A DNA stretch of 33,998 bases from Candidatus Thalassarchaeaceae archaeon (GTDB lineage Archaea; Thermoplasmatota; Poseidoniia; Poseidoniales; Thalassarchaeaceae), in NCBI GenBank assembly GCA_030751995.1, contig JASMFB010000007.1, positions 1 through 33,998 of the forward strand. The letters are read 5' to 3'. The position numbers and the translations under genes were made by a program. The notes below the pieces were generated by a model, which saw only the letters and a list, made by a program, of their open reading frames with translations, did no database searches and was not told where the DNA came from. Shown here piece by piece: positions 1 to 33,998 of this stretch (position 1 is the first letter of the stretch; each line of letters opens with the position of its first letter).

Positions 1-306
1 CGAAGGCAGGCGCGGCTCTAACACCACACGATACCCCTCTGCGTTTTGCCCACGCAACACAGAACCGAACTCTAGTTGGTAGGAACCGTGATCGCCCCAG
101 ACGAGCACTTCGGTTGCAGAGATTTGTCGCAAAGGCTCCAATCCTTCAGCACGCAGTGCAACCCAATCAGCATGCGTCCAACCCTCTTCTCTGGCTACAA
201 CCCATTCACCATCAAACCCCGTAAATTCCGGTACTTCTGGCAAAGACCAGGCGCCTGAAACAGGTGCTAGCATTAGCACACACAACAACAGCACCACGCG
301 ACGCAT
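1..306 (-). CDS. Secreted protein, N-terminal fragment (runs off left edge)
   Basis: The frame is open from the ATG at 306 to the window edge, giving the first 102 residues. The N-terminus is a clear Sec signal peptide: MRRVV, then a Leu/Val-rich core (LLLCVLMLAPVSGA), with probable cleavage after SGA. An in-frame ATG eleven codons upstream (339) is an alternative start that would also leave the signal peptide intact. The mature part begins with a WSLPEVPEF stretch and continues with a Trp-rich segment ending in a PLRQISATEVLVWG-like strand. This faintly recalls the propeptide region of secreted subtilases, but no catalytic motif lies inside the window, so the family is not assigned. It is divergent from the eL20 gene; the 87-base gap between them must hold both promoters. 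Confidence 0.7.
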   Translation of the reverse strand, partial: MRRVVLLLCVLMLAPVSGAWSLPEVPEFTGFDGEWVVAREEGWTHADWVALRAEGLEPLRQISATEVLVWGDHGSYQLEFGSVLRGQNAEGYRVVLEPRLPS

Positions 307-362
307 GGCAAACCGACCTACCCGCCAATCTTCAATCATCGCCCCCCACGGCCAGACGGTGC

Positions 363-370
363 GCTTAAAC
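363..370 (+). promoter_or_regulatory. Possible TATA box of the eL20 gene
   Basis: The AT-rich octamer GCTTAAAC is centred about 28 bases before the ATG at 394, the spacing expected for a leaderless archaeal transcript. A GGTGGGTGGG stretch just before the ATG also looks like a Shine-Dalgarno site, which would not be transcribed if this box is the true one. The call is therefore weak. Confidence 0.3.
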
Positions 371-393
371 GAGAAAGGTGGGTGGGCCGGCCG

Positions 394-660
394 ATGCACG
401 CCTTCAGAGCAACCGGAACCTTCCCTAACGGAAGAGTCGTCCAGAAGTTCACACAAGACATCGTAGCGGCCGATGAAATCGACGCACGACACCGCATTTA
501 CTCCTTTTTTGGAAGCCGCCATGGCGTGAATCGTCGATTCGTTAACATCGAGAGCGTGGCAGAAATAGAGCCCACCGAATCCACAGCACCCGCTGTCGTC
601 TCAGCGTTCCGTGACACCCACGACTTCGCAGCAGCAGCTGCAACAGCAGAAGAAGAGTGA
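394..660 (+). CDS. rpl18a: 50S ribosomal protein eL20 (LX / L18a family)
   Basis: This is an 88-residue structural protein of the archaeal large ribosomal subunit. The N-terminal half carries the family pattern: FRATGTF, then GRVVQKFTQD, AADEIDARHRIYS, GSRHGVNRR and IESVAEIEP. The ATG at 394 is chosen over an in-frame GTG at 382 because the family begins close to the FRATGTF strand and because GGTGGGTGGG lies a few bases upstream. Archaeal LX proteins are usually shorter; this one has an extra tail rich in Ala and ending AEEE. In many archaea this gene is followed directly by prefoldin alpha and ftsY. Here those genes come next on the same strand only after two inverted genes. Its stop is one base from the stop of the convergent Sir2 gene. 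Confidence 0.93.
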   Translation: MHAFRATGTFPNGRVVQKFTQDIVAADEIDARHRIYSFFGSRHGVNRRFVNIESVAEIEPTESTAPAVVSAFRDTHDFAAAAATAEEE

Positions 661-661
661 A

Positions 662-1390
662 TCACTCCTCTTCATTACCCACCCATTGGGTCACTAAATC
701 AGGTAATATTTCGCCGGCGCGCCCCTGGTGAAACTCATCGAAAAAATCAACATTCTCAGGTGGATCTAGGTTCACTCCAATACAATAGGCGCCCCGCATT
801 TGTGCAATTGCTAACAGGCCTGCCGCAGGATATACATGACCACTCGTCCCAATCGCGATGAACACATCACATTCAAACACGGCAGCATTGATTTTCTCCA
901 TATCAAAAGGCATCTCGGTGAACCAAACGATGTGTGGGCGCAATCGACCCGTTGGACATTCTTGACAAGTGACGAAATCATCTTGGAGATGAACACCCTC
1001 CATCGCTTCGACAACCACTTCACACAATTCACAACGTAATTTTCGCAATTCTCCGTGCATGTGAATGAGATTGTTGGAGCCCGCCCTTGAATGCAAATCA
1101 TCGACATTCTGTGTAACCAACAACAGATTCTCACCAAGATACTCTTCTAGATCGACAAGTGCATCGTGGGCGGGATTGGGAAGAACATCGAGTAACTGCC
1201 GCCTTCGCCCCTGATAGAAACTCCAAACCAACTCAGGATCTCGCCTCCAACCCTCTGGTGTTGCCACATCTTCTATTCGATGTTCTTCCCACAAACCTTC
1301 AGCAGCCCTGAATGTACGGATGCCAGACTCGGCACTGATTCCCGCCCCTGTAAGGACAACAACTCTAGTGTTTGGATTCAACAATTTCAT
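662..1390 (-). CDS. cobB: NAD-dependent protein deacylase, Sir2 family (CobB-like, class III)
   Basis: This is a 242-residue sirtuin that removes acyl groups from lysine using NAD. The NAD-binding motif GAGISAESGIRTFR is at residues 15-28, TQNVDDLH at 93-100 and the catalytic His in HMHGEL (H112). Four zinc cysteines form two CxxC pairs (C120/C123 and C142/C145), followed by GTSGHVYPAAGL. The Y59-x-x-R62 pair in SFYQGR matches the residues that give SIRT5/E. coli CobB-type enzymes desuccinylase and demalonylase activity, so the substrate may be acidic acyl-lysine; that is an inference. The start overlaps the stop of the upstream nucleotidyltransferase by four bases, which implies translational coupling. 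Confidence is high for the family and moderate for acyl preference. Confidence 0.95.
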   Translation of the reverse strand: MKLLNPNTRVVVLTGAGISAESGIRTFRAAEGLWEEHRIEDVATPEGWRRDPELVWSFYQGRRRQLLDVLPNPAHDALVDLEEYLGENLLLVTQNVDDLHSRAGSNNLIHMHGELRKLRCELCEVVVEAMEGVHLQDDFVTCQECPTGRLRPHIVWFTEMPFDMEKINAAVFECDVFIAIGTSGHVYPAAGLLAIAQMRGAYCIGVNLDPPENVDFFDEFHQGRAGEILPDLVTQWVGNEEE

Positions 1391-2166
1391 TCCACCCCGA
1401 CGACATCCCGGATAGCATCCAATGTCTCGGGGGTTTTTATTCCCATCATTTCGATTTCCGTGGCGATCGGCACGCCATCAACACCCAAACCAGCAGTCAG
1501 ACAGCCACGAACCATCTCATTGGGAAAACCGAGTTCACCTGAATTCGTCGCATACCGACCTTTCTCAATATCATATAATTCATCATGCAACCCGCGCAAC
1601 ACAACATCCAGGGCCGAACGACTCACCCAGTACGCACCGATGTTAGTTTCACCATTTTCGGGCATCTCAGCCCCCTCGAGATGGGTCTCAATAGAGCCAC
1701 AAACGACACCTTCAGAATCCCTGAGTAAAGGAGCATATGGATTGTCCATAATGACGGTCGCTAATGTGAACCCGAGATCTTGTTGGATATGAACATCCAA
1801 CGACCCCTCAATTGTTTCCGTGCGCACCAACGGCTGTGTCCCAAATGACACATAGACATGTTCGATTGGAGCCAGTAGATGTTCAAGCGATTCATACACA
1901 GCATTTCCAGTACCCAAGGCGCACTCCTGGACAACGATTCGACACTCCAATCCAGATAGGGCTTCTTCGTACTCCTTTTCGCGACCTGGCGGCACTACAA
2001 CGATGAACTGTGAAAACTCCAGATTACCACCGAGCAAACCTTCGATGACAAACCGCGTCGAAGGCATTCCTCCGACCTCAAGAAGCGGTTTGTGTGTGGT
2101 CACACCACCTGCCATCATTCGACTGCCTTTGCCGCCGCATAGGAGGACAGCAGCAAGCACGGCCAT
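1387..2166 (-). CDS. Sugar nucleotidyltransferase-like protein (GlmU N-domain type)
   Basis: This 259-residue protein has the NTP-transferase (GT-A/Rossmann-like) fold. The N-terminus AAVLLCGGKGSRMMAGG corresponds to the nucleotide-binding LxxGxGxRM loop and is followed by a KPLLEVGG segment. Later come VVVPPG, an ALGTGNAVYESLE segment like the GTAxA region of GlmU and MurNAc-P uridylyltransferases, and TNIGAYWVSRSAL, which matches the N-x-G-x-Y region of sugar-1-phosphate nucleotidyltransferases. There is no hexapeptide acyltransferase domain, so it is a single-domain enzyme. The sugar and nucleotide cannot be read from sequence. It is the first gene of a two-gene unit with the Sir2 deacylase (4-base overlap) and is divergent from prefoldin alpha. 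Both genes are inserted against the direction of the surrounding ribosomal/secretion block. Confidence 0.8.
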   Translation of the reverse strand: MAVLAAVLLCGGKGSRMMAGGVTTHKPLLEVGGMPSTRFVIEGLLGGNLEFSQFIVVVPPGREKEYEEALSGLECRIVVQECALGTGNAVYESLEHLLAPIEHVYVSFGTQPLVRTETIEGSLDVHIQQDLGFTLATVIMDNPYAPLLRDSEGVVCGSIETHLEGAEMPENGETNIGAYWVSRSALDVVLRGLHDELYDIEKGRYATNSGELGFPNEMVRGCLTAGLGVDGVPIATEIEMMGIKTPETLDAIRDVVGVE

Positions 2167-2243
2167 ACCCCTCCGCTAGCGCGCCAGTCCTTCAGGATGG
2201 CGCGATACCCGCATCGACGGCTTGATGACACACGAGCGGGTCC

Positions 2244-2262
2244 ACCGGCCCAGAGGGCCGGT
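2244..2262 (+). repeat. Perfect GC-rich inverted repeat abutting the prefoldin alpha start
   Basis: ACCGGCCC (2244-2251), loop AGA, then GGGCCGGT (2255-2262) form an exact 8-base stem that ends at the base before the chosen ATG. It could be an RNA hairpin at the translation start or a protein-binding palindrome. Confidence 0.6.
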
Positions 2263-2757
2263 ATGGAACAGCAAGAACTTCAGCGAATCGCGCAACTTGT
2301 CGAGATGAATCGCCAGAAGATGACTCGCATCGAAGAACAAGTCACCAAGCTGACTGAGATTAGACTAGAGCAACTAGGTGTAATCGCTGCACTCAAGACT
2401 CTTGAATCGAATCAATCCACTATGATTCCATTGGGTGCTGGCATCCAATTACCTGCATCACCAAAAGGAGATACTGTTGTGATCGACATTGGTTCAGGTG
2501 TTCAAGCGGAAAAGCCCAGGGAAGAAGCGATTACCATTCTAGAAGCCAGACTCAAAGAGGTTGATGAAGTTCTCAACACCCTGCAAAATGAATACATGGA
2601 AACTGAGAAGGTTGTCACTGAACTTGCAACCACATTCACAGAAGCCGCAAAAAATCTCCAACAGGCAACTGAACCACAAATCGAGGAAGAAGAAACCCCG
2701 ACAAAATCCAAACGGCGCCGACGGAAGCATGGCACCGAACTGACTCTAGACGACTAG
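2263..2757 (+). CDS. pfdA: Prefoldin subunit alpha (GimC alpha)
   Basis: This 164-residue subunit of the archaeal prefoldin chaperone presumably assembles as a hexamer with beta subunits and hands unfolded proteins to the thermosome. It has an N-terminal coiled coil with many Glu, Gln and Leu residues (about 1-45), a central beta-hairpin segment (MIPLGAGIQLPA and TVVIDIGSGVQAEK) and a second coiled coil (about 90-140). This is the helix-hairpin-helix layout of the family. The C-terminus is charged (KSKRRRRKHG), an unusual basic tail. The start is placed at 2263 because an upstream ATG at 2197 would add 22 Arg-rich residues outside the family. It is followed 8 bases later by ftsY, a conserved archaeal order. 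Confidence 0.85.
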   Translation: MEQQELQRIAQLVEMNRQKMTRIEEQVTKLTEIRLEQLGVIAALKTLESNQSTMIPLGAGIQLPASPKGDTVVIDIGSGVQAEKPREEAITILEARLKEVDEVLNTLQNEYMETEKVVTELATTFTEAAKNLQQATEPQIEEEETPTKSKRRRRKHGTELTLDD

Positions 2758-2765
2758 GTGATTAC

Positions 2766-4139
2766 ATGGGCTTCTTCGACCGATTTCGAAAACGCGTCAA
2801 GGAAGTCGCTGACGATACGGATTTGGATGCACTAACCGCCGAGGAAGGCAGCGAAGAAGCAGAACAAATCATCACAGAAACAACACCCCCAGTTGAAGAA
2901 GAATGGGACGATATATCAGAGATTGAAACCCCGGTTGAGGAACCCGAACCCACCGATGATGAAGATTGGGATGATTGGGACGATGAGCCCGAACCCCTGC
3001 CTACAACAACATTATCCAAAAAAGAACGCAAGTTGTTGGAGCGCGAAAAAAAGCGCAAAGAGAAGGAGAAACAGAAACTCGCCAAGAAGGGTTACGACGT
3101 TGACCAAGTCACGCGACCCGACGGTTCCAAAGTCGACCTCCATGTTATGCGCTCAACCACTGGCCGCAAACTCGTCGAAGTCGAGCAAGCCCCAAGAAAA
3201 TCTGTTGGCAAGAAAACCGTTGAGACCGACAAAGGAACCGAGTTTGACATCGATCTAGGTGGCGGTGTTGTCGAAAAAGGTGGTCGAATCATCAAGGCGG
3301 GACCGGTCTTTGATGAATTATTGGAAGAACTCGAAATGGTCATGCTAGAGGCGGACATGGGCAGCCGCGCCTTGGAGGCTGTTCTGGCAGCTTTACGAAG
3401 CGAACTCATTGGCAGTAGATTGCGAAGGGGAGCAGATCTCACGAAAGTCATTGAAGCCAGTTTAAAGCGCGCACTGCGAAGCCTATTGGCGGCGGGGTAT
3501 TGGGATTTCAACGCCACAATCGACCAAATGGTTGACGCTGGTGACACCCCAGTCATTGTCATGATGGTGGGGGTTAATGGAACGGGAAAAACTACCACCA
3601 CCGCTAAGATTGCACACCGACTCAAGGACGAAGGAAAAACCGTCGTCTTGGCTGCAGCTGACACCTTCCGTGCCGGCGCAATTGATCAACTCGAGACGCA
3701 CGCCGAACGAATCGGTGTTCGATGCGTATCCAGTGAACGAGGCGGCGACTCAGCGGCCATTGCTCGTGATGCTGTAGAAAGTTCGAAAGCGCGGGGTGCC
3801 GATGTGGTTATCATTGACACAGCAGGTAGAATGACGAACAAAATCAACCTCATGAACGAATTACAGAAGGTGCACAGAGTCGCCCAACCCCATCTCGTTC
3901 TCTTCGTGGGCGATGCCCTTGCTGGCAACGACGCTGTCGAGCAAGCGGTAGAATTCCAACGCATGCTCAAATTTGATGGAGCGGTTCTGTGCAAACTGGA
4001 TACAGATGCCAAAGGCGGCGCGGCACTATCGATCGCTCACGCGACTGGTCGACCCATCGTTCTCGCTGGCGTTGGCCAGGGATACGATGACTTGCAACAA
4101 TTTGATCCCGATTGGCTTTTGCAGATGATGTTTGAATGA
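2766..4139 (+). CDS. ftsY: Signal recognition particle receptor FtsY
   Basis: This 457-residue SRP-receptor GTPase docks SRP-ribosome complexes at the membrane. It begins with an amphipathic basic helix (MGFFDRFRKRVKEV) suited to membrane contact. A long acidic region (about 20-80, many Glu, Asp and Trp) and a Lys/Arg-rich stretch (about 84-107) follow. The N domain starts near residue 180 (VFDELLEELE). The G domain shows the P-loop GVNGTGKTTTTAK near 268-280, then ADTFRAGAIDQL, DTAGRM, GDALAGNDA and the TKxD-like CKLDTDAKGG. The spacing to prefoldin alpha (8 bases, with GGTGAT just upstream of the ATG) and to the DUF1844 gene (9 bases) indicates one operon. The acidic A region is longer than in most archaeal FtsY, otherwise the protein is typical. 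Confidence 0.97.
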   Translation: MGFFDRFRKRVKEVADDTDLDALTAEEGSEEAEQIITETTPPVEEEWDDISEIETPVEEPEPTDDEDWDDWDDEPEPLPTTTLSKKERKLLEREKKRKEKEKQKLAKKGYDVDQVTRPDGSKVDLHVMRSTTGRKLVEVEQAPRKSVGKKTVETDKGTEFDIDLGGGVVEKGGRIIKAGPVFDELLEELEMVMLEADMGSRALEAVLAALRSELIGSRLRRGADLTKVIEASLKRALRSLLAAGYWDFNATIDQMVDAGDTPVIVMMVGVNGTGKTTTTAKIAHRLKDEGKTVVLAAADTFRAGAIDQLETHAERIGVRCVSSERGGDSAAIARDAVESSKARGADVVIIDTAGRMTNKINLMNELQKVHRVAQPHLVLFVGDALAGNDAVEQAVEFQRMLKFDGAVLCKLDTDAKGGAALSIAHATGRPIVLAGVGQGYDDLQQFDPDWLLQMMFE

Positions 4140-4148
4140 GGTGAAAAT

Positions 4149-4520
4149 ATGGAAGATATACTACAGAGTGAGGAAAGCCAGCGATTCTTTTCATTGATTC
4201 ACATGCTGCAGCGCAGCGCCATGATGCACCTTGGACTAATTCCTGATGAAGCGGGTATGATTCACTTCAACATGGGTGAAGCCAAGGCCGCCATCGACGT
4301 TCTGGATACCCTTGAGAGTCGTACCAAAGGCAACCTCGATGAGGTAGAAGAAACAATGCTTCGTGGCCTTATTTCAGAATTGAAAATGCTTTTTGTCCAC
4401 GCCCCCGAACGTCAGCAAGAAATCGAAGCCGAAATGAAGCGGCAAGAGGCACTGAAGGAAACATTCACCACTCCAGAAACTGCACCGTCTGACACACTCA
4501 TCGACGATGAAGAGGAATAG
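4149..4520 (+). CDS. DUF1844 family protein
   Basis: This is a 123-residue acidic soluble protein. The N-terminal helix region FSLIHMLQRSAMMHLGLIPDE matches the short DUF1844 pattern (a helix ending in an A-x-x-x-LG core), followed by AKAAIDVLDTLESRTKGNLDEVE and a second helix with LLSELKMLF-like character. The tail from about residue 95 is low-complexity and acidic, ending DDEEE. The function of DUF1844 proteins is not established. AGGTGA sits a few bases before the ATG and the gene lies 9 bases after ftsY, so it is very probably cotranscribed with it and may be linked to membrane targeting; that link is inferred only from position. Confidence 0.8.
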   Translation: MEDILQSEESQRFFSLIHMLQRSAMMHLGLIPDEAGMIHFNMGEAKAAIDVLDTLESRTKGNLDEVEETMLRGLISELKMLFVHAPERQQEIEAEMKRQEALKETFTTPETAPSDTLIDDEEE

Positions 4521-4567
4521 ACTGAGGGTGCGATTGATGATAAACGACCTCGGGGGAGACGAGTGAC

Positions 4568-5389
4568 ATGGTGCGCGTAACCACGACAGACGATCCCGAG
4601 GCCCAACTCGTGTTGATTGTCGACAACAATCCGATGGGAATCATGCGCCTATCACAAATCTTCACTCAGAAGGGTTGGCGAATCGAGGTCTGTGAAGATG
4701 GCGACCTCGCAGTGGACACCTATGTTCAACACCGCCCAGACTTGGTATTACTTTCACTCGACATTCCAACGATGGATGGCCACACGGCAGCATTGGAAAT
4801 GCGTGAATCAGATTCACACGCAAGAATTGCTTTCATGGCATCACGCAGCCAACGACAACTTGCGGCCGATGCAACACATTCGGCCGGGGCGGTTGCTTGG
4901 CTTGAGAAGCCAGTCACACAGTCCATCATCGATGGCAATTGGGATATGATAATGGGAGAAATTCCGGAAGCCCCCGGTCTTGAGGATCTCGACCAACTTT
5001 ATCCCGAAGATGTAGACGACATGCGAGCCAAGAGAGATGACGAAGAGGTCGTAGACGTCACCTCTGCTATGCCTCTACCCGCACCCTTACCACTACCTGC
5101 CGTTCTTCCCCCACCATCTACAAAACGTTCAGGTAAGGGCCTGAAACGATTTGGATTCCTATCATTGATAATCAGTGCAGCCAACGCTTTCGGCGCTTTC
5201 GGATTCCTCAATTCAACTTGTACCGCAATCAAGTGCACTTCAGAAGCGACCAGAATCAATTGGCTTGGAATTCATAACATTGGCAATGAAATGGGGTGGT
5301 CGCTTCCATTCCCAACAATGGGCATCCCAGATTATGTGGCACTCAGCGCCAGCCTCTTCATCATCATTTACGCATTCATTCGCAAATGA
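4568..5389 (+). CDS. Receiver-domain protein with C-terminal membrane anchor
   Basis: This 273-residue protein combines a CheY-like receiver domain (about 13-130) with two C-terminal hydrophobic helices. Receiver hallmarks are the phospho-acceptor D65 in LLSLDIPTMDG, S92 in the switch position and K114 in WLEKP. The acidic pair after the first strand is D19-N20 (IVDNN), so one Mg ligand is replaced by Asn. An acidic linker and a Pro/Leu-rich stretch (about 165-185) lead to helix one (GFLSLIISAANAFGAFGFL) and a final helix (ALSASLFIIIYAFI). No DNA-binding or enzymatic output domain is present and no histidine kinase is in the window. GGGGGAG about 9 bases upstream of the ATG serves as ribosome-binding site. 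It follows ftsY/DUF1844 on the same strand after 47 bases. Confidence 0.8.
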   Translation: MVRVTTTDDPEAQLVLIVDNNPMGIMRLSQIFTQKGWRIEVCEDGDLAVDTYVQHRPDLVLLSLDIPTMDGHTAALEMRESDSHARIAFMASRSQRQLAADATHSAGAVAWLEKPVTQSIIDGNWDMIMGEIPEAPGLEDLDQLYPEDVDDMRAKRDDEEVVDVTSAMPLPAPLPLPAVLPPPSTKRSGKGLKRFGFLSLIISAANAFGAFGFLNSTCTAIKCTSEATRINWLGIHNIGNEMGWSLPFPTMGIPDYVALSASLFIIIYAFIRK

Positions 5390-5404
5390 AGCGATGGTGC
5401 ATAC

Positions 5405-5704
5405 TCAGTCGTGAACTAATCTGACGGGCGTCTGTGGTTCATGCACAGGAGCAGCTACAGGGGCAGGAGTCTGCACCACATTTTGCACGGGAACCATACT
5501 TGTGACCACATAGGGCACAATCACACTACCAGGCGGCGCATCCAAGACGTTTTCAACGCGTGTACCAGTACTCTCAAGCAATGTAGAATCTAACTGATCG
5601 ATTCGTTGGTCTAGGGTGCGATAGGAATTCCATTGCAACCACCCAATCCAACCGATGACGCCAGTGAGAATGAGAACCAAGAACCAACCAACAAGGGATT
5701 CCAT
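5405..5704 (-). CDS. Small single-pass membrane protein, unknown
   Basis: This 99-residue protein has an N-terminal transmembrane helix (about 5-26, SLVGWFLVLILTGVIGWIGW). A short helical stretch (RTLDQRIDQLDSTLL) that could form a coiled coil follows, then a Pro/Val-rich tail. The ATG at 5704 is chosen because it overlaps the TGA of pyrF (TGATG), a standard coupled start; an in-frame upstream ATG (5737) would overlap pyrF by 34 bases. I do not recognise a family. Position suggests cotranslation with OMP decarboxylase but no functional link is evident. The stop is 15 bases from the convergent receiver gene. Confidence 0.65.
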   Translation of the reverse strand: MESLVGWFLVLILTGVIGWIGWLQWNSYRTLDQRIDQLDSTLLESTGTRVENVLDAPPGSVIVPYVVTSMVPVQNVVQTPAPVAAPVHEPQTPVRLVHD

Positions 5705-6513
5705 CAGTCTCCACTCCGTTCGAGCAGAGCTTGCCATGAGATGTCAGCGTACGCCCTTGCAACCTCGCCTTTCTGTTCAGATTTGTAAATTCCAGAACCG
5801 ACAATGATTCCATCACTACCTGCAAGCACGGCTTCTTGTGGATCACCGTATCGTTGACCCATTTCACCATCACCAACAGCCAAATTCACTCCTGGGGTCC
5901 AGATGAGTTTTCCATCACCAACTTTCTGTCGCAATTCTGCGAGTTCAGTTGCACGGCTCCCATTGCCGATGAACCCAAAGACACCGGAATTGGAGACCCC
6001 GGCGCGAACCATCTCATCGGTATATCCGGGCAACCCGAGAAGATTGCCTCTGCTGGACATTTGTGCAAGGAGAAGTACACCACCCTCGCGGCCAACGTCC
6101 GCCCACCCCGCACACAGACCATCGACAATGTCGGGCCCAGAGATACCGTGAGCCGTGACGATGTTAGCCCACGAACGAATGTCGTAGACACCAGCCATTT
6201 GACCGCGAGAAATCGGCCCAATATCGCCGAATTTCTGATCCTCAAAGATGAGCAGATCATGTGATTTTGCCTTCTCGCAGAAGGCCGCCCAACTCGCTGA
6301 CGTCCAATCATCCACAAGGTCGACGTGGGTCTTCAGTGCAGCGATGTGGGAACCGACCTCGTCAACCAAATCATTGAGTCCCACCATAGTGTTCAGGTCG
6401 GCGGCCAAGATGACTAGACTCTGCTTGCGACAAACCACTTCCATATACTGACGAGCCAATGAATTGTCACACGCATTCCAGCGCGCACCCCACACTTCCG
6501 CAGGCTCCATCAA
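5704..6513 (-). CDS. pyrF: Orotidine 5'-phosphate decarboxylase, eukaryote-type, with altered phosphate site
   Basis: This 269-residue enzyme makes UMP from OMP in pyrimidine synthesis. It aligns by eye with the yeast Ura3/human UMPS type rather than the shorter archaeal type. It has ALKTHVDLVDD (K61), FEDQKFGDIG (catalytic D92, K94, D97), an N-terminal WGAR lead-in, IWTPGVNL, MGQRYGDPQEAV and GSDGIIVG. The phosphate-binding Arg that normally follows IIVG (GRGLF in yeast) is Ser here (S240, GSGIYKS). An Arg is present beside the conserved Gln (Q220-R221-Y222) where yeast has QQY. The loop Arg may or may not compensate. Spacing to the upstream epimerase is 46 bases; the downstream small membrane gene overlaps the stop. 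The family is secure; activity depends on the altered site. Confidence 0.92.
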   Translation of the reverse strand: MMEPAEVWGARWNACDNSLARQYMEVVCRKQSLVILAADLNTMVGLNDLVDEVGSHIAALKTHVDLVDDWTSASWAAFCEKAKSHDLLIFEDQKFGDIGPISRGQMAGVYDIRSWANIVTAHGISGPDIVDGLCAGWADVGREGGVLLLAQMSSRGNLLGLPGYTDEMVRAGVSNSGVFGFIGNGSRATELAELRQKVGDGKLIWTPGVNLAVGDGEMGQRYGDPQEAVLAGSDGIIVGSGIYKSEQKGEVARAYADISWQALLERSGD

Positions 6514-6559
6514 TCACTCGGGTTGGTCACCCATTCCTCAATCCTTCGCTTGATAGCAT

Positions 6560-7573
6560 TCAGCGCCATCCCGCTTCAATAGCAGAACGAGCGCCATCCA
6601 CAATCGAGTCTTCAACCGGAATCCAGTCAAGTCCCAACTCTTCAGTTGCCGGGCTAGAATCATATTCACAGGAGGTTCCAATATTCCGTTTGACCCAACT
6701 CATAGTTAATTGTGGATGGAAGATGGACATTACGTAACTCAATGACTTAGGCAAGACCATACGCGGCCATTTTCTTTCTGGAATTTCTTTCCGCAGTACA
6801 GCATTCACTTCCGGCATCCACATCGAGGAGTTGAACACGATGTATCGCCCACCATCTTTGCCTTCTGTCAGCGCGCGCACGTGTGCAGAAGCTACATCTC
6901 GAACATCGACGATATTCATGTGCATCTTTAGCAACACAGGTGGTTTCCGCTTCAGAAGATGATCGATGATGGTCATCGAACCCTTCAGATGGCGCTTCGA
7001 CATGACCGGCCCAAAGACGATGGATGGATTAATGGAAACATATCGGGGCTTTTCAGCATCCGATTTGGATGCAACCCATTCTCTGGCCAGTCTCTCCGCC
7101 CCTGCCTTTGCGAATCCATACGCATTGGATTCAACCGATGCATTATCACACCAATCCGAGTTTGAGAACGTTTGACCGTCCTTCGTCCCATTTCGACGTA
7201 CTGCGGCCACAGAAGAAGTGTGGATGAAACGCGAAACCCCCCCAGCAGCATCGATTGCATCGAGTAGGTTTTGCGTTCCTTGTATCGAGGGATCAACCAC
7301 CTCTACTTGTGCATCCTTGGCCCCCACATAGAGAGATGCAGCACAATGGATGACATCTCCACAACCTGCGACAGCCGCATCTACAGCACCCCTCTCTAGA
7401 AGATCCATTTTCACAATCTCTAAATTTTCAGCGCCAGGTAACCCCTTCAGGTGTTCTGCATTCTCTGGATTTCGCACCGTGGCACGAACTGAATGTCCCT
7501 GTGCCAGTAGTTCACGAACAACATGTGAGCCAATGAATCCGGCGGCGCCAGTGACCAATACCGTAGCAGCCAT
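6560..7573 (-). CDS. NAD(P)-dependent epimerase/reductase (extended SDR, dihydroflavonol-reductase-like)
   Basis: This 337-residue Rossmann enzyme has the cofactor motif TGAAGFIGSHVVRELL at the N-terminus. ATVRNPENAEHLKGLPG follows, as in dihydroflavonol 4-reductase/cinnamyl-type SDRs, then the VIHCAASLYVG segment, HTSSVAAV with the catalytic Ser, and the Tyr-x-x-x-Lys pair in NAYGFAKAGAE. NPSIVFGP and NIVDVRDVASAHVRAL complete the substrate domain pattern. The ATG at 7573 (MAATVLVTG) is preferred to 7597, which would add eight residues before the Rossmann strand. It lies 25 bases after the Gfo/Idh gene on the same strand, so the two probably act on the same sugar or alcohol. The substrate is unknown. 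Confidence 0.85.
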   Translation of the reverse strand: MAATVLVTGAAGFIGSHVVRELLAQGHSVRATVRNPENAEHLKGLPGAENLEIVKMDLLERGAVDAAVAGCGDVIHCAASLYVGAKDAQVEVVDPSIQGTQNLLDAIDAAGGVSRFIHTSSVAAVRRNGTKDGQTFSNSDWCDNASVESNAYGFAKAGAERLAREWVASKSDAEKPRYVSINPSIVFGPVMSKRHLKGSMTIIDHLLKRKPPVLLKMHMNIVDVRDVASAHVRALTEGKDGGRYIVFNSSMWMPEVNAVLRKEIPERKWPRMVLPKSLSYVMSIFHPQLTMSWVKRNIGTSCEYDSSPATEELGLDWIPVEDSIVDGARSAIEAGWR

Positions 7574-7598
7574 ACTTCCGACTTCGACACATCTCACA

Positions 7599-8873
7599 TC
7601 AATTAATCGTCACAACCCGCTCTTCCCGCATGGCCGTATCCGCGGCGTAAGCAATGAGATGACTGTTGATGGAATCAGACAAGGATGTAGTCGAGAGAGA
7701 TCCCCCTTCGCCACGGATGAGGCTGAGGAAATCAGCGACCAAGCGCACATCTCCACCCCCATGGAGATCCCCTTGAAGACCAATCTGAATCTCTTCGACA
7801 ACTGATTCAGAACCACCAACAGCACCCGGTTTTGAGATAGTAAATTTCCCTTCCATCATGTCACCACAGATGTCACCCTTGGTTCCTGTGAGTTGAATTC
7901 GACGCGTTCCATCAGCAGTATTCGTGACCATGTCATGTGTGGCTACACAACCATCCTCAAATTCGATAATGACGGATTGACGATCTACAACATCATTGTC
8001 ACAATGCCAAACACACCGCCCGTAATCAGAGGCCGCAACATGTGTTCGCATTGCATCCTCGCCAACCTCAACCCCCTGCTCATAATTCGACTCACCAGCT
8101 AGTGCATAGAATGGCCACCATCCATTGTCAACATGATGGCGTATTGCTGAATATTCACAGTCGCGCTCGATGGAACAATCGTTGCAGTGCGGGGCCGAAC
8201 CTTCTGGAGCATTGTCCAAAGTGAAGAAATGACGCCCACCGAATGAAGCAACCTTCCTTGGTCTGACTCCCGTCTTCATCCAACAGATCAAATCCAAATC
8301 ATGACAACATTTTGCTAACAACATTGGATTGGTTTCTTGACGCCTCCATTTACCACGAATGAAGGCCACCGCCATGTGGTGGTAAGAGACATTCTCAGTT
8401 GTGTGAATATGCATGATCTCACCAATTTCACCATTGGCAACTCGCTCCTTGATGGCAGCATAGAATGGTGCATATCTAAGCACGTGGCAAATAACAACTC
8501 TACGTTCCGTCCGCTCCACTGCCGCTTCAAGCAACCTCAATTGTTCCGCATCAGGTGCAATCGGCTTTTCCAACAACACATCATATCCAGCCTCGAGTAG
8601 CGGAAGCGTAGTTTCGATGTGAATCTCATCCATCGTCCCGTTGATAGCCACATCCGCAAACTGTTGCACTGCGGCCAATGATTCAGCATTCTCAAAGCAA
8701 TTCTCAGGCGGAACTCCGAACCGTTCAGCATAGCGGACACGCCGCACTTCATCTGGTTCAGCAATTCCAACAATCTGCAATTCATCCGGGTGCGAATCCG
8801 CGTAGGTTGCATACCCCACCCCACGGTGTCCAAGCCCAACCAGAACTGCAGTAATCACAGCGAACCCATACAC
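7599..8873 (-). CDS. Gfo/Idh/MocA-family NAD(P)-dependent oxidoreductase
   Basis: This 424-residue protein has an N-terminal Rossmann domain (AVLVGLGHRGVGYATYADSHP, then VGIAEPD). The signature LLEKPIAPDAEQL follows, with Lys in EKP, then HVLRYAPFY and the second domain containing KCCHDLDLICWM, whose His is the usual general-acid/base site. A cysteine-rich loop (CNDCSIERDCEYSA) sits in the middle and is typical of one branch of the family, possibly binding metal. These enzymes oxidise or reduce sugars and inositols; the substrate here is not evident. The ATG at 8873 is used; a GTG at 8858 giving a start nearer the Rossmann strand is possible. The gene begins the -strand unit that continues with the SDR, pyrF and a small membrane protein. 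Confidence 0.88.
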   Translation of the reverse strand: MYGFAVITAVLVGLGHRGVGYATYADSHPDELQIVGIAEPDEVRRVRYAERFGVPPENCFENAESLAAVQQFADVAINGTMDEIHIETTLPLLEAGYDVLLEKPIAPDAEQLRLLEAAVERTERRVVICHVLRYAPFYAAIKERVANGEIGEIMHIHTTENVSYHHMAVAFIRGKWRRQETNPMLLAKCCHDLDLICWMKTGVRPRKVASFGGRHFFTLDNAPEGSAPHCNDCSIERDCEYSAIRHHVDNGWWPFYALAGESNYEQGVEVGEDAMRTHVAASDYGRCVWHCDNDVVDRQSVIIEFEDGCVATHDMVTNTADGTRRIQLTGTKGDICGDMMEGKFTISKPGAVGGSESVVEEIQIGLQGDLHGGGDVRLVADFLSLIRGEGGSLSTTSLSDSINSHLIAYAADTAMREERVVTIN

Positions 8874-8923
8874 GGCACACCCACATTACCTTTCACACCC
8901 GCGTTTGAGGTCCCGCCTGAAAC

Positions 8924-8940
8924 CGTCACCCTAGGTGACG
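8924..8940. repeat. Perfect inverted repeat between divergent genes
   Basis: CGTCACC (8924-8930), spacer CTA, GGTGACG (8934-8940) form an exact 7-base palindrome half-site pair. It lies in the 110-base gap between the divergent Gfo/Idh gene and the membrane protein gene, a natural place for an operator. Confidence 0.5.
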
Positions 8941-8983
8941 CAGATGCGCAATCGTCAAAGGCAGTACGTCGAAGCAACCGTCG

Positions 8984-9526
8984 ATGAAGAAGTGGTTCAT
9001 GCGTCAGTATTGGCGCCTTCAACAATCCCAGACCCTCATCTCGATGGTGTTCTGGTGTACAACTCTCACACTACTTATCTGGCCCTATGTCAGTTGGAGA
9101 TTTGAAGCCGACAAAGAAACGCTTGGCGTTGCAATGACCTATTGGGGCCTTGCCTCGATTGCTGGCGGCGTTTTCGTTGTCGTTCTCAGTATAGGATACA
9201 TTTACGATCAATTCCTTGCCCTTTGGAAGGAGCAGCGAACCGTAGACACTGAGCGCAACCCATTCGGAACCTACGCACTCATTCCCGCCAACGTCGTCAT
9301 GATTGGCATGATGAATCGCATGCTCCGGGACAACGCGAACGGAGATGAGAAAGTTCTCGCCACTTGCGATTGGGTCGATGAGTGGCTTGAATGGTGTAGT
9401 TCACAGGAAATTTGGGCCCGCAGTCAGCATTTCTGGGATTCCGAGTTTGCAACGCAAGTTCCAGATCTTTTCTTCCTACCTGACGATGCAGTCGATAAGG
9501 CCCGCGCTACCAAAATTGACGATTAG
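8984..9526 (+). CDS. Two-helix membrane protein, unknown
   Basis: This is a 180-residue protein with a basic N-terminus. Two membrane segments (about 17-36, TLISMVFWCTTLTLLIWPYV; about 52-74, TYWGLASIAGGVFVVVLSIGY) are followed by a soluble C-terminal domain of about 100 residues. That domain is rich in Trp and acidic residues (CDWVDEWLEWCSSQEIWA). I do not recognise the family. It is divergent from the Gfo/Idh gene and convergent with the DUF4287 gene (14 bases between stops), so it appears to be a single-gene unit. The two Cys residues in the C-terminal domain are few for a metal site. Confidence 0.7.
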   Translation: MKKWFMRQYWRLQQSQTLISMVFWCTTLTLLIWPYVSWRFEADKETLGVAMTYWGLASIAGGVFVVVLSIGYIYDQFLALWKEQRTVDTERNPFGTYALIPANVVMIGMMNRMLRDNANGDEKVLATCDWVDEWLEWCSSQEIWARSQHFWDSEFATQVPDLFFLPDDAVDKARATKIDD

Positions 9527-9540
9527 GGTATGCGTCACCC

Positions 9541-9738
9541 TCAATCCAACAAGTAGAATTTGATGATGGTTTGCGCTTGGAAATGACCCACACCGTGACT
9601 TTCTTTCAGATACTTCTTCATGTCGCGCTTTTCCGTAAGACCTGAATCACCCAGTACCGCACACCACTCCTCAAGTGATTTTCCTGTTTTATCAACAAGG
9701 TTCCGCACAATGGCCGCTTCCATTTCCTCAGGTTTCAT
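9541..9738 (-). CDS. DUF4287 small protein
   Basis: This 65-residue soluble protein matches the DUF4287 pattern by eye: an opening helix, the DKTGKSLEEW motif, a short charged segment, and the C-terminal WLK-like KKYLKESHGVGHFQAQTIIKF with the conserved G-x-GHxxA core. The family has no agreed function and is often a stand-alone protein or fused to DUF5655. The start ATG is 9 bases after the stop of a 34-residue membrane peptide gene on the same strand, and the gene lies downstream of the glycosyltransferase, so it may be the last gene of that operon. Confidence 0.75.
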   Translation of the reverse strand: MKPEEMEAAIVRNLVDKTGKSLEEWCAVLGDSGLTEKRDMKKYLKESHGVGHFQAQTIIKFYLLD

Positions 9739-9747
9739 GGATCAACC

Positions 9748-9852
9748 TCACATGTCTATCATGATATTAATCAAACTTCCAACCAATAGAAACCCAACAA
9801 CAACGAGTATGAAAACCATCTTTTCTCTTACTGCTTCGATAACGCCTCTCAT
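9748..9852 (-). CDS. Candidate 34-residue membrane peptide
   Basis: A complete ATG-to-TGA frame in the 147-base gap between the glycosyltransferase and the DUF4287 gene encodes a basic, amphipathic start (MRGVIEAVREKM). One strongly hydrophobic helix (VFILVVVGFLLVGSLINIMI) and an Asp-Met end follow. The composition, length and same-strand position 33 bases after the glycosyltransferase stop and 9 bases before the DUF4287 start make it look like a real small membrane protein rather than chance. No clear ribosome-binding site is visible. No known family is recognised. Confidence 0.5.
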   Translation of the reverse strand: MRGVIEAVREKMVFILVVVGFLLVGSLINIMIDM

Positions 9853-9885
9853 AAATGCAGAATATGCCCACAGCACACAATCACC

Positions 9886-11130
9886 TCAAGCGAACATTAT
9901 CGCGAATTGCGCGACTTCCAAAACCCCATTCGCAATTTCAAGTGCAAATTTCAACTCATTCTTCCACGATGAATACTCAGTTCGTTGTTTGTCCAGAGAA
10001 GCATCTCTGCGCGCAGTATTCGAAATATCCCATTCCTCTAAGATTGCACCAAGCTCTTCTGGTTTGAAATCAGACTGAAGCAGCACCCCACATTCATCTG
10101 TCACAATCTCCGGCATACCACCTACCGCAGTCGCGATAGCAGGAATTCCATACGAGAATGCCTCCATGATTGAGACGGGCAACCCTTCACTACTGCTTAC
10201 GTTGACAAAGACATCCGCAGAATTCTCTTCAAACCATTTCAGAACGTCTTCATGCGCGACCTGACCCATTAGGTCAACCTCAACATTTTCACCAACCTCG
10301 CCTGTTTCAACCAACACCTTCGAGAGAGTCTCACCACCACCGATGTGTGTCCATTTGATCTTACGTTGAGTATGTTTGAGTGCCGCAGCAATCAGATGCA
10401 CACGCTTGACTGGGAGTAGAGAGGATACCGATACCACATGCAAACGATCGTCATTCGACGCCGCCGCAGGTTCATGTTCATCCACACCGAGGCGCCCCAA
10501 TTCCACTTTATGGGCAAACTTAGGATATTTTTCACGAAGATGCACAACTCCTGCTTCCGAATCGGGCAAAATCGCATAGAGTTCCCTCAGCGCGAATCCC
10601 TGCATTGGCAAGTATTTCTTTCCAACTCTTTCAGCATAGATATCGCCCCCGTGCCCTCGTGAAAATGAAACGATTTTCTTGTGACGGCGGGAAAGCTCAG
10701 CAGCGACACTTGCTCCACGATTTAGCCAGAATGATACAGCCCCATCGATTTCTGAGAATCGCGAACCCAACACCTTCTCAATCGAATCACATGTAATCCG
10801 AATTTGTGCTGCCTCACCAATCACTTCTCTGGGCGCGAAAGGTCTTGAGGCAAGCACCTCTCTCAACACACCCTTCACATTGATGCCTGCACCCAAACGG
10901 CCCAGAAACCCTCTCCGATTCCATTGGCTCAACATTCTCGCATGCACATCGGTGAGCACCTCACAATTCTCGGGTATTTCTCGAGTCATTTCACCGAGTG
11001 GATTCATGGTTGTAGGCAATAGAAGAATTTTATCGAAATGCGGTGCAAGGTCACGAATTTCATTGCTGACGAACGACTCACCAGGGGGATATGGCCAATG
11101 ATCGGTGAGGTAGAGAATCGTATTGCCCAT
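9886..11130 (-). CDS. Glycosyltransferase, GT-B fold (GT4 / group 1)
   Basis: This is a 414-residue predicted cytoplasmic enzyme that adds a sugar from an activated donor to a glycan or lipid-linked acceptor. The N-domain starts NTILYLTDHWPYPPGESFVSNEI. The C-domain shows HVVSVSSLLPVKRVHLI, GGGETL and the hallmark donor-binding stretch DVFVNVSSSEGLPVSIMEAFSYG with the E-x7-E motif, followed by PAIATAVGGMPEI. The usual N-terminal GGxE loop is not obvious. It sits 3 bases after the GHMP kinase and is the last large gene of the sugar operon starting at 14305. Donor and acceptor cannot be inferred; with a 4,6-dehydratase upstream, a deoxy- or amino-sugar is plausible. Confidence 0.9.
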   Translation of the reverse strand: MGNTILYLTDHWPYPPGESFVSNEIRDLAPHFDKILLLPTTMNPLGEMTREIPENCEVLTDVHARMLSQWNRRGFLGRLGAGINVKGVLREVLASRPFAPREVIGEAAQIRITCDSIEKVLGSRFSEIDGAVSFWLNRGASVAAELSRRHKKIVSFSRGHGGDIYAERVGKKYLPMQGFALRELYAILPDSEAGVVHLREKYPKFAHKVELGRLGVDEHEPAAASNDDRLHVVSVSSLLPVKRVHLIAAALKHTQRKIKWTHIGGGETLSKVLVETGEVGENVEVDLMGQVAHEDVLKWFEENSADVFVNVSSSEGLPVSIMEAFSYGIPAIATAVGGMPEIVTDECGVLLQSDFKPEELGAILEEWDISNTARRDASLDKQRTEYSSWKNELKFALEIANGVLEVAQFAIMFA

Positions 11131-11133
11131 TCA

Positions 11134-12486
11134 CTACACCTCTCTGTTTGGCCACAACGGTGACCAATTCATATCACCTTCTGGTCCCGACATGATGGAC
11201 ACGCCTTGCCCGGGGTTGTGTACGAGAACCGACTCCTGCGCTCCACGCGAGAACAGATCTTGATGATCTTCCATAGTAATCTGCAACCCCTCAAGACAAT
11301 CCTCACGGACAAGCGCCAACAAGTTTCCACCGAAACCGGCCCCCATGACTTTCACGCCCATCACACCTTCACAACCGCGACACAAATCTGCAATCTGATC
11401 CATCTGTGGGGTTCGAATTCCATACAGTTCACCAGCATCTCTCCAGGCCTGATTCATGTAACTGCCCAACGTGGTCGCCGCCCCATTAGTGTGGAGCAGA
11501 ACTTGAACTTCCTGAGACCGTTGCAATTCACCGCGTGCAAACGCCAACCAGTTATTGATTCGTAATTCACCTTCACCAGCGGAGTGAAGTGCGGGATATT
11601 TCCTCATGACTTCGTCAGAAACGTCAGCAACATCGACAACGTCGGGTAAATCGTCAGGAGAATTTGCCAACATATGGGGGATTACATCGCGTGCCGCCAA
11701 GGCACGTGCATTGAACGCCAATTGCGTCGATCGACTCTTGTCAGAGGGGTGAGTGAAGATTGTTACGAATCTGTAATCAGCCAACCGTGTAGATGAATCG
11801 AGGGATTGGGCACTAAATGGCCGAAATGTCAATCTCAACATCTGACCCTCTTCTGCGAACATCATTGTGGCATGATCCATCATCCCGCCGCGTGTGCCCA
11901 CATACCATTCTGCATTCGCAGTTTCTTCGACCAACGAACTTTGTTCTAATGACAAATCATTGGCCAGACGAATTGCAATCGAAGCACATGTTGCCAATGC
12001 CGAGGAAGATGAAGCCCCTGAAGCCGGCGGAATATTCGAATCAATCAACAGGTCGAACCCGACCTTCACATCATGATGCATCTGTGCATGATGAACAGAG
12101 CCACGCACATAATTTGACCAATGAGCAGCAGGTGTGCCACAAGCATCCAACCAATCTATCCAACCATTCTCTTCAGTAGCGAGTGGCGGCGCATTTTCAT
12201 TCAAATCTAATTCACAATCTTCGAAGTCTCCGACATTGAACAGCCGAATCATCGAATCGCTTCGGGGGGAGATTACGGCATTCATTAGAGCCGAATCACT
12301 GGCAAATGTCACCAATTCAGGGGTGAACACTTCCCAATAATCAGTATGGTCTGCGGCCAAACACAGGCGCGCAGGCACCCGAATTACCCAACAATTTCTA
12401 TTATCGAACCGCTCCGAGGCCGCCCCAACCAATTGCTGAATATCAGAACCCGTAAAATCATCCATAGGTGTTGGCGCAATCATCAT
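11134..12486 (-). CDS. GHMP kinase, galactokinase-like sugar kinase
   Basis: This 450-residue protein is related to galactokinase and other sugar-1-kinases. The N-terminal signature RVPARLCLAADHTDYW corresponds to the galactokinase RxxLIGEHTDY motif, with GE replaced by AD. The ATP loop PPASGASSSSALAT follows, then YVGTRGGMMDHATMMF with the catalytic Asp, matching the galactokinase VGxxxGxMDQ region. Near the C-terminus is KVMGAGFGGNLLALV, the third GHMP motif. It probably phosphorylates the anomeric position of a sugar so that a nucleotidyltransferase can activate it. Divergence at the HTDY box suggests a substrate other than galactose. The start overlaps the epimerase stop by four bases. 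Confidence 0.88.
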   Translation of the reverse strand: MMIAPTPMDDFTGSDIQQLVGAASERFDNRNCWVIRVPARLCLAADHTDYWEVFTPELVTFASDSALMNAVISPRSDSMIRLFNVGDFEDCELDLNENAPPLATEENGWIDWLDACGTPAAHWSNYVRGSVHHAQMHHDVKVGFDLLIDSNIPPASGASSSSALATCASIAIRLANDLSLEQSSLVEETANAEWYVGTRGGMMDHATMMFAEEGQMLRLTFRPFSAQSLDSSTRLADYRFVTIFTHPSDKSRSTQLAFNARALAARDVIPHMLANSPDDLPDVVDVADVSDEVMRKYPALHSAGEGELRINNWLAFARGELQRSQEVQVLLHTNGAATTLGSYMNQAWRDAGELYGIRTPQMDQIADLCRGCEGVMGVKVMGAGFGGNLLALVREDCLEGLQITMEDHQDLFSRGAQESVLVHNPGQGVSIMSGPEGDMNWSPLWPNREV

Positions 12487-13310
12487 GCCACCCCCATTTC
12501 AGTTTTCACAGCCCCCCAAACAGTTTCGACCATGTCCAACCATTCGCTATCTGTAGATTCAACATCCACATATCCTGAGAGATCATTTGGGTCAGCATCA
12601 ATGTGAACAATGTCAGCCCCCGAACAATTGCGAACCGCATCAGCTACTTCCGACACAGTCACCGATTGTCCCGAACCAACTGGGATGATGTTTGAAAATG
12701 GTGCAATGGAAGGTGGTTGTAGAACACACCCACCAATCACATCTAGAACAGTACCTATGCCAACGAGATCCTTGATTGAATCTCCAGCCCCCATGACAGT
12801 AATTTGACCACCAGATGCTGCTTGTCTAGCGAATACGCTGATTAAGCCTTGAGCGCGTCCATTCACACCCACACCCTGCACCGAAGAAATCCTCAGAACA
12901 GTCACTGGATGTGCATCATCAGCACAACTCAACAAGACCAATTCTGCCGCTGCTTTCCCTGCACCATACGAATCGAACGGTTCCACGGCGGAATCAACAC
13001 CGAATACACCTTCGTCACGCGAATGAACTCGAATGCTACTGGCGAAGATGATGTGGCATTGATCTAGGGTTGAAGTCGCACCAACAACCCTCTGCGCCAA
13101 TTCCAACGCAACGCTATCCGCTCCGCGATCACCCGGCAACGGCCCGGCCAAATGAACAACTGTTCGACAATCATTCTCTCGAAGGTGTGCGCTTAGCACA
13201 TCGGGTGTATCCAAGGCACGCAAATCCACCGCAAACCCAGCATCACCCAATTGAGCGAGCAAATGGGCCCCGATGAAACCGGAAGCACCGGTCACGCCAA
13301 TCATGGACAT
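12483..13310 (-). CDS. NAD-dependent sugar epimerase/dehydratase (extended SDR)
   Basis: This 275-residue Rossmann protein has the N-terminal cofactor motif IGVTGASGFIGAHLLAQL, VVHLAGPLPGD, the Ser strand IIFASSIRVHS and the catalytic pair in SYGAGKAAAEL (Tyr-x-x-x-Lys). VTVLRISSVQGVG and the KDLVGIGTVLDVI segment are typical of nucleotide-sugar epimerases. It is shorter than most (about 300-340). The ATG at 13310 overlaps the stop of the upstream dehydratase (TGATG), and the 3' end overlaps the kinase start by four bases, so translation is coupled on both sides. The likely role is modification of the sugar made by the upstream dehydratase; the substrate is not determined. Confidence 0.88.
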   Translation of the reverse strand: MSMIGVTGASGFIGAHLLAQLGDAGFAVDLRALDTPDVLSAHLRENDCRTVVHLAGPLPGDRGADSVALELAQRVVGATSTLDQCHIIFASSIRVHSRDEGVFGVDSAVEPFDSYGAGKAAAELVLLSCADDAHPVTVLRISSVQGVGVNGRAQGLISVFARQAASGGQITVMGAGDSIKDLVGIGTVLDVIGGCVLQPPSIAPFSNIIPVGSGQSVTVSEVADAVRNCSGADIVHIDADPNDLSGYVDVESTDSEWLDMVETVWGAVKTEMGVA

Positions 13311-14305
13311 CACTCCAAACCAAGCATGACAATACATTCGCGGATGTGCTCAACAAGTTCAGCATCCTCAAACATTTCAGCGTGAGAAGAATTGTATTCA
13401 GAAAGATCCACCTTTTGCATGTTCGAAGCAGGTGACCAATCACCGACGGGTGGTGCAACAACGTAGTGCGAATCTGTTTCATACAAGCGCGCGATTTCGT
13501 CTGAAGTCACTAAATCCTCATGCAACTTTTCTGCACGAATGAGGCCGCGAACATCGACATCGAAGCCACCTTCTCGTAGATTCATACCCTTGAACACAGA
13601 GAGCAATTGACCCAAACTGAATCCTTTCATCTTGAGAACGAAAATCTCGCCACCTTCGGTCATCTCAACAGCGTCGAGTACCAGAGACGCAGCTTCTGGG
13701 ATTGGCATAGCAAATCGCGTGATTTCTTCATCGCTAATCCAAACTTGGCCGCGCTCCTTGATGCCCTTGACCATGGCCGGAATAACCGATCCTCGCGAAC
13801 CGAGAACGTTGCCAAATCGAACACACGCACAGAGCATATCACCGGTTGAATTTCCATCGAGAGTCAACTTTTCTGCAACATATTTCGAAGCACCCATTGT
13901 TGAAGTGGGTGAAACAGCCTTGTCCGTGGAGACCATGAGCATCATCTGAACACCCGCATCCTTTGCTAGATCAACGACGTTTTGCGTCCCGAGAATGTTT
14001 GTTTTCACGGCCTCAATTGGATTCTGCTCACAGATGAGAACGTGCTTCAGTGCCGCCGCATGAATCACAATATCCACATCGGTTTGAAAGGCGCGCGCAA
14101 GAGATTCGCGATCGCGCACATCTCCGATGATGAAAGTGATATCATCCTGACCGACTAATTCCTGTTGGAAATAGAAATGTTTGGAGTCATCACGGGAGAA
14201 AATGGTGATGTGTTTTGGCTTGCGGTCCATCAATTGACGGACAACTTCGGAGCCGATGGAACCCGTTCCACCAGTCACCAATACGTGCGCATCTTCAATC
14301 CGCAT
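13310..14305 (-). CDS. UDP-sugar 4,6-dehydratase, PseB/FlaA1/CapD type
   Basis: This 331-residue enzyme is of the polysaccharide biosynthesis protein family, which converts UDP-GlcNAc to a 4-keto-6-deoxy sugar. Motifs are VLVTGGTGSIGSEVVRQLM at the N-terminus, TIFSRDDSKHFYFQQEL, GDVRDRESLARAF and VIHAAALKHVLICEQNPIEAVKTNI. The active-site stretch is STDKAVSPTSTMGASKYVAEKL, with the Asp-Lys and Met-x-x-x-Lys pairs in place of the classical Tyr-x-x-x-Lys. VRFGNVLGSRGSVIP follows. The ATG at 14305 has GGGGTGGA just upstream and removes a 44-residue extension outside the family. It begins the four-gene sugar operon. Downstream products of this reaction in other organisms are FucNAc, QuiNAc or pseudaminic-type sugars. 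Confidence 0.93.
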   Translation of the reverse strand: MRIEDAHVLVTGGTGSIGSEVVRQLMDRKPKHITIFSRDDSKHFYFQQELVGQDDITFIIGDVRDRESLARAFQTDVDIVIHAAALKHVLICEQNPIEAVKTNILGTQNVVDLAKDAGVQMMLMVSTDKAVSPTSTMGASKYVAEKLTLDGNSTGDMLCACVRFGNVLGSRGSVIPAMVKGIKERGQVWISDEEITRFAMPIPEAASLVLDAVEMTEGGEIFVLKMKGFSLGQLLSVFKGMNLREGGFDVDVRGLIRAEKLHEDLVTSDEIARLYETDSHYVVAPPVGDWSPASNMQKVDLSEYNSSHAEMFEDAELVEHIRECIVMLGLE

Positions 14306-14437
14306 ACATCCACCCCTACGGCCCTCGCCGACGCTTTTGGGGCAGCCCTTTCCGTCAAGAACGTTGCCTTCGCTGAAAATAAGCCCGAAATAGAGCCTAG
14401 CGACTGATTGATGGGGTAAAACGTACTCGAACACCAC

Positions 14438-16231
14438 ATGGCCTCTCGCCGGGCGGCATCTTGCCTCATCGCACTCCTGCTCATGGCCAGCCTCACCGGA
14501 TGTTTCGGTGCCGAGGAGTCAGCAAACAAGGCCATGGATGAAATGTACCCCAGTATTTGGGATCGCCACTCCATGGATTGGAACGTTTCCCACACACACA
14601 GTTTCCTTCTCAACCCAGGCCCACACCATGCACTTGATGTGCAAGAAAGCACCATTCAAGTGGACACTACCGGTGTTTGGGAGGGTGGACCAAATTCCGC
14701 CGATGTACACCTTTCCTATTGGTTGCCATCCAATACTCAAGAGGGCGAAGAAGTCCCAGTGATTGCAGTCATCAGCCCGTATTTTTCGTATGGACAACCC
14801 GGAGACGAATCTTCGCCGACCAATGTCGTTGGAGGCGGCCGTGGTGAATTCATCTACGACAATTTCATTCCTCACGGATACGCTTTTGCCCAGGTCGCGG
14901 TCTTTGCAACTGAAGATAGTACGGGCTGTTTCGATTACAGGGGTGATGGCGAAGGCCTGAGTATCCACACCGCCGTCGAGTGGTTGGGCAATCAGGACTG
15001 GAGCAATGGCAACGTCGCCATTTACGGCAAGTCGTACGAAGGCGCAACCGCTTGGGAAGCCGCAGCCCAAGGCAGCTCCCATCTGAAGACTATTGTACCA
15101 ATTTCAGGCACCACCGCGCTAGGCCCATTGCTCTACAAGAACGGCAGCGCTGAAGCAAGAAGCCAAGTCATGCACTCAAATTATGGTGGCAGCATCCTCG
15201 ATTACGACGATGACGATCTCGACAACATGTGTGCAGACGTCATCGAAGGATTCCTCGCCGGCCCCACAAGGTACGGGTTGGGCGAAGCAGATCCCTACAT
15301 GGACAATTACTACGATGAGCGCAGCCACATCGACAAGGCACTTGGGACATACAACGGCAGCATATACTGGGTCCAAGGATTGCAGGACTGGAACGTTGAC
15401 CCACACCAGGTCTTCGGGGGACCTCCGGGTACAAACTGGTATCAGGAGTACATTGACAATGGTTACGAAGTTGCTGGAATGATTGGCCAATGGGAACACA
15501 ATTACCCAGATCAGTGGACCAAACACAACAATCAGGATTCAGGTTACGGTGGAGAAGCCATTCACAACATGACTCGATGGGATTGGGCACAAGATTTGTT
15601 CGAATGGATGGAGTACTACCTCAAGGGAGTCGGTCCAGCACCCGCACTCCATGCACAGGTTCAACGCAACGATGGTGAATGGAGAATTGAGGAAACGTGG
15701 CCACCATCAGACGTTGAACGCATGTCACTAGACATGAGTGAATGTAGCAACGATGGCGCATTCCTTGGCGGTGGCGCACCCGTTGTCGGCGGAGGACAAG
15801 TCGTTACCATAGAATGTCCAGCCATGAGCAACACCAACCTTCACATCGCTGGCCTTGCAACCCTTCATCTGCAAGCAGTCCCAACTTTTGACGGAGGACA
15901 AGTCTTCGTCGAAATGCAAGATGCAGAAACAGGTCTTCGACTGGGCCATGCAACCATGGACATTCGATATCACGCCGGAGGGTATGATGCACAAACAGTC
16001 ATCCCCGGTGTTGCAGTTACGATGATGATGGAATTCCAAGCGATTGATGCCATCCTTCCAGCCGGACACGGCCTTATCTTCATCATGTCAGATCAAGGCG
16101 AGGACTATCTCGCTCCTGCGTGCGGCAACGCTTGCACCGTCCACGTCCTCCCTGCCTCTTCAACACTCGAACTTCCAATTATTGACCGCGATGGTAGCAA
16201 CGTGCTCATCACGCCGCAACCATCAGAGTAG
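14438..16231 (+). CDS. Secreted CocE/X-Pro dipeptidyl-peptidase (S15) family lipoprotein
   Basis: This is a 597-residue alpha/beta hydrolase. The N-terminus is a lipoprotein signal: basic MASRR, a hydrophobic core and the lipobox SLTGC (C22), so it is predicted to be anchored outside the cytoplasmic membrane. The nucleophile elbow is GKSYEG (S199). The acidic residue is in the VQGLQDWNV segment (about D317) and the His in GQWEHNYP (about H353), the standard S15/CocE triad. A jelly-roll C-terminal domain (about 400-597) follows, as in X-Pro dipeptidyl-peptidases. It may clip Pro-containing peptides or acyl esters; the family cannot be narrowed. It is divergent from the sugar operon (132-base gap) and overlaps the next convergent gene by 9 bases. 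Confidence 0.9.
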   Translation: MASRRAASCLIALLLMASLTGCFGAEESANKAMDEMYPSIWDRHSMDWNVSHTHSFLLNPGPHHALDVQESTIQVDTTGVWEGGPNSADVHLSYWLPSNTQEGEEVPVIAVISPYFSYGQPGDESSPTNVVGGGRGEFIYDNFIPHGYAFAQVAVFATEDSTGCFDYRGDGEGLSIHTAVEWLGNQDWSNGNVAIYGKSYEGATAWEAAAQGSSHLKTIVPISGTTALGPLLYKNGSAEARSQVMHSNYGGSILDYDDDDLDNMCADVIEGFLAGPTRYGLGEADPYMDNYYDERSHIDKALGTYNGSIYWVQGLQDWNVDPHQVFGGPPGTNWYQEYIDNGYEVAGMIGQWEHNYPDQWTKHNNQDSGYGGEAIHNMTRWDWAQDLFEWMEYYLKGVGPAPALHAQVQRNDGEWRIEETWPPSDVERMSLDMSECSNDGAFLGGGAPVVGGGQVVTIECPAMSNTNLHIAGLATLHLQAVPTFDGGQVFVEMQDAETGLRLGHATMDIRYHAGGYDAQTVIPGVAVTMMMEFQAIDAILPAGHGLIFIMSDQGEDYLAPACGNACTVHVLPASSTLELPIIDRDGSNVLITPQPSE

Positions 16232-17695
16232 GAATCCACTGAGATCATCGATGATTCTCAAGCAGTTTTCATCGTCAGGCGAATGCTCAAGCGCAGTTCG
16301 AGCCGCATCAAAGGCCGCCATCTTGTTTCCAAGTGCTTCGTGTGCGCGAGCAAGATTAGACCACGGATGCCCAGGAGCATCGTATCGTTGAGAACGAGTA
16401 GCTGCTGCTAACCACGGTACTGCGGCGGCAGGCTGCTCCATTTGCAAAAGGATCGCCCCAATATCATTCCAAGGATTCCCCAATCGCTCATCGGTTTCAA
16501 TGGCCTTGCGGCACCAACCCAGAGCACTCCATGAATCATCCATTTCAGAAAGAGCCCAACCGAGGAATGTTGCTGATTCAGCCGTGGGCGCCAATCTAAA
16601 CGCCTCACCTTGATGCTCAGATGCAAGTTCAAAGATTCCCATTTGCAAGAGAACGTGCCCCATGCGAAACAAGTCGTCAGAGATTTGTTCCCTAAGACCA
16701 ACTGACTCACTTTCAGGAACATCTGAGTGCACTGGGTCGATTGAATACCACACGCGCTCCACCATGTCCAACATCCGAGCGGGCCCGAAACGATCACGGG
16801 TCGGCATGAAATTTGATTCACACCAGGCCTTTTCTATCTCCATGCGCCCATCATCAAATTCAGGCCCTCGTTCGATTGCGCCCCCGGTTTCAAAGGCAAT
16901 CAAAACATCCTCAGGCCACGGATCAACTTCCCAACAGGCAACCGATTGTGCCATCAATTCACCCTTACCGTGGTGTTGAATGAGTTGGAGCATACTTCGA
17001 CCCTCATTTTGGATTGGTAATACAGCATAGCCCTGATCTTGTACACGCATCATGATGCTTAGGGGGAGGGATGGGAACACGCCCGTTGAGAGGATTCGAT
17101 CAAATCCAATCTCGGGCGTGCAATCATCTAACTGATCCGTACCTATGAACTCGATTTCACAATCAAAGGCCTTGGCGACCACATCTAGTCGTAATTCCTG
17201 CCAACGCTCAGCAAGTACCTCACGCCGAACCTCATCAGGTTCAAGGACAACAATTCGATCCGCACCGATATACATCAACAATTCAGTCCACCAATTTCCA
17301 CGTGGACCCATCAGCAACACACTGTCTCCTTTCTCAAGTTGTACAAGTTGCATTATCTGGCAGGTTTCAAAGAGACCCGGAAGCAATGAATGATGCATAT
17401 TGACACCAGTCCACCACGGAATCCGCAGACTAGAAGCATCGAGGTTGGAAACTTCTTCACTCAAGGGAAATGGCAACGCATGAGGACCCCGAGGACATTG
17501 CCGCATGGCATCAAGAACTTCTTCCAATTCAATGACACCAAATTGGGCAAGACGCTCCATATGCATCTCATGATTTGGGAGGAGGGGCCAGTCTTCCACT
17601 AGAGGCAGGGCACCCACATCACAAGAGGGTGCGCCAGATAGCGGGGGATTCGCACTCACGCGCAGCGAGTTTCCCAATGAGCACTTGAAGTCCAC
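16223..17695 (-). CDS. PIMT-like methyltransferase-fold protein with TPR repeats
   Basis: This 490-residue protein joins two parts. Residues about 35-290 resemble protein-L-isoaspartate O-methyltransferase: an N-terminal RLAQFGVI helix, then DSVLLMGPRGNWWTELLMYIGADRIVVLEPDE, which has the strand-loop-helix and acidic end of SAM motif I, and a FDRILSTGVFPSLP segment. The glycine loop reads GPRGNWW, not the usual GxGxG, so SAM binding is uncertain. Residues about 335-480 contain tetratricopeptide repeats (DLFRMGHVLLQMGIFELASEHQGEAF, SATFLGWALSEMDDSWSALGWCRKAIE, NDIGAILLQME, SNLARAHEALGNKMAAFDAARTALE). The start is a GTG at 17695; in-frame ATGs at 17566 and 17560 are alternatives. An ATTTACA-type element 27-30 bases before the GTG weakly favours the longer form. 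Confidence 0.72.
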   Translation of the reverse strand: MDFKCSLGNSLRVSANPPLSGAPSCDVGALPLVEDWPLLPNHEMHMERLAQFGVIELEEVLDAMRQCPRGPHALPFPLSEEVSNLDASSLRIPWWTGVNMHHSLLPGLFETCQIMQLVQLEKGDSVLLMGPRGNWWTELLMYIGADRIVVLEPDEVRREVLAERWQELRLDVVAKAFDCEIEFIGTDQLDDCTPEIGFDRILSTGVFPSLPLSIMMRVQDQGYAVLPIQNEGRSMLQLIQHHGKGELMAQSVACWEVDPWPEDVLIAFETGGAIERGPEFDDGRMEIEKAWCESNFMPTRDRFGPARMLDMVERVWYSIDPVHSDVPESESVGLREQISDDLFRMGHVLLQMGIFELASEHQGEAFRLAPTAESATFLGWALSEMDDSWSALGWCRKAIETDERLGNPWNDIGAILLQMEQPAAAVPWLAAATRSQRYDAPGHPWSNLARAHEALGNKMAAFDAARTALEHSPDDENCLRIIDDLSGFLL

Positions 17696-17746
17696 CCTGA
17701 CTTAGACACCGGCCAAGGCGATTTACACACCCCTTTTTCTGAGCCG

Positions 17747-18535
17747 TCAGCGAAACAATTCGTCTACAGATTGAACAATCAGACTAGGTCGCTGTTCCGC
17801 CCCGTCAGGCAATGAATCTACATCTTCCACCGTCGCTTCCCCAGATAGAACGAGAATTCCCTTGACGCCAGCTCTTGTCGCCATTGCCATATCCGTGTAG
17901 AGGCGATCCCCCACCATGGCGCAACGAGCAGGTTCCAATCCCAACTCCTTGATTTTGTGCTCAATCATTCCTGGTTCAGGTTTTCCACAGACATGGATGG
18001 GCTTGACCCCCGTCGTCGCCTCAAACATGGCCATGTAAGCGCCCGTATCCGGCAATCCACCATCCGGAGAGGGGCAGACGACATCCGGATGGCTGACAAC
18101 CATGGGAATTCCATTGTGCAGGTGAATAGAGGCGGTTGAAATTTTCTCGTAGGTAATTTCTGTATCATATCCCAACACGACAATTTCAGGATTCTCTGCA
18201 TCCATAGTTAGACCAGCATTTTCAAGCATATGTCTCATGCCTTCAGTACCAACAAGATAGACACGGTCGTAATCGAATGCATGCAACCAAGAGATTAGAT
18301 CATGAGTCGAGAGAAGGACATCATCAACTGTAGCTGGAATACCCAAACCACTCAATTTATGCAGATACTGTTCAACAGACCGACTGCTATTATTGGACAA
18401 GAAAAATCTACGAATACCTCGCGATTCACATCGATTGAGGAATTCAAGAGCACCGTCAATGAGATGACTACCAAGATACATGGTACCATCAAGGTCGAGA
18501 AAAACAGCGTCAATATTTTCTAATGTAGAATCCAT
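17747..18535 (-). CDS. HAD-superfamily sugar phosphatase, NagD type (subclass IIA)
   Basis: This is a 262-residue predicted cytoplasmic phosphatase. The nucleophile motif is VFLDLDGTMYLG near the N-terminus, with LSNNSSRS as motif II, the Lys in CGKPEPGMIEHKIKELG as motif III, and MVGDRLYTDMAMATRAGVKGILVLSGE as motif IV. The C2-type cap lies between motifs II and III, as in NagD and 4-nitrophenylphosphatase. The physiological substrate (sugar phosphate, nucleotide or glycerol-type phosphate) cannot be told. It lies 9 bases after the stop of the geranylgeranyl-reductase gene on the same strand, suggesting a two-gene unit that may be connected to lipid precursor metabolism, though only position supports that. 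Confidence 0.9.
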   Translation of the reverse strand: MDSTLENIDAVFLDLDGTMYLGSHLIDGALEFLNRCESRGIRRFFLSNNSSRSVEQYLHKLSGLGIPATVDDVLLSTHDLISWLHAFDYDRVYLVGTEGMRHMLENAGLTMDAENPEIVVLGYDTEITYEKISTASIHLHNGIPMVVSHPDVVCPSPDGGLPDTGAYMAMFEATTGVKPIHVCGKPEPGMIEHKIKELGLEPARCAMVGDRLYTDMAMATRAGVKGILVLSGEATVEDVDSLPDGAEQRPSLIVQSVDELFR

Positions 18536-18544
18536 GCATAAACC

Positions 18545-19930
18545 TCAGAATAATAGTGATTTGATCATCCACCATTTGGTGTGAAATTGGCCTTGAGCTT
18601 CCTTAGAAGAAATCATATCGGTAAGGGCACGTTGCAATTCCACCTTCTTGACAGCCTTTGAGATGAAGATATTCATCAGCCACCTTCTTTTGACTAAACG
18701 TTGTAGTTTGTGTGAGTTTGTTAATTCTGGAGAGAGTTCTTCCCACAACTTATCCTGATATTCAATCGCCGATTCAGAAGTAAACCCTTCCTTGTGAATT
18801 TCTAGATCGAATATGGTAGAAGCCATCTTTGCAGATAGCAATGCATTGCCAATCCCTTCACCCGTGAATGGATCAACCAGTGACGCCGCATCTCCTACAC
18901 ACATAGCGCCTGCCATCGCTGTACGCCGGGGCTGGAATGATGGTGGATTCTTGCGTGGACTACCGAATGGTAATTGCCACCCCTTGCCCGATTTTTCTAC
19001 TACCTTCGCATTCGCAAAACGCTTACTGAATTTTGGTGATTCATTAATCACCCAATCCTGGAGTCCACGTAGTTTGACCTTCTGTTTATCCATCTCTGTG
19101 ATGACCATCCCTATTCCCACATTGACCACACCGTTACCAACAGGGAATATCCAGAAATATCCTGGAAGCACTCCATCAATGAAGTGAATTTCAATCGATC
19201 CTTTCCAATCCCCACATCCTTCCACGCCCGTCCAGTATTCACGATATGCGCCACAGTAGTGCGCTTTGTCCACCATTGGTTCATCGTGATGAGCAGTAAT
19301 TGCCCGGGCCACGGGACAATTGTACCCACCCGCTCCGATAGTCAGGGGGGCGGTATAATGCAGACTTTCACCATCGTGAATACCCGTGATACCCCTCACA
19401 GCATCACCTTCAATGTGTACCTCTTTGACCGTGAAATTCTGAATCACAGCACCACCAGATTCCAATACCTTTTCATTGGAATTTCGGAAGAGCAGCGTGT
19501 CAAACTGCCGTCGAGGTAGGCTGTAACCAGCTTCCCGATTTTCAACTTCTTCTTCTGGAAGGGGAATTCGAACTTCTCTTCCATTCGGACCACCGAAAAT
19601 AATCGAATCGACTCTGAAATGAGGGGTTTTCTCCAAGTCGACTTTCACACCCAACTCCTCGACATGCTTCAGCGATTTCCCACCAACCGCATCCCCACAG
19701 GTTTTGTCCCGTGGCCAGACAGCCTTCTCCACTAGCAGGACCTTGAGCCCATTCATTGCCATGAATCCGGCAGCCCCGCTGCCACCAGGTCCACCCCCGA
19801 CGACGATGGCATCGAACACGGAACCAGATTCTGGTACGGGACCCGAATCAATTGGCATATCCCAGTCCATCAACGCACCCAGCCGTAGGCTGGTCAATAC
19901 GGTCTTCAAGCGTTGGGGCGCTGATTTCAT
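18545..19930 (-). CDS. Geranylgeranyl reductase family FAD-dependent oxidoreductase
   Basis: This is a 461-residue flavoprotein of the family that saturates isoprenoid chains of archaeal membrane lipids. It has the FAD dinucleotide motif DAIVVGGGPGGSGAAGFMAM and WPRDKTCGDAVGGKSL with the conserved Cys. SLPRRQFDTLL, the PGYFWIFPVGNGVVNVGIGM motif (YxWxFP region) and the second FAD motif GDAASLVDPFTGEGIGNALLSA follow. A C-terminal extension is rich in basic and aromatic residues and may associate with the membrane. An in-frame ATG at 19981 would overlap the divergent cutA start by 27 bases, so 19930 is used; 19945 and 19870 also remain possible. The next gene on the strand is the HAD phosphatase. 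Confidence 0.9.
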   Translation of the reverse strand: MKSAPQRLKTVLTSLRLGALMDWDMPIDSGPVPESGSVFDAIVVGGGPGGSGAAGFMAMNGLKVLLVEKAVWPRDKTCGDAVGGKSLKHVEELGVKVDLEKTPHFRVDSIIFGGPNGREVRIPLPEEEVENREAGYSLPRRQFDTLLFRNSNEKVLESGGAVIQNFTVKEVHIEGDAVRGITGIHDGESLHYTAPLTIGAGGYNCPVARAITAHHDEPMVDKAHYCGAYREYWTGVEGCGDWKGSIEIHFIDGVLPGYFWIFPVGNGVVNVGIGMVITEMDKQKVKLRGLQDWVINESPKFSKRFANAKVVEKSGKGWQLPFGSPRKNPPSFQPRRTAMAGAMCVGDAASLVDPFTGEGIGNALLSAKMASTIFDLEIHKEGFTSESAIEYQDKLWEELSPELTNSHKLQRLVKRRWLMNIFISKAVKKVELQRALTDMISSKEAQGQFHTKWWMIKSLLF

Positions 19931-19954
19931 GGCTAGAAGCCCCATCCCCGCACT

Positions 19955-20269
19955 GTGAGCACCGATATTCGAATCATCCAAACGACACTTCCTGATACTT
20001 GGATTGAGGCCGAGGTTGGGGCTTTTGCTCAGACGTTAGTGGAGGCAGGAGCGGCCTGTGTCCAACATTCATCCATTCAATCCACATACAAATGGGAAGG
20101 CGTGATCGAGTCGTCTGCGGAATGGAGGGTACAGTTGAAAGTCTCAGAATCTCGCTTCGATGCGGTTTTGACAACACTCGGAGAAATTCACCCCTATGAT
20201 ATTCCACAAATCATTCATTGGGTCGCAGAATCGACTCAAGAATACGCCGAATGGGTTGATTCTGACTAG
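19955..20269 (+). CDS. cutA: Divalent-cation tolerance protein CutA
   Basis: This is a 104-residue CutA1-family protein. It shows the family order: an N-terminal strand IRIIQTTLPD, AQTLVEAGAACVQHSSIQSTYKWEGVIESSAEWRVQLKVSESRFDAV, then the hallmark HPYDIPQIIHW and a closing YAEWV. CutA forms very stable trimers and has been linked to copper tolerance in bacteria, but the molecular role is not settled. The start is GTG at 19955, which fits the family length; it is divergent from the geranylgeranyl-reductase gene with little or no gap. The cystathionine-synthase-like gene follows 47 bases downstream on the same strand. Confidence 0.93.
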   Translation: MSTDIRIIQTTLPDTWIEAEVGAFAQTLVEAGAACVQHSSIQSTYKWEGVIESSAEWRVQLKVSESRFDAVLTTLGEIHPYDIPQIIHWVAESTQEYAEWVDSD

Positions 20270-20316
20270 ACGCCCACATCGCTTGATTGAAATGCTGGTT
20301 AAGCCGCACCTGTAGC

Positions 20317-21495
20317 ATGGCCGACGAGCATGCGGACAAACGATTCGCAACTCGCTCGGTTCATTCGGGTACACAACACATCGAGGGCGCCGTGAACACC
20401 CCAATTTTCCAATCCTCCACATACTATCTGACCGATGAGCGCTACGCGGGCTGGGCCGATGGAGCCCAACACACCCTCATCTATTCTCGATTGTCTAGCG
20501 TGAACTCTGAGGCTTGCGTTGAGAAAATCTGTGCACTTGAGGGCGCCGAGGATGGCGAATTGTTCGCCAGCGGCATGGCCGCCATTTCAACCGTCCTAAT
20601 GGGGCTACTTTCCAAGGGTGATCACGTCGTGGCAAACCCCGACATTTACGGGGGAACATACGGACTGATGACTCAGGAACTACCGCGATTCGGCATCGAT
20701 GTTAGTATGGCAGACATGCGCGACCCTCAATCGTATGAGGCAGCTATACAGGACAACACCAAGATGCTCTACATCGAGAGTTTGTCTAATCCAGTTCTGA
20801 AGGTCTGCGACATCGAAGCCATGGCTGCAATTGCTCGAGCCCACGACCTCCTGTTGGTCATCGATAATACATTCACTACCCCATGGGGCTGTCAACCAAT
20901 TGAGATGGGCTGCGATTTGGTCATTCATTCGACCACCAAGTATCTCGGCGGCCATTCAGATATTGTTGGGGGCGCAGTCGTTGGACGCAAGGATCTCATT
21001 GCCGAATTGTTCCCGAAGAAGGTTCACTTTGGGGGTTCACCCGATCCACACGCTTGCTATCTGCTTGAGCGAGGCATGCGCACACTAAGCGCCCGAATGC
21101 CAATCCATTGCGCCAACGCTGCTGAGATTGCCAAGCGATTGGAAGCCCACCCGAAGATTTCCAGCGTCATCCATCCTTCATTGGCGAGCCACCCTGATTA
21201 CGAGGTCGGCCAGCGCACCATGCCCAAGGGAACAGGAATGCTTGCGTTTGTCATCAACGGTGGAGATGATGCCGCAGCAGGCTTCATGCGTGGTCTGAAA
21301 CTTTTCTTTGAGGCCACGAGTTTGGGTGGTGTGGAGAGTTTGATTGAATGCCCATTCAACACGAGTCACATGTCTATTCCTGAAGATGTTCGAATGGCTG
21401 CGGGCGTTGTCCCTGGCTTCGTTAGAGTGAGTGTTGGAATCGAAGACGTCGATGATTTGTGGGAAGATATTGAACGCGCCCTCACCGACTCCTGA
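20317..21495 (+). CDS. PLP-dependent trans-sulfuration enzyme (cystathionine gamma-synthase / gamma-lyase family)
   Basis: This 392-residue enzyme of the Cys/Met metabolism family uses pyridoxal phosphate to act on homoserine- or cysteine-derived amino acids. The N-terminus has TRSVHSGTQHIEGAVNTPIFQSST. Later come YSRLSSVNSEACVEKICALEGAEDGELFASGMAAIS, DNTFTTPWGCQPIEMGCDLVIHSTTKYLGGHSD with the Schiff-base Lys (about K208), and FFEATSLGGVESLIECP. The YSR box reads YSRLSSVN rather than the common YSRYxNPT. Lyase, synthase or sulfhydrylase activity cannot be distinguished by eye. The ATG at 20317 is used because the family starts near TRSVH; a TTG at 20287 would only add ten residues. The acyltransferase gene follows after 52 bases. 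Confidence 0.92.
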   Translation: MADEHADKRFATRSVHSGTQHIEGAVNTPIFQSSTYYLTDERYAGWADGAQHTLIYSRLSSVNSEACVEKICALEGAEDGELFASGMAAISTVLMGLLSKGDHVVANPDIYGGTYGLMTQELPRFGIDVSMADMRDPQSYEAAIQDNTKMLYIESLSNPVLKVCDIEAMAAIARAHDLLLVIDNTFTTPWGCQPIEMGCDLVIHSTTKYLGGHSDIVGGAVVGRKDLIAELFPKKVHFGGSPDPHACYLLERGMRTLSARMPIHCANAAEIAKRLEAHPKISSVIHPSLASHPDYEVGQRTMPKGTGMLAFVINGGDDAAAGFMRGLKLFFEATSLGGVESLIECPFNTSHMSIPEDVRMAAGVVPGFVRVSVGIEDVDDLWEDIERALTDS

Positions 21496-21547
21496 ACCTA
21501 ACAATGGTCGGGGATTGAATCAAAACCTCATAGGAATTCCACAAGGC

Positions 21548-23164
21548 ATGGATTGGGGCACGGACCCGGGTAATTTCCAGATTACCACTGGATACAAACG
21601 GATTCGTCGAATCAACCGGGCACTCATGGAAACTTGGTTTCGAGAAATCTCTCTAGTCGATATCGATACCTTACCAAGTGAAGGGGGTATTCTGTTCACA
21701 ACGTGGCACCCAGGGGGTATGATTGACCCTATGTTGATGATGGCCTCAATGCCAGGTAGTCTAACATTTGCAGCCAAACATACAATGTTCAAAATTCCAA
21801 TTTTTGGAAGAATCATTCGAATGGCAGGGGCCAAACCTGTTCACCGGGCACAAGACACCACATCAACAGAAGACGCATCCACCAATCGTTCAGCGAAAAA
21901 TTCCGCACTCATCGAGACATTAGGAGATTCAGTTGCAACCGGTGGGCGCGTGGTCATTTTTCCTGAAGGCGTAACCCACCTAAAACCACACCCAGTCAGG
22001 CTTCGCACGGGAGCAGCTCGGATTCTTCTTCATGCCATTAAACAAGCGAGAGAAGAAGGGTTTCCACAGCCTCACATTATTCCACTTGGTTTGCATTATA
22101 GTGATCAGCATCGATTCAGAGAACGCGTCAGCCTCCAAGTCAATCAACCGTTGCCAATTCCCCCATTGCCTGGTGAAGAAGGCGCTCCAGAACCGACAGC
22201 CGAAGAGGTTGCAGAATTTGGAGAACAAGCCAATGAAAGAGCATGGTGTGGCACGATTACAGCACTACTCAAAATGGAAATGAATCGATGCAATCAAGCA
22301 CAGGAAACATGGGAAGACAGAGAACTTGTATGGCGAGCAAGGAGAATGATTCACGTCCATCGCGCTTCAGTGAACATGGCTCCTAAAGGCCCCCTCCCCT
22401 ATGACCAAGCATTGCTGGGCTCACGCAGAGTCAGGGCGGCATGGCAATACCAATCCCTCAATGACGTCGAACGAACCGAAGAAATTGAAGGAAAGTTTCG
22501 TGAACACCACTATGACATGAACAAATTGGGATTCCGCTCATGGGAGATTTCTAATCGTGAAGAGCGCATTTCCAAACGTGCCCTTGCGAAGAATATGGTG
22601 TACTGGTTATGGTCTATTTCTTGGATGTTAGGCGTTGTGTCTTGGGGCGCTGTAATTGGCGCAATTCCACCCTATATGTTCACAAGAGTGGTGACCAATC
22701 GTTTAGCGAGAATTGAATCCAATAAAGCTGGCCTGGGAACTATGAAATTGCTTGGTTCAGTGATGGTGTATCCAATTTGGTGGACCCTCATTTCTCTACC
22801 CATTGGGTGGTTCATTTCATCCCCGAATTCGGCACTCCATGATGTGAATATACCCAGCATCATCTTGCCAATGTTGGCATCGATTCCATGGCCATTGACG
22901 GCGTTAATCGTCTTGTTATGGTGGCCTCTTTCAGCCCGATTACATCTCAAATTGTATGCTCGCGCCAGCCGTTCATGGCGCGCTCTTCGCTTGGGTTTCA
23001 AACTTCGCAGTGGTGCTGTGGATTGGGAACAATTGTTGCAGACGCACGCTTCACTGGCCAAGGAGTTGGCCACTATCGGTGACGGCCTTGTCCTTCCAGG
23101 GGATCCGGATTGGGTTAATCCTGAACCCGGCATTGATGATTGGCAAGTTGTTCGTATACGTTGA
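21548..23164 (+). CDS. GPAT/PlsC-like acyltransferase with C-terminal membrane segments
   Basis: This 538-residue protein is of the lysophospholipid/glycerol-3-phosphate acyltransferase superfamily. The acceptor motif reads TTWHPGGMIDPMLM (H54 to D60), the H-x5-D form seen in the yeast Gpt2/Sct1-like branch, and the phosphate motif is FPEGVTHLKPHPVRLRTGAARI (about 138-158). VPHRA/KPVHRA-type and IIPLGLHYSD segments fit the same fold. Two or three hydrophobic segments (about 350-385, MVYWLWSISWMLGVVSWGAV and about 400-460) suggest membrane binding. Archaeal lipids are normally ether-linked isoprenoids, so an acyltransferase here is notable. The ATG at 21548 replaces an earlier frame start (21431) that would overlap the preceding gene by 65 bases. 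Confidence 0.85.
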   Translation: MDWGTDPGNFQITTGYKRIRRINRALMETWFREISLVDIDTLPSEGGILFTTWHPGGMIDPMLMMASMPGSLTFAAKHTMFKIPIFGRIIRMAGAKPVHRAQDTTSTEDASTNRSAKNSALIETLGDSVATGGRVVIFPEGVTHLKPHPVRLRTGAARILLHAIKQAREEGFPQPHIIPLGLHYSDQHRFRERVSLQVNQPLPIPPLPGEEGAPEPTAEEVAEFGEQANERAWCGTITALLKMEMNRCNQAQETWEDRELVWRARRMIHVHRASVNMAPKGPLPYDQALLGSRRVRAAWQYQSLNDVERTEEIEGKFREHHYDMNKLGFRSWEISNREERISKRALAKNMVYWLWSISWMLGVVSWGAVIGAIPPYMFTRVVTNRLARIESNKAGLGTMKLLGSVMVYPIWWTLISLPIGWFISSPNSALHDVNIPSIILPMLASIPWPLTALIVLLWWPLSARLHLKLYARASRSWRALRLGFKLRSGAVDWEQLLQTHASLAKELATIGDGLVLPGDPDWVNPEPGIDDWQVVRIR

Positions 23165-23168
23165 ACAC

Positions 23169-23807
23169 TCACCCAACCGTCATACATCCCATGAACCAGA
23201 GCAGTGGACTGAGCACCACTCCAACAAGTGCTCCTGTGCCTAGCGCTCTCTCCCCAAACCCGAATCCAATAATTGTAGTCAACAGTGCAGTGAGTGGCCA
23301 AAGCACGCAAATTATTTCACCAAATCCACTACTATACACAGGCCCGTAATACATACTCTCTATTGACATCGTCGAGGGTATAACCCAGAAAGTGGAAAAA
23401 CCCAATCCAAAGAAAAACCATCGCCAATAAAAGGGCTTGACTTCGATGGCAACCCACTCCCCTTCATGTTGCACAAATTTGTATTTCTCCACCCCATAGT
23501 CGGCAATCTTTGATGGAATACCTGCAAGCCCATCTTCTTCCCAACCTTCGGACCAATCTTGTTCTTGAGGGACCTCAAATCGGGTTTGACATTCTGGACA
23601 CCTCGCTCCCCCGGTATATCCAATTGGAATTCTCAATTTCACATCGTCACAAGACGGACAGGAAACTTCGTACTTTTCCTCAGAAACGAATTTCTCCCCT
23701 TCTCTAAGTCGAGCAATCAATTCCGCCTTTTTCCCTGAGACGGGCAATCCCCGTTCCTTCAATTGCTCCTTGAGTTGAGCAACTGTCATTGAGTAGAAAT
23801 CATCCAT
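23169..23807 (-). CDS. SAP domain + zinc ribbon + multi-pass membrane protein
   Basis: This is a 212-residue protein. Residues 5-40 (YSMTVAQLKEQLKERGLPVSGKKAELIARL) form a clear SAP motif, a helix-extended-helix nucleic-acid-binding element. A zinc ribbon with C50-x2-C53 and C70-x2-C73 follows. An acidic, Trp-rich linker leads to three hydrophobic segments (about 128-146, 163-187 and 190-210). The protein would therefore place a DNA- or RNA-binding module at the cytoplasmic membrane face. The gene is convergent with the acyltransferase (4 bases between stops). A GTTTATC-type box 27-33 bases upstream suggests a leaderless transcript. The function is unknown. Confidence 0.8.
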   Translation of the reverse strand: MDDFYSMTVAQLKEQLKERGLPVSGKKAELIARLREGEKFVSEEKYEVSCPSCDDVKLRIPIGYTGGARCPECQTRFEVPQEQDWSEGWEEDGLAGIPSKIADYGVEKYKFVQHEGEWVAIEVKPFYWRWFFFGLGFSTFWVIPSTMSIESMYYGPVYSSGFGEIICVLWPLTALLTTIIGFGFGERALGTGALVGVVLSPLLWFMGCMTVG

Positions 23808-23833
23808 GATGCTTGAACCACCGCTGGAACAGC

Positions 23834-23840
23834 GATAAAC
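23834..23840 (-). promoter_or_regulatory. Possible TATA box of the SAP/zinc-ribbon membrane gene
   Basis: On the minus strand this reads GTTTATC, centred about 30 bases before the ATG at 23807, which would put transcription start at or next to the start codon. Only one AT-rich element of this kind is seen in the 51-base gap. Confidence 0.35.
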
Positions 23841-23858
23841 AAATGCCCGGACGTTGAA

Positions 23859-25532
23859 TCAAATTTCAACAAAGTCCGACGCACCACTTCGTGTTGCAAA
23901 GGCCCGCATCGCTTCGACGTAATCATCTGAAGATCCACCTTCAGCAAGCACACCACTGGCTTCGTACAGGGCCTTCAGTGCAGGCACCCAGTCACCACCC
24001 TTGTCGCGTGCATCAGAGCCAAAGTGCCAACCCTCTGATTCGGCCCTTTCATGAACGTTAATCCAAGCCCACCCAAGTGCTTCTTGCGCCGGTGTCTTAC
24101 CTTTCTTGGCCTTCGTGATTGTACTACCGACACCATCGATTCTTGCCTTACGAACCAATTCATCTGCATGTCCACACAATCCATCCATGTCCCCTGCATT
24201 CCATGGGAATCTAGACAGCATGACGTGTTCTGCCCTCTCAGATTCCATCTTTTTGAGGAAGGCACCAAAGCCTTGTTTCCGTTTGGTTTGCTTCTCAACA
24301 ATCTTCTCTGCTTCATCTCCGGTGATGCCATAGATTTCCTCTAGGACAAGGTCTCCCCATTGAGGCCATAGTGCGACGAGATTTGCATGACAGGACGTAT
24401 CTTCAAGTTTCAACACATCATCTTCAAGTTCTTCAAACGAACCGTCACTCCGGATATGTAGCCCCCCTTCTTCCAACGCTTTGGATAATATGAGTTCCAG
24501 CGCCGCCTTTTCAGGCGGCGATCCGTTAATCGCTTCAATCATCGATTCTCTATCGTCCATGGCCCACCAACGTTCACCTATGATACAACCTTCGTTCATG
24601 TTGAGGCACAGTGTTTTGCGCAGTGCCTTAGTGAGTTGTGAATCAGTCACAGAAAGATTGAGCCATGCTTCGACGACTTCGTCCACCTTCTCTTGAGCAG
24701 CGGATGGCAATTCCTTGTCTTCAGGCCAACCCTCTGGTCGCCAATTCCATTCGACTTCCGCGAAATCAACCAATCGTGGAGGCATCATTCGAAGGGCAAC
24801 TGATCGGAGTACAGACTCTTCAACAGCAACGCCTGCTAAATCACTCTCATCAAGAATGACAAGTGAATCACCTATCCTTAGGTGGACACCCTCACTCTGT
24901 TCAGAAGTGGCCGATGGCGAACAATGAATCCCATCCTTTTGTGTGAATTTCAGGGGTGAATCAGCAAGCCCTCCTTGTAACCACCCCTCCGGTGGCGCAG
25001 GGTCGCTCCCCGTGCAAATAATTCCGTCTTCCATAGAGAAGAACCACCAGCCCGAACGTGCATGGTCTTCCCATGCCAGCAACCGCTGGCGGGGGTGACC
25101 ATGGTTCTGGAATGAGACCAGATGTGTGGGTTTGGCAAGACCACGTCGTACATATGACGAATTTCCAAAGAGGGGGTGTGTAAATGTGGCTACCATACTC
25201 CTCTCATCATCATGCGATGCATGCAGTGATCCTGCGAGCGCACGGGCGGGACCATCACCTCTTTTCTTGGTCATGCGTTTACCCAACCATTTGCGATCAT
25301 TTTTCTTCGCAATTACTTTTGCACATTCTTTCAATGAACGCTGAACAGGATCCTTTCTTGCGCGCTTCACTGTATATGCAACGATTGGCATCATGGCGTG
25401 CGGATCATCCAGTAAATCTGACAGATTCTTCTCGAGACGTTTGAGAACTCCAGCCGAGGCACGCTTGGTTCCACGCGCACGCATCCGCTGCTTCTTTTGC
25501 CCAGGGAATTCGACTTTACTTGGTCCAGCCAC
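23859..25532 (-). CDS. Unrecognised 557-residue basic-N-terminal protein
   Basis: I do not recognise a family. The first 120 residues are strongly basic (QKKQRMRARGTKRASAG, AKVIAKKNDRKWLGKRMTKKRG), compatible with nucleic-acid or ribosome binding. The middle contains a Trp-rich stretch (ARSGWWFFSMEDGIICTG, WNWRPEGWPEDKE), and the C-terminal half is helical and acidic, with a Lys-rich patch (EKQTKRKQGFGAF). No signal peptide or membrane helix is present. The GTG start at 25532 has AGGAGGG 8 bases upstream; a GTG at 25592 overlapping the dph5 stop (GTGA) is the alternative. It lies on the same strand right after diphthine synthase and near the Trm5-class gene, so a role in translation is plausible but inferred only from context. 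Confidence 0.7.
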   Translation of the reverse strand: MAGPSKVEFPGQKKQRMRARGTKRASAGVLKRLEKNLSDLLDDPHAMMPIVAYTVKRARKDPVQRSLKECAKVIAKKNDRKWLGKRMTKKRGDGPARALAGSLHASHDDERSMVATFTHPLFGNSSYVRRGLAKPTHLVSFQNHGHPRQRLLAWEDHARSGWWFFSMEDGIICTGSDPAPPEGWLQGGLADSPLKFTQKDGIHCSPSATSEQSEGVHLRIGDSLVILDESDLAGVAVEESVLRSVALRMMPPRLVDFAEVEWNWRPEGWPEDKELPSAAQEKVDEVVEAWLNLSVTDSQLTKALRKTLCLNMNEGCIIGERWWAMDDRESMIEAINGSPPEKAALELILSKALEEGGLHIRSDGSFEELEDDVLKLEDTSCHANLVALWPQWGDLVLEEIYGITGDEAEKIVEKQTKRKQGFGAFLKKMESERAEHVMLSRFPWNAGDMDGLCGHADELVRKARIDGVGSTITKAKKGKTPAQEALGWAWINVHERAESEGWHFGSDARDKGGDWVPALKALYEASGVLAEGGSSDDYVEAMRAFATRSGASDFVEI

Positions 25533-25540
25533 TATGCATC

Positions 25541-25547
25541 CCCTCCT
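25541..25547 (-). promoter_or_regulatory. Shine-Dalgarno site deciding the start of the 557-residue gene
   Basis: The minus strand reads AGGAGGG here, 8 bases before the GTG at 25532. This is the strongest such match seen by eye in the window and argues against the upstream GTG at 25592. Confidence 0.65.
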
Positions 25548-25588
25548 GTCCGAAATCCATGCTTGGCTTGACGCCTCCGGCGAACAAT

Positions 25589-26359
25589 TCACCACCTCGC
25601 TAACGCAGCGGCCTCAACATCGTGTAAATTCGCGGGCACGAGGAGACAATGTATGCGCCCCCCTTTAATCCCTGAGATTTCATCTGGTGTACCTACTGAA
25701 ATTCGAGCATCTTCCGTGCCCATGTCTGAGCAGAGAACAAGAGTCCAATCCTCAACTTCAACATCCAATCTCTCCGCCATCCTCTGTAGAACGTCTACAG
25801 CAATCCAGGGTGTCATGGGACTTTGTTCTCCCTCGCCCATCCCGGTTGGATCTAGGTCGAGTAGGGCCAGAGTATGCAGGTCACGTTCCCGATTGGCAAG
25901 AATGATTTCCAAAGGTGAAGTGGGCAGGTAGTCCCCGTAGGGATAAGCAAAGGTACACTGCCTTCCAAATCGATATGATTGCAATCCAACAGCACCAGTG
26001 ACAATTGTCGTTATGGACACTCCATGTTCGACATGACATGGCACTCCCATTTCCTCACAGCGAATTTGCAGATCAACGTGAGTGGTCGCTTGAAGAGGGT
26101 CGCCAACAACCAGAAGCGCCACCTTTGCGGTTTGGGCCAATGCTAGCAAATCATGCGGCTCTTCAACTGCGGACCGCATCCTCAATTCCCAGTGACCAAT
26201 CAATCCTTCCATGTTCACCAATTCATCAGGTGGCAAGAGAGCTGTATATCCCTCGAGGAATCGATAATCTGCGCTGCGCGCAGCATCTAGTGCTGCAACC
26301 GTCATCTGTTGCAAATCTCCGGGCCCCAACCCAATCAACCAGAGACCATTTTCACCCAT
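25589..26359 (-). CDS. dph5: Diphthine synthase (diphthamide biosynthesis methyltransferase)
   Basis: This 256-residue enzyme uses S-adenosylmethionine to methylate the modified histidine of translation elongation factor 2 on the way to diphthamide. The tetrapyrrole-methylase-like fold is shown by LWLIGLGPGDLQQMT at the N-terminus, FLEGYTALLP, then VALLVVGDPLQATTH, GVSITTIVTGAVGLQSYRFGRQCTF, and RDLHTLALLDLDPT. These are the hallmark blocks of archaeal Dph5. The length is normal for the family. It is divergent from the Trm5-class gene (54-base gap), and its stop lies just before the unrecognised 557-residue gene on the same strand, which forms an operon-like pair with it. Confidence 0.95.
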   Translation of the reverse strand: MGENGLWLIGLGPGDLQQMTVAALDAARSADYRFLEGYTALLPPDELVNMEGLIGHWELRMRSAVEEPHDLLALAQTAKVALLVVGDPLQATTHVDLQIRCEEMGVPCHVEHGVSITTIVTGAVGLQSYRFGRQCTFAYPYGDYLPTSPLEIILANRERDLHTLALLDLDPTGMGEGEQSPMTPWIAVDVLQRMAERLDVEVEDWTLVLCSDMGTEDARISVGTPDEISGIKGGRIHCLLVPANLHDVEAAALARW

Positions 26360-26413
26360 TGTCTCCCTCCGTCACCGTCAAGCGGGGCAGGCCCGTCGAC
26401 CCCATCGAGCGTC

Positions 26414-27460
26414 ATGCTTCATTTGAGAGTGCCGAGCCAAGATACGGATCGTATTCTCCAGCAACTCAAGGCTGCATCAGCATTACCTGAGGGCGCCAGA
26501 GTGCAAATGGATCCAAACGATTCCGAATACCGCTATATTCCATTCATTGGCAATTTACCACCATCAATAGCAGAACATTACTCCTCAGTCGACATCGAGG
26601 TGCAACCCCCCGCACCACGAACTTACAGAGATCACTTAGTTGCCCTACTCTCGTCCGAAGTTGTTTCATCGATTGAGTGGCCAACTCGTCACGAGTTTGT
26701 TGGCGACCTCATCCTCATCAAACTTGATGATGAACAACGTCAGTATGGTGGTGCGATTGGTGATGCCCTGCTTCTCCAACACTCTCGAACTCGAGCGGTT
26801 TTCGAAGATCTTGGTGTCACAGGTACATTCCGTGTTCGTGATCTCAAATTACTAGCGGTTCGTGAGGACCAAGATTCGTCGACACGAACACAGATTATTG
26901 AGAACGGCCATTATCTGTGGACCAACCCGGCCACCGTCTATTATTCGTCTAGACTTTCCCACGAGCGTGAAGGAACACTTGCTTGTGCTGAGAAATTGCG
27001 CGATGAAGTGGGACGACCATTAGTTGTCTGTGATCCATACGCGGGCGTTGGACCATCATTACTTCCCTTAATTTCTGAACCAGATTTGGTTGGTGAATTG
27101 TTTGCCGGTGACTTGAATCCTGCGGCAGTCGAGTTCCTTAGGGAGAATATCAACTACACATCAGCAACCATCGAATGCACGGATGCTCGTCTACTCAAAG
27201 ACCGCCCAGAGATGTGTGGCAAGTTTGACCTACTATTGGTCAACATCCCCCACGATACTCTCGAACATCTGCCTGACCTCCTCCCACTGGTACGAATGGG
27301 AGGAATTATCCGGGGGTGGGCAATCATCGAACAATCAGATTTCCAAACATCACAACAACTGCTTCGAGATACTCTAGGTTCGGAGGCGACTTTCGAGAGT
27401 CGACGATCCTATTCCGCCTCTGCAAACCTCTGTAGATTTGAAGCACGCAAGGCTGCGTAA
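26414..27460 (+). CDS. Trm5/Tyw2-class tRNA methyltransferase
   Basis: This 348-residue enzyme is of the class that acts at G37 of tRNA (N1-methylation or wybutosine-pathway aminocarboxypropyl transfer). The N-terminal part includes PRTYRDHLVALL, and YSSRLSHEREGTLACAEKL precedes the Rossmann core. SAM motif I is VCDPYAGVGPSLLPLI, the acidic residue is in GDLNPAAVEFLRENI and the catalytic-loop equivalent of Trm5 NLP reads VNIPHDTLEHL. The ATG at 26414 is chosen: a frame start at 26309 lies inside the divergent dph5 gene. Methyl versus aminocarboxypropyl transfer cannot be told apart by eye. Together with Dph5 and two tRNA genes it makes this a translation-oriented stretch. Confidence 0.9.
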   Translation: MLHLRVPSQDTDRILQQLKAASALPEGARVQMDPNDSEYRYIPFIGNLPPSIAEHYSSVDIEVQPPAPRTYRDHLVALLSSEVVSSIEWPTRHEFVGDLILIKLDDEQRQYGGAIGDALLLQHSRTRAVFEDLGVTGTFRVRDLKLLAVREDQDSSTRTQIIENGHYLWTNPATVYYSSRLSHEREGTLACAEKLRDEVGRPLVVCDPYAGVGPSLLPLISEPDLVGELFAGDLNPAAVEFLRENINYTSATIECTDARLLKDRPEMCGKFDLLLVNIPHDTLEHLPDLLPLVRMGGIIRGWAIIEQSDFQTSQQLLRDTLGSEATFESRRSYSASANLCRFEARKAA

Positions 27461-27471
27461 TTCACGTGGAT

Positions 27472-27547
27472 TGGCGCCCCCGCCGGGATTTGAACCCGGG
27501 TCGGAGCCTCGACAGGGCTCCATGATAGGCCACTACACTACAGGGGC
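27472..27547 (-). tRNA. tRNA-Asp (anticodon GTC), CCA encoded
   Basis: The minus strand folds as a cloverleaf: acceptor GCCCCTG/CGGGGGC (one T-G wobble), D arm, anticodon stem GAGCC/GGCTC with loop CTGTCGA (anticodon GTC), T stem CCGGG/CCCGG with loop TTCAAAT, discriminator G73 and an encoded CCA at 27472-27474. G73 and GTC both fit archaeal tRNA-Asp. No intron is seen. Confidence 0.95.
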
Positions 27548-27573
27548 TGAGCGGACAAGCGACAGCGGACCTG

Positions 27574-27581
27574 TATTTAAT
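27574..27581 (-). promoter_or_regulatory. TATA box of tRNA-Asp
   Basis: The minus strand reads ATTAAATA, 27 bases upstream of the tRNA-Asp 5' end, close to the archaeal TTTAWATA consensus and at the expected distance. Because this gap is also the upstream region of the aldolase-like gene, the same bases (TATTTAAT on the plus strand) could serve it too. Confidence 0.7.
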
Positions 27582-27611
27582 CGGTACTTGTTCCGCCGTT
27601 TGGGTGCGGCC

Positions 27612-28652
27612 GTGAGCGATGAGGTTGTTGAGGATGACGATGGCTCAGATGAGATGCTTGCAAAGGTGACAGGAGGACCCCCTTCCAGTCCCCCAAGTGG
27701 ACCGCCCAGTGGGCCACCCAGTGGGCCACCTAGTGGCCCACCCACAGGACCCCCTGGTGGTGGTGCAGGAGGCCGAGCAATGTTTGGCGGAGGGTCAGCA
27801 CCCCCAAGTGGACCACCCGCTTCTCGACCATCGGCTCCATCCGGCGCTCAATCGATGCACACTGGTTCCAGCGTCGTCATCGAAGCGAGCCAAGAGAAAA
27901 TTGAGACCGTAAAGAAAACAGTTGACGGTGATGAGAAAGTGGAATTGGAACAATTGCGTGAAGAGAATGCCACTCTCAAACAAGGAATGGCCGCTGCTAG
28001 CGAAGTCATTCAGGAGGTCGAGAACCCCCCAATGCCACCTATCGTTGGCGAAGGATACGTCGTTCCCGGGGAGATTGTGGGTTTGTTTGCAACATTGGGA
28101 CGGCAACTGCACAAAGAGCGCCTTCTCCATGGAACTGCGGGTTCATTCAGCCTTCTTTCACCAACTTCACCAGGATTAGTCCATATCACACGCGAGGGTG
28201 CCGCACTTGGATTGATGAATGAATCCGATCTCATCACGGGACGACTTGGTGATGCAGCCCCAAATCAAGCCAGTGAGGATTGGCGAATTCATAGCGTAGC
28301 GCTGGCAATCGCTAGCCTTGAAAATGAAGGGCGTGGTGCTTGTGTCCACGTCGCAGCACCCTACACAACAACTCTGAGTCTGGAGAAGGATCGATACGCC
28401 CTTGTGCCTACAGATTTTGAAGGCCGCACCAATTTTGGCAGAGCGACAATCGTCGACGTTCAGTACAATGACATGGAAGGATATCTAGTTGAGATTACAG
28501 AAGCACTCAAACAAACTGGGAACAAATTATTCGTTGCCCGGGGGAACGGTGTTTACGCATTGGGTGCTGATTTGTTGGAAGCTTGGGGCCATGCAGCGAC
28601 CTTTGAACACAGCATGCGCATTCTCTATCTCAGTGAATTGGCGGACCTCTGA
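27612..28652 (+). CDS. Class II aldolase/adducin-like protein with Ser-Gly-Pro-Pro repeats
   Basis: This 346-residue three-part protein has an acidic start (1-15), a low-complexity Gly/Pro region (about 21-80) with SGPP repeats at 29-48, and a Glu/Lys-rich coiled coil (about 105-137). A C-terminal domain (about 155-346) resembles the class II aldolase fold: KERLLHGTAGSFSLLS, LVHITREGAALGLMNESDLI, SEDWRIHSVALAI, CVHVAAPYTTTLS and VYALGADLLEAWGHAATFEHSMRILYLSEL. The metal triad is incomplete: the H-x-H pair reads H246-V-A248, and the usual NHG reads RGNG (310-313), so aldolase activity is doubtful. The GTG at 27612 is used because an earlier frame start at 27438 runs through the antisense of tRNA-Asp. 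Confidence 0.75.
   Translation: MSDEVVEDDDGSDEMLAKVTGGPPSSPPSGPPSGPPSGPPSGPPTGPPGGGAGGRAMFGGGSAPPSGPPASRPSAPSGAQSMHTGSSVVIEASQEKIETVKKTVDGDEKVELEQLREENATLKQGMAAASEVIQEVENPPMPPIVGEGYVVPGEIVGLFATLGRQLHKERLLHGTAGSFSLLSPTSPGLVHITREGAALGLMNESDLITGRLGDAAPNQASEDWRIHSVALAIASLENEGRGACVHVAAPYTTTLSLEKDRYALVPTDFEGRTNFGRATIVDVQYNDMEGYLVEITEALKQTGNKLFVARGNGVYALGADLLEAWGHAATFEHSMRILYLSELADL
27696..27755 (+). repeat. Five tandem 12-base units encoding (S/T)GPP
   Basis: Five consecutive 12-base units start at 27696, 27708, 27720, 27732 and 27744, each reading Ser or Thr-Gly-Pro-Pro. Third-base differences among units show that they are not a fresh slippage product. Similar Gly/Pro codons continue on both sides. 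Confidence 0.85.
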
Positions 28653-28693
28653 GTTCCGCCACCTTGATTGAGCGCCAACCTCGGCGACGACCA

Positions 28694-29287
28694 ATGAGTG
28701 ACGTTGCCTTGGTCATCGATGTCGTGGACAACGGCGGACAATGGACTCACCGTGAATGGCGAATGTTACGGTATCTTGGTGTAGACACACAGATTATCGC
28801 TAATATGACTCCAATTTCAGATCTTAGGGAACTTGACGGACTAATCCTGTCAGGGGGCGCCGCGCGTGTCGGTTTGACAGGTGAACTTGGAAACTGTGGC
28901 GCCTATCTGGAATTAGATTTGCCGATATTGGGAATATGTGCTGGCCACCAGTTCATGGCTGGATTCTATGGGGGCGAGGCGGCAGAAGCACCCGCTCCAG
29001 AGTTTGGCGCAGCCAACATCAATTTGGTCAACGGCGGAGGAAAAATCTTCATTGGAACTCCAGAAAAGCAGGTTGTTTGGGAATCACACAACGATGAAGT
29101 GAGTGTAGTGCCTGAAGGATTCTTCATCACTGCGAGCAGTGAATCGTGTGAAGTTCAAGGAATGGAAAACGAAGCTGGCAACCGTTTTGGTCTCCAATTT
29201 CATCCTGAAGTGAACGACTCTGAATTTGGTCAGAACATGTTCCAGAATTTCATTCAGATATGCCGCGATTCTCGAGATTCCTCTTGA
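28694..29287 (+). CDS. guaAA: GMP synthase glutaminase subunit A
   Basis: This is a 197-residue class I glutamine amidotransferase that supplies ammonia for making GMP from XMP; in archaea it is a separate subunit from the ATP-pyrophosphatase subunit. The N-terminus ALVIDVVDNGGQWTHREWRML matches the family's DNGGQ start. The oxyanion SGG is in LILSGGAAR, the nucleophile Cys in LGICAGHQFMAG, and the His-Glu pair in LQFHPEVNDSEFG. The ATG at 28694 is chosen over a frame start at 28664, which adds ten unlikely residues. The synthetase subunit B is not in the window. It is followed on the same strand by rpoP after 67 bases. Confidence 0.94.
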   Translation: MSDVALVIDVVDNGGQWTHREWRMLRYLGVDTQIIANMTPISDLRELDGLILSGGAARVGLTGELGNCGAYLELDLPILGICAGHQFMAGFYGGEAAEAPAPEFGAANINLVNGGGKIFIGTPEKQVVWESHNDEVSVVPEGFFITASSESCEVQGMENEAGNRFGLQFHPEVNDSEFGQNMFQNFIQICRDSRDSS

Positions 29288-29354
29288 ATCCCTCTCTTTT
29301 CTCAACCCTTCGTGGGCGACGGCTTCAAATGGGAGTGGTAGGTCGGCGGATTCG

Positions 29355-29504
29355 ATGGTCAAGTCGGTTACCTACAAGTGTCTGCGTTGTGGGCACCTCG
29401 ATGAGTTTGAGGGCACACGAACTGGAATCGCCTGCAAGGCGTGCGGATTCCGTATTTTTGTCAAACCACGTCGTCAAGGTCACAAGACCCTAGATGCGAT
29501 TTGA
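29355..29504 (+). CDS. rpoP: DNA-directed RNA polymerase subunit P (Rpo12)
   Basis: This 49-residue zinc-ribbon subunit of archaeal RNA polymerase is equivalent to eukaryotic Rpb12. It shows C9-x2-C12 (YKCLRCG), then C27-x2-C30 (IACKACGFRIFVKPR) with the conserved basic run that contacts the polymerase core. The ATG at 29355 (MVKSV) gives the normal family length. It sits 40 bases upstream of the RFC-like ATPase on the same strand. Confidence 0.93.
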   Translation: MVKSVTYKCLRCGHLDEFEGTRTGIACKACGFRIFVKPRRQGHKTLDAI

Positions 29505-29544
29505 AGCGTCTTGTTGAAAGACTGCGGCACCCCCGCTATTGTCT

Positions 29545-30681
29545 ATGGCCTCGTGGCTTTCCACACACGCACCCAAGCGGTTCGATGATCTGGCCATGCC
29601 GCCACAGATTCGTGAACAATTCATTCGTGCAAGTTTGGCTGGCAACCCCCCACATATGCTGATCACCGGTCCGGCTGGTGTTGGGAAAACCGCCGCATGG
29701 CGTTTGGTTGCACGCCAAGTTCTGGGGCCTGGGTGGAAAGCAACAAGTCACGTTTTGCAGGCACGCAATCTCTCTCGCCAAGCAGGTGCCATGAAAACAT
29801 TCGAGGAATTTCTGCGCCCCGCAGGGCTCAAGTCATCAGACACACTAGCCAGTCGCACCAGTTTGGATGCTTTTGACCGGAACATGTGGGATGGAGATGT
29901 TGGCGAGGCACCCTGTGGTGAAGAAGCCCAGATGGAATTCGGCCGTGCGCCCGTGAGCCGCTTGATTGTCATTGAAGATGCCGACCATCTCGGATTTCGT
30001 AGACAACCATATCTCCGTCGCATGATGGAATCTGAATCGCACACAACCCGTTTCATTTTCACAGCCAGAGCACCCAGTCGCATCATCGATGCTCTGAGGA
30101 GCCGAATGCAACACATCAGAATTCCAGCAATCGAATCTGAAGAAATCGTCGCGACCGTCCAAAAGGTTGCATCATTGGAAGGCGTCACCATCGCAGACGG
30201 GATGGCAGAGGATCTCGCTCATATCGCGGATGGAAATCTCCGAAAGGCCCTATTTACGACTGAACTATTGGCAAGACGTAACATGACCGGCGAGCGAAAT
30301 AGATTGTACGAACTCGTTTCAGAAAGTACACTACAGCACGCTCGTCGAATGATTGAACTGGCTCTACGTGGACGTGTTATTGAGTGGCGCTGGGAGAAAC
30401 AGCGGGGCCGAAACGTCAAGACCCTCGAGGGAGCTATGGGTCAGTTGGATGAGATGATGGGTGTCCATGCATTGGATGCCGAAGATGTCGTTCATCAAAT
30501 CCACATGGAACTCGTCGGTAGTCGCCTCATGCTAGCACCCGAACTCCGTAACGAGATGCTCGACGCACTCGCAGATTGTGATGTTTCATTGCGCCGAACG
30601 ATTCATTCTCGAATTCAAATCGAACATTTCCTGCACCAAGTTTCAGATGCAGGGCGTCGTCATGGCCTCGCCATGAGTTGA
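29545..30681 (+). CDS. Replication factor C small-subunit-like AAA+ ATPase (divergent)
   Basis: This 378-residue clamp-loader relative starts with STHAPKRFDDLAMPPQIREQ in place of the usual EKYRP-xxL. The P-loop is ITGPAGVGKTAAW (G42-T49). Walker B reads LIVIEDADHL, so the canonical Asp-Glu order is swapped to Glu-Asp. About 35 extra residues sit between the P-loop region and Walker B compared with normal RFC-small. Sensor and finger segments are FIFTARAPSRIIDALRSRM, with the RFC SRC box changed to SRM but the Arg kept. DGNLRKALFTTELL matches sensor 2, and a C-terminal helical collar follows. It could be one of several RFC-type subunits. The stop is 3 bases from the convergent tRNA-Arg. Confidence 0.85.
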   Translation: MASWLSTHAPKRFDDLAMPPQIREQFIRASLAGNPPHMLITGPAGVGKTAAWRLVARQVLGPGWKATSHVLQARNLSRQAGAMKTFEEFLRPAGLKSSDTLASRTSLDAFDRNMWDGDVGEAPCGEEAQMEFGRAPVSRLIVIEDADHLGFRRQPYLRRMMESESHTTRFIFTARAPSRIIDALRSRMQHIRIPAIESEEIVATVQKVASLEGVTIADGMAEDLAHIADGNLRKALFTTELLARRNMTGERNRLYELVSESTLQHARRMIELALRGRVIEWRWEKQRGRNVKTLEGAMGQLDEMMGVHALDAEDVVHQIHMELVGSRLMLAPELRNEMLDALADCDVSLRRTIHSRIQIEHFLHQVSDAGRRHGLAMS

Positions 30682-30684
30682 ATG

Positions 30685-30761
30685 TGGCGGGCGCGGCAGG
30701 ATTCGAACCCACGGAACCCGGCTTAGGAGGCCGGTGCACTATCCAGCTATGCGACGCGCCC
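30685..30761 (-). tRNA. tRNA-Arg (anticodon CCT), CCA encoded
   Basis: The minus-strand cloverleaf has acceptor GGGCGCG/CGCGCCC, anticodon stem CCGGC/GCCGG with loop CTCCTAA (anticodon CCT), T stem GTGGG/CCTGC with two wobble pairs and loop TTCGAAT, discriminator G and an encoded CCA at 30685-30687. No clear TATA box is seen at the expected spot upstream. Confidence 0.93.
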
Positions 30762-30851
30762 ACCCATTCCTCTTGTTCGACATTCAAGGAGGTTGCGGCA
30801 GCGCCCAGCGTCACCCTGATGACCTATTGCCGACTCACCTCTCTTGTTCCG

Positions 30852-32357
30852 ATGCAAAGAGATGACGGAGGTGTGAACCTCCCCCGCCCCTATGGAGAGG
30901 GTTACGAGTTTGATGATGGATTGGAAGATTTGATTGCGAGCCGACTCAATCGAATGGAGAAAGGACGCCGATTCTGGGGGCGATTGGCGAACACTTGGTC
31001 GTGGACACTTGCTCGCAATTTCATTCCAATATTCGCCATTTTTACCGCCGTAGCCGTCATGGCGATTCCAGATACTCTCGACCCCTCATTGGCCGCTCTC
31101 GTATCGGCCTTGTTCATTCTTTGTTTCATCGGCCCGTCCGTGATTGCCAGTAATTTTTCTCTTTGGGTCGGAGTGGATCGCCTCGGAGCTAGGGGCCGTG
31201 CTCGTGGCGAAAGAGATAGCAGCATCGAGCGAATCCTCAACACGCTCACAGAATCACGTCTACACGAACATATGCGATTCAGCAATCTCCTGACATACTC
31301 CTTCCTCCTTTGGCTTGCAGATCGGTTTCCAGCAGGGGATGAGACACGAGGTCTGTTATTGGTGGCTAGCATCTTGGCAGCGAGTATTTCACTTGCCCAT
31401 TCGGTTCTAGTTGAACGACGCACCCCAAAACATTCTGACGATCTCCCCTTCCTAGTCCACCATGCACCTAGTCAACACAAGAGTACGTTACAGAATCCGT
31501 TGACTGAGATTCTAATGGCACACCTAGATCCGGAGAGCGCCACCCGCTTCGCACGATGGCGAGAAAGCATAGAGGCCAAATTCAAGAAGAGAACAAATAC
31601 AAATCATGCCATTGAACACGTTCTTCATTTGATTCATCTACACGGTCAGAATATGCTTTCACATCACCAACTCATTCAGGAATTTGAGCAACTAGTTGGC
31701 CCCAAGGAGGTTGACTCCACAATTCTCGAAAACCCCCACCTCGACCTCCCAACCCTTTCCCGACTAATGGGGCACACCCGCGCTTGGCAGAGCGATTTAT
31801 TTCGACAGATGGACCGCTTGCAATTCGGTCTGATGGATCACAATGAATCCATTGCCGGCCATTCATGGCGTTTGGATGCTAGTCTTCCACTTCGGTGTGG
31901 CGAATCTCGTGGCGATTTGTTCGTCATGGTCAACAATTTGGGGTCCGAAACAATTCCAATTGAACTTGAGGTACATGTTCCGGACGGACAACCATCTCGT
32001 CAGAGTTTCCGATTGACCCCTATCCCCCTGACTCCGCCAGATCATCCGTTACCAATGTGGTCTAACGATGAAGAAGACGTTGTAACATGGCTCAGTAATT
32101 TGGTCGACGCCGCCCACGTTCTCTGGCTCGGTGTTGCATGGGCGGATGACATCGAAGGACGTCGTCCGGTTCGTATTACAATTCGCCATGTCGATGGACA
32201 AACAATCAGTTCGGACACGCTCTGGACGGAGGTACACCCACGTTCAAGCGGTGGGGAATCATTGCGTCGAAGAATGGGCGTCGCTCGCACGGTCGCCCGA
32301 CGGTGGCAGAATCAGGCAATTGCACATAGCGACCGTTCCAAGTTCGTCGCACCGTAG
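30852..32357 (+). CDS. Four-helix membrane protein with large soluble C-terminal region, unknown
   Basis: This is a 501-residue protein. Four membrane segments lie in the first 190 residues (about 55-73, 79-100, 143-160 and 167-187). The soluble remainder has a helical part with many His residues (NHAIEHVLHLIHLHGQNMLSHHQLIQEF) and a later beta-rich domain (SLPLRCGESRGDLFVMVNNLGSETIPIELEVHVPDG). I recognise no family and see no catalytic motif. The start is uncertain: an ATG at 30819 would add eleven residues. The longest frame, beginning at 30678, runs through the antisense of tRNA-Arg and is rejected. The flavoprotein gene follows 80 bases downstream on the same strand. Confidence 0.75.
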   Translation: MQRDDGGVNLPRPYGEGYEFDDGLEDLIASRLNRMEKGRRFWGRLANTWSWTLARNFIPIFAIFTAVAVMAIPDTLDPSLAALVSALFILCFIGPSVIASNFSLWVGVDRLGARGRARGERDSSIERILNTLTESRLHEHMRFSNLLTYSFLLWLADRFPAGDETRGLLLVASILAASISLAHSVLVERRTPKHSDDLPFLVHHAPSQHKSTLQNPLTEILMAHLDPESATRFARWRESIEAKFKKRTNTNHAIEHVLHLIHLHGQNMLSHHQLIQEFEQLVGPKEVDSTILENPHLDLPTLSRLMGHTRAWQSDLFRQMDRLQFGLMDHNESIAGHSWRLDASLPLRCGESRGDLFVMVNNLGSETIPIELEVHVPDGQPSRQSFRLTPIPLTPPDHPLPMWSNDEEDVVTWLSNLVDAAHVLWLGVAWADDIEGRRPVRITIRHVDGQTISSDTLWTEVHPRSSGGESLRRRMGVARTVARRWQNQAIAHSDRSKFVAP

Positions 32358-32437
32358 GTGCGAAGACCAACAGGGATGCAACACAGGGGGTGCGTTTATG
32401 ATGCCCCTTCAGTTGGACAAGACCACTTGGTGATGTG

Positions 32438-33998
32438 ATGCAGGCTTGGGACGTAGTCATCGTGGGCGGAAGTGTAGCAGGCCTTCGTGCTGCCATCGCA
32501 GCATCTGACAACGGAGCCACAGTCACTGTTCTGAGTTCTGACTCTCCATCTTCTTTCTCTGATGATGCAATGAGTTGCGGCATCGCCGCTGCTTCTGGTG
32601 AGGTCGATCCCTCAAGTCATGCTGCGGATACAGAACGCGTCGGCGCAGATTTGTGTGAGAGTGATGTTGTCACAGCTTCCACCAATTCTGCGATTGATCA
32701 CCTTGCGGAATTGGAGCGTTGGGGCCTCAACCTCCGTCGTAATCGAAATGGCGCACCTCATTTGGGTCAATTACCAGGACAAACAAATCCCCGAACTGCA
32801 AGTACAGGGGATTCAACTCTCCGGGAAGTACGCTCAATCCTTGAAGAACAGTGCATTAAACGCAATATTCCTCGCAGGGGAGATGTCGAAATTCTAGACA
32901 TCGTCATGAATGATGGCATAGCAAGCGGCCTAATTGCATTGGACATTCAAACTGGCGAACTCTTCAGCATCCAATCGAAATCTATTCTCTTGGCTGGTTC
33001 TGGATTCCAGAGCGCTTGGAACGGTGATGGTATTGCAATGGGCAACTCAGCTTATCTTACACTCCGCTCCGGTATTCCTCTAGCAGACCTCGAATTCACA
33101 TCCATGCACCCCCTCACAGTCGCTGAAACAGGCCTTTGCCTTCCACTTGATTTACTTGGAGCGGGCGGCACCGTCGTTGGCTCAGACGGCCAACCAATGG
33201 CTACTGACGATGGACCGGACGCTCTAGCACATGCCATCATCTCGACAGATGGAGCATCCCTTGATCTAACAGGAATCTCCCGAACTGATTCACCTTGGTT
33301 CGCTGGAGTTGCAGCAGCTCTGTCATCACGTTGTGGCATTGATTGCACAAGGGAATCAATCCCACTCATGCCAATTGCAGGACCTACCATCGGTGGTATT
33401 CCCACAGATGCTTCAGGCAACGTCATCAATGGTTCATGGAACACCCTCCTCCCCGGCCTGTATGCTGCAGGGGATGCCGCTTGCTCTGGCTTACATGGAG
33501 CGGCTCTGAACAGTGGCGATCATCTTCTCGGCGCCCTTGCCAGCGGATCTACTGCGGGAACATCAGCCGCTGAACACGCTTCGCACTCAAAGCATTCAGC
33601 ATCGAGTGCAATTTCAATCGCGTTATCGGAAGCCCACCATCTCCATGACTCCATATTGACCGAGGCCGGTTCTGGCGGCGCTAATTTTGGCACAATTCAA
33701 TCAAGTTTAGCCAATACAATGCAATCACACATGGGAACAGAACGCGATGCAGCAGGTTTGTCCAAGGCAGCAGCAGCAATTCAGGAACTCCAAGAGACGA
33801 AATTGAGCATCACTGACACAAGTCCTGTGATGAATACTGAAATGGTCTCAATGTTACGAACACAAGGCCTCCTTTCGGTTGCTTCAGCAGCCGTTTCGGC
33901 TGCACTGGCTAGAGAAGAGAGCAGAGGAACCCATGTTCGAACTGACCAACCAGATACAGATGCAAATAAAGAAAAAAACAATCTATCGGGGAGAGATG
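32438..33998 (+). CDS. SdhA/FrdA/NadB-family flavoprotein, partial at right edge
   Basis: The frame is open from 32438 to the window end (520 residues, C-terminus not reached). FAD motif one is WDVVIVGGSVAGLRAAIAA, GLYAAGDAACSGLHGAALNSGDHLL is the second FAD region, and the C-terminal helical domain has ALAREESRGTHVRTDQPDTD, a strong mark of succinate dehydrogenase/fumarate reductase/aspartate oxidase flavoproteins. SMHPLTV keeps the active-site His (about H224). The HYTMGG motif reads PIAGPTIGG, and ANRLGxNSL reads AALNSGDHLL, so the usual second His and the substrate Arg are missing. GGTGAT just upstream gives a ribosome-binding site. A GTG three bases earlier is in frame. Whether it is a working dehydrogenase is open. 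Confidence 0.82.
   Translation, partial: MQAWDVVIVGGSVAGLRAAIAASDNGATVTVLSSDSPSSFSDDAMSCGIAAASGEVDPSSHAADTERVGADLCESDVVTASTNSAIDHLAELERWGLNLRRNRNGAPHLGQLPGQTNPRTASTGDSTLREVRSILEEQCIKRNIPRRGDVEILDIVMNDGIASGLIALDIQTGELFSIQSKSILLAGSGFQSAWNGDGIAMGNSAYLTLRSGIPLADLEFTSMHPLTVAETGLCLPLDLLGAGGTVVGSDGQPMATDDGPDALAHAIISTDGASLDLTGISRTDSPWFAGVAAALSSRCGIDCTRESIPLMPIAGPTIGGIPTDASGNVINGSWNTLLPGLYAAGDAACSGLHGAALNSGDHLLGALASGSTAGTSAAEHASHSKHSASSAISIALSEAHHLHDSILTEAGSGGANFGTIQSSLANTMQSHMGTERDAAGLSKAAAAIQELQETKLSITDTSPVMNTEMVSMLRTQGLLSVASAAVSAALAREESRGTHVRTDQPDTDANKEKNNLSGRD

Follow-up and report, generated by a model that had tools for sequence, protein, structure and literature searches.

We found that a compact four-gene unit of a Candidatus Thalassarchaeaceae archaeon probably turns an amino sugar into a cell-surface 6-deoxy sugar, and that the nucleotidyltransferase expected to activate this sugar is encoded some distance away on the same contig. 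The window, i.e. the whole stretch of 33,998 nucleotides that was analysed, comes from an archaeal genome of 1.65 Mb that is 71% complete and whose nearest named relatives belong to Candidatus Thalassarchaeaceae/Poseidoniales (Marine Group II). It contains the following genes:

13310..14305 (-): NDP-HexNAc 4,6-dehydratase; short, Met-type member of PF02719 with intact GGTGSIG, TDK and MGASK motifs
12483..13310 (-): short SDR that probably follows the dehydratase as a 4-ketoreductase or epimerase; S91 and Y115xxxK119 conserved
11134..12486 (-): GHMP sugar-1-kinase, probable N-acetylhexosamine kinase; the kinase half of a kinase-nucleotidyltransferase enzyme
9886..11130 (-): GT-B/GT4-type glycosyltransferase (GT), the probable final-sugar transferase
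1387..2166 (-): GlmU-like sugar-1-phosphate nucleotidyltransferase (NTP) of 259 amino acids; corresponds, as a separate protein, to the C-terminal half of the fused enzymes

The most likely route leads from HexNAc via HexNAc-1-P, UDP-HexNAc, a 4-keto-6-deoxy sugar and 6-deoxy-HexNAc to a surface glycan. The GHMP kinase would phosphorylate free N-acetylhexosamine (GalNAc or GlcNAc) at C1, and the NTP would convert the resulting HexNAc-1-P into UDP-HexNAc. From this, the dehydratase would form the 4-keto-6-deoxy sugar, which the short SDR would reduce (or epimerise) and the GT-B enzyme would, as a 6-deoxy sugar, transfer to the glycan. We hold, with slightly better than even confidence, that a 6-deoxy-N-acetylhexosamine destined for a cell-surface glycan is the product of the unit and that free amino sugar can enter it through kinase and NTP; all substrates, the direction of flow, the use of UTP as donor, the stereochemistry of the product and its surface destination are inferred. 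The preliminary description had stated that no known complete pathway fits these genes, which is not supported, as the kinase has a partner NTP that is fused to it in relatives and free at 1387-2166 in the window. With this NTP, which would supply the activation step, the set reads kinase, pyrophosphorylase, 4,6-dehydratase, reductase and transferase, and, apart from a few odd features, the pathway follows known chemistry. The archaeal surface sugar that had been suggested stays plausible.

Gene anatomy, linkage, gene fusion, protein families and folds and the conservation of catalytic residues were established by sequence and structure comparison. As described before, the four genes overlap or nearly touch. 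All lie on the minus strand; dehydratase and SDR have 1 nt in common (TGATG), SDR and kinase overlap by 4 nt (ATGA), kinase and GT are separated by a 3-nt gap, and a purine-rich, SD-like stretch lies ahead of every start. The dehydratase ORF extends from an ATG at 14305 to a stop at 13310. A GTG start would lengthen the frame to 14437, but we place the start at the ATG, since the orthologues are 331 amino acids long and begin there. Pfam assignments agree with the earlier family names: the dehydratase belongs to Polysacc_synt_2 (1.1e-87), the short SDR to Epimerase (3.7e-16), the kinase has GHMP N and C domains and the glycosyltransferase belongs to Glycos_transf_1. A Gfo/Idh/MocA gene (7599-8873) and an HpnA-like SDR gene (6560-7597) were rejected as parts of the unit; both are present in two genomes (G132, G144) without the dehydratase. 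Viral carriage found no backing in IMG/VR, where no relatives were detected.

Linkage was followed in 194 genomes of the archaeal order, with orthologue cut-offs chosen by bit score. Dehydratase orthologues were found in 12 of these genomes and kinase orthologues in 14, and 10 genomes have both (Fisher p = 4e-12, uncorrected for shared ancestry); in these ten, the two genes are neighbours wherever contigs let adjacency be seen. Dehydratase, short SDR and glycosyltransferase are linked in the order, and 10 of the 12 dehydratase genomes have the kinase with them. All ten genomes with an SDR orthologue above 180 bits also carry the dehydratase. The GT is common to eight of the ten genomes with dehydratase and kinase; in the remaining two, the contig stops short of the GT position (G165) or a different GT is present (G063). 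The arrangement is more than chance, because its order and spacing recur in the same-genus loci L031-L034 and in the sister-genus loci L037/L038. The genes are therefore not unlinked in relatives, an outcome that would have counted against the preliminary description. In one same-genus genome (G038), the SDR is broken into two overlapping ORFs (L031:992-1582 and 1579-2001), through either a frameshift or an assembly error.

The modules can nevertheless separate, as three arrangements indicate: in G069 (L035) dehydratase and fused kinase are immediate neighbours, lacking an intervening SDR; G016 has dehydratase, SDR and GT, and a search for the kinase found none; and L040 encodes a fused kinase-NTP, a PhyH dioxygenase and a GT of the same family and has no dehydratase. 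In this last locus (L040:13937-17127), the genes for the PhyH-type dioxygenase and the fused enzyme share 4 nt, and the GT lies nearby. We propose that the dioxygenase may tailor the same kinase-NTP product in a different way.

The NTP gene lies 9 kb away and adjoins prefoldin and ftsY. The kinase of sister genera (L035-L038, L040) carries a GlmU-like NTP fused to its C-terminus, and the same fusion occurs in three bacterial phyla, Acidobacteriota, Poribacteria and Armatimonadota. The window NTP is 52-60% identical to the fused archaeal NTP domains, and the C-terminus of the window kinase can be aligned to the linker between the fused domains. In the window itself, kinase and NTP are separate genes and do not form one bifunctional chain. 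Since the entire fused cluster adjoins prefoldin and ftsY in L036-L038, the window NTP occupies the place of that cluster. Splitting of a fused enzyme seems the simpler history, because bacteria and both of the archaeal kinase subclades have the fusion; the free NTPs of two genera (g1 and g8) group together (100/100). Alternatively, the kinase may have been lost in some lineages or re-acquired later. The NTP is present in 13 of the 14 kinase genomes and occurs without the kinase in 11 sampled genomes. At nine loci (L105-L110, L112-L114), a GlmU-like NTP stands beside prefoldin/ftsY in genomes where the kinase was not found. A reverse domain order, with the NTP at the N-terminus and the kinase at the C-terminus, characterizes a separate bacterial group (L149, L150, L154, L155, L192, L194) that includes an Armatimonadetes MAG, a Chthonomonadia MAG and other bacteria and has the motif ARLQAH(F/L)AD(Y/F).

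Bifunctional enzymes of this kind have precedents. Bacterial FKP is a bifunctional fucokinase/GDP-fucose pyrophosphorylase. In zebrafish, glucuronokinase and UDP-GlcA pyrophosphorylase form a fused bifunctional enzyme (PMC3938481). Like both, the fused relatives of our kinase unite a GHMP kinase and a nucleotidyltransferase on one chain, leading from free sugar to NDP-sugar. Unlike in the zebrafish enzyme (PMC3938481), the kinase is N-terminal and the NTP C-terminal; unlike in the zebrafish enzyme and FKP, the kinase is galactokinase/GalNAc-kinase-like, the NTP is GlmU-like and the two are distant genes in the window. Fused kinase/pyrophosphorylases are already known; what differs here is the order of the domains, the types of kinase and NTP and the split.

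The kinase is not a galactokinase. It scored 121 bits against the galactokinase equivalog TIGR00131, below the curated cut-off of 226.65, whereas L044, a genuine galactokinase of this order, reached 300 bits. In a tree of 48 kinases, which included E. coli GalK and L044 and did not include GALK2, it falls into its own 100/100 clade (stem 1.05), whose other members are all archaeal relatives or bacterial fusion proteins and which lies apart from both galactokinases. The sub-cut-off score and the separate clade rule out a galactokinase identity, so that the firm grouping with true galactokinases that would have contradicted the preliminary description did not appear. Membership of the GHMP superfamily is clear, with both Pfam domains above cut-off and SSSS, D204 and GAGFGG conserved. 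With the GHMP motifs and the catalytic Asp204 intact, kinase activity is expected. Human GalNAc kinase was the top match by phmmer, profile and Foldseek (AlphaFold model pLDDT 91.7), galactokinases following closely in Foldseek; GALK2 was favoured over GALK1 only modestly (101 vs 91 bits). The kinase keeps the GHMP motifs and the catalytic Asp of GALK2 (PDB 2a2c), its best sequence and fold match, but is only about 20% identical to it and, unlike GALK2, has a partner NTP. These best matches point to a GalNAc kinase-like protein, a probable N-acetylhexosamine kinase. In the literature searched, we found no usable published residue map of GALK1/GALK2 sugar contacts and no paper accompanying AbGHMP (PDB 9ulx). 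The window's own genome also encodes part of a GHMP kinase (L208:3-584, minus strand; motif GNPSDGYNG), divergent beside a nucleotidyltransferase (L208:464-1348, plus strand; G000:C66:16500-18500), possibly a second sugar-1-kinase/pyrophosphorylase pair.

The dehydratase scored 294 bits against PF02719 (gathering threshold 20.2) and has this family and the NAD motif in common with PseB, FnlA, CapE and the Bacillus CapD-like protein 6bwc. T127-D128-K129 and M137-K141, the TDK / Mx3K active site, are invariant, and the combination of TDK and Met-type MGxxK is as in FnlA and CapE. Its scores remain below the curated cut-offs of the PseB (254.9 vs 407.75 bits) and FnlA (197 vs 730 bits) equivalogs, and its closest solved relatives are mostly UDP-GlcNAc dehydratases. 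In 6bwc, which we take to be Pen of the Bacillus thuringiensis Pen/Pal pair, SSNAA replaces the STDKA of the dehydratase; a Pen/Pal-type split dehydration is ruled out by the intact TDK.

The real oddity of the system lies in the NTP. Its profile matched S. pneumoniae GlmU at 1e-29, the next family following at 7e-11, and its best 36 Foldseek matches were all GlmU. In GlmU, D102 and N227 are the Mg2+ ligands and E152 and N167 hold GlcNAc (S. pneumoniae numbering). The NTP has the fold of the GlmU uridylyltransferase domain (PDB 1g97, 1hm8) with its GxGxR and K loop, its Q and GT nucleotide contacts and its E/N GlcNAc contacts (E160 and N175, equivalent to E152 and N167). It differs from GlmU in being without the left-handed beta-helix acetyltransferase domain and in the metal site, where T110, within a GTQP motif, aligns with D102 and K244 with N227. 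GxGxR, K26, Q80, G85-T86 and the residues contacting the sugar remain in place. Throughout the archaeal and bacterial family, the first metal position is T, S, A or V and never Asp, and the lysine at the second is invariant. The family has replaced both GlmU metal ligands while retaining the sugar contacts, and its activity is uncertain because of this replacement. The GlmU matches, the kept GlcNAc contacts and the neighbours of the bacterial fusions (NagB-like isomerases, a ROK kinase, a GlmU-like NTP-hexapeptide protein, ack/pta, PGM/PMM phosphohexomutases and MFS transporters) favour an N-acetylhexosamine as the sugar. We propose, tentatively and as possible rather than probable, that a trans-domain, kinase-coupled NTP family makes NDP-amino sugars with Lys and Thr in place of the GlmU magnesium ligands, the bifunctional enzyme having been split in Thalassarchaeaceae.

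Three other readings were weighed against a single amino-sugar route. Kinase and NTP could make one NDP-sugar and dehydratase and SDR another from de novo UDP-GlcNAc, both serving one glycan. GlmS is present in 14 of 17 genus genomes, the window's own included; de novo hexosamine therefore exists, and the kinase would be a second entry and not the sole one. This agrees with two sugars, and the idea stays alive because the modules are separable, kinase-NTP and GT occurring without the dehydratase in L040 and dehydratase, SDR and GT without a detectable kinase in G016. The unit has a single glycosyltransferase, however, and kinase and dehydratase are closely packed and strongly co-occurring, and we regard two sugars as unlikely. 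Less probable still is that the partner is no pyrophosphorylase but a sensor or a protein of other chemistry, the kinase-made sugar-1-phosphate entering metabolism differently. The loss of both metal ligands across the family and the retention of the NTP without the kinase in 11 genomes would fit this, but the preserved binding residues and the invariant K244 suggest an altered rather than a dead active site.

The third reading concerns the kinase motif PARLCLAADHTDY, in which, as noted before, AD occupies the galactokinase GE position ahead of HTDY. Kinase and NTP might recycle a 6-deoxy amino sugar freed by glycan turnover: AD is confined to the archaeal clade that has the dehydratase, and a change from E to D at a putative O6-contact residue (the matching galactokinase residue presumably contacts the sugar O6) would fit the loss of the 6-OH. 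AD occurs in 10 of the 11 archaeal kinases of the clade (window included), carried by the window lineage, L035, L037, L038 and L127. L036, by contrast, has GEHTDY despite an adjoining dehydratase and SDR, and GE or GG is found in archaeal relatives that have no dehydratase close by and in all bacterial fusions. AD is a conservative change within one archaeal clade, and recycling is improbable. As L036 and remoter relatives retain GE, we rejected AD as strong evidence of an unusual sugar; the hint seen in it earlier is weak and not family-wide.

Marine Group II archaea were described in 2019 as uncultured (PMC6864105). A defined 6-deoxy amino sugar route, if true, would offer a testable prediction on their surface glycans and on their use of environmental amino sugars. 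An NTP family that dispenses with the usual metal ligands and is conserved from archaea to Acidobacteriota would, furthermore, test how far the GlmU fold depends on its metal site.
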